The position numbers were made by a program, and so were the translations under genes. From positions 1-64,000 of the forward strand of contig NZ_JANFLU010000011.1 in the NCBI RefSeq assembly GCF_024385525.1: a stretch of DNA of 64,000 bases, given 5' to 3'. Shown piece by piece: positions 1 through 64,000 of the stretch; the first letter of the stretch is position 1, and every line of letters begins with the position of its first letter. This DNA comes from Arthrobacter sp. zg-Y238 (lineage in GTDB: Bacteria > Actinomycetota > Actinomycetes > Actinomycetales > Micrococcaceae). The notes under the pieces are model-generated. The model had not been told where the DNA came from. It made no database searches and saw only the letters and a program-made list of their open reading frames with translations.

Positions 1-261
1 ACACCAGCACCTGGACGGACACGACTTCAAACGGTCCGTCAAAGTATAAAGGGTGTTGTAGATCATGCTGCTTGCGTCCACTATGTGGTTCCCGGACAAC
101 AACCGTTGGTTGCTGTGCCTGGAACACGAACCATTGCCCCTTTGTCCAGGGGGCGGGTTCACATTTTTACCGCACTGCCCGGCACCCCTCATTGGGTGGT
201 TCCGGGGGAGTGTTGTAACCATTGTTTTCCCCTCCCGCCTTTGGTGGGTGCGGGTAGAAGG
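1..261 (+). other. 23S-5S rRNA internal spacer
   Basis: This stretch lies directly upstream of the 5S rRNA and shows no gene with a ribosome binding site. I do not see the usual 3' end of 23S rRNA, so the window most likely begins just inside the 23S-5S spacer of an rRNA operon. Short open frames here are not supported. Confidence 0.6.
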
Positions 262-379
262 GTTACGGCGGTCATAGCGTGGGGGAAACGCCCGGTCCCA
301 TTCCGAACCCGGAAGCTAAGACCCACAGCGCCGATGGTACTGCATCCGGGAGGATGTGGGAGAGTAGGTCACCGCCGGA
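262..379 (+). rRNA. rrf: 5S ribosomal RNA
   Basis: The sequence starts GTTACGGCGGTCATAGCG and ends with GTAGGTCACCGCCGG, whose ends pair with each other, and it holds the conserved GGTCCCATTCCGAACCCGG core typical of actinobacterial 5S rRNA. The length is about 118 bases. It is followed after 17 bases by a strong terminator, as expected for the last gene of an rRNA operon. The exact ends are judged by eye and may be off by one or two bases. Confidence 0.95.
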
Positions 380-396
380 CAATATTTGAAGAGGTT

Positions 397-432
397 GAGC
401 CCGTACCAGTGTTGGTACGGGCTCTCCTTGTT
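397..432 (+). terminator. rRNA operon terminator
   Basis: A perfect 12-bp inverted repeat (GAGCCCGTACCA at 397-408, complement at 413-424) encloses a 4-base loop and is followed by a T-rich tail (TCCTTGTTT). This is an intrinsic terminator closing the rRNA operon after the 5S gene. Confidence 0.9.
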
Positions 433-500
433 TAAGCGCCGCCGTACGTTGTGGCTGCCGGCCGCTCAGCAGCAGGCCGGGTCCCGGTAGGCTGGAAAGC

Positions 501-992
501 ATGAGCCCATCCCTGTTTTCCCACGCCCCCGACCCGGATCCGAAGGACGCGGAGCAAGGCACGTCCGTTCCGGACGTAGTGGCGGTGCGGCAGATCCCCC
601 GAGACGCCGAAGAAGCGTTCAACGGCTTCACCGATTACCTGCACCTATGGTGGCCGGAGGACCTTACGGACTTCGGTGAAGGTACACACGCTGAGTTTGA
701 GGGCGGCGTCCTCACCGAGACAGGACCCGACGGTGAAACCGCCGTCTGGGCCACAGTACGCACCCGGGAACCGGACACGTTGCTGGAACTGGACTGGGTG
801 GCTGGCCGGAATCCGCGGATCCCTACGGATATACGCGTCGACTTTTCCCCGGCTGATGACGGTTCCACGCTGGTGACACTCCGTCACTCAGGCCTTAACC
901 GGCTACCCGACGCGGCTCAGGAATATGAGCGGCTGCAAAGGGAATGGCCCCAGATCCTGGACCGCTACGCTCGCTTTATGGGGGCGCGGTAG
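501..992 (+). CDS. SRPBCC family protein
   Basis: A 163-residue protein of the START/AHSA1 (SRPBCC) fold: after a short polar N-terminus, residues about 28-160 follow the family pattern with a DAEEAFNGFTDYLHLWWP segment, a FEGGVLTE strand, and a C-terminal helix with LQREWPQILDRYARFM. Members bind hydrophobic ligands or act as Hsp90 co-chaperone-like domains; the ligand cannot be told here. The ATG at 501 has a weak GGAAAG upstream. It ends 9 bases before the FAD oxidase gene, so the two may be co-transcribed, but no functional link is evident. Confidence 0.85.
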   Translation: MSPSLFSHAPDPDPKDAEQGTSVPDVVAVRQIPRDAEEAFNGFTDYLHLWWPEDLTDFGEGTHAEFEGGVLTETGPDGETAVWATVRTREPDTLLELDWVAGRNPRIPTDIRVDFSPADDGSTLVTLRHSGLNRLPDAAQEYERLQREWPQILDRYARFMGAR

Positions 993-1001
993 TCTGCTGG
1001 C

Positions 1002-2378
1002 ATGTCTCTGGATGCCCTGCACGACCTCACCCTTACTGGCCCCAACCTGCTGGTCGAGACAGCGCCGGAGGTATTAGCTGCCTATGCCACCGACCAGGGG
1101 CCGGTACTGGCCTATATAGAGCCGTTGGCCGTCGTCTGGCCCACCAGCGTGGCGGACGTGCAGCTGGTGCTGCGCTGGGCCTCTGCAACGGGCACCGCCG
1201 TGGTACCCCGCGGCGCCGGTACAGGAGTCTCGGGCGGGGCCCACGCTACGGGCGGATGCATCATCCTCTGCCTGGACCGAATGAACCGCATTCTAGAGAT
1301 CAATGCGCAGGATGAAGTGGCCGTCGTCGAGCCCGGCGTGATCAACGCGGACCTGAACGCAGCGGCGGCGGCCCACGGGTTGATGTACGCGCCGGATCCC
1401 GCCAGCTACCTGACCTCAACGATCGGCGGGAATGTGGCCACTAACGCCGGCGGTCTCCGCTGCGCCAAGTACGGGGTTACCCGTGACTCCGTCCTGGCAC
1501 TCGACGTCGTTTTGGCCGATGGCACCCTCATCAGCACTGGTCGGCGCACCTTCAAGGGAGTAGCCGGCTACGACCTCACCAGCCTCTTCACGGGGTCGGA
1601 AGGCACGCTGGGCATCATCGTCGGCATCACCGTACGGCTGAGGTACCTGCCGGTGGAGATCCGAACCATTGCGGCCTTCTTCCCTGATTTTCCGACGGCG
1701 GCCGCGGGCGTGCTGGCCGTGGGTGCCGCCCGCGTACAGCCGGCCATTATGGAGCTGCTGGACGGTGCCACCCTGACCGCCCTGGACGAAGCCCACGGCA
1801 GCGACCTTCGTGCCCGTGGTGACGCGCTGCTACTGATCCAGACGGATGGTTTCGGTGCCGGAGCCGAGGCCGACGTCGTACGCAGCGTGCTCAGTGAACT
1901 GGGTGGAACGGTGAGTACGGAAGGGGCGGCCGAGGCCGAACGGCTGGTTGAACTGCGCCGGCACAGCCGCGGAGACGCGGTGCCGGACCAGCTGCGCGTG
2001 GGGGAGGATGTCGCCGTCCCCCGCTCCGCGCTGGTGCGGTATGTCGCGGAGCTGGAACGGATGGCGAGGCAGTACCGGGTCAACCTCAAGGTGGTGGCCC
2101 ATGCCGGCGACGGCAACCTGCACCCTACCTTTTGGGTGCAGGCTGCCGACAACGGCGGACGCGAACGGTTGGACGCCGCACTGGACGAGTCCATCGCCGT
2201 TGCGCTGACAATGGGCGGAACCATTACCGGCGAACACGGAGTTGGCCAGTTCAAGCTGCACTGGCTGCCGCAGGAGCAGCGGGCCGAGGTGCTCGAGCTG
2301 CAGCGCAGGGTGAAAGCAGTGTTCGATCCAGCGGGCATCCTCAACCCCGGGAAAGCCATTCCCGGGGAGCCGCACTAG
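1002..2378 (+). CDS. FAD-linked oxidase, GlcD/D-lactate dehydrogenase type
   Basis: A 458-residue flavoprotein of the PCMH (VAO) family, oxidising a 2-hydroxy acid such as glycolate or D-lactate and passing electrons on. Residues about 40-215 form the FAD-binding domain with PRGAGTGVSGGA at 69-80; the C-terminal FAD-oxidase domain carries HAGDGNLHP near residue 366, GEHGVG near 410 and ILNPGKA at the end. These are hallmarks of GlcD and related bacterial D-lactate dehydrogenases. No GlcE or GlcF partner lies nearby, so it probably works as a single subunit; the substrate is not decided by sequence. Its TAG stop shares the palindrome CTAG with the stop of the convergent glucosidase gene. Confidence 0.9.
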   Translation: MSLDALHDLTLTGPNLLVETAPEVLAAYATDQGPVLAYIEPLAVVWPTSVADVQLVLRWASATGTAVVPRGAGTGVSGGAHATGGCIILCLDRMNRILEINAQDEVAVVEPGVINADLNAAAAAHGLMYAPDPASYLTSTIGGNVATNAGGLRCAKYGVTRDSVLALDVVLADGTLISTGRRTFKGVAGYDLTSLFTGSEGTLGIIVGITVRLRYLPVEIRTIAAFFPDFPTAAAGVLAVGAARVQPAIMELLDGATLTALDEAHGSDLRARGDALLLIQTDGFGAGAEADVVRSVLSELGGTVSTEGAAEAERLVELRRHSRGDAVPDQLRVGEDVAVPRSALVRYVAELERMARQYRVNLKVVAHAGDGNLHPTFWVQAADNGGRERLDAALDESIAVALTMGGTITGEHGVGQFKLHWLPQEQRAEVLELQRRVKAVFDPAGILNPGKAIPGEPH

Positions 2379-4084
2379 TCCAGGCGCATCCAGACGGTGC
2401 GGTTGGGTCGGAGCCGGTCACCCTCGAGAGCATCAGCAGCGCTGCCCACCAGCAACGGCAGATCGGGCAGCTGAACCGGTGCATCCCCCATGTTCATGGC
2501 CACCAGCACGCCCTCATTAACAAAGGCAACCAGCCCGTCGTCGTCGTGCTCCGGCCACCACGCCAGTGAACCGTTGCCCAGATCAAGCTCGCGGCGCAGA
2601 TCAAGAGCGCGGCGGTAGAGGTTCAGGGTCGAGTCGGGGTTGCGCTGCTCGATATCCCGGGAATACCGGCCCCAAATAGGCGGCTGCGGCAGCCAGCTCT
2701 CACCCGTAGAACTGAAACCGTAACTGGGCAGGTTCGCCTTCCAGGGCAGGGGCACCCGGTTTCCGTCCCTGCCTACCCGGACACCTGCGGTGCGGTGGAA
2801 GGTGGGATCCTGGCGGAACTCGTCCGGAAGCATTGTGTGGTCCGGCAGGCCCAACTCCTCCCCTTGGTAGAGGTAGACGCCGCCGGGCAGGGCCAGCATC
2901 AGCAAGGTGGCGGCGCGGGCACGGGCGAGGCCGAGCTCAAGGTTGGGCTGTTCGTCCCGCGGTCCGAGGCCGTCCCCGGAGCGTGGACCGGCTCCGGTCA
3001 GGCCGAAGCGGCTGGTGTGCCGGACAACGTCGTGGTTGGACAGCACCCAGGTGGTGGGTGCCCCGACGCGGTCGAAGGCGCGCAGAGAGGACTCGATGAC
3101 GTGCCGCAGGGCCGGGGCATGCCAGGGGTGGTGCAGGTAGGCGAAGTTGAACGTCTGGTGCATTTCGTCGGACCGGACCCAGTCGCTCAGCCGCTCGATC
3201 GGGTCGATGGTCGCTTCGGCGCAGAGCACCCGGTCCCCGTCGTAGGAGTCCAGGATTTTCCGCCAGGACCGGAAGATGTCGTGGATGCCGGGCTGGCCGA
3301 ACATGGGAGCCGCGGAGCCGGGGAATCCTTCGGAGGAGGATCCGTCCGCGCGTCCGCCCCAGTCGGGGAGCCCGGATTTCTTGATCAATGCGTGGGCGAC
3401 GTCCACGCGGAACCCGCCGACGCCGCGGTCCAGCCAGAACCGCAGGATCTTTTCGAATTCGGCGTGCACGGCAGGGCTGTCCCAGTTGAAGTCCGGCTGG
3501 GAGGTGTCGAAGAGGTGCAGATACCACTGTCCGGGGGTGCCGTCGGGTTCGGTGGTGCGGGTCCAGGCGGGGCCGCCGAAGTGGGACTGCCAGTTGTTGG
3601 GCGGATTCTCCCCGTGCTCTCCGGCGCCGTCGCGGAAGACGAACAGCTCCCGTTCCGGGGAACCGGCGGGGGAGGCCAGGGCTTTGCGGAACAGGGGGTG
3701 CTGGTCAGAGCAGTGGTTGGGGACCAGATCCACGATGACGCGGATGTTGTGCCGGGAGGCTTCGGCGACTAGGGCGTCGAAGTCCTCCAGGGTGCCGAAG
3801 AGGGGATCCACTGAGCAGTAGTCGGCGACGTCGTAGCCGGCGTCTTTCTGCGGGGAGCGGTAGAACGGGGAGAGCCAGATGGCGTCGATGTCGAGTTCGG
3901 CCAGGGCGGGGATCTCGGCGGTGATGCCGGGCAGGTCCCCGACTCCGTCTCCGCGCAGGTCGCGGAACGAACGCGGGTAGATCTGGTAGATCACCGAGGA
4001 CCGCCACCACTCACGGCCGGCGGACGGCTCATGCACGGGGACCAACCTCGTCAGGCTGGAAGCGGTAGTCAGTTGTTCAACCAT
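2375..4084 (-). CDS. GH13 alpha-glucosidase / oligo-1,6-glucosidase
   Basis: A 569-residue cytosolic glycoside hydrolase of family 13 that releases glucose from alpha-glucosides such as maltose, isomaltose or oligosaccharides. The (beta/alpha)8 barrel shows VIYQIYPRSF near residue 33, DLVPNH (first conserved region), GFRVDVA with nucleophile Asp228, CAEAT with acid/base Glu290, and SNHD with Asp352. All catalytic residues are present and there is no signal peptide. It is convergent with the FAD oxidase gene, the two stop codons overlapping in CTAG. Location near otsAB and a sugar-importer ATPase fits alpha-glucoside use, but the exact sugar is open; trehalose synthase-like activity is less likely because the length and region pattern fit alpha-glucosidases. 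Confidence 0.92.
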   Translation of the reverse strand: MVEQLTTASSLTRLVPVHEPSAGREWWRSSVIYQIYPRSFRDLRGDGVGDLPGITAEIPALAELDIDAIWLSPFYRSPQKDAGYDVADYCSVDPLFGTLEDFDALVAEASRHNIRVIVDLVPNHCSDQHPLFRKALASPAGSPERELFVFRDGAGEHGENPPNNWQSHFGGPAWTRTTEPDGTPGQWYLHLFDTSQPDFNWDSPAVHAEFEKILRFWLDRGVGGFRVDVAHALIKKSGLPDWGGRADGSSSEGFPGSAAPMFGQPGIHDIFRSWRKILDSYDGDRVLCAEATIDPIERLSDWVRSDEMHQTFNFAYLHHPWHAPALRHVIESSLRAFDRVGAPTTWVLSNHDVVRHTSRFGLTGAGPRSGDGLGPRDEQPNLELGLARARAATLLMLALPGGVYLYQGEELGLPDHTMLPDEFRQDPTFHRTAGVRVGRDGNRVPLPWKANLPSYGFSSTGESWLPQPPIWGRYSRDIEQRNPDSTLNLYRRALDLRRELDLGNGSLAWWPEHDDDGLVAFVNEGVLVAMNMGDAPVQLPDLPLLVGSAADALEGDRLRPNRTVWMRLD

Positions 4085-4353
4085 TCAGGGCGTCATCCTT
4101 CGCGCAGAGTTCTTAGACTTACAGTTCCATTTAACGACGTCGGCTTCTGCTAGGTTGGCGGTGGCCGCGCAGATCACATGAGATTCTCGTCACGCCCCCA
4201 CGGGAAGGGGGAACGTTCCGGGGGAACGGATGGTACGGCTCGGCTTGGATGTATAGGATTGCCGTAGGTCACACCGACTTCGCGTAGTTGAATGGGCACG
4301 AATGGACACCCAATCGACTCCGCCAACCACTTCATCTTCAGGGGGAATACCGC

Positions 4354-4899
4354 GTGTCAGAGAACCGACCAGAATGGCAGACCGGCGGCGACCCGGCAGC
4401 CACAAACGATAGTACATCGGACAGCGGACAGTACGGCGCGCCCCCGTCGGCGCCGTCCGCCTACCCAGGGTCCCCGCAGAACGAAACGGGAAATACTGCC
4501 TATCCGTCCTACGGCCAGCAGCCTGAAGCGCCGTCTTACGGACAGCAGCCTGTGTACCCGGGTGCCGGCCAGCAGCCGGCCTACCCGGGTTCCGGCCAGG
4601 AAGCTTCGGCCTACGGCCAGCAGCCTGGTTACCCGGCCTACGGACAGGACGCCTACGCCCAGCCGCGGCCGAACCCCGGACAGGCCATGGGCATCGCCGG
4701 CCTCATCACGTCCTTCTTCTTCTCCATCGTGGGCCTGGTGCTGAGCATTGTGGGCCTGAACCAGTCACGCAAGGCGGGCATGAGCAACGTCCCCGCTGTG
4801 ATCGGCATTATCGTCGGCGGATTGGGGACCCTCTTCGGGATCCTCTTCTTTATTCTCATCATGATTGGGATCGCGGCCGACAGCGGCTCCAGCTACTGA
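4354..4899 (+). CDS. DUF4190 membrane protein with YGQQP repeats
   Basis: A 181-residue protein with a GTG start at 4354 preceded by AGGGGGAA at 4340-4347; an upstream ATG at 4288 in the same frame has no such site. Residues 1-105 are low complexity and rich in Pro, Gly, Gln and Tyr with repeats of YGQQP/YPGSGQ, followed by two hydrophobic helices (about 112-140 and 150-175) separated by a short basic loop, the DUF4190 hairpin. Such proteins sit in the actinobacterial membrane with the repeat region probably cytosolic; function is unknown. It ends just before a bidirectional terminator shared with the DUF4032 gene. Confidence 0.8.
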   Translation: MSENRPEWQTGGDPAATNDSTSDSGQYGAPPSAPSAYPGSPQNETGNTAYPSYGQQPEAPSYGQQPVYPGAGQQPAYPGSGQEASAYGQQPGYPAYGQDAYAQPRPNPGQAMGIAGLITSFFFSIVGLVLSIVGLNQSRKAGMSNVPAVIGIIVGGLGTLFGILFFILIMIGIAADSGSSY

Positions 4900-4920
4900 C
4901 CGCAACCACGGCACGTCCGG

Positions 4921-4949
4921 AGGAGCCCCGACCCTAGGTCGGGGCTCCT
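4921..4949. terminator. bidirectional terminator between convergent genes
   Basis: A perfect 13-bp inverted repeat (AGGAGCCCCGACC at 4921-4933, complement at 4937-4949) with a 3-base loop lies between the convergent DUF4190 and DUF4032 genes and overlaps the last codons of the latter. The T-tract is weak on both sides. Confidence 0.7.
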
Positions 4950-6295
4950 CCTGCGTCCAGGATCTCCATGGTCCGGGTATCGGTGCTAAGCAGGATCGCA
5001 GCTTCGTCACGCCGGTGGCGGAGGATGGTATCCATGTACGACTGCACCGCCTCGGCCATGGGCACGTTGCGGTTGGCTTTTTCAGACATGTACCAGCGGT
5101 GCTCCAGGACCTCGTGCACCACCTCGGCAGCCTCGAGCTTGCTGCCCAGATCCCGCGGCACGGCTTTGACTATCGGTTCGAAGACCTGCGTGACCCACAG
5201 ATGTGCGCTGAGCTCTTCGTCGAGTTCCGGGTGGTTGGTCGCCCGGTAGGAGTCCAGGTCATTAAGCAGCCGGCGGGCCTGGTTCTCCTGGGCATCGATG
5301 CCGGTCAGGCGCAGCAGTCGGCGTTGGTGATGGCCGGCGTCGACCACCTTGGGCTGCAACTGGACCTGCGTCCCGTCGGGGGTGGTGCTGATGCTGAGCT
5401 CGTCGACGTCGAACCCCAGGTCATTCAGGCGCCGGATGCGCGCATCGACACGCCAGCGATCGGCCATCCCGAAGGATTCCCGCTCGGTCAGTTCGGCCCA
5501 GAGACCGCGGTAGCTGTCCATGATCCGTTCGCTGGTGGCCAGCGGATCCACGGACTCCTCGACCAGGCCGCCCTCGGCCAGGTCCATCAGTTCTCCGGCA
5601 ATGTTCACCCGGGCGATTTCCAGGTCGTATTCGCGCTGGCCGTTGGACAACTCCGGGTAGAGCTCTCCGGTTTCCGCATCCACCAGGTAGGCGGCAAAGG
5701 CGCCGGCGTCGCGGCGGAAGAGTGTGTTGGACAGGGACACATCGCCCCAGTAAAAACCGGCCAGGTGCAGGCGGACCAACAAGAGCGCCTGGGCATCGAT
5801 CAGCCGCGTTAACGTGACTTCGCGCAGGGTCTGGGAGAAGACGGCACGGTAGGGAAGCGAGAAGCGCAGGTGCCGGGTGACCAGTACCGGCTGCAGCTCT
5901 TCACCCGCCGGATCCATGCGTCCGGTGATGACCGCCACCGGAGCCACCGCGGGGACATTCAGGCGACGAAGCTTGCGCAGCATGTGGTATTCCTGCCGCG
6001 CCACGTGTTCGCTGGTTTCCTTGATGGCAATGAGCGAATCGCCCAGCCGGGCGAAGCGGACAACGTGACGGGAAATTCCGCGGGGGAGTGCGGCCAGGTT
6101 CTCCTTGGGCCATTCCTCCAGCGGAATGTGCCACGGCAGGTCCAGCAGGGCCGGGTCCATGGACGCGGCCGTGATGTTCAGCGACCCGAGTGTGTTGATG
6201 CGGTTGGTCGAGGAGCGTGTGGTGCGGGGCAGTTTGCCGGTCTGCTCCCAGTCCGTGGGTTCGTTCTGCCAGTTCGCAGGTACGGAGTCTGTCAT
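4934..6295 (-). CDS. DUF4032 protein, kinase-like fold
   Basis: A 453-residue cytosolic protein widespread in actinobacteria. The N-terminal half resembles the lipopolysaccharide kinase (Kdo/WaaP) fold: IAIKET near residue 90 looks like the ATP-binding Lys strand, and LHLAGFYWGDVSLSNTLF corresponds to the HxDxxxxN catalytic loop with Asp in GDVSLSN. The C-terminal half (about 230-440) matches DUF4032. It probably phosphorylates an unknown molecule, which is inference from the fold. It lies convergent to the DUF4190 gene and downstream, in the same direction, of the sugar-importer ATPase, from which it is separated by a terminator. Confidence 0.85.
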   Translation of the reverse strand: MTDSVPANWQNEPTDWEQTGKLPRTTRSSTNRINTLGSLNITAASMDPALLDLPWHIPLEEWPKENLAALPRGISRHVVRFARLGDSLIAIKETSEHVARQEYHMLRKLRRLNVPAVAPVAVITGRMDPAGEELQPVLVTRHLRFSLPYRAVFSQTLREVTLTRLIDAQALLLVRLHLAGFYWGDVSLSNTLFRRDAGAFAAYLVDAETGELYPELSNGQREYDLEIARVNIAGELMDLAEGGLVEESVDPLATSERIMDSYRGLWAELTERESFGMADRWRVDARIRRLNDLGFDVDELSISTTPDGTQVQLQPKVVDAGHHQRRLLRLTGIDAQENQARRLLNDLDSYRATNHPELDEELSAHLWVTQVFEPIVKAVPRDLGSKLEAAEVVHEVLEHRWYMSEKANRNVPMAEAVQSYMDTILRHRRDEAAILLSTDTRTMEILDAGGAPT

Positions 6296-6330
6296 CGGCG
6301 AAAGCCCTTACGTCTCAAGCATGCGTTAAC

Positions 6331-6384
6331 GAAAAAGCGGTGGCTCCCCACCCCAAGAGTTTAGTTGAGCAGGGGAGCCACCGC
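6331..6384 (-). terminator. intrinsic terminator after ugpC-type gene
   Basis: Read on the minus strand, a perfect 13-bp stem (6372-6384 with 6337-6349, GCGGTGGCTCCCC) is followed by TTTTTC. It stands 17 bases after the stop codon of the ABC ATPase gene and would end that transcript before the DUF4032 gene. Confidence 0.9.
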
Positions 6385-6401
6385 ATGTCGTTCCGGCCGG
6401 G

Positions 6402-7490
6402 TTACGCCTGTTCCGCCAGCCGTTCCCCGTTGGAGGTATCGAACAGGTGTACGTGGCCCTTCTGCGGGCGGACGTGGAGCGTGTCACCCTTCATCGGAGG
6501 ACGCCGGCCGTCAACGCGGACCACCATGTCATGGTCCTTGCCGTCGATGGTGCTGTGGCCGTAAACGTACGCATCGGCTCCCAGTTCCTCGACCACGTCC
6601 ACTTCAACGCGCAGGCCCTCGCCCTCGGGCACGGTTTCCATGTCTTCGGGGCGGACACCCAGCGTGACGGTGTTGCCTGCGGCGGCGCCCAGCACCGAGC
6701 TCTCCACCGGGTACACGGCCCCGCCGAACGCTACGCCTCCGTCCACCACCGGAAGCTCGAGCAGGTTCATCGCAGGGGAGCCAATGAATCCGGCCACGAA
6801 AACGTTCCGCGGGTGGTCGTAGAGGTTGCGCGGGGTGTCGACCTGCTGCAGGACGCCGTCCTTGAGCACTGCCACGCGGTCGCCCATGGTCATGGCTTCC
6901 ACCTGGTCGTGGGTGACGTACACCGTGGTGACTCCGAGCCGCCGGGTCAGGGAAGCAATCTGGGTGCGGGTCTGCACACGCAGCTTGGCATCCAGGTTGG
7001 AGAGCGGTTCATCCATCAGGAAGACCTGCGGGTTACGCACAATCGCGCGGCCCATGGCAACGCGCTGGCGCTGACCGCCGGAGAGCGCCTTCGGCTTGCG
7101 GTCCAGATAGTCTTCGAGGTCCAGCAGCTTCGCGGCCTCGCGGACGCGTTCCATGCGCTCTTCCTTGCTGATGCCGGCGATCTTCAGGGCAAAGCCCATG
7201 TTGTCCGCGACGGACATGTGCGGGTACAGCGCGTAGTTCTGGAAAACCATGGCGATGTCGCGGTCCTTGGGCGGAACATCGGTGACGTCACGGTCGCCGA
7301 TGAGGATCCGCCCGGAGTTGACGTCTTCAAGCCCTGCGAGCATCCGCAGCGACGTGGATTTTCCGCAGCCCGAGGGGCCGACGAGAACCAGGAATTCGCC
7401 GTCGGCGATTTCGAGGCTGAGGTTGTCTACTGCGGGGCGTTCCGTCCCCGGGTAGACGCGTGTTGCCTGGTCAAACGTTACCGTTGCCAT
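6402..7490 (-). CDS. ugpC: sugar ABC transporter ATP-binding protein, UgpC/MsmK type
   Basis: A 362-residue ATPase of the MalK/UgpC/MsmX group that energises carbohydrate importers. Walker A GPSGCGKS near residue 37, Q-loop VFQNYALYPHMSV, signature LSGGQRQR near 135, Walker B VFLMDEPLSNLDAK and the H-loop YVTHDQVEAM are intact, and the C-terminal regulatory TOBE/OB domain (about 240-355) is present. The ATG at 7490 is chosen because GAAGGGAAA stands just upstream; a GTG 15 bases earlier would bury that site. No permease or binding protein is next to it, so it is an orphan ATPase that probably serves several importers, as MsmX does. Divergent sugar metabolism genes (otsAB) lie upstream. Confidence 0.93.
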   Translation of the reverse strand: MATVTFDQATRVYPGTERPAVDNLSLEIADGEFLVLVGPSGCGKSTSLRMLAGLEDVNSGRILIGDRDVTDVPPKDRDIAMVFQNYALYPHMSVADNMGFALKIAGISKEERMERVREAAKLLDLEDYLDRKPKALSGGQRQRVAMGRAIVRNPQVFLMDEPLSNLDAKLRVQTRTQIASLTRRLGVTTVYVTHDQVEAMTMGDRVAVLKDGVLQQVDTPRNLYDHPRNVFVAGFIGSPAMNLLELPVVDGGVAFGGAVYPVESSVLGAAAGNTVTLGVRPEDMETVPEGEGLRVEVDVVEELGADAYVYGHSTIDGKDHDMVVRVDGRRPPMKGDTLHVRPQKGHVHLFDTSNGERLAEQA

Positions 7491-7670
7491 GGTGTTTCCC
7501 TTCACGGGCAGGTACGTGCCCGACGATCCGTTGTGAATGGAGAGCTATGTAATTGAGTTGATAACCGCTGTGTTGATTACTGCCGGAAGATCTTCTGCGA
7601 CTGTGACGCGGCTCACGGGGACAGTATTACACACGTTGTCCAGCTGCGAAGGTCTGGCCGCTGCAGGGAG

Positions 7671-8456
7671 TTATTCAGCGAGGGCGGCGGCGCGCAGCCG
7701 TGCAAGTTCTGCGAGTACCGCAGTGAATGCCTCGGGGGAAGCGACCCGGTATGCGGCAGCCGTGCTTCCGTCGCCAACCTTGATGCCGACGTCGCCGGGC
7801 TGCAAAGCCTCGAAGCCGCGCTCATCGGTGACGTCGTCGCCGGCGAACAGCACCGCCGTCGCGCCGGTCAGTTGGCGCAGGGCGCGGATGCCTTCGCCCT
7901 TGTTGGTGTGGACCACGGAGGCCTCCAGGACGGACTTGCCGTCGGTGACCTGAACGCCCTCAAGCAGGCCGAGTTCCCTCCGCGCTTCCTCAGTGGCGGC
8001 GGCAGCGGCAGCCGGTTCGGAGACGCTGCGGGTGTGGAGGACGACGCCGGCCGGCTTGTGTTCCAGCCGGCAGCCGGGGTGCCGGGCGACCACGGATTCC
8101 ACCGCTGTGCGGGCGCGGGCCAGCAGCTGGGCCTGCTCGGCGGTCAGCTGCAGCGGTTCCTGGTTGGGGCCGGTCCAGGTCTCGGCGCCGTGGCTGCCGA
8201 TCAGCAGGGTTTCGGGATCCGGGGAGGCAACGGTGCGCAGGCTGTCCAGTGCGCGCCCGGAAATGAACGCGGTGACTGTGTTCGGAAGGGAAGCGAGGGC
8301 CCGGACAGCGGCCGCCGATCCGTCCAGCGGGCGGGCATCCTCGGCAAGCTCCACCAACGGGGCGAGCACGCCGTCGAAGTCCAGCGCCACCAGGAGTTTC
8401 CCGGTGCCGGCCACGGACTCCAGCGCCGCCTGCAGCTCGGTGTCCAGTGCACTCAT
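7671..8456 (-). CDS. otsB: trehalose-phosphatase
   Basis: A 261-residue HAD-superfamily phosphatase that removes phosphate from trehalose 6-phosphate, the last step of the OtsA-OtsB pathway. HAD motif I is LDFDGVL (Asp26 nucleophile, Asp28), motif II lies in TAFISGRA, and AGDDVTDE gives the metal-binding acidic pair. The start ATG overlaps the otsA stop in ATGA, which indicates translational coupling. The length matches bacterial OtsB proteins. Confidence 0.95.
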   Translation of the reverse strand: MSALDTELQAALESVAGTGKLLVALDFDGVLAPLVELAEDARPLDGSAAAVRALASLPNTVTAFISGRALDSLRTVASPDPETLLIGSHGAETWTGPNQEPLQLTAEQAQLLARARTAVESVVARHPGCRLEHKPAGVVLHTRSVSEPAAAAAATEEARRELGLLEGVQVTDGKSVLEASVVHTNKGEGIRALRQLTGATAVLFAGDDVTDERGFEALQPGDVGIKVGDGSTAAAYRVASPEAFTAVLAELARLRAAALAE

Positions 8457-9952
8457 GACTGCTCCCGGTCCTGGGTCTGCTGCCGGTCCTCGGTTTGTTC
8501 CCGGGCCTGGTCCTGTTCGAGTGCCTCCAGGAAGTTCTGGGACCACCGCTCGACGTCGTTCTGCAGCACCTGCCGGCGCATCAGGCGCATGCGGCGGCTG
8601 GCTTCCCTGGCCGGCATGTTTACCGCGGTGAGGATGGCGGCCTTCAGCCCGTCGATGTCGTGCGGGTTGACCAGCACGGCCTGGCGCAGCTGGTCCGCGG
8701 CGCCGGTGAACTCGGAGAGGACCAGGGTACCGGTGTTGCCGGTGCGGGCGGCGACGTATTCCTTCGCGACCAGGTTCATGCCGTCGCGCAGAGCGGTGAC
8801 GAGCATAACGTCGGCCGCTAGGTAGAGCGCCACCATTTCCTCCACCGGATAGCTGTGGTGCAGGTAGCGCAGTGCGGTGTTGGAGATGGTGTCGAAGCTG
8901 CCGCTGATCCGGCCGACGGTGCCTTCCACTTCTTCGCGCAGCAGCCGGTACTGTTCCACGCGCTCGCGGGAGGGGCTGGCCACCTGGATCATGGCGGCGT
9001 TTTCCACTGTGATCCGGCCGTCTTCGAGGAGTTCGCCGTAGGCCTTGAGCCGGTGGCTGATGCCCTTGGTGTAGTCCAGCCGGTCAACGCCCAGCAGCAC
9101 CGTGTCCGGGTTGCCCAGTTCGCGGCGGATCTGCTTGGAGCGCTCAATGACGTCTTCGCGCTGTGCCAGCTCGGCGATCTGGCCGGCATCGATGGAGATG
9201 GGGAATGCCTCGGCGCGGGAAACGTAGGACAGTCCGTCTTCCGTGGTGACGTTCACCTGCTGCTGGCGGATGGTGTAGCCGGCGAAGCGGCGCACGCAGC
9301 GCAGGAAGTTGCTGGCATCGGAGGGGCGCTGGAAGCCGATCAGATCGGCGCCGAGCAGGCCCTCGATGATGTTCCGGCGCCAGGGCAGCTGGGCGAAGAT
9401 TTCCAGCGGCGGGAAGGGAATGTGGTTGAAGAAACCGATCTTCAGGTCGGGCCGGGCCTGGCGCAGCAGCTGCGGGACCAGCTGCAGCTGGTAGTCCTGG
9501 ACCCAGACCGTGGCGCCCTTCGAGGCCACGGAAGCGGCGGCGTCGGCAAACCGGCGGTTCACGGTGCGGTAGGCATCCCACCAGGTGCGGTGGAACTCCG
9601 GGGCGGCAATCACGTCGTGATAGAGCGGCCACAGCGTCGCGTTGGAGAAGCCCTCGTAATACAGTTCCACTTCGTCGGTGCTCAGCGGCACCGGTTTCAG
9701 GTACATATTGTCGTGGTCGAAGGGTTCCACTTCTTCGTCCGGAGATCCGGGCCAGCCTACCCACGCGCCGTCGGCCTTTGCCATCACGGGAGCCAGGGCC
9801 GTGACCAGCCCGCCGGGCGAGCGCCGCCAGGTTTCGCCGTCCGGTCCACTAACGCGGTCAACCGGAAGCCGGTTGGACACGACGATAAAATCGAAGTCGC
9901 CGTAGCTGTCCGGAGCGTCTTCCTTGGAACTCGGATCCGCGTCAGCGTTCAC
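8453..9952 (-). CDS. otsA: alpha,alpha-trehalose-phosphate synthase (UDP-forming)
   Basis: A 499-residue GT20 glycosyltransferase joining UDP-glucose and glucose 6-phosphate to trehalose 6-phosphate. SNRLPVDR near the N-terminus, SPGGLVTAL, HIPFPPLEIF, GVDRLDYTKGI and GMNLVAKEYVA are the family signatures. I chose the GTG at 9952 because AAAGGGG is eight bases upstream; a GTG at 9961 lies directly on that site. The C-terminal tail is rich in Gln, Glu and Arg. It overlaps otsB by 4 bp. Trehalose acts as osmo- and desiccation protectant in these bacteria. Confidence 0.95.
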   Translation of the reverse strand: MNADADPSSKEDAPDSYGDFDFIVVSNRLPVDRVSGPDGETWRRSPGGLVTALAPVMAKADGAWVGWPGSPDEEVEPFDHDNMYLKPVPLSTDEVELYYEGFSNATLWPLYHDVIAAPEFHRTWWDAYRTVNRRFADAAASVASKGATVWVQDYQLQLVPQLLRQARPDLKIGFFNHIPFPPLEIFAQLPWRRNIIEGLLGADLIGFQRPSDASNFLRCVRRFAGYTIRQQQVNVTTEDGLSYVSRAEAFPISIDAGQIAELAQREDVIERSKQIRRELGNPDTVLLGVDRLDYTKGISHRLKAYGELLEDGRITVENAAMIQVASPSRERVEQYRLLREEVEGTVGRISGSFDTISNTALRYLHHSYPVEEMVALYLAADVMLVTALRDGMNLVAKEYVAARTGNTGTLVLSEFTGAADQLRQAVLVNPHDIDGLKAAILTAVNMPAREASRRMRLMRRQVLQNDVERWSQNFLEALEQDQAREQTEDRQQTQDREQS

Positions 9953-10121
9953 GAATGGCACCCCTTTTTAGATTGGTCGTATATTGCCACTCTAGCGAAG
10001 CGGGGAAACTTTGTACCGCCCGCGGGCGTTGGTCGAAGGGTGGCGGGCGCCGTTCCCCCTACACTGGTGATGAGCTGAGCGGCCCCGGAAACGTGGCCGG
10101 CGTTGAGAGACATGAGGAAAT

Positions 10122-10991
10122 ATGACTGACCGGAACCCCAAGCCGACCAAGGCGGAACGCACTGCTGCTGCCCGCGAGCAGGCGCGCGCACTGCGCGAGG
10201 CCCAGCAGAAGAAGGAGCGGCGCAACCGTCTCCTGGTGATCTGGGGTGTTGTGGTGGCCATCGTGGCGGTCATCGCGATTGTGGGCGTGATTGTGTTTAA
10301 CAGCATGGCCAAGGACGTGGCGAACACCGGCACTTCGCCGGCAAACGCCAACCAGTACGGCGGGTTTACCCTGACGTCGACCACCGCGCTGGAGCCCACG
10401 GAGACCTTCGACTTCGACACGGAGACGCTGCCGGCGGCACCGGAGGAAGCCGCAGAAGAGACTCCGATTCCGCCGGGGGTTGAAGCTGCGCCGGAGGGTG
10501 AGCCGGTCCAGGTGGTGGAATACGTGGACATCAACTGCGTGCACTGCGCGGACTTCGCCGCGACCTACGATGATCAGATCTCCCAGTGGCTGGATGCGGG
10601 CGAGATCACCTACGAATACCGCACCGTTGCATTCCTGGACCGTAACTCGGCCACCAATTACTCCTCCCGCGGAGCCAACGCTGCGGCATGCGTGGCGGAC
10701 CAGAGCCCTGAGTCCTACTGGGACTTCATGAAGGCCATCTTCGCTCAGCACGCCGCCGGTGAAGTGAAGAACGCCGAGCTGGTGGACATGGCCGAGTCCG
10801 TGGGCGCCGACACCGAGGGCATGGAGGACTGCATCGACGACGGCACCTACCGTCCGTTCGTGAAGTACGCGGACCAGCTGGCCCGGGTGGACGGCATCAA
10901 CGGCACCCCGACGGCCTTCGTCAACGGCGAGGAAGCGGACCTGAACGCCTTCGTGGAAACGGTCCAGGGCGCCATCGACGCCAACAAGTAA
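10122..10991 (+). CDS. membrane-anchored DsbA-like thiol oxidoreductase
   Basis: A 289-residue protein with a charged cytosolic N-terminus (1-36), one membrane helix (about 37-60, LLVIWGVVVAIVAVIAIVGV), a Pro/Glu-rich linker, and an extracytoplasmic thioredoxin-like domain (about 125-289). The redox motif CVHC is at 139-142 and the cis-Pro motif GTPTAFVNG is near 265. It probably forms or shuffles disulfides in exported proteins, like actinobacterial DsbA-type proteins and serine/threonine kinase-linked PknE domains. GAGGAAAT precedes the ATG. It is divergent from otsA and followed by a hairpin. Confidence 0.9.
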   Translation: MTDRNPKPTKAERTAAAREQARALREAQQKKERRNRLLVIWGVVVAIVAVIAIVGVIVFNSMAKDVANTGTSPANANQYGGFTLTSTTALEPTETFDFDTETLPAAPEEAAEETPIPPGVEAAPEGEPVQVVEYVDINCVHCADFAATYDDQISQWLDAGEITYEYRTVAFLDRNSATNYSSRGANAAACVADQSPESYWDFMKAIFAQHAAGEVKNAELVDMAESVGADTEGMEDCIDDGTYRPFVKYADQLARVDGINGTPTAFVNGEEADLNAFVETVQGAIDANK

Positions 10992-11015
10992 GCCTGACTT
11001 GGCCCGGCGTCCGTT

Positions 11016-11044
11016 CCCCGTGAAACCTTTCCGGTTTCACGGGG
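11016..11044 (+). terminator. hairpin terminator after dsbA-like gene
   Basis: A perfect 12-bp inverted repeat (CCCCGTGAAACC at 11016-11027, complement at 11033-11044) with a 5-base loop starts 25 bases after the stop codon. There is no T-tract after it, so its strength is uncertain. Confidence 0.65.
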
Positions 11045-11147
11045 GCGGGCGCTCTGGGCTAATCTTGTCTAGCGCTGTTGTTCACACCCGTTTGTTCGGG
11101 CGGACGACGGCGGCGTGACTGGCTTGGACTTTTAGGCCGCCAGCCAC

Positions 11148-11224
11148 GCCCCCTTAGCTCAGTTGGCCAGAGCACCTGTCTTGTAAACAGGGGGTCGCCG
11201 GTTCGAATCCGGCAGGGGGCTCCA
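11148..11224 (+). tRNA. tRNA-Thr (anticodon UGU)
   Basis: The 77-base gene folds into a cloverleaf: acceptor stem GCCCCCT (11148-11154) with AGGGGGC (11214-11220), D arm TAGCTCAGTTGG, anticodon stem CCTGT/ACAGG with loop CTTGTAA, and T arm with GTTCGAATCC. The anticodon TGT is at 11182-11184, giving Thr. CCA is encoded at 11222-11224. Confidence 0.95.
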
Positions 11225-11226
11225 CG

Positions 11227-11272
11227 AAAACCCCTCCTGATTAGGCATAACGCCTGATCAGGAGGGGTTTTT
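11227..11272 (+). terminator. intrinsic terminator after tRNA-Thr
   Basis: AAAACCCCTCCTGA (11227-11240) pairs with TCAGGAGGGGTTTT (11258-11271) and the inner TAGGC/GCCTG extends the stem; a run of T follows. It starts two bases after the tRNA CCA end. Confidence 0.92.
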
Positions 11273-11437
11273 CTTTGGGCTGCCGGCGATGCGACCGAGG
11301 TTCCGGACGCAGCAATCAGTGGAAACCGGTTCCTGATCCTGTTCCTGGCGGAATTTTGCACTTGAAGCGGAGGCGCCGGACCTGCCGGGACAAACGCGGC
11401 GGCCGCAGCCTACCCTTGCTACGGGGGTGAGGCAGAA

Positions 11438-12250
11438 GTGCTCAAGAAATGGATCAATGACTGGCGGTTCACGCGGGTCCTGACAATCGTCGCGCCTGTG
11501 GCCATGACCGTCTGGTTCTTCGGCGGCGCACCTGGCCCGGCCGTCGGTTTCTTTGCGCTGGGTGCCTCCTACGGGGTCCTTCTGTTCAGGGTGGTTTCGC
11601 TGTCCGTGCGCGCTTCAATGGTGATGGGCGGGGCCTTCACTCTGATCCTCATCGTGATGCTCCGCATGGAAGACATCTCTGGCATCCCAATGGAGGGCCC
11701 GGCGCTCATGGGATTCATCGCAGGCGGCATTGCCGGCGGACACCGGTGGTCCGGGAAGAAGGCCGGATCTGAAATCAGGCGCAAGCGGGAGCGTACCGCC
11801 GACGGCGGCTACACGGGCGGGTGGCAACTGGCGCTGATCAACGCAGCCTCCGCAGCCGTGCTGCTCGGTGCGCCCACAGCCATGCTCCTTGACGGTGTCA
11901 CGGTGCAGACCCTCGCCGTGTCCCTGGCCATCGGTTTCGTCGGCGGGTGGGCGCTGGTTCGCTTTGTGAAGTCGTTCCAAACCCGGTTCATAATTCTCAT
12001 TGCCATGTTCTTCGCCTTCATACCTGCACTGATCCTGGCCGGTTTCATTGGCTACGTAGACGCCGTATTCACCGGGCTGTTCGGCTTCCTCGCAGGCAGT
12101 TTGATCGGCGGCAGGTACTGGTGGGGCCCGCGGTTCGGCGCACCGCGCCCTCCATTCGCCGGCAAAACCAAGCGGCGGCGAAAGCGGAAGCGGAAGGCGA
12201 AGACTACTTCCTCAAAGCGCCCCGTCGAACTGTCGAAGGTGACTGCCTAA
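11438..12250 (+). CDS. hypothetical multi-pass membrane protein with basic C-terminus
   Basis: A 270-residue protein that I do not recognise. The GTG at 11438 follows GGGGGTGAGG. It shows about seven hydrophobic segments (around 15-32, 36-52, 58-74, 86-100, 128-150, 155-172 and 180-225), many with Gly-rich helices such as GFIAGGIAGG and GFLAGSLIGG, and a very basic C-terminal tail after residue 235 with KRRRKRKRK. A basic central loop (about 104-122) suggests the middle is cytosolic. No catalytic motif is seen. It stands alone after the tRNA gene. Confidence 0.7.
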   Translation: MLKKWINDWRFTRVLTIVAPVAMTVWFFGGAPGPAVGFFALGASYGVLLFRVVSLSVRASMVMGGAFTLILIVMLRMEDISGIPMEGPALMGFIAGGIAGGHRWSGKKAGSEIRRKRERTADGGYTGGWQLALINAASAAVLLGAPTAMLLDGVTVQTLAVSLAIGFVGGWALVRFVKSFQTRFIILIAMFFAFIPALILAGFIGYVDAVFTGLFGFLAGSLIGGRYWWGPRFGAPRPPFAGKTKRRRKRKRKAKTTSSKRPVELSKVTA

Positions 12251-12714
12251 GGCGTCCGCCTAGATCGAAGCGAAGACCCACCAATTCCGCGGTTAATTGT
12301 CACGAGAAAATCCGCTGACCCGGCTGTTTTTCTTCGCCATAGCGGCACTGTCGAATTCATAGAGAATGTCTTCAGCCCGGCAGGAACAAAAAACGTGTTA
12401 TTCTCCCAATTAATCAATCACGGGTTTCTACCCCCATGCCGAAACCCTATCCACGCTATCCCTTTTTTAGTGAACGATTCCGGTCGCAAATACTGTGGCA
12501 CGGTCGTAGTTTCGGCATTCGGTAGAACTGGCGAATTCCAGATTTTGCCGGCTTTCCAGCCATAGGCAGTCCCCAAAGGCGCATGTTCATCTTGTGCGCC
12601 TGCCGGAGCATGCAAAGCGATCAATAAGCTGCACGGATTTCTCTCCGTCGTCCGGGATAAATCGTCAGGTTCGTTCACCGTCATTGACCCGAGCACCACC
12701 CGAAAGGACTCCCC
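12251..12714 (+). other. 464-bp intergenic region, no gene seen
   Basis: This stretch is more A+T-rich than its surroundings and holds no supported gene. A perfect 10-bp inverted repeat, ATGCCGAAAC at 12436-12445 and its complement at 12509-12518, is the only clear structure. It is upstream of the SLH-repeat gene and probably holds that gene's promoter and a long 5' leader. Confidence 0.5.
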
Positions 12715-13452
12715 GTGAGCTTCATTCCCAGGCCTGGCATCAAATCCGCCAAGGCTCTCACCGCCGTGCTGATGTCCGGCGCTCTGCTCTTCGGTGCGGG
12801 TGCTGTCCCCGCCTCGGCCACCGAGAATCAGACCTCCAATGCCGGAGACTCAGCGCTGCGGCCTGCCGCAGCTGCCGGCTTGCCGTTCAGCGACATCACG
12901 TGGGAGACGCAGTTCGCGGCGGAAATCGTGTGGGTTTCACGTAGCGGCATCTCCACAGGATGGCCTGATCACACATACCGACCGCTGCAGCCGGTGTCCC
13001 GCGAGGCAATGGCCGCCTTCATGCACCGCCTCGACGCGCTGAAGGGGGAGAAGGACGGTCTCGCCGATGCCTCTTTCGCGTTCTCCGATGTGGCCAACTC
13101 ACAGTTCAAGGGTGAGATCGGGTGGCTGCTGGCTTCAGGCGTTACGACGGGCTACCCCGACAAAACCTTCCGCCCGGGCAATCCCGTAAACCGCGATGCC
13201 ATGGCCGCTTACCTCTACCGGATGGCCGGCTATCCCGAGTTCACGCCGCCGAAGCAGTCACCCTTCGCCGATGTCAGCACGGACAACCAGTTCTACCGGG
13301 AAATCTCCTGGCTCGCCTCTACAGGCATCTCCACCGGCTGGGAGCAGCCCAACGGCACCCGGACGTTCGGTCCGGTGCAGCCGGTGAACCGCGACGCGAT
13401 GGCGGCCTTCATGTATCGCTTTGCAGAAAAGGGATACGTCCCCAAGCAGTAG
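12715..13452 (+). CDS. secreted protein with three SLH-like repeats
   Basis: A 245-residue exported protein. The GTG at 12715 follows GAAAGGA. Residues 1-36 form a signal peptide ending in VPASA before TEN. The rest is three S-layer-homology-like repeats of about 62 residues: each has an FSDI/FSDV/FADV start, a WV..SGIST/GVTTG middle, a TYRP/TFRP/TFGP turn and R(E/D)AMAA(F/Y)(M/L)(H/Y)R end. SLH repeats usually hold proteins at the cell wall. The same repeat type closes the CAP protein at 25427-27973. There is no enzymatic domain, so it may be a wall-bound structural or adaptor protein. A terminator follows at once. Confidence 0.85.
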   Translation: MSFIPRPGIKSAKALTAVLMSGALLFGAGAVPASATENQTSNAGDSALRPAAAAGLPFSDITWETQFAAEIVWVSRSGISTGWPDHTYRPLQPVSREAMAAFMHRLDALKGEKDGLADASFAFSDVANSQFKGEIGWLLASGVTTGYPDKTFRPGNPVNRDAMAAYLYRMAGYPEFTPPKQSPFADVSTDNQFYREISWLASTGISTGWEQPNGTRTFGPVQPVNRDAMAAFMYRFAEKGYVPKQ

Positions 13453-13462
13453 GCATTGAGGG

Positions 13463-13501
13463 AACGGCCACCGGGCTAAAAATCCGGTGGCCGTTCTTGT
13501 T
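13463..13501 (+). terminator. intrinsic terminator after SLH gene
   Basis: AACGGCCACCGG (13463-13474) pairs perfectly with 13484-13495 and is followed by CTTGTTT. It lies 11 bases after the stop codon. Confidence 0.88.
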
Positions 13502-13605
13502 TAGAGCCACTGTTGTCGGAGATGACTCAACCCCGGTCAGGCCACCTCGCCGACCACCCATATGATGGAAAAGCAGAATCAGTGCGCACGTATTAGGAGT
13601 CTCCA

Positions 13606-14430
13606 ATGGTTATGCCCCGGAACCTGTTCCTCGTCCGGCATGGACAGAGCGAAGCAAACGTTATGCAAAGGGCAGCCAAGGCCGGGGACCCGAGCCTCTA
13701 CAACGAAGAGACCATGACGGTCCCGGACCGCTCGTGGCGGCTCACGGAACTCGGGGTCCAGCAGGCCAAGGTCGCCGGGGCATGGATCGCCCGGCAGAAC
13801 ATAGAATTCGACCGCGCCATGGTCTCCGTTTACACCCGGACCCGCGAAACCGCCGCGCACCTCGGGCTGGACGTGCGCTGGGAAGAGAACCGGGTGATCC
13901 GCGAGCGTTCCTGGGGCGAAATCGGCTCCATGTCGAAGCAGGACTTCGCGCAGAAGTACTCGCAGAACGCCGCCTACCGCGAGAGCGATCCGTTGTACTG
14001 GGCTCCGCCCGCCGGCGAATCCATTGCCAATGTCGCCGAAAACCGGGTGCGGAACATCCTGAGCACCCTGCACCGCGAAAACGCCCGCGACAACGTCCTC
14101 CTGGTGACCCACGGTGAATTCATGTGGGCCACGCGCCTGGTGCTGGAGCGGTGGAGCGACGAGGAGTTCCTGGAACGGGACGCGGACAAAGAGCAGATGA
14201 TCCACAACTGCACCGTCCTGCAGTACACCAGCACCGATCCGGCCAACCGGAACAACGTCCGCGAAAAGCTCAACTGGGTCCGCCGCTGCTGGCCGGTTCA
14301 GGTCGACGGCGAGTGGACCATGTTCGTCGGCGATTGGGAAGAGTTCGATCGGAAGTACTTCACCAGGGAGGATCTCCTGGAGCGGGCCGAAGCAAACCGG
14401 CATTTCCTCGAGGGTGCGTTCGGAAGCTGA
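13606..14430 (+). CDS. histidine phosphatase family protein
   Basis: A 274-residue phosphoglycerate-mutase-like phosphatase. The catalytic RHG motif is in LFLVRHGQSEAN near residue 12 and the second catalytic His is in LLVTHGEFM near 165; Arg in YTRTRETA completes the phosphate pocket. AGGAG at 13592-13596 supports ATG 13606; a second ATG lies two codons later. The residues Trp/Glu-rich around 90-130 fit the subgroup that acts on small phosphorylated metabolites rather than glycolytic mutases. The substrate is unknown and there is no operon partner. Confidence 0.88.
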   Translation: MVMPRNLFLVRHGQSEANVMQRAAKAGDPSLYNEETMTVPDRSWRLTELGVQQAKVAGAWIARQNIEFDRAMVSVYTRTRETAAHLGLDVRWEENRVIRERSWGEIGSMSKQDFAQKYSQNAAYRESDPLYWAPPAGESIANVAENRVRNILSTLHRENARDNVLLVTHGEFMWATRLVLERWSDEEFLERDADKEQMIHNCTVLQYTSTDPANRNNVREKLNWVRRCWPVQVDGEWTMFVGDWEEFDRKYFTREDLLERAEANRHFLEGAFGS

Positions 14431-14484
14431 ACAGGTCCAACCGGCTTCCGCCCCTTAAATTCATTTATCTGCAATACTCGCCGT

Positions 14485-14859
14485 ATGGGTGCATGGGGGA
14501 GTGGCATTTTTGCCAATGACACGGCGGCGGACATTCGCGGGGAATACCGCGAACATCTCGAGGACCAGATTCCGGACGAGGAAGCGACGCGCCTGGTCAT
14601 CGAATCGTTCGGTTATATGCTGCGCGAGGACAACGCTGCCGAGTTGTGGGTGACGCTCGCGGCGGCGCAGTCCCAGGTGGGCAGGCTCGACGACGAGGTG
14701 AAAGCCGCCGCGCTTGATGTGATCGATCAGGGCAGCGGCCTCGAGGAGTGGGAGGAAGAGGGCCCGGAGGAACTCGCCGAACGTGTGGCGGCCCTCCAGG
14801 AACTGCGGAACCAGCTCACCGGGCCGCAACCGGCCCGAATGAAGCTCAACCGGCGGTAG
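14485..14859 (+). CDS. DUF4259 domain protein
   Basis: A 124-residue acidic cytosolic protein. It starts MGAWGSGIFANDTAADIRGEY, the fixed opening of DUF4259 proteins, and continues with helices rich in Glu, Asp, Ala and Leu. The family has no known function. The start is fixed by that motif, although no good ribosome binding site is visible and an ATG-proximal leaderless transcript is possible. It converges with the AAA ATPase gene. Confidence 0.85.
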   Translation: MGAWGSGIFANDTAADIRGEYREHLEDQIPDEEATRLVIESFGYMLREDNAAELWVTLAAAQSQVGRLDDEVKAAALDVIDQGSGLEEWEEEGPEELAERVAALQELRNQLTGPQPARMKLNRR

Positions 14860-14899
14860 CCCGCCTGGGCGAGCCAGCAGCAGCGGCTCCGGACAGGAC

Positions 14900-16375
14900 C
14901 TACGGCGTCCAACCAACCGTGTACCCCACGCTGACCCCGGGCTGCGGATCCGGGCCGCCCGGACCGAAGCCCGCACCGCCGTCGTCGCCGTCGCCTCCGG
15001 AACCGTCTCCGCCGGCGCCCAACAGGCTTCGGGTCAGCGCCTCTCCTTGGCCCAACAGTTCCTCGGCCGCAGCGGCCAGATGGGAATCGCCGGGTTTCTC
15101 ACCGGCATCTACGGCCCGAAGCACGGCGCGGCGCACCAACTCCCGGGCAAAGGACGCTGTCGCGCCTTCGGACTGCTCGGCCGCGGACTGCAGCGCGGCA
15201 TCGGAGAACACCCCGGCGGGAGCATAGAGTTCCAGCAGCCGGACCCGGTTCTCGACGCCGGGCAGCGGGATCCGGACGGCAAGGTCCACCCGACCGGGCC
15301 GCTGCACCAGTGCCCGTTCGAGCGCCTCGGCGCGGTTGGTGGTCATCAGGAACACGACGTCGGCGTCCGCGTCCAACCCGTCCAGTGCGTCCAGAACCTC
15401 AAAGAGCAGCGGCTGCGGGCCGTGGCCCATGTTCCGGTCCTCGGCCACCAGGTCAATGTCCTCGAGAATCACCATGGACGGCGCCATGGCACGGGCCAGC
15501 CGTGCGGCCTCACCCACCATGTGCAGCGAATTTCCGGCCAGCAGCACCGCCGTCGTACCCTCGCTGGCGCTGAGCAGGTGGCGCACGGTATGGGTTTCTC
15601 CGGTGCCGGGAGGGCCATAGAGCAAGACGCCGCGTTTCAGGTGCTGTCCATGCTCCCGCAGCACCTCCCGGTTCGCCGCGATGCCGAGCACATGGCGCCG
15701 CACGCGGTCGAGCACTTCACCCGGCAGAATCACTTCCTCCGCCGGCAACGACGGGCGGGCAAGGAACGTGACACCGGCGCCCTGCTGGCCGTACGGATCG
15801 AAGGCGAAAGAGACAACCTGGCCGCGCAGGATGCTGTTGGTGCGCAATTCTTCCTGCAGCTCAGCCAGGAAGCCCACGGCCGCTTCACGGTTCCGGCCGA
15901 GCACCGCCACGTCCGCTCCCGAACGTCCGTACTGGGGGTTGGCAGCGCGCTGCAGCACGGCAAGCGGAACACCTTCGTAGGCGAACAACCGCAGCCCCAA
16001 GGCCACCACCTCACGGGTACTGTCCGGCCCGACGGCGAGGTTCACGAAATCGGGCTGGCCGACCCCCACGGGTCCGTACCCTTCCTGGACGATGTCGGCC
16101 AGGGATTGATGCTGGCGCTGCTGCCCGCCGCCCACCCCGATGAGCCGGGCCCCGGGATCCCGTCCGGCGATCTTCTCCATGGAAATGTCCAGGTCCGCGA
16201 ACCGGTGAACGGGAACATCCTGCGACACGATGGGCACCTCGGACGCGGGCACGCCGATGTGCTCCGTCAACACGTCAATGATGCGTTCCCTGCCGTCGTT
16301 TTGTGCCAAGTGCTCCCGTGAGAGTTCGATCGCGCGGTTGAAGTTGCTAAGGAATGCCCCGAGTTTTTCATCCAT
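14900..16375 (-). CDS. AAA family ATPase with altered Walker A motif
   Basis: A 491-residue protein with a long N-terminal region (1-230) and one AAA+ module (about 235-450). The P-loop reads GPPGTGETH: the Lys that binds ATP phosphates is replaced by Glu260 (codon at 15596-15598). Walker B MVILEDIDLV, sensor-1 FLMTTN and the arginine-finger stretch ALVQRPGRVD are normal. The end is rich in Gly, Asp and Pro. The ATG at 16375 is chosen over an in-frame GTG at 16393; neither has a clear ribosome site. Related proteins are annotated as proteasomal or ClpX-like ATPases, but the substrate is unknown. Loss of the Lys could make it a non-hydrolysing scaffold. Confidence 0.8.
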   Translation of the reverse strand: MDEKLGAFLSNFNRAIELSREHLAQNDGRERIIDVLTEHIGVPASEVPIVSQDVPVHRFADLDISMEKIAGRDPGARLIGVGGGQQRQHQSLADIVQEGYGPVGVGQPDFVNLAVGPDSTREVVALGLRLFAYEGVPLAVLQRAANPQYGRSGADVAVLGRNREAAVGFLAELQEELRTNSILRGQVVSFAFDPYGQQGAGVTFLARPSLPAEEVILPGEVLDRVRRHVLGIAANREVLREHGQHLKRGVLLYGPPGTGETHTVRHLLSASEGTTAVLLAGNSLHMVGEAARLARAMAPSMVILEDIDLVAEDRNMGHGPQPLLFEVLDALDGLDADADVVFLMTTNRAEALERALVQRPGRVDLAVRIPLPGVENRVRLLELYAPAGVFSDAALQSAAEQSEGATASFARELVRRAVLRAVDAGEKPGDSHLAAAAEELLGQGEALTRSLLGAGGDGSGGDGDDGGAGFGPGGPDPQPGVSVGYTVGWTP

Positions 16376-16398
16376 GCGGGCAGAGCCTAGCACCGGCG

Positions 16399-16433
16399 CA
16401 AAAAGGCGGTGCCTCCCCGGGAGGCACCGCCTT
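16399..16433 (-). terminator. intrinsic terminator after membrane protein gene
   Basis: On the minus strand a perfect 14-bp stem (16420-16433 with 16403-16416) with a 3-base loop is followed by TTTTTGC. It ends the transcript of the gene at 16453-17100. Confidence 0.9.
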
Positions 16434-16452
16434 CAGTGTGTTGCAGAACTGC

Positions 16453-17100
16453 TTAGTACGGCTGCTTGAGCATTTTGTGCTGCCGGTACTGGCTCATCGC
16501 TTGGAAGTACTGCGGCGACGGCTTCCGGAACAGCATTGCCGTTGCGATAACCAGGGCCAGGACTGCCCACCAACCCAGCAGGCCAATATTGGTGATCAGG
16601 GTCAGCACTGAGATCCCTGTGTAAACGGCAAGCAGGATCCGGGCCCAGTTATGGCCTTTGCGGATGAAAATAGCGGCAACCAGAGTGATGGCGAGGCAGA
16701 TGATGCCCAGAACCACCAGGATCATGACACCTGCCATGGGGACATCGGGGCCGGCTGCGTTCGCCAGGAGGATTCCGGCGGGAACGCTCAGAACGGTCAG
16801 GCCCAGAATGACCATCAGCAGCGTGAAAGCGGAATCCACCTGCTTCGGCCGCTGCGGCGGTACCAGAGGACCGGCCGGAGCGCCTGTCTGAGCGTAGGGA
16901 GCGCCTGCCTGTGCGAAGGGCGGACCTGCCTGAGCGTAGGGAGCGCCTGCCTGTGCGAAGGGCGGTCCCGCCTGTGCGTAGGGAGGACCTGCCTGCGGAA
17001 CGGGAGGCGCTGCCGGCCCGGGCGGAGTCTGGCCTCCGGGATACGCATTTGAGTTGTGGCTGTTGTTGTTGTTGGCGCCCTGCGGCACTTGTTCGGACAT
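16453..17100 (-). CDS. hypothetical membrane protein with AQAGPP repeats
   Basis: A 215-residue protein I do not recognise. Residues 1-85 are low complexity: an Asn-rich start, then repeats of AQAGPPF/AQAGAPY. Four hydrophobic helices follow (about 93-113, 120-147, 153-175 and 177-192) and a basic, Gln/Tyr-rich tail. GGGGGAAGC precedes the ATG. The layout, a Pro/Gly/Ala/Gln repeat region before membrane helices, resembles the DUF4190 protein at 4354-4899 but the helices differ. It has its own terminator and is probably monocistronic. Confidence 0.75.
   Translation of the reverse strand: MSEQVPQGANNNNSHNSNAYPGGQTPPGPAAPPVPQAGPPYAQAGPPFAQAGAPYAQAGPPFAQAGAPYAQTGAPAGPLVPPQRPKQVDSAFTLLMVILGLTVLSVPAGILLANAAGPDVPMAGVMILVVLGIICLAITLVAAIFIRKGHNWARILLAVYTGISVLTLITNIGLLGWWAVLALVIATAMLFRKPSPQYFQAMSQYRQHKMLKQPY
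16889..16972 (+). repeat. two tandem 42-bp copies inside membrane protein gene
   Basis: Units 16889-16930 and 16931-16972 differ by few bases and encode a 14-residue unit of the form AGPPFAQAGAPYAQ. A degenerate third unit continues to about 16990. Such units expand and shrink easily by slippage. Confidence 0.85.
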
Positions 17101-17194
17101 GCTTCCCCCATAAAAGCCGGCTGATCCACGGCGGATTTGCCGCAGTACCTGCCAGCATAGGCGGCGGTGAACGAACTATGAAAAAGCTGCACGG

Positions 17195-17237
17195 AAAAGG
17201 GCCCTGCAGCTGCCGAGTGGCAGCTGCAGGGCCCTTT
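17195..17237 (-). terminator. strong terminator after ribokinase gene
   Basis: A perfect 19-bp stem (17219-17237 with 17196-17214) and 4-base loop, followed on the minus strand by TTTT, lies 30 bases after the ribokinase stop and closes the nucleoside operon. Confidence 0.93.
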
Positions 17238-17267
17238 GCGGCCGGGGCCCGGTGGTCAGCCCACCAA

Positions 17268-18170
17268 TTACAGCCGCGCCGAATACGAGGACTGCGCACC
17301 CTCGCGGGTAGCGGCCAATGCGCCGGCGCGCGCCGCAAACTCGGCAGCCTGGACCAGCGAATCACCGGCGGCAAGCCGGGCAGCAGTACCGGCGGTGAAT
17401 GCGTCCCCGCAGCCGGTGGTGTCCACCGCGGTCACCCGGGTGGGAGCGACGGCAGCAACACGGTCCGCACCGGCAGCGGTGCCGTCCAGTACGACGGCGC
17501 CCTCTCCGCCGAGCGTGATGATGGTACGGCGCACGCCCAGGCGGGCCAGGGAAGCGATGACCCGTTCCCAGTCCGACGCCGGATCGGCCAGTCCCGTGAC
17601 CAGCGCCGCTTCGTGGGCGTTGAGCAGCAGGACATCGGTCAAGGCGAGCAGTTCGGCGGGAACCTCCCGGTACGGCGAGAGATTCAGCAGCACCTGGGCG
17701 CCGGCGTCGTGCCCTGCCTGCGCTGCGGCGGCCACCGCTTCGAGCGGAACCTCCAAGCTCAGGCAGAGCACTGCGGCATCGTCGAACAGGTCCGCCGGGA
17801 GGTCGGCGCCGGTGACCGTGCCGTTGGCGCCGGGGGAGACGATGATGGTGTTCTCCCCGGCAGCGTCCACCACGATCATCGCGGTGCCCGTCGCTGTGCC
17901 GGTGCGGCGCAGGACGCGGGAGGCGTCTACGCCGGCGTCGGCTGCTGCCTTCAGCAGCAGATCACCGTGCCCGTCGGCGCCCACGGCACCGAAGAGCCGC
18001 ACCTCGGCACCCAGCAGGGCAGCGGCAGCGGCCTGGTTGGCGCTCTTGCCGCCCGGGACAATGACCAGTTCCGATCCGTTCAGGGTTTCCCCGGGGGAGG
18101 GGAAACGGTCGGTGCGGACGGTCAGATCGGCATTAAGCGAGCCGACAACTACAACTTTTCCGGCGGACAT
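17268..18170 (-). CDS. rbsK: ribokinase (PfkB family)
   Basis: A 300-residue sugar kinase that phosphorylates ribose to ribose 5-phosphate. GSLNADL at the N-terminus, PGGKSANQA near 40 (substrate binding), and DTTGCGDAFTAG at 250-261 with catalytic Asp256 are the PfkB/ribokinase signatures. It is the last gene of the operon beginning at the nucleoside hydrolase: hydrolysis of nucleosides releases free ribose, which this enzyme would return to the pentose phosphate pathway. It starts 28 bases after the upstream MFS stop with TAGGAGA as ribosome site and is followed by a strong terminator. Confidence 0.93.
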   Translation of the reverse strand: MSAGKVVVVGSLNADLTVRTDRFPSPGETLNGSELVIVPGGKSANQAAAAALLGAEVRLFGAVGADGHGDLLLKAAADAGVDASRVLRRTGTATGTAMIVVDAAGENTIIVSPGANGTVTGADLPADLFDDAAVLCLSLEVPLEAVAAAAQAGHDAGAQVLLNLSPYREVPAELLALTDVLLLNAHEAALVTGLADPASDWERVIASLARLGVRRTIITLGGEGAVVLDGTAAGADRVAAVAPTRVTAVDTTGCGDAFTAGTAARLAAGDSLVQAAEFAARAGALAATREGAQSSYSARL

Positions 18171-18198
18171 GCAGTGATTCTCCTAGGGTGGCGGACGG

Positions 18199-19632
18199 TC
18201 AGCGGTGGTCGGTCTCGGCCGGGGCGGCGTCAACCTCGGCATCGGCCGGCCTCGGAATGAGGAAGGACGAGGCCAGGGCCAGCGCCAGGATGACCAGTCC
18301 GGCAATGATACCGGCGTAGTACCCGGTGGATCCGGCGCCGTCGGCCGGGGTGGCAGCCGTCTTCACCGCGTAGATCACGGCGAAGCTCAGGCCCGCGCCC
18401 AGATTGAACGCACCGGCGTTGAGGCCGGGCAGGAAGCCGGGGTTCTCCTTCGGGGAGAGCACGATGCCCAGTCCGTTGAGCATGATGTTGCTGATGCCGG
18501 CGTAGGTGATGCCGATCAGCACGGATACGCCCAGCAGCCCCAGCCGGGAGTCGCTGCCGACTATCAGGAGCATCAGGGCCAGGGTGATGACGGAGCCGAT
18601 CAGGCCGATCCGCAGCACCTTGCCGTAACCCCAGCTGGCGGCCAGCCGGCCGGCGAGGGGCCCCAGGAACAGGCCCGCGAGGGCGTACGGCGTAAGGGTC
18701 CACCAGGCGGACTCCTCGGCGCCCATGCCGAAACCGACAACGCCGTCCTGCGCCAGGGCCGGGATGATGCCGTTGATCACGGCAAAGACGCCGGTCATGG
18801 TCAGCAGCGTGGTCAGCAGCAGGGCCCAAGTGGAGCGCTGCTTCAGCAGATAGGTGGCCACGAGCGGCTGCTCGGTGCGGTTCTCCACCTTCCAGAACGC
18901 CACGAAGGCGACTACGCCAATGACGATCAGGGCGATGACCAGCGGCCAGTTGGCGTCCGCCAGTTTGCCCGCCTCATTGAACGCGGTCAGGAGCGTGCCC
19001 ACGGAAATGACCAGCGGAACAACGCCCACCCAGTCCATCTTTTCCTTCTTTTCGGCCCGGGATTCGGGGGCCAGGAAGAAGAGCAGGGCCGTGGCGACCG
19101 CACCGACAATGGCCATGGCCCAGAAGACGGACGCGAACCCGTGGTTTTCCGCAAGGTAGCCGCCGGCGACGGCGTCGACCCCTGCGATGCCGCCGTTGAC
19201 GGCGGTGATGACGCCCATCAGGGTGCCGTACAGCTTGGGATCGCGGATCTCCACGCGCAGCATGATCAGCGTCAGCGGCACCACCGGTCCCGAAACGCCC
19301 TGGATCAGGCGGGCCAGGAAGAGGACCTCGATGCTCGGTGCCAGGGCGGCTACCACGGAGCCGATGGTCAGGACCACCAGCATCCCGGTGAGGACCTTCT
19401 TGCGGCCGATGATGTCGCCGAGGCGCGGCAGGAACAGCGAGAACAGTGCGGCAGCGGTGAAGAACGCGGTCTGCGTCAGGCCCACTGCCGCCGAGGTGGT
19501 TTCCAGTTCCTCCTCGATGCTGACCAATGCGGGGGAGAGCATGGAGGCGTTGAGCTGGAACGCCACGCAGGCGGCCAGCAGGGCGGCCATCAGTGCGCCG
19601 ACATTTACCCGTCGGCGGGCGGTTTCAGTCAC
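18199..19632 (-). CDS. MFS transporter, DHA2-like, second tandem copy
   Basis: A 477-residue transporter with about 14 hydrophobic helices. The loop GRKKVL after LPRLGDII is the MFS loop 2-3 motif. It is a close paralogue of the neighbouring 19629-21086 product: long identical stretches occur throughout (for example ESRAEKKEKMDWVGVVPLV and FGMGAEESAWWT). Its GTG start overlaps the TGA of that gene in GTGA. Placement between a nucleoside hydrolase and ribokinase suggests nucleoside or ribose uptake, although the family as a whole is known for drug export. Substrate is inferred from context only. Confidence 0.88.
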   Translation of the reverse strand: MTETARRRVNVGALMAALLAACVAFQLNASMLSPALVSIEEELETTSAAVGLTQTAFFTAAALFSLFLPRLGDIIGRKKVLTGMLVVLTIGSVVAALAPSIEVLFLARLIQGVSGPVVPLTLIMLRVEIRDPKLYGTLMGVITAVNGGIAGVDAVAGGYLAENHGFASVFWAMAIVGAVATALLFFLAPESRAEKKEKMDWVGVVPLVISVGTLLTAFNEAGKLADANWPLVIALIVIGVVAFVAFWKVENRTEQPLVATYLLKQRSTWALLLTTLLTMTGVFAVINGIIPALAQDGVVGFGMGAEESAWWTLTPYALAGLFLGPLAGRLAASWGYGKVLRIGLIGSVITLALMLLIVGSDSRLGLLGVSVLIGITYAGISNIMLNGLGIVLSPKENPGFLPGLNAGAFNLGAGLSFAVIYAVKTAATPADGAGSTGYYAGIIAGLVILALALASSFLIPRPADAEVDAAPAETDHR

Positions 19633-21086
19633 GAGTTCACCTCGATTTTGGCTCGGGCGGCATCGGGTTCGGCTGCCTCCGGATCACCACTGATGTCAGC
19701 AGGCTTGGGGATGAGGAAGGACGTGGCCAGGGCCAGGGCCAGAATGACTGCGCCGGCAATGATGCCGCCGTAATAGCCCTCGGTGCCGGACCCGTCCGTT
19801 ACCGTGGTTGCCGTCTTCGCGGCGTAAATCACGGCGAAGCTCAGGCCGGCGCCCAGGTTGAACGCACCGGCGTTGAGGCCGGGAAGGAAGCCGGGGTTCT
19901 CCTTCGGGGAAAGCATGACGCCCAAGCCGCTGAGCATCACGTTGCCGACGCCGGCATAGGTGATGCCGACCAGGATGGAAATAGCCAGCAGGCCCAGCCG
20001 GGAATCGCTGCCGACGACCGGGAGCATCAGTGCCAGCGCGATGACCGAGCCGATGGTGCCGATCCGCAGCACCTTGGCGTAGCCCCAGCTGCCTGCCAGC
20101 CGTCCCGCGAACGGTCCCACGATGAGGCCGGCGAGGGCGTAGGGGGTGATGGTCCACCAGGCCGACTCTTCCGCACCCATGCCGAAGCCTACGGCGCCGT
20201 CCTGGGCCAGGGCCGGGATGATCCCGTTCATCACGGCGAAAACGCCGGTCATGGTCAGAACGGTGGTCAGCAGCAGGGCCCAGGTGGAGCGCTGCTTCAG
20301 GAGGTAAGTAGCGATGAGTGGCTGCTCGGTCCGGTTTTCGATCTTCCAGAACACCGTGAACGCGATGACGGAAATGACGATCAGGCCGATGACCAGCGGC
20401 CAGTTGGCTTCCGCCAGTTTGCCGGCCTCGTTGAAGGCCGTGAGCAGGGTGCCGACCGAGATGACCAGGGGGACAACGCCCACCCAGTCCATCTTTTCCT
20501 TCTTCTCGGCACGGGATTCAGGGATCACGGCAATGACGAGGGCGGCGGCAATGACGCCGACGACGGCCATGGACCAGAAGATTGATGCGAAGCCGTGGTT
20601 CTGCGCCAGATAGCCGCCGGCAATGGCATCAACGCCGGCGATGCCGCCGTTGACTGCGGCAATGACGCCCATCAGGGTGCCGTACAGCTTGGGGTCGCGG
20701 ATCTCCACGCGCAGCATGATCATGGACAGCGCAACGGTGGGTCCGGAGACGCCCTGGATCAGCCGGGCCAGGAACAGGACCTCGATGCTCGGTGCGAGGG
20801 CGGCAATCACGGAGCCGATGGTCAGGACCACCAGCATTCCGCCGAGGACCTTCTTGCGGCCGATGATGTCGCCGAGGCGCGGCAGGAACAGGGAGAACAG
20901 TGCGGCGGCGGTGAAGAACGCCGTCTGGGTCAGGGCTACGGCAGCCGAAGTGGTGTTAAGTTCCTGCTCGATGGTGAACAGGGCGGGGGAGAGCATGGAG
21001 GCGTTGAGCTGGAACGCAACGCAGGCGGCCAGCAGAGCCGCCATCAGTGCGCCGACGCTCACCCGGCGGCGGGTCGTTTCACTCAC
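19629..21086 (-). CDS. MFS transporter, DHA2-like, first tandem copy
   Basis: A 485-residue MFS protein with about 14 membrane helices, near-identical along most of its length to the next gene downstream. Differences gather in membrane helices around residues 150-190 and 215-250, which may alter substrate preference, and in the C-terminal tail. Its GTG start at 21086 overlaps the stop of the nucleoside hydrolase gene in GTGA and its own stop overlaps the next start in the same way, so three consecutive genes are translationally coupled. A nucleoside or pentose importer is the natural guess; there is no direct sequence proof. Confidence 0.88.
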   Translation of the reverse strand: MSETTRRRVSVGALMAALLAACVAFQLNASMLSPALFTIEQELNTTSAAVALTQTAFFTAAALFSLFLPRLGDIIGRKKVLGGMLVVLTIGSVIAALAPSIEVLFLARLIQGVSGPTVALSMIMLRVEIRDPKLYGTLMGVIAAVNGGIAGVDAIAGGYLAQNHGFASIFWSMAVVGVIAAALVIAVIPESRAEKKEKMDWVGVVPLVISVGTLLTAFNEAGKLAEANWPLVIGLIVISVIAFTVFWKIENRTEQPLIATYLLKQRSTWALLLTTVLTMTGVFAVMNGIIPALAQDGAVGFGMGAEESAWWTITPYALAGLIVGPFAGRLAGSWGYAKVLRIGTIGSVIALALMLPVVGSDSRLGLLAISILVGITYAGVGNVMLSGLGVMLSPKENPGFLPGLNAGAFNLGAGLSFAVIYAAKTATTVTDGSGTEGYYGGIIAGAVILALALATSFLIPKPADISGDPEAAEPDAARAKIEVNS

Positions 21087-22030
21087 AGTTCAACCTCGCC
21101 AATGCGCTGAAGGGCGTCCACAACCAGATCCCAGAACTTCCGGTGGTCCAGGTCCACGGCCACGGAGGTGTTGCAGTCTGCGGGGGCCGGCGCGCGGAAG
21201 TCCGCCACCGTCATCCCCAGTGTCAGGGTGCCGGTCAGTTCCACGTCCAGCGGGACGCGCCGGGTGGTCATGACGGAGGGGTCGATGACGTAAGCGACGG
21301 CGCAGGGATCATGCACGGGCGGGAAGTCGAAGCCCTGGGCATCCTTGTAGGCCTCGCCGAAGAAGTCGAGCAGTTCGCCGACGAATTTAGCGGGCTTCGT
21401 GCCGACGGCGGCGATGCGCTCGGCAACTTCGTCCGTAGCCAGTGCCTGGTGCGTGAGGTCCAGGCCGACCATGGTCAGCGGCCACTTCTCGTTGAACACG
21501 ATGTGCGCTGCTTCGGGGTCGATCTTGATGTTGAACTCGGCCACGGCGGACCAGTTGCCTACGTGGTAGCCGCCGCCCATGAGGACGACTTCCTTGACCC
21601 GTTCGGCGATGCGCGGTTCCTTGCGCACGGCCATGGCGATGTTGGTCAGGCCGGCTGTGGGGACGAGGGTGACGGTGTTCGGCTCGTGTGCCATGACGGT
21701 GTCGATGATCAGATCCACTGCGTGGCGGGAATCCAGTTCGAGGGTTGGCTCCGGAAGCTCGGGACCGTCCATGCCGGAGTCGCCGTGGATGTCCGGGGCG
21801 TTTTCGATCGTGCGGACCAGGGGCCTGTCACAGCCCGCTGCGAAGGGAATGCCTGTGATATTTGCGACACGGGCAATTGCCAGTGCGTTACGTGTCACCT
21901 TCTCCAGGGTCTGGTTTCCGACGACGGTTGTCACCGCCAGGAGGTCGATCTCCGGGCTGCCGTGTGCCAGCAGCAGGGCGACCGCATCATCATGCCCGGG
22001 ATCGCAATCCAGGATGATTTTGTGGGGCAT
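21083..22030 (-). CDS. nucleoside hydrolase (IunH/Rih family)
   Basis: A 315-residue enzyme that cleaves the N-glycosidic bond of nucleosides to base and ribose. The Ca-binding signature DCDPGHDDA stands at residues 8-16, VTTVVGNQ near 39, and VHDPCAVAYVIDP near 240 carries the family His-Asp pair. The ATG at 22030 has GGAGACGTA just upstream; an in-frame longer reading to 22237 is unlikely. It is the first gene of a four-gene operon with two MFS transporters and ribokinase, a complete uptake-and-salvage route. Whether it prefers uridine, inosine or all nucleosides cannot be told. Confidence 0.93.
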   Translation of the reverse strand: MPHKIILDCDPGHDDAVALLLAHGSPEIDLLAVTTVVGNQTLEKVTRNALAIARVANITGIPFAAGCDRPLVRTIENAPDIHGDSGMDGPELPEPTLELDSRHAVDLIIDTVMAHEPNTVTLVPTAGLTNIAMAVRKEPRIAERVKEVVLMGGGYHVGNWSAVAEFNIKIDPEAAHIVFNEKWPLTMVGLDLTHQALATDEVAERIAAVGTKPAKFVGELLDFFGEAYKDAQGFDFPPVHDPCAVAYVIDPSVMTTRRVPLDVELTGTLTLGMTVADFRAPAPADCNTSVAVDLDHRKFWDLVVDALQRIGEVEL

Positions 22031-22415
22031 TACGTCTCCGCTTCGTTGAGGTTCTAGCTCCGGGACCGCAGTTCCGGCATTGCGGCGTCCGGCTCCGGTA
22101 CTCCTGCAGCGGTCCGCAGCGGTGCGGACATGGGGGAGTGCCTGCCTGGCACCAGAATTAACGATATAGACGTATTGCGGACCACTCCGCCGTGGCTCCT
22201 GCCGCGCACCGGCCGGAACTCCGTTCCGATTTGCCATCTGGCTGCGGGGAAATTATGCTGTCCGCCGCTCTTTCGCGGGCGGGGCGCGACGCCGGGCCGC
22301 TGCCTCCCTTCCAGCATGACCGAACGCCCCGGACCCCACCAGACGGCAGCTTGATTTGGGTTGCCGGTGCGACCTATTCGGGGGATGTTCCCTGCTCCGA
22401 TCGGGGAGTCAAAGA
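22031..22415. other. intergenic region upstream of nucleoside operon
   Basis: I see no supported gene in these 385 bases. They hold the promoter region of the nucleoside operon; the AT-rich patch around 22155-22180 is the likeliest place. No obvious operator palindrome was found. Confidence 0.4.
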
Positions 22416-22449
22416 CGGCAGCCCCGCTCCGGGGAGAGCGGGGCTGCCG
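22416..22449 (-). terminator. hairpin terminator after small gene
   Basis: A perfect 14-bp inverted repeat (CGGCAGCCCCGCTC at 22416-22429, complement at 22436-22449) with a 6-base loop lies 18 bases beyond the stop of the small gene at 22468-22695. The flank has no T-tract. Confidence 0.7.
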
Positions 22450-22467
22450 AAGATGCCCTTCAGCTAC

Positions 22468-22695
22468 TTACCACCGGACCTTTCGCTCCCGCGGTCCCTG
22501 CCTGGTGGTCGCACGGGTGGGCTTGTGGTCTTTGCCGAGACTCTGCCAGCCGGGCAGGGCGGTCTCCGGGGCAGAGCCCAGCTGCTGGGCGCTCGCCTCG
22601 CTCAGCCGTGCTTCGGCCGCGGGAGCGAGATGGATCTCGACGAGCGGCAATACGGGTTGTGGGGCTTCGGGCTTTTTCTCTTTGGGTACACGCAT
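22468..22695 (-). CDS. small hypothetical protein, 75 residues
   Basis: A 75-residue protein beginning MRVPKEKKPEAPQPVLPLVE. The ATG at 22695 has an excellent GGAGGACACC upstream and a 14-bp hairpin stands just after the TAA stop, so expression is credible. The protein is rich in Pro, Ala, Glu and basic residues, ends in a basic tail (TTRQGPRERKVRW), has no membrane helix and no Cys, and is probably largely disordered. I do not recognise a family. It is monocistronic. Confidence 0.6.
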   Translation of the reverse strand: MRVPKEKKPEAPQPVLPLVEIHLAPAAEARLSEASAQQLGSAPETALPGWQSLGKDHKPTRATTRQGPRERKVRW

Positions 22696-22930
22696 GGTGT
22701 CCTCCAATGGCTCTGGGCCGTTGAGGTTATGTCAGGGACACCGTCCGGGCGTGCGGAAGGCACACCGGTTCTACCGGGAGGTTTTGGCTGGGCAGACGGA
22801 CGGACTCGGAGGCAGTGCCTCAACAAGCTCTAATGGATGGTGTCTGCGGTGGGTTCGAGCGCGCGGCGCTACTCGAATATCAGTATTCCCATGCCGATGA
22901 CCATAACAGTGCGCCGGTGCCCCGGATAGC

Positions 22931-23047
22931 CCTTTCCCAAAGAACCTGACGTATTAACGGTGACGACGGCGGCACCTGGGCCGGTGCCGCCGTCGCGCTG
23001 TTTAGCGAAGGATTAGAAAGTCAGGACAATTCGGCCGCGCAGGCCGC
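22931..23047. repeat. 117-bp direct repeat, copy 1
   Basis: This copy spans the terminator-like inverted repeat 22965-22976/22983-22994 and the last dozen codons of the oxidoreductase gene. It matches 25305-25421 at a distance of 2374 bp with about 70 bases fully identical in the middle and scattered differences at both ends. Confidence 0.9.
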
Positions 23048-23942
23048 CGGCCTCCAGCCTGCGGTGCGCATCGGCAGCCCGTTCGGCGGGCAGGACGTCC
23101 GCGATCCGCAGGCTGAGCAGGTCCGCTTCGGCCAGCGCCCGCAGCCGGTCCAGCTTCACCCCGGAGGAGTACTCCTCGGCGACTCGGATCGGATGCACCG
23201 TAATGCCGCGGCCGGGATGCCCGTCCCACCCGCGTACGGTGGCGAACCCGCCGCCGTCGCGCACAGCGCCCGCTGCCAGCTCGTTCATCACCGCCGCATC
23301 CGCGACGGCGTCTACACCGTCGGGGAAAAGCTCCCGGATCCGGTCGGCAACGTCGTCGCCGCGCTCCACCACGTGGTCCGCCCCCAGTGCCGTTACGACC
23401 TCAGCGTCCCGCGGGGAGGCATCGGCAACAACAGTCAGTCCGGCCTCCTTGGCGAGCTGGATCAGATAGTTGCCGAGGGTTCCGGCTGCACCGGTGATCG
23501 CCAGGACCGAGCCTTCGGCAAGGTCCAGTTTCTCCAAGGTCTGCACCGCAGTCAGTCCGTTCATCGGCAGCGTGGCGGCGGCCTCCAGCCCGACGCCGGC
23601 CGGGATCCGTGCGATGGAGTCCGACGGTGCCACCAAGTACTCGGCATAGGCGCCCCGCCGTGCGGCCCGGGGCAGGGCCAGGGCCATGACTTCGTCGCCG
23701 ATCCGCCAGCCGGCGCCCTCACCCACCTCGTCGACCACTCCGGCGGCGTCCATGCCCGGGATATAGGGCGGCTCCTGCCCGCCCATGTCCTGGGCGCCGG
23801 AGCGCAGCACGGTGTCGGTGGGGCTGACCGCGGCCGCGTGGACCCGGATGCGGACCTCGCCGGGGCCGGCATGGGGTTCGGGCACGTCGAGGACCTCCAA
23901 GACCTCGGGGCCGCCGAAGGCACGGATGCCAACAATCTTCAT
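23013..23942 (-). CDS. NADP-dependent oxidoreductase, quinone reductase-like (MDR)
   Basis: A 309-residue zinc-free medium-chain dehydrogenase/reductase. The N-terminal GroES-like domain (1-115) has HAAAVSPTDTVLRSG in place of the zinc-ligand pattern; the Rossmann part (about 125-260) has ITGAAGTLGNYLIQLAKEAG, the NADP-binding AAxGxxG variant. Related proteins reduce quinones or enones. AGAGGAG precedes the ATG. It starts 12 bases after the stop of the SDR gene upstream and is co-transcribed with it; its 3' end belongs to a 117-bp repeat whose second copy lies beyond the SDR gene. Confidence 0.9.
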   Translation of the reverse strand: MKIVGIRAFGGPEVLEVLDVPEPHAGPGEVRIRVHAAAVSPTDTVLRSGAQDMGGQEPPYIPGMDAAGVVDEVGEGAGWRIGDEVMALALPRAARRGAYAEYLVAPSDSIARIPAGVGLEAAATLPMNGLTAVQTLEKLDLAEGSVLAITGAAGTLGNYLIQLAKEAGLTVVADASPRDAEVVTALGADHVVERGDDVADRIRELFPDGVDAVADAAVMNELAAGAVRDGGGFATVRGWDGHPGRGITVHPIRVAEEYSSGVKLDRLRALAEADLLSLRIADVLPAERAADAHRRLEAGGLRGRIVLTF

Positions 23943-23954
23943 GGGGAACTCCTC

Positions 23955-25130
23955 TTACTTCTGCAGCGGGGCCGTGGGCCCCGGAATGATGCGCTGTTGT
24001 GCCAGCCGGTCGAAGAGCTCCAGGAACCGGTCTTCGGAGTCCAGGCAGTCGGCAAAACCTGCCTGGCGGGCCTTGATGGTGGAGGAGACGTTGTCGAACT
24101 CCGAGCGGAAAATGAAGTCGGCGAATTCCCAGCGCACCAGTTCTTCGTAAGGGATCTGTTCCAATCCGTACCGTGCGGTCATCTGCTTCCAGAGGGCACG
24201 GTACTGCGGCATTGCATCCGTCAGGGGCACGGGCTGTGGCTCTGCGTATTCCATGCCGAAGTACCTGGCGAAGGCCGGCCACAGCTGCCGCCAGCGGAAC
24301 TGGTCGCCGTTGGTGATGTTGTAGATTTCCCCTGCGGCGGTGGGTTCCGAGCCTGCCCATGCGGCGGCGCGGGCCAGCAGCTCGGCGTCGGTGACCTGGT
24401 ACAGGGCATCGTATGCCGCCACGGTGCCGGGGAAACGCAGCGGCTGGCCCAGTTCCTTGCTGATGCTGGCGTAGACCGCGATGGCCATCAGCAGGTTCAT
24501 CGGGTTGCCGGTGGCGTAGCCGATCACGCCCTCGGGACGCAGCACGGTCAGGGTGAAGCCGCGCTCGGCGGCCACCTCGCGCAGCAGGTCCTCCTGGTCG
24601 TAGTAGAAGTTCGGCTGGATCAGCCGCGGATCCCGTTCCTTGGCCGGGGCGTTGAAGTAGCCCAGATGCGCGCCGTAGGCCTTCCCGCCCTGATAGAGCG
24701 TGACATGGCGCAGCGGAGCCCCGGCGGCGTGCAGGCCGTCCAAGGTGTTGCGCAGGAGAGCGGTGTTGACCTCGGACAATTCGGCCGACGTCGGACGCTC
24801 AATGTAGGCACCGAAGACCAGATGGGTGGTGTCCGCCGCCGGGGCCAGGCCTTCGCGGGCCTTGTCGGCATCCAGCAGGTCCACGGACAGATGCTCCCAG
24901 TCTGCGCCGGGCACGGGGCGGCGGCTGGCTCCGCGTACCTTCCAGCCACGGCGGGCATACTCGTCCGCGGCATGCCGGCCGATCACTCCGCCGGCGCCGG
25001 CCACGAGCACGACGCCGGCTCCCGAGTCGTGGGGCGGCGCCGCGGTGTGGGCCTGGTCCTGTTCGATGATGCCGGGCGTCGGGTTGGCGCCGGCATGTGA
25101 CTCGGCGGCTGCTTCAGGGAAGGTTTCCAT
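23955..25130 (-). CDS. SDR family NAD(P)-dependent oxidoreductase, PRISE-like
   Basis: A 391-residue extended short-chain reductase. The cofactor motif GAGGVIGRHAADEYARRG lies near residue 44, after a disordered N-terminus of about 36 residues; the block with YQGGKAYGAHLG and FYYDQED is typical of the progesterone 5-beta-reductase/iridoid synthase (PRISE) group, where Tyr of the FYY stretch and Lys of GGKAYG act in catalysis on enones. AGGAGAACCC precedes the ATG. With the quinone reductase-like gene 12 bases downstream it forms a two-gene operon that may reduce alpha,beta-unsaturated carbonyl compounds. The substrate is not known. Confidence 0.85.
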   Translation of the reverse strand: METFPEAAAESHAGANPTPGIIEQDQAHTAAPPHDSGAGVVLVAGAGGVIGRHAADEYARRGWKVRGASRRPVPGADWEHLSVDLLDADKAREGLAPAADTTHLVFGAYIERPTSAELSEVNTALLRNTLDGLHAAGAPLRHVTLYQGGKAYGAHLGYFNAPAKERDPRLIQPNFYYDQEDLLREVAAERGFTLTVLRPEGVIGYATGNPMNLLMAIAVYASISKELGQPLRFPGTVAAYDALYQVTDAELLARAAAWAGSEPTAAGEIYNITNGDQFRWRQLWPAFARYFGMEYAEPQPVPLTDAMPQYRALWKQMTARYGLEQIPYEELVRWEFADFIFRSEFDNVSSTIKARQAGFADCLDSEDRFLELFDRLAQQRIIPGPTAPLQK

Positions 25131-25247
25131 GGGTTCTCCTGTTGATTCCGTAATACCTGGTCAACGGCCAGTACCTCGACGATATCGATCATCAGCGTGC
25201 TTATGAAAATCCCGGGGGTTGCCGCATGGGGCGGACAATCCATCAGG

Positions 25248-25304
25248 CCTGTTCCAGGTTCCGGTCCCGGCCGGCTGGTCCGCTCCCTTTTCCTCACGGC
25301 TGGT
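25248..25304 (+). pseudogene. decayed fragment of a PLP-enzyme gene
   Basis: Positions 25248-25282 match 28222-28256, inside the intact PLP gene, with one mismatch in 35; 25283-25295 then match 28321-28333 with one mismatch and similarity fades by 25304. The 64 bases in between (28257-28320) are missing here, and the missing piece is flanked in the intact gene by GGCTGGTCCG and GGCTGGCCCG, so the loss looks like slippage between short direct repeats. This is a remnant, not a gene. Confidence 0.75.
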
Positions 25305-25426
25305 CCTTTCCCAAAGACCCTGACGCATTAACGGTGACGACGGCGGCACCTGGGCCGGTGCCGCCGTCGCGCTGTTTAGCGAAGGATTAGAAAGTCAGGA
25401 TCGTCCGGCCCCGCAGGCCGCTGGTC
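25305..25426. repeat. 117-bp direct repeat, copy 2, with oxidoreductase tail remnant
   Basis: 25305-25421 repeats 22931-23047. On the minus strand 25388-25426 can still be read as the end of an oxidoreductase, ending LRGRTILTF before TAA, against LRGRIVLTF in the intact gene. The remnant abuts the stop codon of the CAP-SLH gene. The copied hairpin (25339-25350/25357-25368) may now serve as that gene's terminator. Confidence 0.85.
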
Positions 25427-27973
25427 TTATCGTGCTCCGGACACTTTGTATTCCTTCTGGTCGAACCGGAACATGAAGGCGGCCATGGCATCGCGCTTTA
25501 CCGGCTCCAAGGCGCGGTAAGTGCGGGTTCCATTGGCTTCGGTCCACCCGGTACTGATGCCTTGATCGGCCAGCCAGGCCATTTCCTTGTAAAACTGCTG
25601 GCCGGTGGTGACATCTGCAAAGGGCGAAATAGCCGGGGCGGTGTAGGCGGGGGAACCGGCCAAGCGGTACATGAAGGCGGCCATGGCATCGCGCTTTACC
25701 GGCTCCAAGGCGCGGTAGGTGCGGGTTCCATTGGCTTCGGTCCACCCGGTACTGATGCCTTGATCGGCGAGCCAGGACATTTCCTTGAAGAACTGTCTAT
25801 TTACCGGCACATCCGCGAACGGGGAGACGTTCGGAGCAGCAAAGGACGGCTCGTCCGCAAGGCGGTACATGAATGCGGACATCGCATCACGCGCCACGGG
25901 ATTTAGGGGACGGTACGTGCCGTCGTCCCAGCCAGTCGATATACCCTCAGCGGCCATCCAACGGATTTCCTCGGAAAACTGCATGTCAACCGGAACATCC
26001 TTGAACGGTGCTGTTACCGGCGTGGTGCTCCCTCGGACTATGGCGGTAGGGCTGGACGTAACCGCGGTACTGGCGTAGTCGGGTGCAGACCCAGTCACAG
26101 TGACAGTGATGGTGCTACCGGAATCGCCGATGTCGAGCTTATATCGGCTCGAAGTGGCCCCGGTTATGGCTTTGCCTCCACGGTTCCACTGGTAGGTGAA
26201 CTGGACGCCCTTGTCCCAGGTCCCCGGGGCGGCGGTCAAGGTTTCGCCTACCGTGGGGGTTCCGGTGATGACGGGTCCGGACTGGTAGGCGACGGACCGG
26301 ATGGTCACGTTGGCGGTGGGTGCCGTGGTGACGGAGGCGGAAGTGAATCCGGTTCTGCTGCCGGTAACCTTCGCGGAGATTCTAGTCCCAGTGTGGAAAG
26401 CCGTGAGTTTGAGGGATTTCCCGGTGGCACCCTCAATAGCCTTTCCGTCGCTCAGCCATTGATAGGACAGCGAAGCTTTGTCGCTCCATGTTCCCGGTTC
26501 GACGGTCAGTGTCTGTCCCTGGACTGCCGCTCCTGAGATGGCGGGCTTAACGAGGTTCTTGACCGTCTCGGCCGGCGCGGCGACAACTTGGACCGTAGGG
26601 TTGGACACGACCGTGAGAGGGTTGTAGCCGCGCGCTGAGGCCTGCACCGAAAAGGAGATGGCCGCGCCGATGTCTTCAGGGACGGGTGTGTAGGAGGTGG
26701 CACCCTCGGCACCGCTTATTTCCATACCGTCGCGGAGCCAGGTGTACTTAAGGACCGGATTCGCGTTCCAGCTTCCGGAATCCGGAACGATGGGTTTACC
26801 GACAATGGCCGTGACGTCTTTGATGGAGGGCTTTACCGTATAAGCCAGTTGCGGTGCCGGGATATCGATAGCCAAATCAATGCTCTTCGGAGACATTCCG
26901 GAAGCGCTTCCGGTGACGGTCACGGACGTATTCGTCTCAAAGTCTTGGATTACATGGGTGGGCCCGGTTTCGCCGGTGCTCCACAGGTACGTCAGCGTTG
27001 CTCCGTCGGTCCATTTCCCAGGGGCAACGGTCAGTGTCTCACCCCATGCACGAATGCCGGCAATTGTGGGCTCCTCGAAGATTTCCACCGATGTGGGTCG
27101 CGGAATTACCGGGGTCGCAGCGGAAAAGACGGTTGTGGTGCGGTAACCAGGTGCCGTCGCTGTCACTCCCACCCAGATATTAGTGCCGGGGGCGTAATTG
27201 ACTCGAAGTGTTGCCTCGGTGGCACCGGGAATCTTCCATAGTTCGGCATACCACTGATAGGTAAGCTGGGTTCCGGCCGGCCAACGGGCTTCCTTCAACC
27301 CGAGGGTCTGTCCGTATGCTGCTGTTCCCAGGATGGCCGGTGTTTCGGCCGGCACGGGAGGCAGGGCGGTAGCGGCCAGGAATTCCTCCGCAGTGGCATA
27401 GGTTGCCTCCGGCACGGTGCGGTATGTATAGAAAGTTGTGGAACCCCATAGCCGTTCCCGCCCGTCGGTGGAAAGGCCTATTCCAATAACGTTGTCTTCC
27501 CGGCGGCTCATATTGTCATTGTGGCCAGGGGAGTTTATCCACTGCGTGACGAGTAGCGGCGCGTCGGCGGGGGAATTGTAGGCGATATTTTCGGAAGCTG
27601 AAGAGTAGCCTGACACCCGCAAATCTTTGTGGTAGCTGGTGGAATGCACCAGTAAACCGGTATCGGCCATATGCCGGGACCATTCCTGTGCAACGGCGGA
27701 CGCGTTGACTCCTATGCGCAGGGCAGGAAGTCCCTCGCTCTTGCGGAACGCGTTGATTCCGTTGAAGACATCTATGATCTGTTGTTCGCTGGCTGTCCAC
27801 GCTGCGGGTTTCAGCACCTGTGCTTCAGTGGCTCCTGCGGGAGCCGCCATGACCGGTGGCGCTGCGCTGACAGTTCCGAGCGTAATCAAAACAGCCATGA
27901 GAAAGGCACCGGCTGCCACTGCAGTCTTGTCCATGCCGCGGCCGGGCAGAAAGGTTTTCCGGCGGAAGTGCAT
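25427..27973 (-). CDS. secreted CAP-domain protein with Ig-like and SLH repeats
   Basis: An 848-residue exported surface protein. Signal peptide: basic start, hydrophobic core about 19-42, cut near PPVMAAPAG. CAP (SCP/allergen V5) domain about 62-195 with FNGINAFRKSEGLPAL, the HS of LVHSTSYH, and PGHNDNM. Then about five immunoglobulin-like repeats of roughly 85 residues (pattern GTWS..A.L.YQWL.DGKAI.GAT), and three SLH-like repeats from about 660 to the end that would hold it at the wall. GAGAGG precedes the ATG. The last two SLH units are almost identical in DNA, a sign of recent duplication. Function could be adhesion or peptidoglycan-associated; CAP domains have no single activity. Confidence 0.9.
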   Translation of the reverse strand: MHFRRKTFLPGRGMDKTAVAAGAFLMAVLITLGTVSAAPPVMAAPAGATEAQVLKPAAWTASEQQIIDVFNGINAFRKSEGLPALRIGVNASAVAQEWSRHMADTGLLVHSTSYHKDLRVSGYSSASENIAYNSPADAPLLVTQWINSPGHNDNMSRREDNVIGIGLSTDGRERLWGSTTFYTYRTVPEATYATAEEFLAATALPPVPAETPAILGTAAYGQTLGLKEARWPAGTQLTYQWYAELWKIPGATEATLRVNYAPGTNIWVGVTATAPGYRTTTVFSAATPVIPRPTSVEIFEEPTIAGIRAWGETLTVAPGKWTDGATLTYLWSTGETGPTHVIQDFETNTSVTVTGSASGMSPKSIDLAIDIPAPQLAYTVKPSIKDVTAIVGKPIVPDSGSWNANPVLKYTWLRDGMEISGAEGATSYTPVPEDIGAAISFSVQASARGYNPLTVVSNPTVQVVAAPAETVKNLVKPAISGAAVQGQTLTVEPGTWSDKASLSYQWLSDGKAIEGATGKSLKLTAFHTGTRISAKVTGSRTGFTSASVTTAPTANVTIRSVAYQSGPVITGTPTVGETLTAAPGTWDKGVQFTYQWNRGGKAITGATSSRYKLDIGDSGSTITVTVTGSAPDYASTAVTSSPTAIVRGSTTPVTAPFKDVPVDMQFSEEIRWMAAEGISTGWDDGTYRPLNPVARDAMSAFMYRLADEPSFAAPNVSPFADVPVNRQFFKEMSWLADQGISTGWTEANGTRTYRALEPVKRDAMAAFMYRLAGSPAYTAPAISPFADVTTGQQFYKEMAWLADQGISTGWTEANGTRTYRALEPVKRDAMAAFMFRFDQKEYKVSGAR
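25471..25785 (-). repeat. near-identical SLH unit DNA repeat
   Basis: Segments 25471-25587 and 25669-25785 are the same over 117 bases apart from a handful of differences. The spacing of 198 bases equals 66 codons, one SLH unit. The third SLH unit further upstream in the gene is clearly more diverged. Confidence 0.9.
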
Positions 27974-28132
27974 AAATGGTGCCTCTCGAAAAGGGGGTAA
28001 ATAATAAGTTGCGCTAAAAGATGTGCGAATGGAAATGTACCAGCACCGAATAGGCTTTCCCGTGCAACACGTTCCAAATACCGGGACTTTATTTATCTAC
28101 GGATGTCAGAGCCTGCCGCGTAGGCTGGAAAC

Positions 28133-29215
28133 GTGAACACTCTTACGCTTCCGGACCGCAGCTGGGCCGAAACCGCCATCCGACGCATCGAGGCCGAGGG
28201 GGCACGCTCGGCTGACACGCACCTGTTCCAGGTCCCGGTCCCGGCCGGCTGGTCCGTGCAGATCTACCTGAAGGATGAGTCCACCCACCGCACCGGCAGC
28301 CTCAAGCACCGGCTGGCCCGCTCCCTCTTCCTCTTCGGCCTGGTCAACGGCTGGATCACCGAGGGCACCACCATCGTGGAGGCTTCCAGCGGTTCCACTG
28401 CCGTCTCGGAGGCTTACTTCGCCCAACTCCTGGGACTGCCGTTCGTGGCCGTGATGCCGCAGACCACCAGTGCGGAGAAGATCCGGCTGATCGAGCACTA
28501 CGGCGGGCGCTGCCACTTCGTCCAGGAGCCTTCCGAGGTGTACGCCGCTGCCGAGGCCGTAGCGGCCAGCACCGGCGGGCACTACATGGACCAGTTCACG
28601 TATGCCGAACGCGCCACCGACTGGCGGGGCAACAACAATATTGCCGAGTCGATCTTTTCCCAGATGGCCCAGGAGGACCATCCGCTGCCGGACTGGATAG
28701 TGGTGGGTGCCGGTACCGGCGGGACAAGTGCAACGATCGGCCGCTATATCCGCTATCACCGGTATCCCACCCGGCTGGCAGTGGTGGATCCGGAGAACTC
28801 CGCATTCTTCCCCGCCTGGCAGAACCCGGGGGAGCCCGCGGCCGGAAGGCCCTCCCGGATTGAGGGTATTGGCCGGCCCCGGCCGGAACCCAGCTTCGTT
28901 CCGGCGGTAATCGACCATATGATCCAGGTCCCCGACGCCGCCTCGGTTGCCGCCTCGCGGCACCTGCGGCGAATCACCGGACTGCATGCGGGACCCTCCA
29001 CCGGCACCAATCTCTGGGGTGTCTGGCAGTTGGCCGCAGCAATGGAAGCGGCCGGCCGTGCCGGAAGCATCGTCTCGCTTGTGTGCGACTCGGGGGACCG
29101 GTACACCGCGTCCTACGGCGACGACGCCTGGTTGGAGTCCCGCGGGCTGGATCCGGCCCGGGCCACGGCCGTGCTGGAGGAACTGTTCCGGACCGGGCGG
29201 TGGCCTGCGGGCTGA
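28133..29215 (+). CDS. PLP-dependent cysteine synthase-family protein
   Basis: A 360-residue fold-type II PLP enzyme. Lys58 in TGSLKHR is the likely cofactor lysine; [10 protein letters not shown] near 86 binds the substrate/cofactor, [12 protein letters not shown] near 198 the PLP phosphate, and CDSGDRY near 322 the ring nitrogen. It is related to cysteine synthase and, among actinobacteria, to the Cds1-type L-cysteine desulfhydrase, so it may make or break cysteine; the sequence alone does not decide. The start is GTG 28133. A decayed piece of a second copy lies at 25248-25304. It stands alone, 60 bases or more from other genes. Confidence 0.88.
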
Positions 29216-29280
29216 TCCGCTCCGGGCGGACCGCGGCCGGAGCAATGGCGGCAGGCACCGCTCCTTGATCGTTATTGAGA

Positions 29281-29313
29281 ATTGTTGACAATCGTGTTTA
29301 CCAAAAATACCGT
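29281..29313 (+). promoter_or_regulatory. GntR-type operator over promoter of ABC importer operon
   Basis: The perfect palindrome ATTGTTGACAAT is at 29281-29292. It contains a consensus -35 box TTGACA (29285-29290); 17 bases later stands TACCGT (29308-29313), a fair -10 box. A protein bound to the palindrome would block the -35 box of the importer operon. The same palindrome occurs at three other promoters nearby. Confidence 0.75.
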
Positions 29314-29358
29314 GTGTGTGACCTAGCTAACTTTTTACACGGAAACCGGGGAATGACA

Positions 29359-30336
29359 ATGAAGCCAATTCTTAGGGTGCTCGCCGCCTCCACTGCGGTC
29401 CTGGCTCTGGCCGCCTGCGGCTCGGGGTCGCCCAGCGGGGAGGCCGAAGACACCGGCGAGGCCGGTGGCGGTGAGCTCACCCAGGTGACGGTCGGAGTCA
29501 TTCCCATCGTCGATGTTGCCCCCATCTACCTCGGCGTCCAGGAAGGCTTCTTCGAAGAGGAAGGCCTGGAGCTGGAACTGCAGCCGGCCCAGGGCGGCGC
29601 GGCCATTGTTCCGGCCGTCATGAGCGGCAGCATGGACTTCGGCTTCAGCAACATTTCCTCGATGCTGGTGGCCAAGTCCAAGGGCCTGGATGTGCAGGTG
29701 GTGGCCGCTGGAGCGGCGTCGACAGGCGAGGACGGCGCCGATTTCGGCGGCATCCTGGTCAACCCGGATGCCGGGATCGAGACGGCGGCGGACCTCGCTG
29801 GCAAGAAGGTCGCCGTCAACACGCTCAACAACATCAACGACACCACCGTCCGGGCCTCCGTGCGCAAGGCAGGCGGTGACCCGTCGGGCATCGAGTTCGT
29901 GGAACTGGCCTTCCCCGATATGCAGGCTGCCCTGGAACGCGGCCAGGTGGACGCCATCCAGGTGGTGGAGCCCTTCCTGACCGGCGGCCAGAACGCCGGG
30001 TCCACGCCGATCGCTTCCAACTACGTGGATACCGCGGAGGACCTGACCGTCGCAGGCTACTTCACGACGTCGGCGAAGGCCGAGGACGATGCCGAGACGG
30101 TGGAGAAATTCACGGCGGCCATGAACAAGTCCTTGGAATACGCGGAGGAGAACCCGGACGCCGTCCGCGAAGTCCTGCTCACCTACACGAAGATCGACGC
30201 CGAGACCGCGAAGGCACTCACCCTGCCCAGCTTCACCACGGAAATCAATCGTGCCGGCGTGGAAACGCTTGCGGAGCTTTCGCTCAGTGACGGTTTGATC
30301 AGTGAAGAGCCGAAGCTGGATGAGTTGCTGCCGTAA
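29359..30336 (+). CDS. ABC transporter substrate-binding lipoprotein, NitT/TauT type
   Basis: A 325-residue lipoprotein: signal peptide with lipobox LAAC at about 18-21, then a Glu-rich linker and a periplasmic-binding-protein-like fold of the NMT1/SsuA group (IVDVAPIYLGVQEGFFEEEGL, MDFGFSNISSMLVAKSKGL, LAGKKVAVNTLNNIND). ATG 29359 is preferred since CGGGGA lies six bases upstream; ATG 29353 sits on that site. The family carries nitrate, taurine, sulfonates, and in some aromatic pathways phthalate. Here the importer lies next to ring-cleavage genes and shares their operator, so an aromatic acid is the likely cargo. The next gene starts inside its stop (TAATG). Confidence 0.92.
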   Translation: MKPILRVLAASTAVLALAACGSGSPSGEAEDTGEAGGGELTQVTVGVIPIVDVAPIYLGVQEGFFEEEGLELELQPAQGGAAIVPAVMSGSMDFGFSNISSMLVAKSKGLDVQVVAAGAASTGEDGADFGGILVNPDAGIETAADLAGKKVAVNTLNNINDTTVRASVRKAGGDPSGIEFVELAFPDMQAALERGQVDAIQVVEPFLTGGQNAGSTPIASNYVDTAEDLTVAGYFTTSAKAEDDAETVEKFTAAMNKSLEYAEENPDAVREVLLTYTKIDAETAKALTLPSFTTEINRAGVETLAELSLSDGLISEEPKLDELLP

Positions 30337-31175
30337 TGAGTACTGACGTGCTGGAACCCGGCCGGGCTGCGCAGCCACGCGCAGCCCGGCCGGGTGCGCG
30401 CCGCCCAGTGCCGAAGCCGGTGCTGGGCCTGGCCGGGGTCCTTGGCTTCCTGCTGATCTGGGAACTGGTTCCACGAGTCGGCCTGGTCCAGCCCCGCTTC
30501 CTGCCCCCTGCCTCGGAAGTCATCATCGCCCTCGTCCGGGACTTCGGGCTGACTGCCTTCTGGGTGGCCGTGGGGCACACCCTGATGGCCTGGGCCATCG
30601 GCCTAGCAGCCGCCGTCGTCGCCGCCGGCATCCTGGGCCTGGTGATCGGCATGAGTCCGTTCCTGCGCCGCTTTACCAACTCCACCATCGAGTTCCTGCG
30701 CCCGGTTCCCTCCGTTGCGCTGATCCCGCTGGCCGTGCTGCTGTTCGGCGTCAAAATCGAATCTTCTTTGATGCTGATCATCTATGCCTGCTTCTGGCAG
30801 GTGCTGATCCAGGTGCTCTACGGGGTGGCCGACGTCGACAATGTGGCAACGCAGACGGCGCAGTCCTACGGCTTCTCCAAGCTGCAGCGGATCCGGCATG
30901 TGGTGTTTCCCACCGTGCTGCCGTACCTGATGACGGGCATCCGTCTCGCGGCCTCCGTGGCGTTGATCCTGGCCATCACCGCCGAGCTGATCATTGGCTC
31001 GCCCGGACTCGGGCGTGAGATTGCCGATGCCCAGTCCGGCGGTGCCATCTCCGGCATGTACGCGCTGGTGCTGGCCACCGGCCTGCTGGGCGTGGCGATC
31101 AATATCGTGATGCGCCAGGTCGAGCAGCGCCTGCTGTCCTGGCATCCGTCCGTCCGCGGAGAGGTGGTGCTGTGA
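30336..31175 (+). CDS. ABC transporter permease, NitT/TauT type (first)
   Basis: A 279-residue permease with a 35-residue cytosolic Arg/Pro-rich start and about six membrane helices. The EAA-like loop with QTAQSYGFSKLQRIRHVVFPTVLPYL contacts the ATPase. Its ATG overlaps the preceding TAA stop by one base and its TGA overlaps the next GTG. The operon has two different permease genes, so the channel is probably a heterodimer rather than the homodimer usual for SsuC/TauC. Confidence 0.93.
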   Translation: MSTDVLEPGRAAQPRAARPGARRPVPKPVLGLAGVLGFLLIWELVPRVGLVQPRFLPPASEVIIALVRDFGLTAFWVAVGHTLMAWAIGLAAAVVAAGILGLVIGMSPFLRRFTNSTIEFLRPVPSVALIPLAVLLFGVKIESSLMLIIYACFWQVLIQVLYGVADVDNVATQTAQSYGFSKLQRIRHVVFPTVLPYLMTGIRLAASVALILAITAELIIGSPGLGREIADAQSGGAISGMYALVLATGLLGVAINIVMRQVEQRLLSWHPSVRGEVVL

Positions 31176-31945
31176 AGACGCTCAAGAGTCTTGGCTACGT
31201 GGTTGCGCTGCCCCTGCTGCTGGTGCTCCTCTGGTGGGCTTCCACCCGCGGCGAACCGAACTTCTTCGTGCCCACGCCCTCCGCCCTGGTGGATGTCTTC
31301 GGGCCCACCTGGTTTGAGGGGCGGATCACCGGGGATGTCCTGCCGTCGGTGGGGCGGCTGCTCGCGGGGCTCGCCATCGCGATCATCCTGGGCATCGTCG
31401 TCGGGCTGCTGGTGGGCTTGAACCGGACACTGCGGGCGCTGACCGAACCCGTGTTCGAGTTCTTCCGTGCCCTGCCGCCCCCGGTGCTGGTTCCGGTGCT
31501 GATCCTGCTGGTGGGCCTCAACGACGGCATGAAGGTTGCCGTGATTGTGGTCGGCTGCATCTGGCCGGTGCTGTTGAACACCATCGAAGGGGTCCGCTCC
31601 ATCGACCCGGTGCAGAACGAAACGACCCGGTCCTACGGCATTTCCGGGCTGAACCGGATCCGCTACCAGGTGCTGCCTTCAGCCGCACCGACGATCATGG
31701 CAGGCATCCGGCAGTCGCTGTCCATCGGCCTGATCCTCATGGTCATTTCGGAGATGTTCGGTTCCTCCTCGGGGCTGGGCTTCACTATCCTGCAGTTCCA
31801 ACGGTCCTTCGCCATCCCGGAAATGTGGTCCGGCATCCTGGTGCTCGGCCTGATCGGCCTGGCCCTGTCCCTGATCTTCCAATGGTGCGAACGGCGCGTG
31901 CTGCGCTGGTACCACGGCCTTAAAGAGGTAGAAAATGCAGCCTGA
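31172..31945 (+). CDS. ABC transporter permease, NitT/TauT type (second)
   Basis: A 257-residue permease with about six helices. The loop TTRSYGISGLNRIRYQVLPSA is the EAA-like site for the ATPase. The start GTG overlaps the previous TGA (GTGA) and the last 11 bases overlap the ATPase gene, so the importer genes are tightly coupled. It is the partner of the first permease. Confidence 0.93.
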   Translation: MKTLKSLGYVVALPLLLVLLWWASTRGEPNFFVPTPSALVDVFGPTWFEGRITGDVLPSVGRLLAGLAIAIILGIVVGLLVGLNRTLRALTEPVFEFFRALPPPVLVPVLILLVGLNDGMKVAVIVVGCIWPVLLNTIEGVRSIDPVQNETTRSYGISGLNRIRYQVLPSAAPTIMAGIRQSLSIGLILMVISEMFGSSSGLGFTILQFQRSFAIPEMWSGILVLGLIGLALSLIFQWCERRVLRWYHGLKEVENAA

Positions 31946-32810
31946 CGCCATCTCCGCCAAAACAACTCCGGCGCCGGCGGCCGCCACACCGTCCGGGCGT
32001 ACCCTGCCCGAAGGGGAAGCGCTGCTTTCGGTCCGCGGGCTGAAAAAGGTCTACTCCACCGACGGCGGCCCCATCGAAGCCGTCCGCAACCTCACCTTCG
32101 ACCTGGGCCACGGCGAGCTGGCCTGTCTGGTCGGTCCCTCCGGCTCCGGCAAAACCACCCTGCTCAAGTGCATCGCGGGACTGCTTGGAGCCACCGAGGG
32201 CGAAGTGCTGCTGGACGGCAAGAAGGTGACGGCACCGCCCAAGAAAATGGCTGTGGTGTTCCAGGAATACGGCCGTTCCCTGTTTCCCTGGCTGCGGGTT
32301 GCGGACAACGTGGAACTGCCCCTGAAGAACGCCGGCGTGCCCAAGGCGGAACGCCGGCAGCGGGTTGCCGACGCGCTGGAAGCGGTGGGACTGGAGCACG
32401 TGCCCAAGTCCTATCCCTGGCAGCTGTCCGGAGGCATGCAGCAGCGGGTGGCCATTGCCCGCGCGGTGGCATACCAGCCGGAGGTGCTGCTGATGGATGA
32501 GCCGTTTGCCGCCGTCGACGCCCAGACCCGTGCCGATCTGGAGGACCTTACCCGGCGGCTGTGGAAGGACCTGGGCATGACCATCCTGTTCGTCACGCAC
32601 GACATCGACGAATCCGTGTACCTCGGTGAACGCGTCATCATCCTGTCCTCCTCGCCAACCGTGGTGCAGGAGGATATCCGAATCGATCTCCCGGAGGACC
32701 GCGACCAGCTGGAGACCCGGGGAATGCCGCGCTTCACGGAACTGCGCCACCACGTCTACGAGCAGATCCAGCTCGCCAAGAAGGGCCACCGGCCGGACGC
32801 GGCGCGCTGA
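31935..32810 (+). CDS. ABC transporter ATP-binding protein, SsuB/TauB type
   Basis: A 291-residue ATPase. Walker A GPSGSGKT near residue 70, Q-loop VFQEYGRSLFPWL, signature LSGGMQQR near 160, Walker B VLLMDEPFAAVDAQTR and H-loop FVTHDIDESVYL are intact, all in SsuB/TauB form. It is the last gene of the importer operon and is followed 14 bases later by a strong two-way terminator that separates it from the convergent dioxygenase gene. Confidence 0.94.
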   Translation: MQPDAISAKTTPAPAAATPSGRTLPEGEALLSVRGLKKVYSTDGGPIEAVRNLTFDLGHGELACLVGPSGSGKTTLLKCIAGLLGATEGEVLLDGKKVTAPPKKMAVVFQEYGRSLFPWLRVADNVELPLKNAGVPKAERRQRVADALEAVGLEHVPKSYPWQLSGGMQQRVAIARAVAYQPEVLLMDEPFAAVDAQTRADLEDLTRRLWKDLGMTILFVTHDIDESVYLGERVIILSSSPTVVQEDIRIDLPEDRDQLETRGMPRFTELRHHVYEQIQLAKKGHRPDAAR

Positions 32811-32823
32811 ATCCGCTAGAACA

Positions 32824-32867
32824 AACGACTTACGGCCCCTCCCGCGAAGGAGGGGCCGTAAGTCGTT
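32824..32867. terminator. strong bidirectional terminator
   Basis: A perfect 19-bp stem (32824-32842 with 32849-32867) with a 6-base loop lies between the convergent importer operon and dioxygenase gene, 13 and 9 bases from their stops. It can serve both strands. Confidence 0.9.
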
Positions 32868-32876
32868 ATACCGGGG

Positions 32877-33839
32877 TCAGTCGGCGGGAAGCTCCACCGG
32901 GGGAGTGCCGTGGGTATGGAAGGTGTCGATGGTCTTCATGCCCCAGGCCTGGCCCTTGGCACGCTCGGCCTCGGTCCATTCGATGGTCTTCCAATCCGGC
33001 GCCAGGATCAGGCGGGCACCGGCATTGCAGAATTCGATCCGGTTGCCGCCGGGTTCATACACGTACAGGAAAAAGGTCTGCTGGATGGCGTGCTTGTGCG
33101 GCCCCGTTTCGATGTGGATGCCGTTTTCCAGGAAGATGTCCGCAGCCTTGAGGATGTCTTCGCGGGTGTCGGTGGCGAACGCGACGTGGTGCAGCCTGCC
33201 GCTGCTGCCGGTCCAGTCACCGCTGTAGACCAGGTCATAGGACTTGTTGGAGAAGGTAAACCACTGGCCGGAAAGCCGGCCGTTGTCCAGCCGGATCTGT
33301 TCGGTGGGCTTGCCGCCCAGCACCTCTTCCACGAACCGGCCGTTCTCGGCAACGTCTGCGCCGAGGAAGTTCACATGGTCCAGCCGGCGGGCATTCACTC
33401 CGCGGCCCGGGAAGCGGTCCGCCTGGTTCTTCAGGGCCGGCCGGGACTCCTCGGTGGGGACATGCCATTCGCTCTCGAAATAGATGTCCATCGGATGCCC
33501 GTCCGGATCCGTGAAGGCGTAGGTCTTGCCCATGCCCGGGCCGCCGTCGTGCCAGCCGATCCCGCGTCCTGCCGCCTCGATGGCGGCGACCCGGCGCTGC
33601 AGAGCCTCTTCGCTGGCGGCACGCAGGCCCAGGCGCCCGACGCCGGAGGTCTCGTGGGCGGTCAGCTTGATGGTGTGGTGTTCGTAGTCATCCCACGCGT
33701 GCAGGTAGGCCGAATCGCCGTCGCGCGCGACTTCGCGCATTGCCAGCAGTTCGGTGAAGAACCAGAGGCTCTTGTCAAAATCCGGGGTATAGAGTTCCAC
33801 GAAGCCCAAATGGGCAACGTCGCGAAAAGCATTAGGCAT
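32877..33839 (-). CDS. type I extradiol ring-cleavage dioxygenase (VOC family)
   Basis: A 320-residue enzyme with two vicinal-oxygen-chelate halves (about 6-125 and 152-275). By hand alignment to homoprotocatechuate 2,3-dioxygenase the iron ligands are His155, His218 and Glu269; Asn157, Trp193, His250 and Tyr259 also match active-site residues. The acid/base His (His200 there) is Tyr201 here, in KSYDLVY before GRLHHVAF. AAAGGAAA precedes ATG 33839; a longer reading to 33932 is unlikely. It should cleave a catechol-type ring beside the hydroxyls. The neighbouring 4-oxalomesaconate enzymes suggest a gallate- or protocatechuate-like substrate. The operator ATTGTTGACAAT lies about 95 bases upstream. 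Confidence 0.9.
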   Translation of the reverse strand: MPNAFRDVAHLGFVELYTPDFDKSLWFFTELLAMREVARDGDSAYLHAWDDYEHHTIKLTAHETSGVGRLGLRAASEEALQRRVAAIEAAGRGIGWHDGGPGMGKTYAFTDPDGHPMDIYFESEWHVPTEESRPALKNQADRFPGRGVNARRLDHVNFLGADVAENGRFVEEVLGGKPTEQIRLDNGRLSGQWFTFSNKSYDLVYSGDWTGSSGRLHHVAFATDTREDILKAADIFLENGIHIETGPHKHAIQQTFFLYVYEPGGNRIEFCNAGARLILAPDWKTIEWTEAERAKGQAWGMKTIDTFHTHGTPPVELPAD

Positions 33840-33934
33840 TGCGGTTTCCTTTGCGGTCTGCTCAAACGGCACGGGCTTCGTTGCCGGTCTGCCGGTCCCG
33901 AAGCAGTGCTGAGAGTCAACCAGCGGCTCCAAGT

Positions 33935-33946
33935 ATTGTCAACAAT
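33935..33946 (-). promoter_or_regulatory. GntR-type operator upstream of dioxygenase gene
   Basis: Perfect 12-bp palindrome ATTGTCAACAAT on the plus strand (ATTGTTGACAAT on the gene strand), about 95 bases before the dioxygenase start. On the gene strand it again contains TTGACA, a -35-like hexamer, but I see no convincing -10 box at the right distance. Confidence 0.7.
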
Positions 33947-33963
33947 TTCGCAGCCAATGCGGG

Positions 33964-34746
33964 TCAGTCGGCTTCGGCGCCGTCCGCAGCCAGCGCGGAC
34001 AGCCAGCTGAACGTGCCTTCAGTCATCCAGGCGGGCGTGCCAAGCCCCCGGAGGTAAGCCAGCGAGTCTTCGACCTCGTGGGCGCGCCGCACGGCGTGTG
34101 TCTGCGACCCCTGAAGGAGGCGGGTCACCAGGTCCGGCCCGTCCGGCCCCAACTCCCCGGCGATTTCCGCCAGGAGCCACTCCTCCGCGCCGGCCGCCCT
34201 CCCTGCGGCCCGGCACTCCAGCACCAGACCGGCCAGCCCCTTCATGAAGACGCTGCGCAGCAGTTTGCGGCCTGCCGCGGCCCCGGGGGCGCCGGGGATC
34301 GTTTCGACGGGGCTGCCGAAGCCTTCCATCAGGGCGGCAAACCTGTCCGCCGCGGTGCCGCTGACCAAGAGCGGGGTTCGGCTGCCGGCGCGGGGGACCG
34401 GTGCCATTACGGCCACGTCCACCAGATCCACCCCGTGGCCTGCGGCGAGTTCGGCGAGTCCGGCTTTGTCCTCCGGGCCGGCGGTGTTGAAATCCGCGAA
34501 CACTGCGTTGGCTGGAAGCAGCGGCAGTGCCTGCTCCGCGACGCTGCGGGCGGCGGCGGCGCCGACCAGGCTGATGACCAGATCGGTTCCGTCAACGGAA
34601 TCGGCGAGCGAGCCGAACTGGTGGATGCCGGCCTCCCGTGCGTCGGTGTAGGGGTCGTAGCCGCGTACATCTGCCCCGGCCTCCGCCAGTCCAAGGGCAT
34701 ACAGGCGTCCGGCTTCACCCAGGCCCAGTACGGTCACCGCAGTCAT
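33964..34746 (-). CDS. NAD(P)-dependent dehydrogenase with DUF1932 domain
   Basis: A 260-residue protein of the beta-hydroxyacid dehydrogenase/6-phosphogluconate dehydrogenase group. The Rossmann motif VLGLGEAGRLYALGLAEAG is at the N-terminus, and the C-terminal helical half (about 175-250) fits DUF1932. GAGAGGACACGACC precedes ATG 34746. The catalytic Lys region is KLLRSVFMKGLAGLV. Sharing an operator with the ring-cleavage genes implies a step in the same route, for example oxidising a semialdehyde or hydroxy acid, but no pathway enzyme of this family is known to me in gallate breakdown. Its operator lies 41 bases upstream, in the space shared with the divergent GntR gene. Confidence 0.82.
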   Translation of the reverse strand: MTAVTVLGLGEAGRLYALGLAEAGADVRGYDPYTDAREAGIHQFGSLADSVDGTDLVISLVGAAAARSVAEQALPLLPANAVFADFNTAGPEDKAGLAELAAGHGVDLVDVAVMAPVPRAGSRTPLLVSGTAADRFAALMEGFGSPVETIPGAPGAAAGRKLLRSVFMKGLAGLVLECRAAGRAAGAEEWLLAEIAGELGPDGPDLVTRLLQGSQTHAVRRAHEVEDSLAYLRGLGTPAWMTEGTFSWLSALAADGAEAD

Positions 34747-34786
34747 GGTCGTGTCCTCTCGTAGCTGTCCGCCGATTATTGCCATG

Positions 34787-34798
34787 ATTGTCAACAAT
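34787..34798. promoter_or_regulatory. GntR-type operator in divergent promoter region
   Basis: Perfect palindrome ATTGTCAACAAT between the divergent DUF1932 dehydrogenase (start 34746) and GntR regulator (start 34897) genes. It could control both, giving autoregulation of the regulator. Confidence 0.72.
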
Positions 34799-34896
34799 TC
34801 CAAGCTGCGGCTGCGGAGGACCCGGCAATGCAGTGATAACTTTGCGTGATACTAAAATGAGAGCGGGCGGGGTGCCGTTCCGCCGAGGAGTTTCCA

Positions 34897-35562
34897 ATGA
34901 CAGCAGATGCAGCAGCGACCACGAGTAACGCTGCGCAGGTGGCGGACGCAATCCGCACCGCAATTCTTGACGGCGAGCTAGTGCCGTCCCAGCGGCTTGT
35001 GGAGGCGGACCTGTGCACGCAGTTCAAAGCGAGCCGCAGCGCGGTCCGCTCCGCCCTTGCCGAACTCGCCGTCGAAGGCGTGGTGGAGCGGGTGCAGAAC
35101 CGCGGGGCCCGCGTGCGGTCGGTGCCCGTGGAAGAGGCCGTGGAGATCATTGAAGTCCGCGGCGTGCTGGAGGCGCTGTGTGCCCGCAAAGCAGCGGAGC
35201 GGATTGACGCCGGGCAGGTCGCCGAACTCCGGCAGATGGCCGACGATATGGCGTCCGCCGTAAAGTCCGGAGAGTTGATGCGCTACTCGGAGATCAACTC
35301 CAAGCTCCATCGGCGCATCGTGGAAATCAGCGGCCAGGGAACCGCCGGGGCCACCATCGAAAGGCTGCGGGCACAGAATGTGCGCCACCAGTTCCGGCTG
35401 GCGGTCCAGCCTGGGCGTGCCAACGTTTCGCTGCCGGAACACGTGGACATCATTGAGGCCATCTGCACCGGGCAGGGCGAGCAGGCCGCCCGGATGATGG
35501 AGGCCCACATGGTGAGCATTGCCGATGCCATCCGCCGGACAGGCTCTGCATCCGCGCACTAA
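34897..35562 (+). CDS. GntR family transcriptional regulator (FCD subfamily)
   Basis: A 221-residue regulator. The winged helix (about 12-78) has IRTAILDGELVPSQRLVEADL and the recognition part FKASRSAVRSALAELAVEGVV; the FCD ligand domain (about 85-215) has the metal-ligand His residues in LHRRIVEISG and PEHVDIIEAI and EAHM. GAGGAG precedes the ATG. FCD regulators bind TNGTN2-3ACNA sites and are released by organic acids. The palindrome TTGTCAACAA fits that rule and stands at four promoters around this gene, so it very probably controls the importer, dioxygenase, dehydrogenase and lig-like operon in answer to the aromatic substrate or a breakdown product. Confidence 0.92.
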   Translation: MTADAAATTSNAAQVADAIRTAILDGELVPSQRLVEADLCTQFKASRSAVRSALAELAVEGVVERVQNRGARVRSVPVEEAVEIIEVRGVLEALCARKAAERIDAGQVAELRQMADDMASAVKSGELMRYSEINSKLHRRIVEISGQGTAGATIERLRAQNVRHQFRLAVQPGRANVSLPEHVDIIEAICTGQGEQAARMMEAHMVSIADAIRRTGSASAH

Positions 35563-35937
35563 GCCGAGTTCCCGCCAACCGAGCGCGCGGCGCGGTTAGC
35601 GGCTGCGGCAGCACGGATGAGGACCACCGTCTGGAAGACAAGGGCCAGAAGGGCAACGCCGTGACCTGTCGGACCGCCGGCCAGTAGCTGCACGGCCACC
35701 GCTGCCGAGAGTCCGAAACCAGCAACGGGCCACATTTTCTTCACTACCGGCAGGGCCGCCCTGTGCCCGGCGACCCAGGCCGCATCGGACATCTTTGTGT
35801 ATCGGGTGCGGATCCCGACGGCACCGTTCGCTCCGATGAGGCCCTCAGCTGCCTGGCGCGTGACTGCAACACAGGCGCCCGGCAGGAGGACGAGGACAAA
35901 GTAATAAGGGGATCAGGCCGCCAAGCTCCTCAGCCAC
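35559..35937 (-). pseudogene. SdpI family membrane protein gene, frameshifted
   Basis: On the minus strand a GTG at 35937, nine bases after AGGAG (35947-35951), opens a frame reading MAEELGGLIPLL. One base too many at about 35901 breaks it; the next frame goes on as FVLVLLPGACVAV, the SdpI hallmark GLIGANGAVGIRTRYTKMSD and two more hydrophobic segments to the stop at 35559. The whole would be about 126 residues with three membrane helices, the usual SdpI size. SdpI confers immunity to the SdpC toxin in Bacillus; actinobacterial relatives are uncharacterised. Either a true mutation or a sequencing error. An internal ATG at 35792 would give only a 77-residue tail. Its stop shares bases with the GntR stop. 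Confidence 0.75.
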
Positions 35938-36129
35938 GGTCTGCGGCTCCTGGGCGAGGCAGGACGCTCCTGTCGGGCGGCGTGCTGCTCAAAACGTGCT
36001 CAAATGTCCCCGTAGTCATGCCATCGAATCTAACGCATAGGTCAGTCCGCTGCCGGGACCAGGGTGACCTCCAGCGTGGGACCGGGGAGCATGGGGGCTG
36101 CCGTTCCGCTATTTGTTTTTGTCACCGTT

Positions 36130-36160
36130 ATTGTCAACAATCTGGTTGACGCGGTACATT
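36130..36160 (+). promoter_or_regulatory. GntR-type operator and promoter of lig-like operon
   Basis: Perfect palindrome ATTGTCAACAAT at 36130-36141. TACATT at 36155-36160 is a good -10 box, and the -35 position falls within the palindrome. Transcription would start about 36167, at the GTG itself, so the first mRNA is probably leaderless. Confidence 0.72.
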
Positions 36161-36166
36161 CTTGTG

Positions 36167-37360
36167 GTGCAGACCACAGAAAAGTCCTCGGTGCCGGGTT
36201 CCATCCGCGGCAGTCAGCTTGGCATCCCCTGCTGGTTCATGCGGGGAGGGACCTCCCGCGGACCGTTCTTCCGCCGCGCCGACCTGCCCGCTGCCCTGCA
36301 CGGCGAACGCCGGGACGAGGTGCTGCTTGCCGCCCTCGGATCCCCCCACCCCCTGCAGATTGACGGACTGGGCGGCGGCAATCCGCTGACCAGCAAGGTG
36401 GGGATTGTGGACGTCAGCAGCCGGGACGGGGTGGACCTGGAATTCCAGTTCGCCCAGCTGCAACCAACTTCCGACACCGTTGATACCACGGCCAACTGCG
36501 GAAACATGCTCGCCGCCGTCGTTCCGTTCGCCGTGGAGTCCGGCCTCCTTCAGCCCGGCGGGGATACCACCACTGCCCGGGTCCTGACCCTGAACACGGG
36601 CATGGTGGCCGAGATCAGCATCGTGACGCCGGCAGGGGACCAGGGCCGGTTTGTCGAGTACGGCGGGGACACGCGGATCGACGGCGTTCCCGGCACGGCG
36701 GCGGCTGTCACCATCAACTTCCTGGACACGGCCGGTTCCGTCTGTGCCTCCCTGCTTCCCACCGGCAACGCCAGCGACACGGTCGTTCTCGACGGCGGAG
36801 GTCCGGTCCGCGTCACCTGCATCGACAACGGCCAGCCGCTGGTCATGGTCCGGGCCGCGGACCTGGGCCGCACCGGCTACGAATCCGCCGCCGATTTGAA
36901 CCGTGACGAAGAGCTGAAGCAGAGGCTTGAAGCACTGCGGCTCCAGTGCGGGCATCTGATGGGGCTGGGAGACGTCACCGCCAAGAACTACCCGAAGATG
37001 ACACTGATAGCCCCGCCGGCACACGGCGGCACCATCACCACCCGCAGCTTCATCCCGCATGTATGCCACGAATCCATTGGCGTGCTGGCCGCCGTCACCG
37101 CTGCCACCGCCTGCGTCATTGACGGCACCGTGGCACGGGAAGTCAGCACCGTTGCGGATGCCGGTGCCGGAGCGGACCTGACGGTTTCGGTGGAGCATCC
37201 CTCCGGTGAATTCACCGTGGAACTCGGGCTCGACCCGCAGGACCCCCAGCACGTCACCAAATCCGCGCTGCTGCGCACCGCCCGGCTGATCATGGCCGGC
37301 GAAGTTTTTGTCCCGCGCCGTCTCCAGGAGGCGGCAGCAACAGAGGAGAACACCCGATGA
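36167..37360 (+). CDS. 4-oxalomesaconate tautomerase (PrpF/LigU family)
   Basis: A 397-residue two-domain isomerase of the PrpF fold. GIPCWFMRGGTSRGPFF near residue 20 and NCGNMLAAVVPFA near 108 are the family motifs around the substrate pocket, and SFIPHVCHESIGVLAAVTA lies near 300. In gallate and protocatechuate 4,5-cleavage routes LigU/GalD turns keto 4-oxalomesaconate into the form used by the hydratase. Start is GTG 36167 (or GTG 36164), seven bases after a -10 box and thus leaderless. Its stop overlaps the ligJ-like start in ATGA. PrpF itself (aconitate isomerase in propionate use) is the alternative, but the next two genes decide for the aromatic route. Confidence 0.88.
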   Translation: MQTTEKSSVPGSIRGSQLGIPCWFMRGGTSRGPFFRRADLPAALHGERRDEVLLAALGSPHPLQIDGLGGGNPLTSKVGIVDVSSRDGVDLEFQFAQLQPTSDTVDTTANCGNMLAAVVPFAVESGLLQPGGDTTTARVLTLNTGMVAEISIVTPAGDQGRFVEYGGDTRIDGVPGTAAAVTINFLDTAGSVCASLLPTGNASDTVVLDGGGPVRVTCIDNGQPLVMVRAADLGRTGYESAADLNRDEELKQRLEALRLQCGHLMGLGDVTAKNYPKMTLIAPPAHGGTITTRSFIPHVCHESIGVLAAVTAATACVIDGTVAREVSTVADAGAGADLTVSVEHPSGEFTVELGLDPQDPQHVTKSALLRTARLIMAGEVFVPRRLQEAAATEENTR

Positions 37361-38412
37361 TCATCGATTGCCACGGCCACTACACCACCGCACCGCCGGC
37401 CCTGGGCGACTGGCGGGACCGGCAGATCGCGGCGCTCGCCGATCCCGGAACGGCTGCTCCGGACCCGGCGGACCTGGTCATCAGCGACGATGAACTGCGC
37501 GAAAGCATCTCCGCGAACCAGCTGCGCCTGATGGACGAGCGCGGTATCGACCTGACCGTCTTCTCGCCGCGCGCCTCCTTTATGGCGCACCACGTAGGGG
37601 ACTTCGCCACTTCCGCCGCGTGGGCGGCCATCTGCAACGAGCTGTGCTTCCGGGTCAGCCAACTCTTCCCCGACCGGTTTGCTCCGGCCGCCATGCTGCC
37701 GCAGTCGCCCGGCGTGGACCCGGCGTCCTGCATCCCGGAACTGGAACGCTGCGTCAACGAATACGGTGCCGTGGCGTTGAACCTCAACCCGGACCCCTCC
37801 GGCGGCCACTGGACCTCCCCTCCGCTGACGGACCGCTCCTGGTACCCGATCTACGAAAAGATGGTTGAGTACGGCCTGCCGGCGATGATCCACGTGAGCA
37901 CCAGCGTGAATCCGGCCTTCCACACCACGGGCGCCCACTACCTCAACGCGGATACCACGGCGGTAATGCAGCTGATCCAGGGGGACCTGTTTACGGACTT
38001 CCCGGAGCTGAAGTTCGTTATTCCGCACGGCGGCGGCGCCGCGCCCTACCACTGGGGGCGCTTCCGCGGTCTGGCCATGGCACTGAAGAAGCCGCCGCTG
38101 GAGGAACACCTGCTCAACAACGTCTTCTTCGACACCTGCGTCTACCACCAGCCCGGCATCGACCTGCTGTTGGAGGTGATGCCCACCCGGAACATCCTCT
38201 TCGCCTCCGAGATGATCGGAGCGGTGCGGGACGTCGATCCAGGCACCGGGTTTAACTTCGATGACACCGGGCGGTATCTGGCTGCGGCGGGCCTGACCGG
38301 CGAGGAACTTGCCGATATCCGTGAGAACAATACCCGTGCCGTCTATCCGCGCCTGGATGCCCTGCTGACGAGGCAGGGCCATGAACCCCAAAGGAGCAGC
38401 ACCCATGCATGA
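37357..38412 (+). CDS. ligJ: 4-oxalomesaconate hydratase, amidohydrolase type (LigJ)
   Basis: A 351-residue amidohydrolase-fold enzyme adding water to 4-oxalomesaconate to give 4-carboxy-4-hydroxy-2-oxoadipate. The metal-binding HGHYTT replaces the HxH at residues 6-11; IHVST near 180, VIPHGGGA near 222 and the late Glu/Asp in [10 protein letters not shown] complete the site as in LigJ of Sphingobium. The ATG overlaps the tautomerase stop by four bases. The 3' end overlaps the next gene, whose start lies inside it, so the three enzymes are translationally coupled. An orthodox decarboxylase of the ACMSD group is the alternative, less likely because of the HGHYTT motif and neighbours. Confidence 0.88.
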
Positions 38413-39088
38413 ACTCGGAGTGGTCCACCGCAGCATCACCCGTGCCCCGCAGTCCGACGTCGAGGCTTTGGCCCCGTACGGCACCAGCACCGTGCACGAG
38501 GCCATGGGCCGGCTGGGACTGATGCGCCCCTACATGCGCCCCGTCTACCCCGGTGCCAAACTCTGCGGCCCGGCGGTGACCGTGCTGCTGCAGCCAGGGG
38601 ACAACTGGATGCTGCACGTGGCCGTTGAACAACTCCAGCCCGGCGACGTGCTGGTGGCCGCCTGCACCACGGAGAGCGAAGACGGCTTCTTCGGCGAGCT
38701 GCTGGCCACTTCGGTGCGTGCCCGCGGCGGTGTTGGTCTGGTGATCGACGGCGGCTGCCGTGATGCCGCGGCTTTGGAAGAGATGGACTTTCCCGTGTTC
38801 TCGCGTGCCATCAACTCCAAGGGAACGGTGAAGGCGACCCTGGGTTCGGTAAACGTTCCGATAGTGTGCGCCAACGCCCTGGTGAACCCCGGCGACGTGG
38901 TGGTCGCAGATGTGGACGGCGTCGTCGTCGTTCCTGCCGACCGTGCCGCAGAAGTGGCCGAGGCTTCCCGGAAGCGGGAGGACAACGAGGCAGCCAAACG
39001 CGAACGCCTCGCCGCGGGAGAACTCGGACTGGACATGTACTCGATGCGGGGACCGCTGGAAGCGGCAGGACTGCGCTACATCGATTAG
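38405..39088 (+). CDS. ligK: 4-carboxy-4-hydroxy-2-oxoadipate aldolase (LigK/RraA family)
   Basis: A 227-residue class II aldolase that splits 4-carboxy-4-hydroxy-2-oxoadipate into pyruvate and oxaloacetate and can decarboxylate oxaloacetate. [13 protein letters not shown] near residue 30, [20 protein letters not shown] near 70 and the GGCRD motif near 125 (catalytic Arg and metal Asp) are the family signs. AAAGGAG eight bases upstream decides for ATG 38405, which lies within the end of the hydratase gene. It is the last step of the route to central metabolites. RraA, a related RNase E inhibitor, lacks the pathway context. Confidence 0.9.
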
Positions 39089-39163
39089 CCGATGGAGGGT
39101 GGTGCGGGTTGGAACTCGGTCCGCATCACCACCCGCCGCGGCGGAGACGGGAATCGACGCAGC

Positions 39164-39670
39164 TTACGGCAGCGGCGGAAGTACACGCTTGAATCCGATG
39201 TGTGAGGCGTCAAAGCCCTGCCGCTGGTAAAAGCGGTGTGCGGACTCCCGCCGCGCATTGGAGGTGAGCTGGACCAACGTGGCGCCGTTCCGCCGGCCTT
39301 CGGCAACCGCCCAGTCCATCATGGCCGCACCGAGCCCGTTGGACCGGAGATCGGCCCGCACATGGACGGCTTCAACCTGTAACCGGGTTGCCCCGCCGAG
39401 AGCCAGGCAGGGGATCAGGGTCAACTGCAGTGTCCCCGCAATCTTCCCGGCTGAATCCTCGACCGCGGCCAGGAAGTTGGCCGGATCCGCGGCAATGGCA
39501 GCATAAGCGCGCAGATACGGCGCCAGGGGATTGGCGCCCGGCGTACCGGCAACGGCATCGGAAGCCGGCATGTCGGCCATCAGCAGTCGAACAATCGGAG
39601 CGACGTCGTCGCGCTCTGCCCTGCGCACCCGGTAAGAGCCGCCGAGCAACGCGGCGGGACGGATTTCCAT
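39164..39670 (-). CDS. GNAT family N-acetyltransferase
   Basis: A 168-residue acyltransferase. VEAVHVRADLRSNGLGAAMMDWAVAEG near residue 105 holds the acetyl-CoA motif (RxxGxG/A as RSNGLG), followed by AHRFYQRQGFDASHIGFKR, typical GNAT motif B. ATG 39670 is taken over ATG 39688 for better spacing to a GGAAG stretch. The substrate is unknown. It converges with the lig-like operon, 75 bases away. Confidence 0.85.
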   Translation of the reverse strand: MEIRPAALLGGSYRVRRAERDDVAPIVRLLMADMPASDAVAGTPGANPLAPYLRAYAAIAADPANFLAAVEDSAGKIAGTLQLTLIPCLALGGATRLQVEAVHVRADLRSNGLGAAMMDWAVAEGRRNGATLVQLTSNARRESAHRFYQRQGFDASHIGFKRVLPPLP

Positions 39671-39742
39671 GCCCGCAGTCTTCCACATGCTCGCAAACGG
39701 GCTCCATCCATTGACCCGGCGGGCCGGGCGCGGGCAGGGTTA

Positions 39743-40426
39743 ATGGACCGGATGACCGTTGCCGCCGTCAGGAGCCGTTTCTGCCTCGAATCCGATGCGG
39801 CACTCTTTCCCGGTACAGCGGCAGACTGTAGAGAGGCAGCTGTGGGCGAAAACCTCAGGCGGGTCCAAAGGATAGTGCAGGTGCAGTTCGGGGTTCCCGG
39901 GCCCCCGGACAGGTACGCCGAGACCTGCGCGCGGCTCGATGCGGCGATTGCTGCCACCGCAGCACGCCAGGACGTGCTGCGGAACCAGGTCCGCGCGGCA
40001 TGGGAAGTGACGCGGCACTACAGTGCGGTCACGCGGTCCTACGAAACCCGGTTGAAAGCGTTGGAAGCTGTTGTAGCGGAGGAACGGCTGACCGCAGGCC
40101 ACGCCGTCAGTCTCGCCGCTACCGCGCGCCGCATGCATGACCTGGCGGTACGCGTTGAAGCCACGGCGCGCCACCATTTTGAGGTTGTCCGTGCGAAGGA
40201 ATCCCGTGTGGAGGAATTGATGCAAAAACTGACAAATTCGAAGTCGCAGCTGAAGCTGGCGCAAACGGCGGAGAACCACCGAAACCGGCTGCGCTCCCTC
40301 GAAGCGGCCATCGAGCAGGACCCCATGATTTATAACCGAAGCCGCTCCGACCACGAGCTCCACGAGGCGGCCAGGCTCGCCCGGGAAGCAGAGGCATTGG
40401 CCGGGCTAAAGGGAGGCTGGTCCTGA
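39743..40426 (+). CDS. hypothetical coiled-coil protein
   Basis: A 227-residue cytosolic protein I do not recognise. From about residue 50 it is nearly all helix with heptads rich in Ala, Arg, Glu and Leu (VEATARHHFEVVRAKESRVEE, MQKLTNSKSQLKLAQ), so a long coiled coil is likely. No enzymatic motif. Its TGA overlaps the next ATG in TGATG, so the two proteins are made together and may interact. Confidence 0.65.
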   Translation: MDRMTVAAVRSRFCLESDAALFPGTAADCREAAVGENLRRVQRIVQVQFGVPGPPDRYAETCARLDAAIAATAARQDVLRNQVRAAWEVTRHYSAVTRSYETRLKALEAVVAEERLTAGHAVSLAATARRMHDLAVRVEATARHHFEVVRAKESRVEELMQKLTNSKSQLKLAQTAENHRNRLRSLEAAIEQDPMIYNRSRSDHELHEAARLAREAEALAGLKGGWS

Positions 40427-40962
40427 TGGCCGCGCAGATCCAACCGATACTGGTCACCATTCCGCTCAGCCCACGGCACCCGCACTCAGTGCGGACCATC
40501 GTGGGCCTGAGCGTGGCCGCCATGCTGTTCCTCGTTATGGGCGGCGGTGACCTGATTGCACTGCTTATCGCGTTCGGCTTCATTGTTCAGCCCGTCCAGG
40601 CAGTCACGGACAAACTGATCCGGTGGCCGCGGCAGGACCGCACGGATGCGGAAGCCCTCACCCGAGTGGTCCGGGAGTACTTCTACAACGCACCTGCAGT
40701 GGATGCCAAAGGCGTCCGTGAACTGGTAGCGAAGCGGCAGTTGCAGGTCAACGACGACGGCGGCGGGCAGCTGCGCCTGGCGCTTACCGGGCGGCGGAAA
40801 CCTACCGCGGCGGGCAGCAGGCCCGAGGCCAGGCTGTCCTTCAAATGCGGCGACGTGGGGCTCATGGACTTCGACCGGCTGCTGCAGAACGCGGAAAGCG
40901 ATCCACCGGTCCGGCGTGCAACTGACCGGATGCGCCGACCGGACACCGGGGCAGCCGCCTGA
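40426..40962 (+). CDS. hypothetical membrane protein, partner of coiled-coil protein
   Basis: A 178-residue protein with two close hydrophobic segments (about 26-42 and 44-60, SVAAMLFLVMGGGDLIALLIAFGFIV) and a basic, mainly hydrophilic cytosolic part that ends in an Arg/Pro/Ala-rich tail. No known family is evident. Its start overlaps the stop of the coiled-coil gene by one base, the best clue to its role: a membrane anchor for that protein is a plausible guess. Confidence 0.65.
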   Translation: MAAQIQPILVTIPLSPRHPHSVRTIVGLSVAAMLFLVMGGGDLIALLIAFGFIVQPVQAVTDKLIRWPRQDRTDAEALTRVVREYFYNAPAVDAKGVRELVAKRQLQVNDDGGGQLRLALTGRRKPTAAGSRPEARLSFKCGDVGLMDFDRLLQNAESDPPVRRATDRMRRPDTGAAA

Positions 40963-40975
40963 ACCGGCGCCGGGA

Positions 40976-41029
40976 CGGCGTGCTGGCAGGGTGGCGGGGC
41001 GGCGTGCCGGCAGGGTGCCGGGGCGGCGG
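40976..41029 (+). repeat. 24-bp GC-rich tandem repeat
   Basis: CGGCGTGCTGGCAGGGTGGC opens unit 40976-40999; unit 41000-41023 repeats it with two changes and a partial third follows. It lies in the gap between two genes and has no clear function. Confidence 0.8.
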
Positions 41030-41064
41030 CAAGGTTTGTGCCCTGCGGCTGAGAACATAGAAGT

Positions 41065-41484
41065 ATGCAGACACTCAGCCTCAAGGAAGCCACCGCCCTC
41101 GCAGAACAGGCAGCAGCCGTAGCCGAGGCCCATATTCCCTACGGCTCCGGGCTGGGTGCCCCCGCTTCCTTCACGCTTGCCTGGCTGATGTCCTCCGCCG
41201 GGCTGGAGGACGTGCGGGTGGCCAGCGGAAGCTCCGGCATGGGCGATCACTTCTGGGTGGAGACGGATCAGTGGCGCATCGACCCGACCCTACGCCAGTT
41301 CGCCCGGCTGAATGACCGTCCCCTGGTGGAACCGGTCAGCGAACCGGGCAACTTTGCCGCTATCAAATACCACGCCGTGCCCGGTTCCCGGCAGGAAGCG
41401 GTGCGGGAGGTCTCCTACGGGTTCCGGAACGCGGCCGAGACCGAGGACTTCGTCAACGAGATGGCTGCCGCCATCCGCCTCTAG
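41065..41484 (+). CDS. hypothetical protein, transglutaminase-like without Cys
   Basis: A 139-residue cytosolic protein. The order GAPASFTLAWLM (about 29-40), VRVASGSSG, then DHFWVETDQWRIDPTL (about 61-76) follows the transglutaminase-like pattern GxC...HxWxE...DPT, with the His and Asp kept but Ala/Ser where the nucleophile Cys should be; the protein has no Cys at all. If the match is right it is a non-catalytic binder. The family assignment is my inference from motif order only. Confidence 0.55.
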   Translation: MQTLSLKEATALAEQAAAVAEAHIPYGSGLGAPASFTLAWLMSSAGLEDVRVASGSSGMGDHFWVETDQWRIDPTLRQFARLNDRPLVEPVSEPGNFAAIKYHAVPGSRQEAVREVSYGFRNAAETEDFVNEMAAAIRL

Positions 41485-41510
41485 CCCGGGACCCCCGTTC
41501 CGGCGAGCAG

Positions 41511-41993
41511 TTACTGCCCGAACTCTTCCCCGGCGAGAGCGATCAGCTCCTCCTCATTGGCCCTCACGTCCACCGGGCGTTTATGCGACAGACGCCGGTT
41601 GGATGTGTAGAACCACAGGGCAATCCGCTCATCCGCCCAGCCGGCCTGGCGGCCCATCCTGACCACGTCCTTGACCGTGGGAAGAACCCGTTCGCTGCCC
41701 CAGTCGAACTGGAAACCCGGATACAGGAACTGCTCTCCCCGCTTTACAACAAGAATCCTCCCCTTCCCGGTGAGCTGCCGTGCCATCGAATTGGGGCCGC
41801 CGCCGAAGCCCAGCTGCTGGGCTATCTGGGCCACGGTGTACAGGCCGTCCTCACGTTCCATCGCCTGCCACTGCGTCTCCGGTCCTGCCGTATCGGCTGT
41901 CCCGGGGCTGCGGGAAGGACCCGGGGTCGGGGCGGAAGCGGGTGCCTGCCGCGGGGGAATGGAACTGTGTCTCTGGGTTTCGCGATCGCTCAT
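41511..41993 (-). CDS. MbcA/ParS/Xre antitoxin-like protein, orphan
   Basis: A 160-residue protein with a disordered Pro/Thr/Ser-rich start (1-40) and a region from about 48 that resembles antitoxins of the Xre/MbcA/ParS group: a helix-turn-helix-like stretch (LYTVAQIAQQLGFGGGPNSM), then GKGRILVVKRGEQFLYPGFQFD and the toxin-binding end with ALWFYTSNRRLSHKRPVDV. No RES-type toxin gene is next to it. It may be a stand-alone regulator. No ribosome site is seen before ATG 41993, so leaderless translation is likely. Confidence 0.6.
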   Translation of the reverse strand: MSDRETQRHSSIPPRQAPASAPTPGPSRSPGTADTAGPETQWQAMEREDGLYTVAQIAQQLGFGGGPNSMARQLTGKGRILVVKRGEQFLYPGFQFDWGSERVLPTVKDVVRMGRQAGWADERIALWFYTSNRRLSHKRPVDVRANEEELIALAGEEFGQ

Positions 41994-42123
41994 GCCGCGC
42001 ACGCTACCGCGGCGGCGGGAGCAGGGGCAGAGTAGTGACGGCATCCAAGGTTCGACGGCGGCCCGGCTCAGCTGCGGTGCACCCCGGCAGAACGCGTCCG
42101 CCGGAACATGGAAAACTGGAAGC

Positions 42124-42789
42124 ATGCAGCCGTTCGACAAAGTCCAGCCCATCGTCCTGCTCGTGGACAAGACCGATCCAGCCGCCCACCGCGACGCCGT
42201 GGCCGCTGCCGCCGTCGCCAGCGTTCGGGCATATACGGCCACTGAGGACAGCGAAGCCTGGGAGAACTGGTTGTACGGCCGGTTTACGAAGACCGTCCGC
42301 CGCGCGAATCCGAGCACCTTCGGGAAGCTGGCCGCTGAAGCGCCGTCGGGAGCGGTGACAGTGGGCAGGGCGCAGGCCCTCGCCTTCGAACCGGTCACTT
42401 ACGAGCAGATGCCCAAGAACCTCGCGAAGCTGCAGGTTTCCGGTACCCAGCTGCCGGATGAGGCCCCCGCGCCCTGGCCGGGAAACGCCCCGGTGATCGT
42501 CCTGAACGCGGACCTGGACATGTCCACCGGCAAGGCCTCCGCCCAGGCAGCGCACGCGTTGCTGTCCTGGTACCTGCAGCTGGACCCGTCCGCTCGACAG
42601 GCCTGGCAGCAAGCGGGGGAGCCTGCGGGAGTCCGCTTCACGGCCGGGAAGCTTTTTGCCGAGTCGGCCGCCCGCCCGGGCGCAGGACCTCTGATTGTCG
42701 ACGCCGGGATGACGGAGATTGCTCCCGATACCGCGACGGCGTTCGTGGAGTCGGCCAGCTTCAGCCCGGCCGCCGGTTCGCCCGTCTGA
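42124..42789 (+). CDS. peptidyl-tRNA hydrolase, PTH2 family
   Basis: A 221-residue protein whose middle part (about 126-215) fits the PTH2 family, which frees tRNA from stalled peptides: NADLDMSTGKASAQAAHALL is the motif DLxMSxGKxAAQxxHA. The first 120 residues are an extra domain with IVLLVDKTDPAAHRDAVAAA and a hydrolase-like repeat. PTH2 is usual in archaea and eukaryotes but is found in actinobacteria beside the bacterial Pth. The start is taken at ATG 42124 after GGAAG; the gene is divergent from the antitoxin-like gene. Confidence 0.8.
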   Translation: MQPFDKVQPIVLLVDKTDPAAHRDAVAAAAVASVRAYTATEDSEAWENWLYGRFTKTVRRANPSTFGKLAAEAPSGAVTVGRAQALAFEPVTYEQMPKNLAKLQVSGTQLPDEAPAPWPGNAPVIVLNADLDMSTGKASAQAAHALLSWYLQLDPSARQAWQQAGEPAGVRFTAGKLFAESAARPGAGPLIVDAGMTEIAPDTATAFVESASFSPAAGSPV

Positions 42790-42831
42790 CACATGGGTCC
42801 CGGGTGCCCGCGCCGTGATAGAAAGACTCGG

Positions 42832-44091
42832 GTGAGCGACACCAAGGGGACACCGGCCAACACCACCGCGGGCGGCCGCACCCTGCCGATCTGGCTGGTC
42901 GGCATCGCCGTGGTTCTGGTCGCCGTCAATCTGCGCCCCGGCGCGTCTTCCGTCGGTCCGGTCCTGGCCGAGCTGCAGGCCGCACTGGACCTGGACGCCA
43001 CCGCCGCCGGGGTGCTGACCGCGCTGCCGGGACTGACTTTTGCCGTGGTGGGGGCGCTCGCCGTCGCACTCTCACGCAAGACCGGAATCAACGGCGCCAT
43101 TGTCCTGGCGCTGGGAGCGGTGGCCGCCGGACTGCTGGCGCGGGCGCTGGCAGGATCCGCCGTGCTCTTCCTGATGCTTACCGTGCTTGCCTTCGCCGGC
43201 ATGGCGGTGGGCAACATCCTCGTCCCCGCCTTCATCAAGCGCCACGGCGGGCGGCGCCTGGCGCTGCTGAACTCCGTCTATGGAACCACGCTGGCCCTGG
43301 GCGCCAGCCTGCCGCTGCTGCTGGGCGGCGTACTGGCGGGCAGTGGTCCGGCCGGCTGGCGGCTGAGCCTGGGAGTGTGGGGTGCCGCGGCCCTGGCGGC
43401 GTTTATGTTCTGGGCGGTCCTGGCACTTCGCACCGGGCGGGACCCGCTGGCTGCCGGCGGGCCGCGCGCGGCGAAGGGCACCCGGATGCGCTCGTCACGC
43501 ACCGCCGTCGCCCTGAGCATCTTTTTCGGCGTCCAGTCCATGCACGCCTACGTCCAGTTCGGCTGGGCTGCGCAGATCTACCGCGACGCCGGACTGGAAC
43601 AGGCGCATGCCGGGCTGATGGCCGCGATCATTGCCGGGCTTGGCATCCCGGGCGGCCTGATCATGCCCGTGCTGGTGGCTCGCTCGCCGCGCCTGCGGAC
43701 CTACATTGTTGGCCTCGGTGTCTGCATGGCGGCCGGCTACAGCGGGCTGCTGCTGGCAGCGGACACACTGCCCTGGCTCTGGGCACTGTTCCTTGGCGTG
43801 GGCGGGTTCGCCTTCCCCACCGCGCTGGCGCTGATCACCGCCCGCTCCCGGGAACCGCGGGTCACCGCGCAGCTTTCGGGCTTCATCCAGCCCGTCGGCT
43901 ATTTGCTGGCCGCCATGGGACCGTTCGCCATCGGCGCCCTGCACGATCTCTCCGGCAGCTGGACCCTGCCGCTGGCGCTCCTGATTGCCTCTGCCGCCGT
44001 GATGGTCGGTGCCGGCATCCGTGCAGCCGCACCGCGGTTCGTGGACGACGAACTGGACGCGGTGCCGAAACGCCCGGTGATAGGTTCGTAA
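42832..44091 (+). CDS. MFS transporter, CynX/NimT family
   Basis: A 419-residue transporter with 12 hydrophobic helices. The start VNLRPGASSVGPVL of helix 1 and RPG loop is the CynX/NimT (cyanate/nitroimidazole) group signature, and FIKRHGGRRLALLNSVY is the loop at helix 4. The GTG at 42832 has no good ribosome site and lies soon after a TAGAAAG stretch, so the message may be leaderless. Substrate is unknown. It ends 50 bases before the SDR gene, same direction. Confidence 0.88.
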   Translation: MSDTKGTPANTTAGGRTLPIWLVGIAVVLVAVNLRPGASSVGPVLAELQAALDLDATAAGVLTALPGLTFAVVGALAVALSRKTGINGAIVLALGAVAAGLLARALAGSAVLFLMLTVLAFAGMAVGNILVPAFIKRHGGRRLALLNSVYGTTLALGASLPLLLGGVLAGSGPAGWRLSLGVWGAAALAAFMFWAVLALRTGRDPLAAGGPRAAKGTRMRSSRTAVALSIFFGVQSMHAYVQFGWAAQIYRDAGLEQAHAGLMAAIIAGLGIPGGLIMPVLVARSPRLRTYIVGLGVCMAAGYSGLLLAADTLPWLWALFLGVGGFAFPTALALITARSREPRVTAQLSGFIQPVGYLLAAMGPFAIGALHDLSGSWTLPLALLIASAAVMVGAGIRAAAPRFVDDELDAVPKRPVIGS

Positions 44092-44141
44092 GGACTGGCA
44101 CTACCGCTGGCACCCTGCTTGGACACGAGGAAGGCTTGCAC

Positions 44142-44909
44142 ATGAATAACCGTTTTGAGGGCAAAGTCGTCATTGTCACCGGCGCCGGATCCGGCATCGG
44201 CGAAGCAGCGGCGCGGGGCTTCGTTGCCGAAGGAGCCACCGTTGTCCTGACCGACACCGTGGCAGAGAAAATCACCGCCACCGTAGCCGGCCTGCCCGAG
44301 GGCACGGCCACGGCCGTCGTCGCCGATTCCGCCAACTGGGACGATGTCCGCAAGCTCGTCGAGGACACCGTGCAGCAGCACGGGCACCTGGACGTCCTGG
44401 TAAACAACGCCGGCACGCTGACCAACGGGCCGGTCGAAGAGACCGACGTCGAGGAATGGCACCGGGTCATTGAGACCGACCTCTCGGGCGTCTTCTACGG
44501 CACCAAGGCAGCGATCCCGCACCTGATCGAATCCAAGGGCTGCATCGTCAACACCTCCTCCGTCTCCGGCATGGCAGCTGACTGGAACATGAGCGCGTAC
44601 AACGCGGCCAAGGGCGGGGTCAACAACTTCACCCGCGCGGTGGCCCTGGACCACGGCAAGGACGGGGTCCGCGTGAATGCCGTGGCACCGGGCCTGATCT
44701 GGACCGACCTGGTCGAGGACAAGAAGGACGACGAACAGCAGAAGGCAAAGTTCGCCGAACGGATTGCCCTGGGCCGCCCGGGCCAGCCGGACGAGGTGGC
44801 GGACGCGATCCTGTTCCTGGCCTCCGACGCCGCCCGGTTCATCACCGGCGCGATCCTGCCCGTCGACGGCGGCACCACGGCCAGCAACGGACAGCCGCAG
44901 CAGGCCTAG
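44142..44909 (+). CDS. SDR family oxidoreductase
   Basis: A 255-residue classical short-chain dehydrogenase. Cofactor motif TGAGSGIG at 13-20, NNAG near 88, Ser140-Tyr153-Lys157 catalytic triad, and an Asp38 after the second strand that favours NAD. GAGGAAGG precedes the ATG. Related enzymes are glucose 1-dehydrogenase or 3-oxoacyl-ACP reductase-like; the substrate is not clear. It is convergent with a second SDR gene 22 bases away. Confidence 0.88.
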   Translation: MNNRFEGKVVIVTGAGSGIGEAAARGFVAEGATVVLTDTVAEKITATVAGLPEGTATAVVADSANWDDVRKLVEDTVQQHGHLDVLVNNAGTLTNGPVEETDVEEWHRVIETDLSGVFYGTKAAIPHLIESKGCIVNTSSVSGMAADWNMSAYNAAKGGVNNFTRAVALDHGKDGVRVNAVAPGLIWTDLVEDKKDDEQQKAKFAERIALGRPGQPDEVADAILFLASDAARFITGAILPVDGGTTASNGQPQQA

Positions 44910-44931
44910 GGGTCAGCCCCGCCCGCGGAGG

Positions 44932-45690
44932 TCAGCGCAGGTGCGAGGCGCCGTTGACGTCGATCACCGTACCGCTGACCCACTCCGGAGCCGCCGTGGC
45001 GAGCCAGGCTACGGTCGCAGCGACTTCCTCCGGCTCCGCGACCCGGTTGAACGGACTCTGCGCCCGGATGGCTGCGCCGCTGGCACCCTCCAACGCGGGG
45101 CGGCCCATCCGGGTGTCCACGAATCCCGGTGCGACGGCGGCGGAGAAGATCCCATGCGGCGCCAGCGCCACGGCAAGGGACTGGGTAAGGGAGTGCAGCC
45201 CGGCCTTGCTGGCGCCGTAGGCCGGGTTCTCCGGTTCCCCGCGGTACGCGCCGCGCGATCCCACATTCACCAGCCGTCCGCCCGCCGGACCCGCGGGCCG
45301 CTCAATCAGGTGCTCGGCCATCAGCCGGCAGAGGTTTGCCGGTGCCGTCAGGTTGATGTCGATGGTCTGCCGCCATGCCTCCTGCCAATCGGCAAAAGAT
45401 CCAGACGTCACCGGCTGGGCCCGGAAGATGCCCGCGTTGTTCACCAGGACGTCCAGGCCGCCGAGCTGGTCCACGGCCTCGGCGAAGACCCGTTGGCACT
45501 CCGCGGGGGAGGACAGATCCCCGACGACGACGGCGTGCCCCGCCCCGGGCAGCGCATCGGCAACCCGGCGTGCGGCGTCGGCGTCGTGTCCGGCGTGCAC
45601 CGCCACGGTATAGCCGGCCTCTGCGAGGGCGGCTGCGATTGCTGCTCCGATGCCCCGGCCTGCGCCGGTGACCAATGCGTTTGTACTCAT
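44932..45690 (-). CDS. SDR family oxidoreductase, FabG-like
   Basis: A 252-residue classical short-chain dehydrogenase. TGAGRGIG at 8-15, NNAG near 85, Ser145, Tyr158 and Lys162 form the active site, and SGTVIDVNGASHLR closes the protein. The sequence is close to 3-oxoacyl-ACP reductase-like enzymes. It lies downstream of the NhaA fusion gene in the same direction with a 22-base gap, probably one transcript, but a shared role is not evident. Confidence 0.88.
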   Translation of the reverse strand: MSTNALVTGAGRGIGAAIAAALAEAGYTVAVHAGHDADAARRVADALPGAGHAVVVGDLSSPAECQRVFAEAVDQLGGLDVLVNNAGIFRAQPVTSGSFADWQEAWRQTIDINLTAPANLCRLMAEHLIERPAGPAGGRLVNVGSRGAYRGEPENPAYGASKAGLHSLTQSLAVALAPHGIFSAAVAPGFVDTRMGRPALEGASGAAIRAQSPFNRVAEPEEVAATVAWLATAAPEWVSGTVIDVNGASHLR

Positions 45691-45712
45691 CGTCCGAGCC
45701 TACCCGCAGGCC

Positions 45713-47539
45713 CTACGGCACGGCGGAACGTGATGCCTCCAGAGCACGGATCAGGGTGGCCGCGTCGTAGGGGCCGTGGTGCCTGCGACGCCCGATGAAG
45801 AAGGTGGGAGTTCCGTGCAGGTCCATGGACTCGGCGTCCAGGGCATCGTCCAGCACGCGGTTGCTGACCTCCGCCGAGCGCAGGTCTGCTTCGAACCGGT
45901 CCATGTCCAGGCCCAGGCTCTCCGCCGCACGCAGCAGGTCTTCCGGGAGGAGGTTGTCCTGGTTCTCGAAAAGGTGCGCGCTGTACTCCCGGAAGCGCCC
46001 CTGCCGGCCCGCGGCCTCTGCGGCCTCGGCGGCCGCAACGGCATTGGGATGGACCCGGGACAAGGGCAGATGGCGCCAGACGTAGCGCAGGTCTGCACCG
46101 AAGTACTCGCGCACTTCCATGATGGTCCCCGTGGCCCGGCTGCAGAACGGGCACTCGTAGTCCCCGTATTCCACGAGGGTCAACGGAGCGTCTGTGGGTC
46201 CCACCACGTGGTCGCGGGCCGGATCCACCGGCCGGGCCAGCACCTCACCCGGGGGAACGGCAGGGCGCCGTCCTTCCACGGTCCGGAAGATGGCGCTCCC
46301 CGCGGCGAACGCCAGAAGCGATCCGGCCAAGACCGCCACCCGTGCTTCGTTCTGCACCGCAGGGTCCTCGATGGCGAGGCCGATGATGAACAGGGCGATG
46401 GTGAATCCGATGCCGGACAGGGCGGCGCCGCCGGCGATGCGGCCCAGCGTCAGGCCGGGGCCGAACTCGCCGATCCGCAGCCGGTGCAGCAGCGCGGCAG
46501 CACCGAAAATGCCGATGAATTTTCCCAAAACCAGGCCGCAGACAATGCCCCAGGCCAGCGGGGAGCGCAGGGCTTGTTCCAACGTTGGCCCGTCCAGTCG
46601 CACTCCGGCGTTGGCGAGGGCGAATACGGGCAGGATCAGGTAATCCACGTACGGCGTGTAGGCACTGTGCAGGCGTTCGTTGATGGAGAGGGACTCCCGC
46701 ACGCCGTGCACCGCAGCCCGGGCGTACCGGGAATTGGGCGACTGGCGGAATACACGGGTCAGCTCCAACGCATGTTCCACGTCCCGCCGGGCGGGCGGAA
46801 ACACCGGGACCATCAGGGCAATGCCGACGCCGGCCAACGTCGGATGCACTCCCGATGCGTAAAAGGCCAGCCACACAAGGACTGCCAGAACGGCGTAGGC
46901 GCCGCCGCGACCGTACGGCAAGCGGCGGGTCAGTGCGACGGCGGCGAGCCCGGCGAAGGCCAGCAGCAACGGCACGGGTTGCAGATGTTCGGTATAAACC
47001 AGGGCGATGATGCTGAGCGCGGCAACGTCGTCGACCACCGCCAGGGTCAGCAGGAAGATCCGCAGCCTGCCGGGAACCCGAGGTCCTGCAACGGCCAGTG
47101 CACCCAGCAGAAACGCGGTGTCGGTGGAAATGACCACGCCCCACGCGGCGGCATTGTCCGTTCCGGCCGTGAACAGCAGGAAGACTGCGGCGGGCACGGC
47201 AATCCCCGCGGCCGCAGCGACCACCGGAATCACGGCCCGGGACCGGTTGGTCAGCTCGCCCAGGGCAAATTCCCGCCGCACCTCGAGCCCCACCACGAAA
47301 AAGAACACGGCCATGAGCGCGTCATTGACCACTTCCCGGGCCGTCAACTCCAAAATCATGCTGCCGGCACGCACCTCGACGGTGGTTTCCCAGAAGTACT
47401 CATAGGAACCGGAAAACGGCGCATTGGCCCACAGCACCGCCGCGATGGTGGCCAGCAGCAGCAGTGCAGCGGGGCGCTTGTCCGCATCACCCCGGCCGGT
47501 GGCAGCCGTAGTGGCAATACGCTGCGGGCGGGCCGGCAC
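45713..47539 (-). CDS. nhaA: NhaA Na+/H+ antiporter fused to DsbA-like thioredoxin domain
   Basis: A 608-residue fusion. Residues about 25-420 are NhaA: 12 helices, FFFVVGLEVRRE, the ion-binding pair in TLAVVDDVAALS, and HPTLAGVGIALMVP. After a linker, residues 435-608 form a thioredoxin-like DsbA domain with CPFC at 463-466 and HGTPTFFIG near 573. Membrane topology puts the domain on one fixed side of the membrane; which one depends on the true helix count. The fusion could let redox state affect ion transport; this is inference. The GTG at 47539 follows two bases after the phosphatase stop, so the genes are coupled. Confidence 0.9.
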   Translation of the reverse strand: MPARPQRIATTAATGRGDADKRPAALLLLATIAAVLWANAPFSGSYEYFWETTVEVRAGSMILELTAREVVNDALMAVFFFVVGLEVRREFALGELTNRSRAVIPVVAAAAGIAVPAAVFLLFTAGTDNAAAWGVVISTDTAFLLGALAVAGPRVPGRLRIFLLTLAVVDDVAALSIIALVYTEHLQPVPLLLAFAGLAAVALTRRLPYGRGGAYAVLAVLVWLAFYASGVHPTLAGVGIALMVPVFPPARRDVEHALELTRVFRQSPNSRYARAAVHGVRESLSINERLHSAYTPYVDYLILPVFALANAGVRLDGPTLEQALRSPLAWGIVCGLVLGKFIGIFGAAALLHRLRIGEFGPGLTLGRIAGGAALSGIGFTIALFIIGLAIEDPAVQNEARVAVLAGSLLAFAAGSAIFRTVEGRRPAVPPGEVLARPVDPARDHVVGPTDAPLTLVEYGDYECPFCSRATGTIMEVREYFGADLRYVWRHLPLSRVHPNAVAAAEAAEAAGRQGRFREYSAHLFENQDNLLPEDLLRAAESLGLDMDRFEADLRSAEVSNRVLDDALDAESMDLHGTPTFFIGRRRHHGPYDAATLIRALEASRSAVP

Positions 47540-47541
47540 CG

Positions 47542-48309
47542 CTACACCTGCGCGGGTACGGGCTGCACCAGCTTGCGGCGCAGGCGGCCGACCAGTTCGG
47601 AAGAGAGCCCGCCGGAACGCAGCACCGCGGCCGCGCCGCCCGCCCTGGAATCGAGGGTTGCCAGCATCGAACGCATGGCGGCCGGGTGGGCCGCCAGTAC
47701 GGGATGATCCGCGGGGATGTCATAACCGCCGCTGAGCTCGGTCAGCCCCATCCTGCGATAGACCTCGGGAAGCCGGGCCTGGGTTCGGGCGTAATCCTCG
47801 ACGACGGCCTCCGGTTCCGCACCCAGCACCACCAGCAGCGCTGCGGCGAACAAGCCGGTGCGGTCCTTGCCGGCGGCACAATGGAACAGCACCGCGCCGG
47901 GGGAGTCGGCCACAGCCTGCAGGCCGCGCACCAGTACCTCTTTCTGCGAGACGAAAATTTTGGCATACCACTGGCCCACCTGCTCGGGGGAGCGGACCGA
48001 CTGCAGGAGCTGCCCCGCCAGTTCCGGCGGGGCGTCCATGGCATCGGTCAGAGGCAGGGCCAGATACTGCACCGGATGGTCTGCGGACGGGCCCCGTCCG
48101 GTGCGTTCCGCCTCGCCGGCGGAGCGCAGATCGATGATGGTGCGCAGACCCGCCTCCACGAGCTCGGCTACCTGCTCCGCGGTGGTGGTCGCGACGTCGT
48201 CGGCCCTGAGCACCAGGCCGGTGCGGATCTTTCCGCCGTCCACTGGAATCCCGCCCAGATCCCGCAGATTCGCCAGCGGAGCCGGGGCAGGAATGATGGG
48301 TTTCGGCAT
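47542..48309 (-). CDS. tyrosine-protein phosphatase, PtpB-like
   Basis: A 255-residue phosphatase of the MptpB/Siw14 group. The P-loop HCAAGKDRTG has Cys144 and Arg150; NLRDLGG at 14-20 and VLRADD near 34 are the family start motifs. GGGAGGAAA stands before ATG 48309. It may act on phosphotyrosine or phosphoinositides. It is the first gene of a transcript with the NhaA fusion, only two bases apart. Confidence 0.9.
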   Translation of the reverse strand: MPKPIIPAPAPLANLRDLGGIPVDGGKIRTGLVLRADDVATTTAEQVAELVEAGLRTIIDLRSAGEAERTGRGPSADHPVQYLALPLTDAMDAPPELAGQLLQSVRSPEQVGQWYAKIFVSQKEVLVRGLQAVADSPGAVLFHCAAGKDRTGLFAAALLVVLGAEPEAVVEDYARTQARLPEVYRRMGLTELSGGYDIPADHPVLAAHPAAMRSMLATLDSRAGGAAAVLRSGGLSSELVGRLRRKLVQPVPAQV

Positions 48310-48439
48310 GGCAGGTTTCCTCCCGGGTGCCATCCGCCGGGCATGGCCGGCGGCGCTTGTGGGCACCATCTTAGGCACGATCGGCAACGTGTGCGCCGAC
48401 ACCCGACTATGAGGCACGGCTCACATGGCGATAGGGTGA

Positions 48440-49996
<1,557 letters not shown>

Positions 49997-50013
49997 CGCA
50001 TCTGCGCGGGGGC

Positions 50014-50394
50014 CTAGCTCCCGCGCAGCCGGTCCAGTTCGCGGCGGTCCTTTTTAGTGGGCCGGCCGGCGCCCCGGTCCCGTACCGGAATACCCAGCGC
50101 CGGAGCTGCGGGACGGGCAGGCGTGGAATCCGTGAAGCAGTGCGACGCCGCTTCGGCACCGACGCGTTTGCTGATCAGCTGCCGGACCTCGAGGATCCGT
50201 TCGAATCCGGGCTGCCGGATCCGGACGGTGTCCCCGGGCTGTACCGGCTGCGCGGCCTTGGCGGGATTGCCGTTCAGCCGGACATGGCCGGCGCGGCACG
50301 CCGCGGTGGCCGCGGACCGGGTTTTATAGGCGCGGACCGCCCACAGCCAGGCGTCCACCCGGACGGTTTTTGAAGTGCTCGCTGGAATGCTCAT
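50014..50394 (-). CDS. S4 domain RNA-binding protein (Hsp15-like)
   Basis: A 126-residue protein with an S4 domain at about 12-70: RVDAWLWAVRAYKTRSAATAACRAGHVRLNG and the PGDTVRIR turn. It resembles Hsp15 (HslR), which binds free 50S subunits holding nascent chains. The basic tail RPTKKDRRELDRLRG is typical. It is convergent with the CoA-transferase gene, 17 bases away, and 13 bases after the HNH nuclease gene. Confidence 0.9.
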   Translation of the reverse strand: MSIPASTSKTVRVDAWLWAVRAYKTRSAATAACRAGHVRLNGNPAKAAQPVQPGDTVRIRQPGFERILEVRQLISKRVGAEAASHCFTDSTPARPAAPALGIPVRDRGAGRPTKKDRRELDRLRGS

Positions 50395-50407
50395 GGGAGT
50401 TCCGAGT

Positions 50408-51277
50408 CTAGCGAAGTCCGCGCAGCCGGGCGGCGTCTTCCAGCGCCTGCTGCTGCTCCGGGCTCACTAGGGACCCGACGACGACGGCATCCCCGCCAGC
50501 TGCCCGTGCTGCGGCATCCGGTGCTGCGGCCAGCAGGCCGCGCACCTCGGCGGGCGTGTAGGGGACCGGAACCCGGGTATGTGCCACGGCGTGGCAGGTG
50601 GGACACAGCGGCACCAGGTCCGAGACCGGATCCAATGCGTAGCCGCCGGGCAGGTCCGTGCCCGGCACCAGATGATGCACCTGCATCAGCGCCTCGGTTC
50701 CCGGACCGTACCGCTGCGAAGGGACCAGCCCGCAGGCCGCACAGCAATTGCCGTGGAACGCCAGGCACAGCCGGCGGGCCTCGGCGTCGTGCTCGTAGGA
50801 GTTAGTGCGCTGCAGGCCCAACGCTTCGGCAGCCAGCGTGCCCGGGGGAGGGCTCAGCGGATCCGGCTCGGCGCCGAGAAATCCCGACCACAGCCGCCGC
50901 AGTGCCGGCAAGGAAGCTGACGGTACCGGCACGGCGCCGCCGACCCGGGGCAGGTTCGGCACATCTTCCTCGAGGAGCGACGCCGGCACTTGCTCGCCCA
51001 GGGGCAGCAGCCTGTCGAAATCCACCGTCACGGCGTCGGCGGTGCCGGTGGGGCCGGGCGGGACAACGACGCCGTGGCCCACCAGTCCGCGCTGCATCCC
51101 CTGGCTGCCGCACAGCAGGAGCCATACCTCGGTTCCAGCAAGCAGCGGGCGGCCGGCCATCAGGGGCATGCTCCGGCGGAAGGTTCCGCCGTCGTTCACC
51201 GCTGCTACTGCCGGACCGTAACCGCCGGGCCAGGGATCCGGGAGGTCCGGATTCCATTCAAGAAGGACTGATGCCAC
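50408..51277 (-). CDS. HNH endonuclease family protein
   Basis: A 289-residue protein whose C-terminal third holds an HNH module: CCAACG (first Cys pair), the VHHLVPG His core near 205, DLVPLCPTCHAVAHTR (second Cys pair and final His). The N-terminal two thirds are unique and may recognise the target. Such proteins are often McrA-like modification-dependent nucleases or genome maintenance enzymes; which is not decided. The GTG at 51277 lies four bases after the DUF1540 gene, a coupled pair. Confidence 0.8.
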   Translation of the reverse strand: MASVLLEWNPDLPDPWPGGYGPAVAAVNDGGTFRRSMPLMAGRPLLAGTEVWLLLCGSQGMQRGLVGHGVVVPPGPTGTADAVTVDFDRLLPLGEQVPASLLEEDVPNLPRVGGAVPVPSASLPALRRLWSGFLGAEPDPLSPPPGTLAAEALGLQRTNSYEHDAEARRLCLAFHGNCCAACGLVPSQRYGPGTEALMQVHHLVPGTDLPGGYALDPVSDLVPLCPTCHAVAHTRVPVPYTPAEVRGLLAAAPDAAARAAGGDAVVVGSLVSPEQQQALEDAARLRGLR

Positions 51278-51280
51278 CGG

Positions 51281-51571
51281 TTAGCGGGGCTGGTAGGTGA
51301 GGCAGTCAGCGAGTTCCGCGCCGGGACCCACCCGTACATCGCGGGCGTCGCACATGAGGTGGTCATTGAACCGGCACTCATTGCGCTGGCACGCACCCAC
51401 CTGGGCGAGGACCTTGGGCAGCCCGCCGGTGGCTGATGTGTCGATGAATGTGGCGCAGCTGGCGTGATCGGGAGAGCCGCCCACCGTGATCGCGTAGGCG
51501 GTGCATCCCTCATGGTTGAAGTCGCAGCTGGATACGGTGCAGTCCTGCACATGGGCAACGTGGTCGGTCAT
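51281..51571 (-). CDS. DUF1540 domain protein
   Basis: A 96-residue protein with two copies of a four-Cys DUF1540 motif: CTVSSCDFNHEGCTAYAI with a later Cys near 40, and CQRNECRFNDHLMCDA with Cys near 90. The Cys sets probably bind metal. TTGGAGGAACC gives a very good ribosome site before ATG 51571. Family function is unknown. It is the first gene of the pair with the HNH protein. Confidence 0.88.
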   Translation of the reverse strand: MTDHVAHVQDCTVSSCDFNHEGCTAYAITVGGSPDHASCATFIDTSATGGLPKVLAQVGACQRNECRFNDHLMCDARDVRVGPGAELADCLTYQPR

Positions 51572-51716
51572 GGTTCCTCCAAAAGGCGGTCATTCGTTCC
51601 GTGCCTGGTTTCGAACGTACCACCGCGGTGCGGGAATAATTAGCGCGAATTTCCCTGCCCTATTTGGCCGGTTTGGCCGGTGCCGTCCGGTTGGGTAGAA
51701 CGGAAGGATGACCGCT

Positions 51717-52772
51717 ATGCAGGCCCCGGCCTCCGCCGCCGAATTCCAGCTCGCAGCGCAAGCGCAGGGCCTGGCCCTGGACGCTGCCCAGCTGGGCGTC
51801 CTTCCGGCGCTTGCCGCGGCTGCCGCGGCGGCCCGATCCGCCGAACCCGCGCCGGACAATACCTCCGTCTACCTGTGGGGCCCGCCGGGGCGGGGGAAGA
51901 CCTGGCTGCTGGACACGTTGTTCGACTCCGTGGATATCGCGCAGAAACGGCGGCTGCATTTCCACGACTTCTTCCGTGAACTCCATGCACTCGTCTTCGC
52001 CGGTTACGGAAACCCCGGCTACCGGCAGGATTCGGCCTTCGCCGCGGCCCTGGACCAGATGCTGGGCCGGGTCCGGCTGCTGTGCTTTGACGAATTCCAT
52101 GTAAAGGACCCGGCGGACGCAGCCTTCATCACCCGACTGCTCCGCACCGTGCTGGACCGCGGCATCGTGCTCGTGGCGACATCCAACTACGCGCCGCAGG
52201 AGCTGCTTCCGGACGAGATGTTCCACCACCTCTTCGAACCCGGTATTGCACTGATAACCGGACACCTGCAGGTCCTGGAGCTGGACGGGGACACGGATTA
52301 CCGTGCCCGCCCCGGAAACACCGCCGGTTTCGCCGCCGGGTATCACCTGCGCAGCAACGACGACGCGCTGCTTGCCGTAGCCGGGCTGATCCCGCCCGGC
52401 GCAGCGGAAGGGGTGCAGCTGACACCGGGCACCCGGACGCTGGAGGCCCTGCGGGCGGACGGCGGGCAGCTGTGGTTCGATTTCGAGGACCTGTGCCATG
52501 CGCAGTCGGCCACCTCCGACTACCTGCAGCTGGCGCAGGCGCACCGGCACTGGGTGATCAGCGGCGTGCCCCCGGTCGGAGGATCGAATCCCTACGGCTG
52601 GCAGCGCTTCGGCAACGTCGTGGACGTGCTCTACGACGCCGGCTGCCGTCTGGACGTCATCGGGATGCCGGATTACGACGGCGTGTTCCCCGGGATAGCC
52701 CACCCCACCGACCTGGCGCGGATCCGCAGCCGGTTCGGGATGCTGCAACAGCTGCCTGCGGCCGGAAGTTAA
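51717..52772 (+). CDS. zapE: cell division protein ZapE (AFG1-like ATPase)
   Basis: A 351-residue AAA+ ATPase of the AFG1/LACE1 group. Walker A GPPGRGKT (Lys61), LHFHDFFRELH, Walker B LLCFDEFH (about 122-129) and the sensor-like ATSNYAPQELLPD are all present. In E. coli ZapE links cell division to stress and membrane proteins. The ATG at 51717 fits GGAAGG at 51702-51707; ATG 51708 sits next to that site and is less likely. It is divergent from the DUF1540 gene. Confidence 0.9.
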   Translation: MQAPASAAEFQLAAQAQGLALDAAQLGVLPALAAAAAAARSAEPAPDNTSVYLWGPPGRGKTWLLDTLFDSVDIAQKRRLHFHDFFRELHALVFAGYGNPGYRQDSAFAAALDQMLGRVRLLCFDEFHVKDPADAAFITRLLRTVLDRGIVLVATSNYAPQELLPDEMFHHLFEPGIALITGHLQVLELDGDTDYRARPGNTAGFAAGYHLRSNDDALLAVAGLIPPGAAEGVQLTPGTRTLEALRADGGQLWFDFEDLCHAQSATSDYLQLAQAHRHWVISGVPPVGGSNPYGWQRFGNVVDVLYDAGCRLDVIGMPDYDGVFPGIAHPTDLARIRSRFGMLQQLPAAGS

Positions 52773-52801
52773 CTACCGCGTCCCACCGTTAGCGCCCGAT
52801 G

Positions 52802-53764
52802 TCAGTTCCCGGCGTCGGCCGCGTCCTGGGCGTCAGCGAGCTTCTGCCGGGCTTTTTCCGCCGCCCGTCGGGCGGCACGGGCCGCGCGCCGGGCATGGTC
52901 CCGCTCTCGTTCCAGCTTCCCGGAACGCCGGTCCACGGTTGCGACCTCCCGCTCGAGTTGCCTAATCCGCTCCCGCAGTTCGTCGATCTCATCCGTGAGC
53001 TCGTCCCGACGGCCGGCGGACTCATCCACTTCCCGCTGGGCGGCGTCCAGCGCTTCCTGCGCCGTGCGCTCGGCCGCTGCCGCTTCCTCCAGGTCCGCCT
53101 GCGCCTTCCGGACAGCCCGCCGGGCTTCGGCCTGCCGTAGGCGGACCGCGGAACTGTCCTGGCTCCCGCCCTTGTCCTTCGCAGCCCCGACCCGGCCGGC
53201 CCCCGCCCTGCCGCCGGCCCCGTGGGCTATCGAGTCCGGGTCGGCAACGGCACCGTCCAGGTCCACCTCTTCCCACCCGCTGGCCGCGAGGGAACGGACC
53301 AGCTGGCCGCTGGCCACGGCCTCGGCCGCCGAGGGGTCTGTCATCGCGGCCCAGAGGGTCTGTTCGGCTTCCGCTGCCAACGATTCGCTGACCGGGTGGT
53401 CCAGCTCGGAGGCCAGGTCCCGGGCCTGGCGGACAATCGCGCGCAGCAGCCGCTGGCGTTCGGTGCTTAAGCGGCGCAGCTGCTTCTGGTCCAGGTCCTC
53501 CTGGGCTTCGCGCAGCGCCGCTCCCAGCTCCAGCACCTGATCCAGGTCCTCCCGCCGCCGGTGCGCCAGCAGATTAACCAGCCAGGCCGCCGTCGAGGGC
53601 TTTGGCAGGGCCTTGATGCGTTTGGCCAGATCCTTGTCCCCGGCCCGCCCGGCATCGGCGGCGGCGGCGTTGCGAGCGGCAGTGAATTCAGACGGCAGCA
53701 GCGCGTAGAGCCCGACGACGGTGGCACCGAGCGACGGCGGCGGCTGCGGATCCGCACTGCTCAC
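52802..53764 (-). CDS. hypothetical coiled-coil protein
   Basis: A 320-residue protein I do not recognise by name. The first half has LPSEFTAARNAAAADAGRAG and LPKPSTAAWLVNLLAHRR, a pattern I know only from actinobacterial hypothetical proteins; the second half (about 195-315) is a charged coiled coil full of Ala, Arg, Glu and Asp with regular heptads. No membrane helix. The GTG at 53764 overlaps the DoxX stop in GTGA, so the two are translated together. Confidence 0.72.
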   Translation of the reverse strand: MSSADPQPPPSLGATVVGLYALLPSEFTAARNAAAADAGRAGDKDLAKRIKALPKPSTAAWLVNLLAHRRREDLDQVLELGAALREAQEDLDQKQLRRLSTERQRLLRAIVRQARDLASELDHPVSESLAAEAEQTLWAAMTDPSAAEAVASGQLVRSLAASGWEEVDLDGAVADPDSIAHGAGGRAGAGRVGAAKDKGGSQDSSAVRLRQAEARRAVRKAQADLEEAAAAERTAQEALDAAQREVDESAGRRDELTDEIDELRERIRQLEREVATVDRRSGKLERERDHARRAARAARRAAEKARQKLADAQDAADAGN

Positions 53765-54132
53765 CCGAAGACACCAAACCGGCCCAGCGCCACCACCAGC
53801 GAGAGCATCATCAGGATGACGCCCAGGGCGATCCGGTTGCGTTCGCCCCGCCGCACGTGGACCAGGACAGCCAATGCCATCAGGACGGTCAGCCCGGATG
53901 CAGCGATCGGCGTCAGTACGGGCGCCAGGCCGGTTGCCTCGGGAATGACCAGTCCGGCCGCTCCAAGGACTTCGAGGACGCCGATCAGTTTCACGGTGAC
54001 CGGGGAAAAGTCCTCGGGCCAGCGAAGGTTCTCCCGGACACGCGCATAGCTCTGGAAGATCTTTACGACGCCGACTCCGGCAAATAGAAGTGCCAACAGC
54101 AGTTGAACAAGCCATAAGACCAGAGACAGCAT
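53761..54132 (-). CDS. DoxX family membrane protein
   Basis: A 123-residue protein with four membrane helices, fitting DoxX: LLLALLFAGVGVVKIFQS, LIGVLEVLGAAGLVIP, TPIAASGLTVLMALAVLVH and the last helix. DoxX relatives support thiosulfate oxidation or redox homeostasis, but the narrow role is unknown. TTAGGTACCC precedes the ATG. It is the first gene of a pair with the coiled-coil protein. Confidence 0.87.
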   Translation of the reverse strand: MLSLVLWLVQLLLALLFAGVGVVKIFQSYARVRENLRWPEDFSPVTVKLIGVLEVLGAAGLVIPEATGLAPVLTPIAASGLTVLMALAVLVHVRRGERNRIALGVILMMLSLVVALGRFGVFG

Positions 54133-54269
54133 GGGTACCTAAGCGACTTTCTGTGTACGGGCAGGAGTCAGCAGATTAGAACAGAGTGAACCAATGGAAC
54201 CATCACAACCCAAGGATGGTCTGCCGTCGGGGAACTGCGCAACAACGGGCGTGGCGTAGCGCAGGTCGC

Positions 54270-55256
54270 TCAGAACCCGGCCACGGGACGGGGACGGTAG
54301 AACTCCTCGAGCGCACTGAACTCCTCTTCGGCGAGCTGGATGTCCAGGGCCTGGATGTTGTCGTCCAGATGGGAAGCTGCCGTGGCGCCGATCAACGGAG
54401 CCGTGACCACCGGGTTGGCCAGGACCCAGGCGAGGGCGACCTGCGCCCGGGTGGCGCCGAGCCCCTCGGCTACGTTCCCCACTGCATCGGTGATGCTGCG
54501 GTCCACTTCCTCGTTGCCCCCGTAGAGCATGTGGCCCTGTTCGTCGTAGTCCTGCCGGACCGTCCTCGTTCCCCAGGGACGGGCCAGGCGCCCGCGCGCC
54601 AGCGGGGAATAGGGCAGCGCTCCGATGCCCCGGTCCGCGCAGAGCGGATACATTTCCCGTTCCTCTTCGCGATAGAGGAGGTTGTAGTGATCCTGCATGG
54701 TGATGAACTGCGCCCAGCCGTGCTGTTCCTGCAGGAAGATGGCTTTCGAGAACTGCCAGGCGTGCATGCTCGAGGCGCCCAGATACCGGACCTTGCCGTC
54801 CCGGACCAGCTGGTCCAGGGTCTCCAGCGTTTCTTCGAGCGGCGTGGTGCCGTCCCAGCGGTGCACCTGGTAAAGGTCGATGTAGTCGGTGCGCAGGCGC
54901 CGCAGGCTCTGCTCCACCTGCCACAGGATGTGTTTGCGGGATAACCCCCATCCATTGGGACCCGGTCCCATCTCGCCGTGCACCTTGCTGGCGATCACGA
55001 CTTCTTCCCGCCGGCAGTATTCCGCAACGGCAGCTCCGAGGATTTCCTCGCTGTGGCCGGCGGAATACACGTTCGCGGTGTCGAAAAAATTGATGCCCAG
55101 CTCCACCGCGTGCCGCAGCAGGGACTTGGCCTCGTCCTCGCGGATGGTCCATCCGTGCGCGCCGCGGTCCGGATCGCCGAAGCCCAGGCAGCCCAGCCCA
55201 ATGACCGAAACAGTTGCCCCTGACTTGCCGAGCTTGGCGTATGTCATCGAGTTCAT
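54270..55256 (-). CDS. aldo/keto reductase
   Basis: A 328-residue AKR barrel enzyme. The tetrad is Asp59, Tyr64, Lys91 and His132 (FFDTANVYS, ASKVHG, QVHRWD). It resembles the Gcy/YhdN and AKR11-13 groups that reduce aldehydes with NADPH. ATG 55256 has GGAGGCCAGCCG upstream; the in-frame ATG at 55289 is less likely. It stands alone. Confidence 0.92.
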   Translation of the reverse strand: MNSMTYAKLGKSGATVSVIGLGCLGFGDPDRGAHGWTIREDEAKSLLRHAVELGINFFDTANVYSAGHSEEILGAAVAEYCRREEVVIASKVHGEMGPGPNGWGLSRKHILWQVEQSLRRLRTDYIDLYQVHRWDGTTPLEETLETLDQLVRDGKVRYLGASSMHAWQFSKAIFLQEQHGWAQFITMQDHYNLLYREEEREMYPLCADRGIGALPYSPLARGRLARPWGTRTVRQDYDEQGHMLYGGNEEVDRSITDAVGNVAEGLGATRAQVALAWVLANPVVTAPLIGATAASHLDDNIQALDIQLAEEEFSALEEFYRPRPVAGF

Positions 55257-55383
55257 CGGCTGGCCTCCGCTGCTGCAGTGCGGGTTCATTACCGCACGAT
55301 GCTACCGGGACGCGGCCCCGCTCCGGTAGGCAGGAGGCCCGAGGACTCCCGGCAGCTGCGGTTGCGGTCCTATACTGGCGCAC

Positions 55384-56901
55384 ATGGCCGCCGGAACAGG
55401 TACCGCAAGCCGTTTCTTGGTAGATGAAGCATTGGTGCTGCCGCCGCTGCATGAGCTGGCTGGTGTCGCTAAAGTGGCACAGCCCCGGGAAGGCCGGCGC
55501 ACGGAAGTCCGGTATGACACCCCGGACGGCTCCCTCCGCAGACGCGGGTTCAGCCTCTCCCGGCACACGGACGACGACGGCGGTACGCGCTGGGAGCGCA
55601 GCGCACCCTCTTTGGAGCCTGCGGTCCGGGCCAGCAACACTACCGGGCCCGGTGCAGGGGTTCCGGCGGAACTGGTGGAGGACCTCCAAGCCGTGCTTCG
55701 GGGCCGGGAACCGGTGCCTGTTCAAACCCTTGTCACGCGCTATCTGGAGTACGGCCTGCTGGACGGTGCGGGCACGGTGCTTGCCCGCGTCACTGATGAA
55801 AGCACCAGGGCAGAGGGCATCGGAGCCGAGCCCTCCGGCCCGGACCGGCGGGTCTGGGCCGTTGCGTCCGCGGGCGGGGCGCTGGGCAAGGACGCGGGAA
55901 CCATGTTCCTCGCTGCCGGTGCCGTGCCGGCGGGCACGGACGGCGTTGGGGGACAGGACGCAGTGCGGCACCCGGAGGGGACCGGCGCGGGCAACGGGGA
56001 TACTCCGGACGGAACCGATGCCGGCATCCTGGACGCTCGAAGCCCGGTAGCACTGCTGCTGCTGGAGTATCTGCGCGAACAGTTCGAAGAGCTGCTGCGC
56101 CACGATCCGCGCGTGCGGCGGGGGGACGCTGACGGCATCCACAAGATGAGGGTTGCCACCAGGAGGCTGCGCTCGGCCCTCTCCAGCTACCGCAGCATCA
56201 TGGACACCGAGCCGGGGCGCTCGCTGCGCGGGGAGCTGCGGTGGCTCGCCCGGGTACTGGGGAAGGCCCGGGACGCGCAGGTGATGCGGCACCGGCTCCA
56301 GCAGCTGATTGCCGCCGAACCCGCTGACCTGGTCATGGGGCCGGTTGCCGCCCGCGTGGACGAGGAACTGCTCCATGACTATCGGGAGGCCTACGGTCAC
56401 GTCCGCGAAGCACTGCACTCCCAGCGGTATTTCCAGGCATTGGACGGACTCGAAGCACTACTGGACAGCCCGTTCTGGACGGAAACGGCCAGGGAACCGG
56501 CAGGTCCCGCAGCTGCCCGCATCATCCGGCGGGACCGGAAAAGGCTGCACCGTCGGGTACGGTCCACACGGACATTGACGGGCCTCGAATATGCGGAAGC
56601 GCTTCATGACGCGCGCAAGGATGCCAAGCAGTTGCGCTACGCAGCCGAAGTCTGGGCGCCCGTGCAACCGAAGGAAGCGAAGGAAATGGTGGACGCCGCC
56701 GAGCATGTGCAGAAGGTCCTGGGTGAGTACCAGGACAGCGTGGTGACGCAGGCCTACCTGCGGCGTATGGGGGCAACGGCGTTGGCTGCCGGTGAGAACG
56801 GCTTTACCTACGGGCGGCTGCATGCCTTGGAGCAGGCCTCGGCCCAGTCGGCCCAGGAGCGGTTTGCCCACGCTTGGAAAGGCTTCCCGACCAGCCCCTG
56901 A
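55384..56901 (+). CDS. CYTH-CHAD domain protein
   Basis: A 505-residue protein with a divergent CYTH-like beta barrel at the N-terminus (about 10-200) and a helical CHAD domain (about 215-495): HKMRVATRRLRSALSSYR, HRRVRSTR and HDARKDAKQLRYAAEV hold the conserved His and basic residues that bind polyphosphate. It may bind or hydrolyse inorganic polyphosphate or triphosphate. A TATACT -10 box (55371-55376) lies seven bases before the ATG, so the message is probably leaderless. It ends 13 bases before the MFS gene. Confidence 0.88.
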   Translation: MAAGTGTASRFLVDEALVLPPLHELAGVAKVAQPREGRRTEVRYDTPDGSLRRRGFSLSRHTDDDGGTRWERSAPSLEPAVRASNTTGPGAGVPAELVEDLQAVLRGREPVPVQTLVTRYLEYGLLDGAGTVLARVTDESTRAEGIGAEPSGPDRRVWAVASAGGALGKDAGTMFLAAGAVPAGTDGVGGQDAVRHPEGTGAGNGDTPDGTDAGILDARSPVALLLLEYLREQFEELLRHDPRVRRGDADGIHKMRVATRRLRSALSSYRSIMDTEPGRSLRGELRWLARVLGKARDAQVMRHRLQQLIAAEPADLVMGPVAARVDEELLHDYREAYGHVREALHSQRYFQALDGLEALLDSPFWTETAREPAGPAAARIIRRDRKRLHRRVRSTRTLTGLEYAEALHDARKDAKQLRYAAEVWAPVQPKEAKEMVDAAEHVQKVLGEYQDSVVTQAYLRRMGATALAAGENGFTYGRLHALEQASAQSAQERFAHAWKGFPTSP

Positions 56902-56914
56902 GGGAGGCAATCGC

Positions 56915-58480
56915 ATGGAATCGCCCTGGGCGCCGCTGCGCCGGCGGATGTTCCTCATTCTGTGGCTTGCCCAGCTGGGGTCCAACATCGGCACCTGGAT
57001 GCAGACCGTGGGGGCCCAGTGGTTCCTGGTGGAAAACAGTGACAATCCCGCCCTTGTATCCCTGGTCCAGACTGCGAACCTCGCACCGTCCCTTCTGCTG
57101 GGTCTCATTGCCGGGGTGCTGGCGGACGCCTTCAACCGACGTCGGCTGATCCTGGGCGCCAACATCTTCGCCGCCGGTGCTGCTACCGTGCTGACGGTCG
57201 TGGCCGCGCTGGGCCTGCTGGACCCGGATTCGCTGCTGCTCTACACCTTCCTCATCGGCTCCGGCATGGCGCTGAGTGCCCCCGCCTGGCAGGCCATCAC
57301 CCCTGCACTGGTGCCGCGGGAAGAGATCCAGGCAGCCGCAGCGCTCGGCAGTGTGGCAATGAACACGGCCCGCGCCGTTGGTCCCGCCATCGCCGGCCTG
57401 CTGGTGGCCCTGACCGGTCCGGCCTTTGTGTTCGGCCTGAACGCACTGTCCTTCGTGGGCACCTCCATTGCGATCTACAGTTGGCGGGCTCCGCAGCGGG
57501 ATCCGGACGAACGCGAACACGTGGGAGAGGCGCTCGCCGCAGGTATCCGCTACATCCGTGCTGCGCCGCTCATCCGCCGGATCCTCCTGCGGTCCGGCCT
57601 GTTCATATTTCCCGCCAGCGCCCTCTATGCGCTGCTGCCCGTTGCCGCCAACGGCCATCTCGGCCTGGGTTCGGCAGGATACGGGCTACTGCTCGGGGCG
57701 CTGGGTATCGGCGCCGTGCTGGGTGTCCTGCTCCTGCCGCGGCTCCGGACCGTCCTGAAGGACAACACACTGCTGGGCATCAGCGCCGTGGTCTTCGCGG
57801 CCGGGACCTTCGCCTCGGGATACCTGCCGGCGTGGGCCGTTGCCGTGCTGTTGGTCTTCGCGGGGTTCGCCTGGATCTCCACGTTCTCCACCTTGAACGC
57901 AGCTATGCAACTGACCCTGCCCGAATGGGTGCGTGCCCGCGGCCTGTCTGTGTATCTGATGGTCGCCGCCGGCACGCAGGCCGTGGGCGCTGTTTTCTGG
58001 GGATCGGGTGCCACCGGTGCCGGCTACGCTCCTACCCTGGCTTTTGCCGCCGGCGTACTGCTGGTGGCGGGGGTCAGCGTCGCGGTGCTTCCGCTGCTGC
58101 CGGGCACCGGACGCCTGGACCGCAGCGTAGCCGGCACGGAACTGCACCTTCCCGCCGGTGAGGAACCGAAACCCGGTGCCGGGCCGGTGACGGTCCTGAT
58201 CTCCTACGAGGTCCCCGCGGACCTCAGTGACGAGTTCGTGAAGGCCATGCACAGAGTCCGGCTGTCCCGCATGCGCACCGGTGCCACGGACTGGGAACTG
58301 GTGCACTCGGTCACTGACCAGGATCAGTTCCGGGAGATTTACGATGTGCCGACCTGGCGGGAGTACCTGCGGCAGGAACAGACGCGGACTACGGGGGAAG
58401 ACCGCCGGATCATTCAGGCCGCATGGGACCTGGCCGAAGTGGAACCGCGGGTCCGCTGGTTCCTCCCCGCCTCCGCCTGA
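56915..58480 (+). CDS. MFS exporter, EntS-like, with C-terminal ABM-like domain
   Basis: A 521-residue MFS_3 family protein: 12 membrane helices to about residue 405, with the EntS-type opening FLILWLAQLGSNIGTWMQ and ADAFNRRR after helix 2. The last 100 residues (PVTVLISYEVPADLSDEFVKAM, DWELVHSVTDQDQFREIY) are a soluble ferredoxin-like fold as in antibiotic monooxygenases, seen in one branch of this family. It may export a siderophore or small toxin. GGGAGGCA precedes ATG 56915. It follows the CHAD gene by 13 bases and is probably co-transcribed. Confidence 0.88.
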   Translation: MESPWAPLRRRMFLILWLAQLGSNIGTWMQTVGAQWFLVENSDNPALVSLVQTANLAPSLLLGLIAGVLADAFNRRRLILGANIFAAGAATVLTVVAALGLLDPDSLLLYTFLIGSGMALSAPAWQAITPALVPREEIQAAAALGSVAMNTARAVGPAIAGLLVALTGPAFVFGLNALSFVGTSIAIYSWRAPQRDPDEREHVGEALAAGIRYIRAAPLIRRILLRSGLFIFPASALYALLPVAANGHLGLGSAGYGLLLGALGIGAVLGVLLLPRLRTVLKDNTLLGISAVVFAAGTFASGYLPAWAVAVLLVFAGFAWISTFSTLNAAMQLTLPEWVRARGLSVYLMVAAGTQAVGAVFWGSGATGAGYAPTLAFAAGVLLVAGVSVAVLPLLPGTGRLDRSVAGTELHLPAGEEPKPGAGPVTVLISYEVPADLSDEFVKAMHRVRLSRMRTGATDWELVHSVTDQDQFREIYDVPTWREYLRQEQTRTTGEDRRIIQAAWDLAEVEPRVRWFLPASA

Positions 58481-58609
58481 GCGTTCGGCCCGGCGGCAGT
58501 CCAACGGATAGACTGGGACCCGGTTCGAAGGCCGTTTCCGCGGCGGGCCGGCGCGTTGGTAGCGATGCGCTGAAAACGATGCAGTGAACAAACCATTAGT
58601 TGAGGTATT

Positions 58610-59683
58610 TTGCGAGATTTTAGTGCACGCCTGGCCACTGCCGAGGAGATCGCCAACTGGGATAAGCACGTGCTTGCCAACCCCGGGGGCGGCAATGTCC
58701 TCCAGTCGGCGTCCTTCGCGGAAGTGAAGTCCCACCACGGCTGGAATCCCGTCTACCTGGCCTTCACCGGACCCGATTACGTGACCTACACGCTGGCGAT
58801 CGAGAAGAAGGTCCCGGCCCTGGGCAGCCTCTGGTACCTCATCAAGGGTCCCGACGTCGCCGCCCCCGAAGACGTGCCGCTGGTGGTGAACGCGCTGACC
58901 CGGTTCATCAAGGAGACCCGCCGCAAGGTTTTCGCGATCAAGGTCGAGCCGGACATCGTGGACAGCGAAGAGGTCCAGGCCCTGTTCACGGGGGCCGGAT
59001 TCATTAAGACATTCAACCTGCAGCCCAACGACTCCACGGCACTGCTGGACACCACGCCTGACGAGGAGCAGCTGCTCAAGAACCTCTCCTCCCGCGGCCG
59101 GAACGCGGTCCGCCGGGCCATCCGTGAAGGCGCCGATGTCCGACGGGTCGAGCCGACCGAAGAAAACATGCGGACCATGTACCGCCTGATGGCCCACATC
59201 GAGGACCGCTCCGCTGCACGGCTGCGCTCCTACGAGTACTACCACCGGTTCTGGTCCAACTTCGTTGCCGCCGGCCAGGGGCGCTTCTACTTTGCATTCG
59301 AGGACGGGGAGCCCACTGTGGGTGCCTTCGTGATTGCCTACGGGAACAAGGGCACGTACAAGGACGGCGGGTCCAAGCCGCGGCGCTCCCAGTACGGGGA
59401 TTCGCATCTGGTCCAGTGGACCGCGATCACCGAACTCAAGAAGGAGTGCGGCATTGTCCAGTACGACTTCTGCGGCACACCGCCGAGTAACCAGCTCAAG
59501 GATAAGAGCCACCCGCACCACGGGCTGGGTCTGTTCAAGACCAGTTTCTCCAAGACGGTCACGGATTTCGTTGGGTGCTACGACTTCGTTGTGGACCCGG
59601 TCCGTTACCGGATCTGGAACACCATCGGCGAACGCGTGGCGCGGCAGATTTACTGGCGCCGCCACCAGCAGCCGTTCTACTAA
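58610..59683 (+). CDS. FemAB-type peptidoglycan bridge aminoacyltransferase
   Basis: A 357-residue aminoacyl-tRNA-dependent transferase of the FemX/FemA/FemB group that adds an amino acid to the stem or cross-bridge of lipid II. ANWDKHVLANPGGGNVLQS, SRGRNAVRRAIREGADVR and RRSQYGDSHLVQW with GLFKTSFS are the paired GNAT halves. The TTG start at 58610 has GAGG six bases upstream. Micrococcaceae often have interpeptide bridges that such enzymes build. The next gene starts 60 bases later in the same direction. Confidence 0.9.
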   Translation: MRDFSARLATAEEIANWDKHVLANPGGGNVLQSASFAEVKSHHGWNPVYLAFTGPDYVTYTLAIEKKVPALGSLWYLIKGPDVAAPEDVPLVVNALTRFIKETRRKVFAIKVEPDIVDSEEVQALFTGAGFIKTFNLQPNDSTALLDTTPDEEQLLKNLSSRGRNAVRRAIREGADVRRVEPTEENMRTMYRLMAHIEDRSAARLRSYEYYHRFWSNFVAAGQGRFYFAFEDGEPTVGAFVIAYGNKGTYKDGGSKPRRSQYGDSHLVQWTAITELKKECGIVQYDFCGTPPSNQLKDKSHPHHGLGLFKTSFSKTVTDFVGCYDFVVDPVRYRIWNTIGERVARQIYWRRHQQPFY

Positions 59684-59743
59684 GCAGCAGTTCCAGCAGG
59701 CAATAACCCGGGCGGGTCCCGGAACAGGCGAAAGGGTGAATCC

Positions 59744-61693
59744 TTGGAGAACACATCCGATCCGGGTGGGCGCAAGCCCGGATCGAATCCGGATTCGGCA
59801 CCGAATCCGGACCCGGTTGCGGGGCCCATTCCGTTGATCAGCGTGCCGGCCCGCCGGCGGGCGGAGCCCGCAAAGGCGCAGCCGGAACACCCTGAGCAGG
59901 GGAAGGCGCAGCAGGGGAGCCGGCAGCCTGGCAGCACCCAGGCAGGGAAGCCGCAGGCCCAGCGGGCAAAGTCCGGCAAGGGACCCCGGCCGGGGCAAGG
60001 CGCGGCCGGGCGGTCTTCGCGGCCGGCGGCAAAGGCGCCGACGCCGCCGTCGAAGGCTCCGGGGCAGCCAACCGCCGGTATGGACATGCCCACCGCTGCC
60101 CTGCGCAGCACCCGGCCCAAGCCGCCGCCTCCCACCACATCAGTAATCCGCCCGGCCGGGTCCAAGGCGCTTCGTCCGCAGACGGGCCGCATGCGGACCA
60201 CGGCCGACCCGCGTGAGAAACGGCCGGCGCGTACGCGCAAAACCGTTCCCCCGGGAACGGTGCCGCTGCCGTCCACAACCGTCCGTGCGGACCGCTCGTC
60301 CGCTGCGGCGCGGCGCATGCTGCGCAGGCTGGTCCAGGGGGAGAATCCGCCCACCCAGGCCATGTCCATTGTGGAGCGGCTGGCCGGCAGCCCCTATGCC
60401 AACCCCATGGTGCGCACCGGCGGGCCGGACGCGAATGCCCGCAAGACCCTGGACCTGGCCCTCGGCATGGCCGAAACCATGTTCCGTTACGGTGCCGGCG
60501 CGCTGGAGGTGGAAACCGCCATCATCGCGGTGACCGCCGCATTTGGGCTGGAAAGCATCGAAGTGGACATCACCAACCAGTCGGTGCTGCTCAATTACTC
60601 TCCGAAGGACCAGACGCCCATCACGGTGATGCGCGTGGTCCGTTCCTGGACGAACAACTATGCCGGGCTCGGCCTGGTCCACCAGCTGGTCACCGACATC
60701 ATCGACGGCGGGCTCTCGCGTGCCGAGGCGGCCAACCGGCTCAACGAGATCACGCAGCGGCCGAAGCCGTTCCCGCGCTGGGCGGTGACCGTGTCCGCCG
60801 GTGTCTTCGCCGCGGCGATCGTAGGGTTCATCGGTGGCGGCCCGCTGGCCTCGCTGGTGGGCTTCGCCGGCACGGTGATGGTCAGCCTGCTCCAGCGCGT
60901 GCTGGGCAGGTGGCGGGTCCCGGACTTCTTCACGACGGCGGCCAGCGGCTTTGTCGTCACGGCGATGGCAATGCTGTTCTGGTCCATGGAGGTGCCGATT
61001 TCCCCCGGCATTGTCGTTGCGGGCGGAATCCTGCTGATGCTGCCCACCGGGCGTCTGGTCTCCGCAGTACAGGATGCGATCAACGGGTTCCCGGTGACGG
61101 CGTCGGGCCGGTTCCTGTCCGCGTTCCTGACCTTCGGCGCCCTGGTGGCCGGTATCGCCGTCGCGCTGGTAATGGGTGCGTTGATGGGCATGGGCCGGTT
61201 GAACGTGACGGACGTGACCTCGTCGCAGTACTCCTTCCCGGTGACCCTGCTGTTGTTGGCCGTTGCGCTGGGAACCATCTGCATTGTCGAACAGTCCCCG
61301 CGCCGGCTGGTGCTGCCCACGGTGCTGATCGGCACCGTCGGTTTCCTGGTCTACCAGCTGGCGGAGGCAGGCGGCATGGGGCCGCGCCTGACACCGGCGG
61401 TGGCTGCCATCTTCATCGGCATGGTGGCGCGCATCGTTGCCCTGCGGATGGGGGCACCGCAGCTGATCGTCGCCGTCCCCGCTGTCCTGTTCCTCTTCCC
61501 GGGGCTGGCGATCTTCCGGTCCATGTACGGCCTGAGCATCGGCACCGACGAGATGTACCAGGGCGTGGTGGGCCTGTTTGACGCGCTCACCGTCATTCTG
61601 GCCATCTCCGGAGGCGTGGTGCTCGGTGACAACCTGGGCCGGCCCTTCACCCGGAACCTCAACGGCAACGACCGCCGCAACCGGCGGCGCTAG
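59744..61693 (+). CDS. thrE: ThrE family threonine/serine exporter with long N-terminal extension
   Basis: A 649-residue membrane protein. Residues 1-205 are a disordered, Pro/Ala/Lys/Arg-rich extension with no hydrophobic segment. From about 207 the ThrE N-terminal domain begins (LALGMAETMFRYGAGALEVETA, amphipathic), followed by about ten membrane helices from 345 to the end. ThrE exports L-threonine and L-serine in Corynebacterium. TTG start at 59744 follows AAAGGGTG. The extension is much longer than in other ThrE proteins I know. A strong terminator follows. Confidence 0.9.
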   Translation: MENTSDPGGRKPGSNPDSAPNPDPVAGPIPLISVPARRRAEPAKAQPEHPEQGKAQQGSRQPGSTQAGKPQAQRAKSGKGPRPGQGAAGRSSRPAAKAPTPPSKAPGQPTAGMDMPTAALRSTRPKPPPPTTSVIRPAGSKALRPQTGRMRTTADPREKRPARTRKTVPPGTVPLPSTTVRADRSSAAARRMLRRLVQGENPPTQAMSIVERLAGSPYANPMVRTGGPDANARKTLDLALGMAETMFRYGAGALEVETAIIAVTAAFGLESIEVDITNQSVLLNYSPKDQTPITVMRVVRSWTNNYAGLGLVHQLVTDIIDGGLSRAEAANRLNEITQRPKPFPRWAVTVSAGVFAAAIVGFIGGGPLASLVGFAGTVMVSLLQRVLGRWRVPDFFTTAASGFVVTAMAMLFWSMEVPISPGIVVAGGILLMLPTGRLVSAVQDAINGFPVTASGRFLSAFLTFGALVAGIAVALVMGALMGMGRLNVTDVTSSQYSFPVTLLLLAVALGTICIVEQSPRRLVLPTVLIGTVGFLVYQLAEAGGMGPRLTPAVAAIFIGMVARIVALRMGAPQLIVAVPAVLFLFPGLAIFRSMYGLSIGTDEMYQGVVGLFDALTVILAISGGVVLGDNLGRPFTRNLNGNDRRNRRR

Positions 61694-61710
61694 CAGCCCC
61701 CGAAAAGACA

Positions 61711-61745
61711 AAAGCCCGGCCCGCTGATGAAGCGGGCCGGGCTTT
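61711..61745. terminator. bidirectional terminator after thrE
   Basis: A perfect 15-bp stem (61711-61725 with 61731-61745) with a 5-base loop is followed by TT on the plus strand and has A-runs on both flanks, so it can end thrE and the convergent siderophore-interacting gene. Confidence 0.92.
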
Positions 61746-61757
61746 TTGCCGTCCGGG

Positions 61758-62621
61758 CTAAAGAATCTTGCCCACCGGTGTGCGCTTTTCGGCCTGGAAG
61801 ACGTCTTCGGTGCGTCCCGCAGCCCAGTAGCCGGAAAGGGAGACCTGCCGGCGTTCCAGTCCCCGGTGGCTGAACAAGACATCGCGCAGGGACTTCATGG
61901 CCTCCCGCTCGCCATGTGCAAAGACCTGCACGGTTCCGTCCCGCCAGGGTGCCGCCGAAACGGCGTCGGTCAGCATCCGGCTCCGGCCGGCGGGGATGTC
62001 CCCGCGGTACAGCCAGGTCAGCTCCACGCCCGCAGGTTTCGGCACGGGCTGGCGGTCGGCGGGGCCGGCGACTTCGATGAACGCCTGCCCGACGGCGTCC
62101 TGCGGCAGCGCACGGAGCACAGTGGCAGCCGCGGGGAGGGCTGATTCATCGACGGCCAGCAGGTACCAGTCGGCGTCGGGGTCGGGGTTGAAGGCACCGC
62201 CGGGGCCGGAGAAGGTCAAGGGTTCACCCGGCTGTGCCGTCGCCGCCCACGGCCCGGCCAGGCCTTCGTCTCCGTGGACTACGAAGTCGATGCTGATTTC
62301 GCGTGCTTCAGGATCCACGTTCCGGACCGTGTAGGTGCGGGACACCGGCCAGTGTTCCCGTTCGCTCCGCGCCCGAATGGTGTCCAGGTCCTCGGTGCCG
62401 TCAATCGGGCGGCCCTGCGGGCCAAACCAGATCTTGCAGTAGGCATCGGCGCAGCTGTTGGGCTGGAACCGGTCGAAGCCGGGTCCGCCGGCAACCACCC
62501 GCACCATATGCTCGCTGATCTGCTCCCGGCGGAGAACCTCAAGGGTCAGCAGGGGGCGCTGGCGCCGGGGAGCAGGAGACTCAGGCTCCTGCTGGCGCGG
62601 GGAAGTCATTGGTTCGGACAT
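61758..62621 (-). CDS. siderophore-interacting protein (SIP/ViuB family)
   Basis: A 287-residue flavin reductase of the SIP group that frees iron from siderophores. SRTYTVRNVDPEAREI (FAD-binding, near 107), FAHGEREAMKSLRDVL and GYWAAGRTEDVFQAEK near the end are the family motifs. AGGAGACACCC precedes the ATG. No siderophore importer is next to it. It lies 46 bases from the Ung gene, same direction, with no overlap. Confidence 0.92.
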   Translation of the reverse strand: MSEPMTSPRQQEPESPAPRRQRPLLTLEVLRREQISEHMVRVVAGGPGFDRFQPNSCADAYCKIWFGPQGRPIDGTEDLDTIRARSEREHWPVSRTYTVRNVDPEAREISIDFVVHGDEGLAGPWAATAQPGEPLTFSGPGGAFNPDPDADWYLLAVDESALPAAATVLRALPQDAVGQAFIEVAGPADRQPVPKPAGVELTWLYRGDIPAGRSRMLTDAVSAAPWRDGTVQVFAHGEREAMKSLRDVLFSHRGLERRQVSLSGYWAAGRTEDVFQAEKRTPVGKIL

Positions 62622-62667
62622 GGGTGTCTCCTAGGAAAGGGCCTATAACTACCGTATCGCGCCGCTC

Positions 62668-63447
62668 TTACCGCTCCCCGCGAAGCCGCCAGTCCACGGG
62701 CTCGGCGCCCTGCTGGGCGAGCAGCTCGTTAACCCGGCTGAACGGCCGGGAGCCGAAGAACCCGCGTGATGCCGACAGGGGGCTGGGATGCGCCGATTCG
62801 ACGGTGGGCGTGCCTCCGAGAAACGGGACAATGCCCTGCGCATCGCGGCCCCACAGGACGGCGACCAGGGGAACGCGCGTGCCGTCCGGGCGGCGGCGGG
62901 CAGCCAGTGCCCGCACGGCGAGTTCAGTGATTTCCTCCCACCCCCGCTTCCGGTGTGAGCCTGCTTCCCCGGCACGCACGGTGAGCACGCGGTTCATCAG
63001 GACCACACCCTGATCCGCCCAGGCGCTGAGGTCCCCGGAGGGGGAGGCATTGATTCCCAGATCGGCGTGGAGCTCGGTAAAGATGTTGTTCAGGCTTCGG
63101 GGAAGCGGACGCACGCCCTTCCCCACGGAGAAGGAGAGGCCCACCGCATGCCCGGGGGTGGGGTAGGGGTCCTGGCCTACGATCAACACGCGGGCGCTGG
63201 CCAACGGACGCTGGAAGACGCGCAGGATGTTGCCGGGGGCAGGCAGGATGCGCTGTCCGGCGCGGCGCTCCGCCTCCAGTTCGGCTGCTATTTCTTCCAG
63301 GCGCGTCTTCACCGGGGCCAGCACATGGGCCCAGTCGGGAGCCATGAGGTCCTCAAGGCGTGCGGGTGCAGCGAAGGGGAAAGGGATATTTTCCTCCCGT
63401 GCGGCTTCGCCGGTGTAGGAAAAAAGCTGGGGTTCGTCTGTGGTCAC
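62668..63447 (-). CDS. ung: uracil-DNA glycosylase
   Basis: A 259-residue family 1 uracil-DNA glycosylase removing uracil from [20 protein letters not shown] at 91-107 holds catalytic Asp93, and the His of [10 protein letters not shown] is residue 220; [10 protein letters not shown] and GSRPFSRVN are also conserved. The GTG at 63447 opens the gene. The sequence is complete and typical. Confidence 0.95.
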
Positions 63448-63569
63448 TGGTCCATTTTGTCACCGGTGCGTTTGCGGTGTCTTGCCGGGGACCGTCCTAA
63501 ATGACAAGCCTGTTATTCCCAATTAGCATGGGCGGTAGATATACAACAGGGATCTTTTTGGGAGTGAAT

Positions 63570-63878
63570 GTGGCGGAATCGGCCGAAGCCGAGCGGTTTT
63601 CCCTCGATGACGCAGTGGACCCGGAGAGCCCGTTGGGTGCCCAGGAACAGCAGATGCTTGCGTTGGAACGGGCGTGGTGGAAATACGCCGGCGCCAAGGA
63701 ACAGGCCATCAAGGACCTCTTCGGGATGTCGGCCACGAGGTACTACCAGGTCCTGAATGCCCTGATTGATACCGAGGAAGCCCTCGCCCATGATCCGATG
63801 CTGGTCAAACGATTGCGTAGACTACGTACGACCCGCCAGCGTGCCCGTACCGCCCGCCGCCTGGGCACCGGCGTTTAG
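63570..63878 (+). CDS. DUF3263 protein
   Basis: A 102-residue small protein with a helix-turn-helix-like core: ALERAWWKYAGAKEQAIKDL and MSATRYYQVLNALIDTEEAL, then a basic tail TRQRARTARRLG. This is the DUF3263 pattern of actinobacteria, thought to bind DNA. The GTG at 63570 has GGGAG five bases upstream; upstream ATG/GTG codons in frame (63501, 63528, 63564) fit that site less well. It is followed 67 bases later by a LytR_C gene, an arrangement common in this group. Confidence 0.85.
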   Translation: MAESAEAERFSLDDAVDPESPLGAQEQQMLALERAWWKYAGAKEQAIKDLFGMSATRYYQVLNALIDTEEALAHDPMLVKRLRRLRTTRQRARTARRLGTGV

Positions 63879-63945
63879 CGCCGGTTCCCTCCAATGTTGG
63901 CGGCCCAGCATGCGGCGCCATCAGAACAAGGATTGAAACTCCACA

Positions 63946-64000
63946 ATGAGCCAATACCCCCGGGACGAGTTCGACAAGGTCCCTGAAACGTCCGCGCGGC
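63946..64000 (+). CDS. LytR C-terminal domain protein, start only
   Basis: The window ends 18 codons into this gene. The start MSQYPRDEFDKVPETSAR resembles actinobacterial proteins with a C-terminal LytR_C domain (Cei-like, cell envelope integrity), which often follow DUF3263 genes. AAGGA lies upstream of ATG 63946. The rest is beyond the window, so this is inferred from the start and its neighbour. Confidence 0.6.
   Translation, partial: MSQYPRDEFDKVPETSAR

Follow-up and report, generated by a model that had tools for sequence, protein, structure and literature searches.

Which aromatic acid is opened at a locus where enzymes of the 4-oxalomesaconate (OMA) route are encoded next to a ring-cleaving dioxygenase of the VOC (type I) fold? 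The locus lies in the window, by which we mean the whole analysed stretch of 64,000 nucleotides from Arthrobacter sp. zg-Y238. Three genes follow each other on the plus strand in overlapping reading frames: LigU, 4-oxalomesaconate tautomerase (36113–37360; NF033377, 488.4 bits at a cut-off of 440), LigJ, OMA hydratase (37357–38412; PDB 2gwg, 1.1e-176, and 6dxq, 2.3e-143), and LigK, 4-carboxy-4-hydroxy-2-oxoadipate (CHA) aldolase (38381–39088; TIGR02798, 388 bits at a cut-off of 304.5). The full enzyme set from OMA to central metabolism is thus found within a single operon by NCBIfam/Pfam and PDB matches, and these matches together with the overlaps bear out the first-pass annotation, which had placed tautomerase, hydratase and aldolase in one coupled operon and whose gene positions were confirmed.

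The same strand carries the importer unit: a NitT/TauT-family substrate-binding lipoprotein (29275–30336; PF09084, 7e-35, the SsuA-like score being below the cut-off), ABC permease 1 (30336–31175; PF00528), ABC permease 2 (31172–31945), assigned solely by the overlap of its reading frame with the neighbours and by grouping with similar genes of other loci, and an ABC ATPase (31935–32810; PF00005, 1.6e-35). The likely start of the lipoprotein gene is at 29353–29359, 3' of the operator described below; both this start and the lipoprotein assignment were made by eye. On the minus strand are the VOC dioxygenase, a candidate gallate 4,5-dioxygenase (32877–33932; likely start ATG near 33839), and an NAD(P)-binding DUF1932 dehydrogenase (33964–34803; PF03446 and PF09130; likely ATG near 34746), followed on the plus strand by a GntR/FCD regulator, the putative repressor of four units (34897–35562; PF00392 and PF07729).

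The exact sequence ATTGTCAACAAT occurs in the window at four sites, each located 5' of the importer (29281–29292), VOC (33935–33946), DUF1932 (34787–34798, between DUF1932 and GntR) or LigU-LigJ-LigK unit (36130–36141). When up to two mismatches were allowed, we observed nine matches against 1.0 expected, a number reached in none of 100 shuffles, and hence the common operator is above chance; eight of the nine are the four sites read on both strands. In the 3.55-Mb genome, exact matches to ATTGTNNACAAT were limited to the four cluster sites, all on contig 11 (reversed control, 0). The importer and the dioxygenase had been proposed to share an operator, and an exact copy is indeed present at each unit. 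The ligUJK copy overlaps a -35-like hexamer, TTGTCA at 36131, of a promoter-like site (36131–36160; two such sites were found versus 0.8 in shuffles), and the true start of ligU is probably a GTG near 36167, just 3' of the operator and the -10. The tendency extends to related loci: among the 80 best actinobacterial ones, TTGTYRACAA yielded 111 sites in 64 loci (reversed control, 2), 102 of them near cluster genes; six sites are located 53–60 bases 5' of LigJ genes that are 5 to 9 kb away from the dioxygenase, and one precedes a tannase gene. A GntR/FCD regulator is encoded in 64 of the 80 loci, and its position and conservation suggest that this protein, bound to ATTGTCAACAAT, would repress the four units until an inducer comes.

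A LigB-type dioxygenase is absent from the cluster, as had been noted at first pass. The rest of the genome contains a single PF02900 protein, which is MhpB-like and encoded on contig 1, so that a check for LigAB/DesB homologues returned no LigAB-type dioxygenase, and no LigB-type enzyme was found under the common operator. The model of LigB-type gallate dioxygenase (NF009904) gave no protein over the cut-off in 51 genomes, that is, our own and those of 50 of the 80 loci (all except L076 to L105). Four of these genomes (G061, G072, G075, G089) encode LigB-type proteins that score 216–321 bits, below the cut-off of this fused model, and, given an adjacent LigA-like piece, these are probably LigAB. 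In G500, a LigB-type gene is situated near a second GalB-LigK-DesA set.

The related loci analysed are the best 80 of at least 589 matches rather than a random sample. Of these 80 loci, 77 encode LigU and 76 LigK, while an OMA hydratase is found in 70, being GalB in 53 and LigJ in 17, never both, with at least four switches between the two on the dioxygenase tree; the GalB-like protein of L037 matches the GalB structure 5cgz at 9.5e-77. For nine of the ten loci having neither hydratase (all but L102) the genome was searched, and eight contain GalB or LigJ elsewhere, in the case of G072 just as a 132-residue piece; in the metagenome-assembled genome L040, a genome-wide search gave neither of them above 40% identity. 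Judging by this distribution, GalB and LigJ are predicted to be interchangeable as the OMA hydratase. In the reverse test on 396 genomes of the phylum, seven of the eight non-own LigU-type proteins (46–50% identity) adjoin a VOC gene.

VOC-bearing OMA clusters are widespread, and they occur in many other bacteria as well. The dioxygenase matched 316 plasmid records, of which 11 were opened and seven entered the residue and locus counts. Six plasmid stretches combine galB-C-D with the VOC dioxygenase and contain no galA within the part seen. The Pantoea plasmid (L160) also encodes a LysR regulator and an AAHS transporter, which, like galB-C-D, are parts found in the P. putida gal cluster. No OMA gene lies closer than 8 kb to the dioxygenase copy on the Chimaeribacter plasmid.

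Tannase genes provide a link to the substrate. They were observed in seven of the 80 loci, and on a walnut plasmid of A. tumefaciens a tannase gene adjoins the operon. Among the 50 genomes, four of the 34 full-length tannases fall in the loci versus 0.09 expected (matches of at least 250 bits besides that of our own genome; weaker matches and one two-piece gene were dropped). At the genus level no correlation was seen between tannase and dioxygenase, as tannase is present in three of ten genomes with the dioxygenase versus three of 18 without it. In one of the ten genomes with the dioxygenase (G023), the match contains two in-frame TGA codons.

The linkage to tannase points to gallate itself, and the Arthrobacter cluster most likely degrades gallic acid. 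Comparative genomics supports the first-pass suggestion that OMA is formed from gallate by the VOC dioxygenase itself: the retention of LigU and LigK, the alternation of two hydratases, the tannase and O-demethylase neighbours, and the galBCD operons lacking galA. We thus consider it quite probable that these genes form a full regulon for gallate catabolism under the control of a repressor, with the VOC dioxygenase replacing the LigB-type GalA/DesB; by gene content, they represent a variant of the gallate pathway that is widespread and has an unusual ring cleaver, apparently unrelated to GalA/DesB. In such a pathway, the ABC system would import gallate or a related trihydroxybenzoate, the dioxygenase would open the 4,5 bond yielding OMA, LigU would tautomerise OMA, LigJ would hydrate it to 4-carboxy-4-hydroxy-2-oxoadipate, and LigK would split the latter into pyruvate and oxaloacetate, the last three assignments being strong at the family level.

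The main substrate could instead be 3-O-methylgallate derived from syringate, converted to an OMA methyl ester or PDC, with an esterase or LigI leading into LigU/J/K. DesA/LigM-type O-demethylases in four of the 80 loci and LigI in 11 would fit this scheme, as would the Roseomonas plasmid (L106), where the VOC gene is overlapped by that of a PcaD-like alpha/beta hydrolase, with a Rieske/VanB pair nearby. However, our own genome yielded no match to LigI, the cluster genes include no O-demethylase, and the tannase linkage favours gallate itself, which makes this variant unlikely.

The DUF1932 dehydrogenase belongs to the regulon, but the gallate route offers no step for it. Its conservation in 51 of the 80 related and five of the seven plasmid loci, together with importer families differing from one locus to another, could mean that the substrate is some other undescribed trihydroxylated or substituted aromatic acid yielding OMA, with DUF1932 making this acid upstream. 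On the other hand, the gene is absent at 29 of the 80 loci, and 12 of 27 such genomes searched (all except those of L045 and L102) contain no match at E 1e-25; hence the core route does not depend on it. As the tannase neighbours also agree with gallate, we see just a slim chance for such a substrate. The DUF1932 gene adjoins a GntR gene in 35 of 48 called reading frames (the window counted), divergently in 26, and this linkage to regulators suggests an inducer-related role.

The first-pass annotation had suggested that the dehydrogenase may serve a protocatechuate-like branch or a substituted substrate. In the former case the VOC enzyme would convert protocatechuate to CHMS by 4,5-cleavage, DUF1932 would substitute for LigC, the CHMS dehydrogenase not encountered in the family scan of the cluster genes, and a PDC hydrolase would finish the route. 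The best fit for DUF1932 as a CHMS dehydrogenase is the Roseomonas plasmid, where its reading frame and that of a LigI-type protein (46.5% to an actinobacterial LigI) overlap and LigAB is encoded beside the VOC gene; DUF1932 is also present in nine of the 11 LigI-bearing actinobacterial loci. Yet LigI is missing from 42 of the 51 loci with DUF1932, and an actinobacterial OMA operon that we read as serving protocatechuate 4,5-cleavage (L131) uses LigAB. No paper joining DUF1932, the dioxygenase and protocatechuate was found in the open-licence PMC literature. For our own genome the branch is unsupported and was set aside because LigI is absent and pobA-pcaHG, hence a 3,4-dioxygenase, is present; we regard 4,5-cleavage of protocatechuate as very unlikely.

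The dioxygenase itself comprises two VOC repeats (PF00903 in two stretches in the profile scan). The metal ligands His186, His249 and Glu300 are invariant in all 87 aligned sequences, as are Arg324 and Lys326, and position 232, which corresponds to the second-sphere catalytic His (His200 of HPCD, His199 of XylE), is occupied by Tyr in all of them. Tyr232 was also seen in L068, where the reading frame was uncalled, and in L160 and L161, these three being checked outside the 87-row count. Outgroups keep His at this position, as checked in six genus paralogues and two plasmid outgroups besides the aligned PDB chains; the closest PDB chain, 9wgj, is named catechol 1,2-dioxygenase, yet carries the Tyr. 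The Thermus and Rhodococcus outgroups retain His232 and have neither Arg324 nor Lys326, so the clade is marked by Tyr232/Arg324/Lys326; the two basic residues may bind a ring carboxylate. Database records name proteins of this clade catechol 2,3-dioxygenase, BphC or VOC family protein.

That the enzyme is a conventional catechol or alkylcatechol 2,3-dioxygenase standing beside OMA genes by chance, as the marginal pass of TIGR03211 (326.3 bits at the equivalog cut-off of 320.2), the name of 9wgj and the neighbours of the Thermus enzyme (44%, the nearest outgroup among those opened; 4-hydroxy-2-oxovalerate aldolase, acetaldehyde dehydrogenase and a 4-hydroxyphenylacetate-3-hydroxylase-type gene) might indicate, is highly improbable, and a role in a catechol meta-pathway was dropped because of the gene context (the LigU/LigK linkage and the common operator) and these residues, while catechol cleavage products cannot feed LigU/J/K, and the family scan of the cluster genes gave no meta-pathway genes, the dioxygenase being flanked by OMA genes.

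For the gallate reading, we consider it an evenly balanced proposition that a clade of VOC gallate dioxygenases arose from the catechol 2,3-dioxygenase lineage, displaced GalA/DesB in numerous members of the Actinobacteria and Alphaproteobacteria and is also represented on enterobacterial plasmids, and that its extradiol-type cleavage proceeds without the His, proton transfer being taken over by Tyr232 together with the third ring hydroxyl of the substrate. Relative to the first reading, the wide distribution of the cluster and the lack of the usual catalytic His are new. The requirement for the second-sphere His in type I extradiol dioxygenases has been studied mostly by mutation, and this clade would provide a natural test of it. 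Gallate is released from hydrolysable plant tannins and lies on the breakdown route of syringyl lignin, and surveys seeking LigB-type ring cleavers alone would overlook organisms with VOC-type gallate clusters. A figure legend in a 2025 study of syringate, for example, groups strains according to ligAB, desZ, mgaAB, desB and galA (PMC12314914). Among the open-licence PMC papers listed, titles and abstract openings gave no description of a type I (VOC) gallate dioxygenase.

Among known systems, the gal cluster of P. putida KT2440 is galTAPRBCD, with GalA being LigB-type. What the window cluster has in common with it is the chemistry from OMA onwards, namely tautomerase, hydratase and CHA aldolase, a route given in PMC13039779; it differs in the VOC ring cleaver in place of GalA, the LigJ hydratase, the GntR/FCD regulation and the NitT/TauT importer. 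The gallate/syringate route of Sphingobium SYK-6 is similar in having homologues of LigU/LigJ/LigK and, at some related loci, of DesA/LigM and LigI; its ring cleavers DesB, LigAB and DesZ, in contrast to the type I fold of the window dioxygenase, are all type II, as given in part of PMC3962378. With the catechol 2,3-dioxygenases XylE (1mpy) and 3lm4/7q2a the window enzyme shares the VOC fold family and the His/His/Glu ligands, but it has Tyr232 for the catalytic His, as well as Arg324 and Lys326, and its cluster lacks meta-pathway genes. In homoprotocatechuate 2,3-dioxygenase (1f1x, 1q0c), His200 is the second-sphere catalytic residue. The window enzyme retains equivalents of its metal triad, Asn157, His248 and Tyr257, has a basic residue where Arg292 stands, and departs from it in having Tyr at His200, described as critical in an excerpt of PMC10760822, Thr at Arg243 and Gly at Arg293. 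Finally, PcaA of Pseudarthrobacter phenanthrenivorans Sphe3, also actinobacterial, converts gallate to OMA as a side activity (44%; PMC8431788, in part), the reaction proposed for our dioxygenase; unlike the latter, PcaA is a single-subunit type II enzyme encoded in a protocatechuate 4,5 operon.

Judging by its sequence and gene linkage, the cluster most likely encodes a variant gallate pathway, with a putative ring cleaver of the type I fold that has an unusual active site. Within 29.3-39.1 kb of the window we find a NitT/TauT-kind ABC importer, the VOC dioxygenase (32877..33932) and a DUF1932 dehydrogenase (33964-34803), both encoded on the minus strand, then a GntR/FCD regulator divergent from the latter, and overlapping ligU, ligJ and ligK. 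The first-pass annotation had suggested that the VOC dioxygenase forms 4-oxalomesaconate (OMA) from gallate; this idea stands, and the linkage to LigU and LigK, the alternation of GalB and LigJ, the tannase neighbours and the operators make it appear stronger than before. In the open literature no gallate ring cleaver of the type I fold was found described, priority being uncertain. The genome comprises 3.55 Mb in 20 contigs, and the closest named record at the locus, among the matches listed, is Arthrobacter sp. zg-Y844 (dioxygenase, 99%). The cluster is flanked by genes for a PALP-family PLP-dependent enzyme (28133-29215) and a GNAT acetyltransferase (39164-39688); an 848-aa protein (25427-27973) has CAP and S-layer homology domains and a weak Ig-like match.

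At least 589 matches to the dioxygenase turned up in the species-level genome collection. The best 80, its closest relatives rather than a random draw, were inspected with flanks of up to 10 kb. All 80 loci are actinobacterial by record title; the tree labelling put one titled Rhodococcus (L036) as Gloeocapsa. LigU-type genes were observed in 77 and LigK-type genes in 76 of these best 80 loci, and GalB-LigK-LigU-VOC forms an exact run in 43 of the 79 loci where a VOC frame was called. The hydratase is the PIG-L type GalB in 53 loci (a representative matches PDB 5cgz at 9.5e-77) and LigJ in 17; no locus has both, and ten have none. Eight of the nine genomes searched from these ten have GalB (at least 65%) or LigJ (at least 62%) elsewhere, one of the eight (G072) having GalB only as a 132-residue piece at contig ends; in the ninth, a MAG, the hydratase match was only 40%. 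Mapped on the tree of the dioxygenase, the hydratase switches type at least four times. As two unrelated hydratases of the same reaction alternate beside one dioxygenase, its product would enter the route as OMA, and this alternation is the strongest single argument for OMA as the predicted product.

The reverse test, a search for LigU-type proteins in 396 genomes of the phylum, is less biased than the 80-locus sample. It yielded eight proteins (46-50% identity, own genome excluded), seven of them adjoined by the VOC gene. The eighth locus (L131, G453 contig 13; LigK-LigU-LigJ-LigI-LigA-LigB) is, in contrast to the VOC loci, an actinobacterial OMA operon using LigAB; it also contains a GFO/IDH/MocA-like oxidoreductase, read by eye as LigC, and, again by eye, a 4-hydroxybenzoate-hydroxylase-like gene. 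Nine weaker PrpF matches (34-42%) had none of these neighbours within 4-kb stretches.

The rest of the window's genome was checked for LigAB and DesB homologues, and the sole LigB-superfamily protein found is MhpB-like (431 bits, cut-off 291), its gene adjoining an alpha/beta hydrolase read as MhpC-like. The genome also has a 4-hydroxybenzoate hydroxylase gene followed by pcaH and pcaG, encoding the protocatechuate 3,4-dioxygenase subunits. Protocatechuate-derived PDC needs LigI to enter the OMA route, and LigI had no match in this genome. Thus, given an MhpB-like LigB-superfamily protein, the presence of pcaHG and the absence of LigI, gallate-type substrates would be the only known OMA feeder fitting this genome. 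The model of LigB-type gallate dioxygenases, NF009904, was over its cut-off in none of 51 genomes (50 from the 80 loci and our own): 47 had nothing above 108 bits, and the matches in G061, G072, G075 and G089 (216-321 bits, with a LigA-like piece alongside) are probably LigAB. In another genome with the VOC operon (G500), a second set of GalB, LigK and DesA-type genes has a LigB-type gene nearby (contig 65, L155). Some genomes thus hold ring-cleaver candidates besides the VOC enzyme, but in the window's genome it is the sole one.

An exact copy of the palindrome ATTGTCAACAAT precedes each of four units: the importer, the dioxygenase, ligU, and the DUF1932 gene that diverges from the regulator gene. 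In the whole genome ATTGTNNACAAT has four exact sites, all at these units, which bears out the proposed operator common to the importer, the dioxygenase and ligUJK. The likely ligU start is a GTG near 36167; the operator covers part of a -35-like hexamer (36131), which would fit repression, and a -10-like hexamer ends at 36160. The core TTGTYRACAA occurs at 111 sites in 64 of the 80 loci (1.53 Mb searched), versus 2 for the reversed pattern, and 102 of the 111 lie at -60 to 400 bases before a cluster gene; the extended palindrome is roughly C-N-N-R-ATTGTYRACAAT-Y-N-N-G. Six of the TTGTYRACAA sites, in Amycolatopsis loci, stand 53-60 bases ahead of LigJ genes that lie 5 to 9 kb away from the dioxygenase gene, hence regulation ties the two together though they lie apart. 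Another site, in L030, is 197 bases before a tannase.

As a hint to the substrate, tannase (PF07519) is present in 7 of the 80 loci, and on a walnut plasmid of Agrobacterium tumefaciens it immediately follows the operon on the downstream side. The first 50 genomes of the loci (own genome excluded) hold 34 full-length tannases scoring at least 250 bits, four of them, two from Arthrobacter, inside the loci versus 0.09 expected by length (P ~2e-6, assuming random placement and ignoring shared ancestry). The full-length tannase of the window's genome (contig C6, 144714-146036; L132) is unlinked to the cluster and lacks the operator. Counting against the hint, tannase presence within the genus does not track the dioxygenase (3/10 with versus 3/18 without). 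Amycolatopsis acidicola (G074) has LigJ, LigI and tannase on one contig (contig 52, L152) and the VOC operon on another. DesA/LigM-type O-demethylases occur in four and LigI in 11 of the 80 loci.

DUF1932 is found in 51 of the 80 loci and, among the plasmid loci, in 5 of 7. It adjoins the GntR regulator gene in 35 of 48 called ORFs in Actinobacteria, stands beside LysR on three alphaproteobacterial plasmids, and has a 42-47% match elsewhere in 15 of the 27 genomes without it at the locus. It lacks a place in the gallate route, which is devoid of redox steps, and may make or remove the inducer.

Plasmids of Agrobacterium vitis, A. tumefaciens, Thioclava, a Paracoccaceae strain, Roseibium and Pantoea piersonii carry galB, galC and galD with the VOC dioxygenase, annotated as "VOC family protein" or bphC, and galA is absent within the stretches viewed; the Pantoea set adds LysR and an aromatic-acid symporter. 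Three plasmid loci break this pattern. Roseomonas gilardii pRo-1 (L106) has the VOC gene, overlapped by an alpha/beta hydrolase, with LigAB, a LigI-type hydrolase overlapping DUF1932, and a Rieske/VanB pair, LigU being absent from the stretch; here DUF1932 may stand in for LigC. The Methylobacterium locus keeps LigJ and LigK without LigU, and the Chimaeribacter plasmid has the VOC gene with no OMA genes nearby.

Alignment to catechol 2,3-dioxygenase XylE (1mpy) and homoprotocatechuate 2,3-dioxygenase HPCD (1f1x) gives His186, His249 and Glu300 as metal ligands. The position of the catalytic His200/His199 is occupied by Tyr232 in 87 of 87 proteins (the window, 79 loci and seven plasmid loci), and also in L068, L160 and L161, the alignment being gap-free from Trp224 to the Asp following Tyr232. 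Arg324 and Lys326, the latter at the position of HPCD Arg292, are invariant in the same 87. His stands at position 232 in all six paralogues examined from the genus (31-35% identity), and also in a Thermus plasmid catechol 2,3-dioxygenase (44%, beside meta-pathway genes) and a Rhodococcus plasmid protein (39%), these two with Leu/Ala or Phe/Thr at 324/326. PDB 9wgj (9wgj_A), a VOC structure entered under the name catechol 1,2-dioxygenase, has the Tyr and Arg324, with Arg at 326, and may belong to the same clade; it may be misnamed, or else members of the clade may catalyse an unexpected reaction.

The HPCD residues Asn157, His248 and Tyr257 correspond to Asn188, His281 and Tyr290. With the pocket placed by alignment, we infer that two vicinal hydroxyls of gallate would bind the metal, the carboxylate would be held by Lys326/Arg324, and oxygen would attack the ring carbon bearing the third hydroxyl, with which Tyr232, sitting at the His place, may hydrogen-bond or exchange a proton. 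For the type II gallate dioxygenase DesB, passages of PMC3962378 describe His192 as conserved and compare it, as the catalytic His, with one of the type I BphC.
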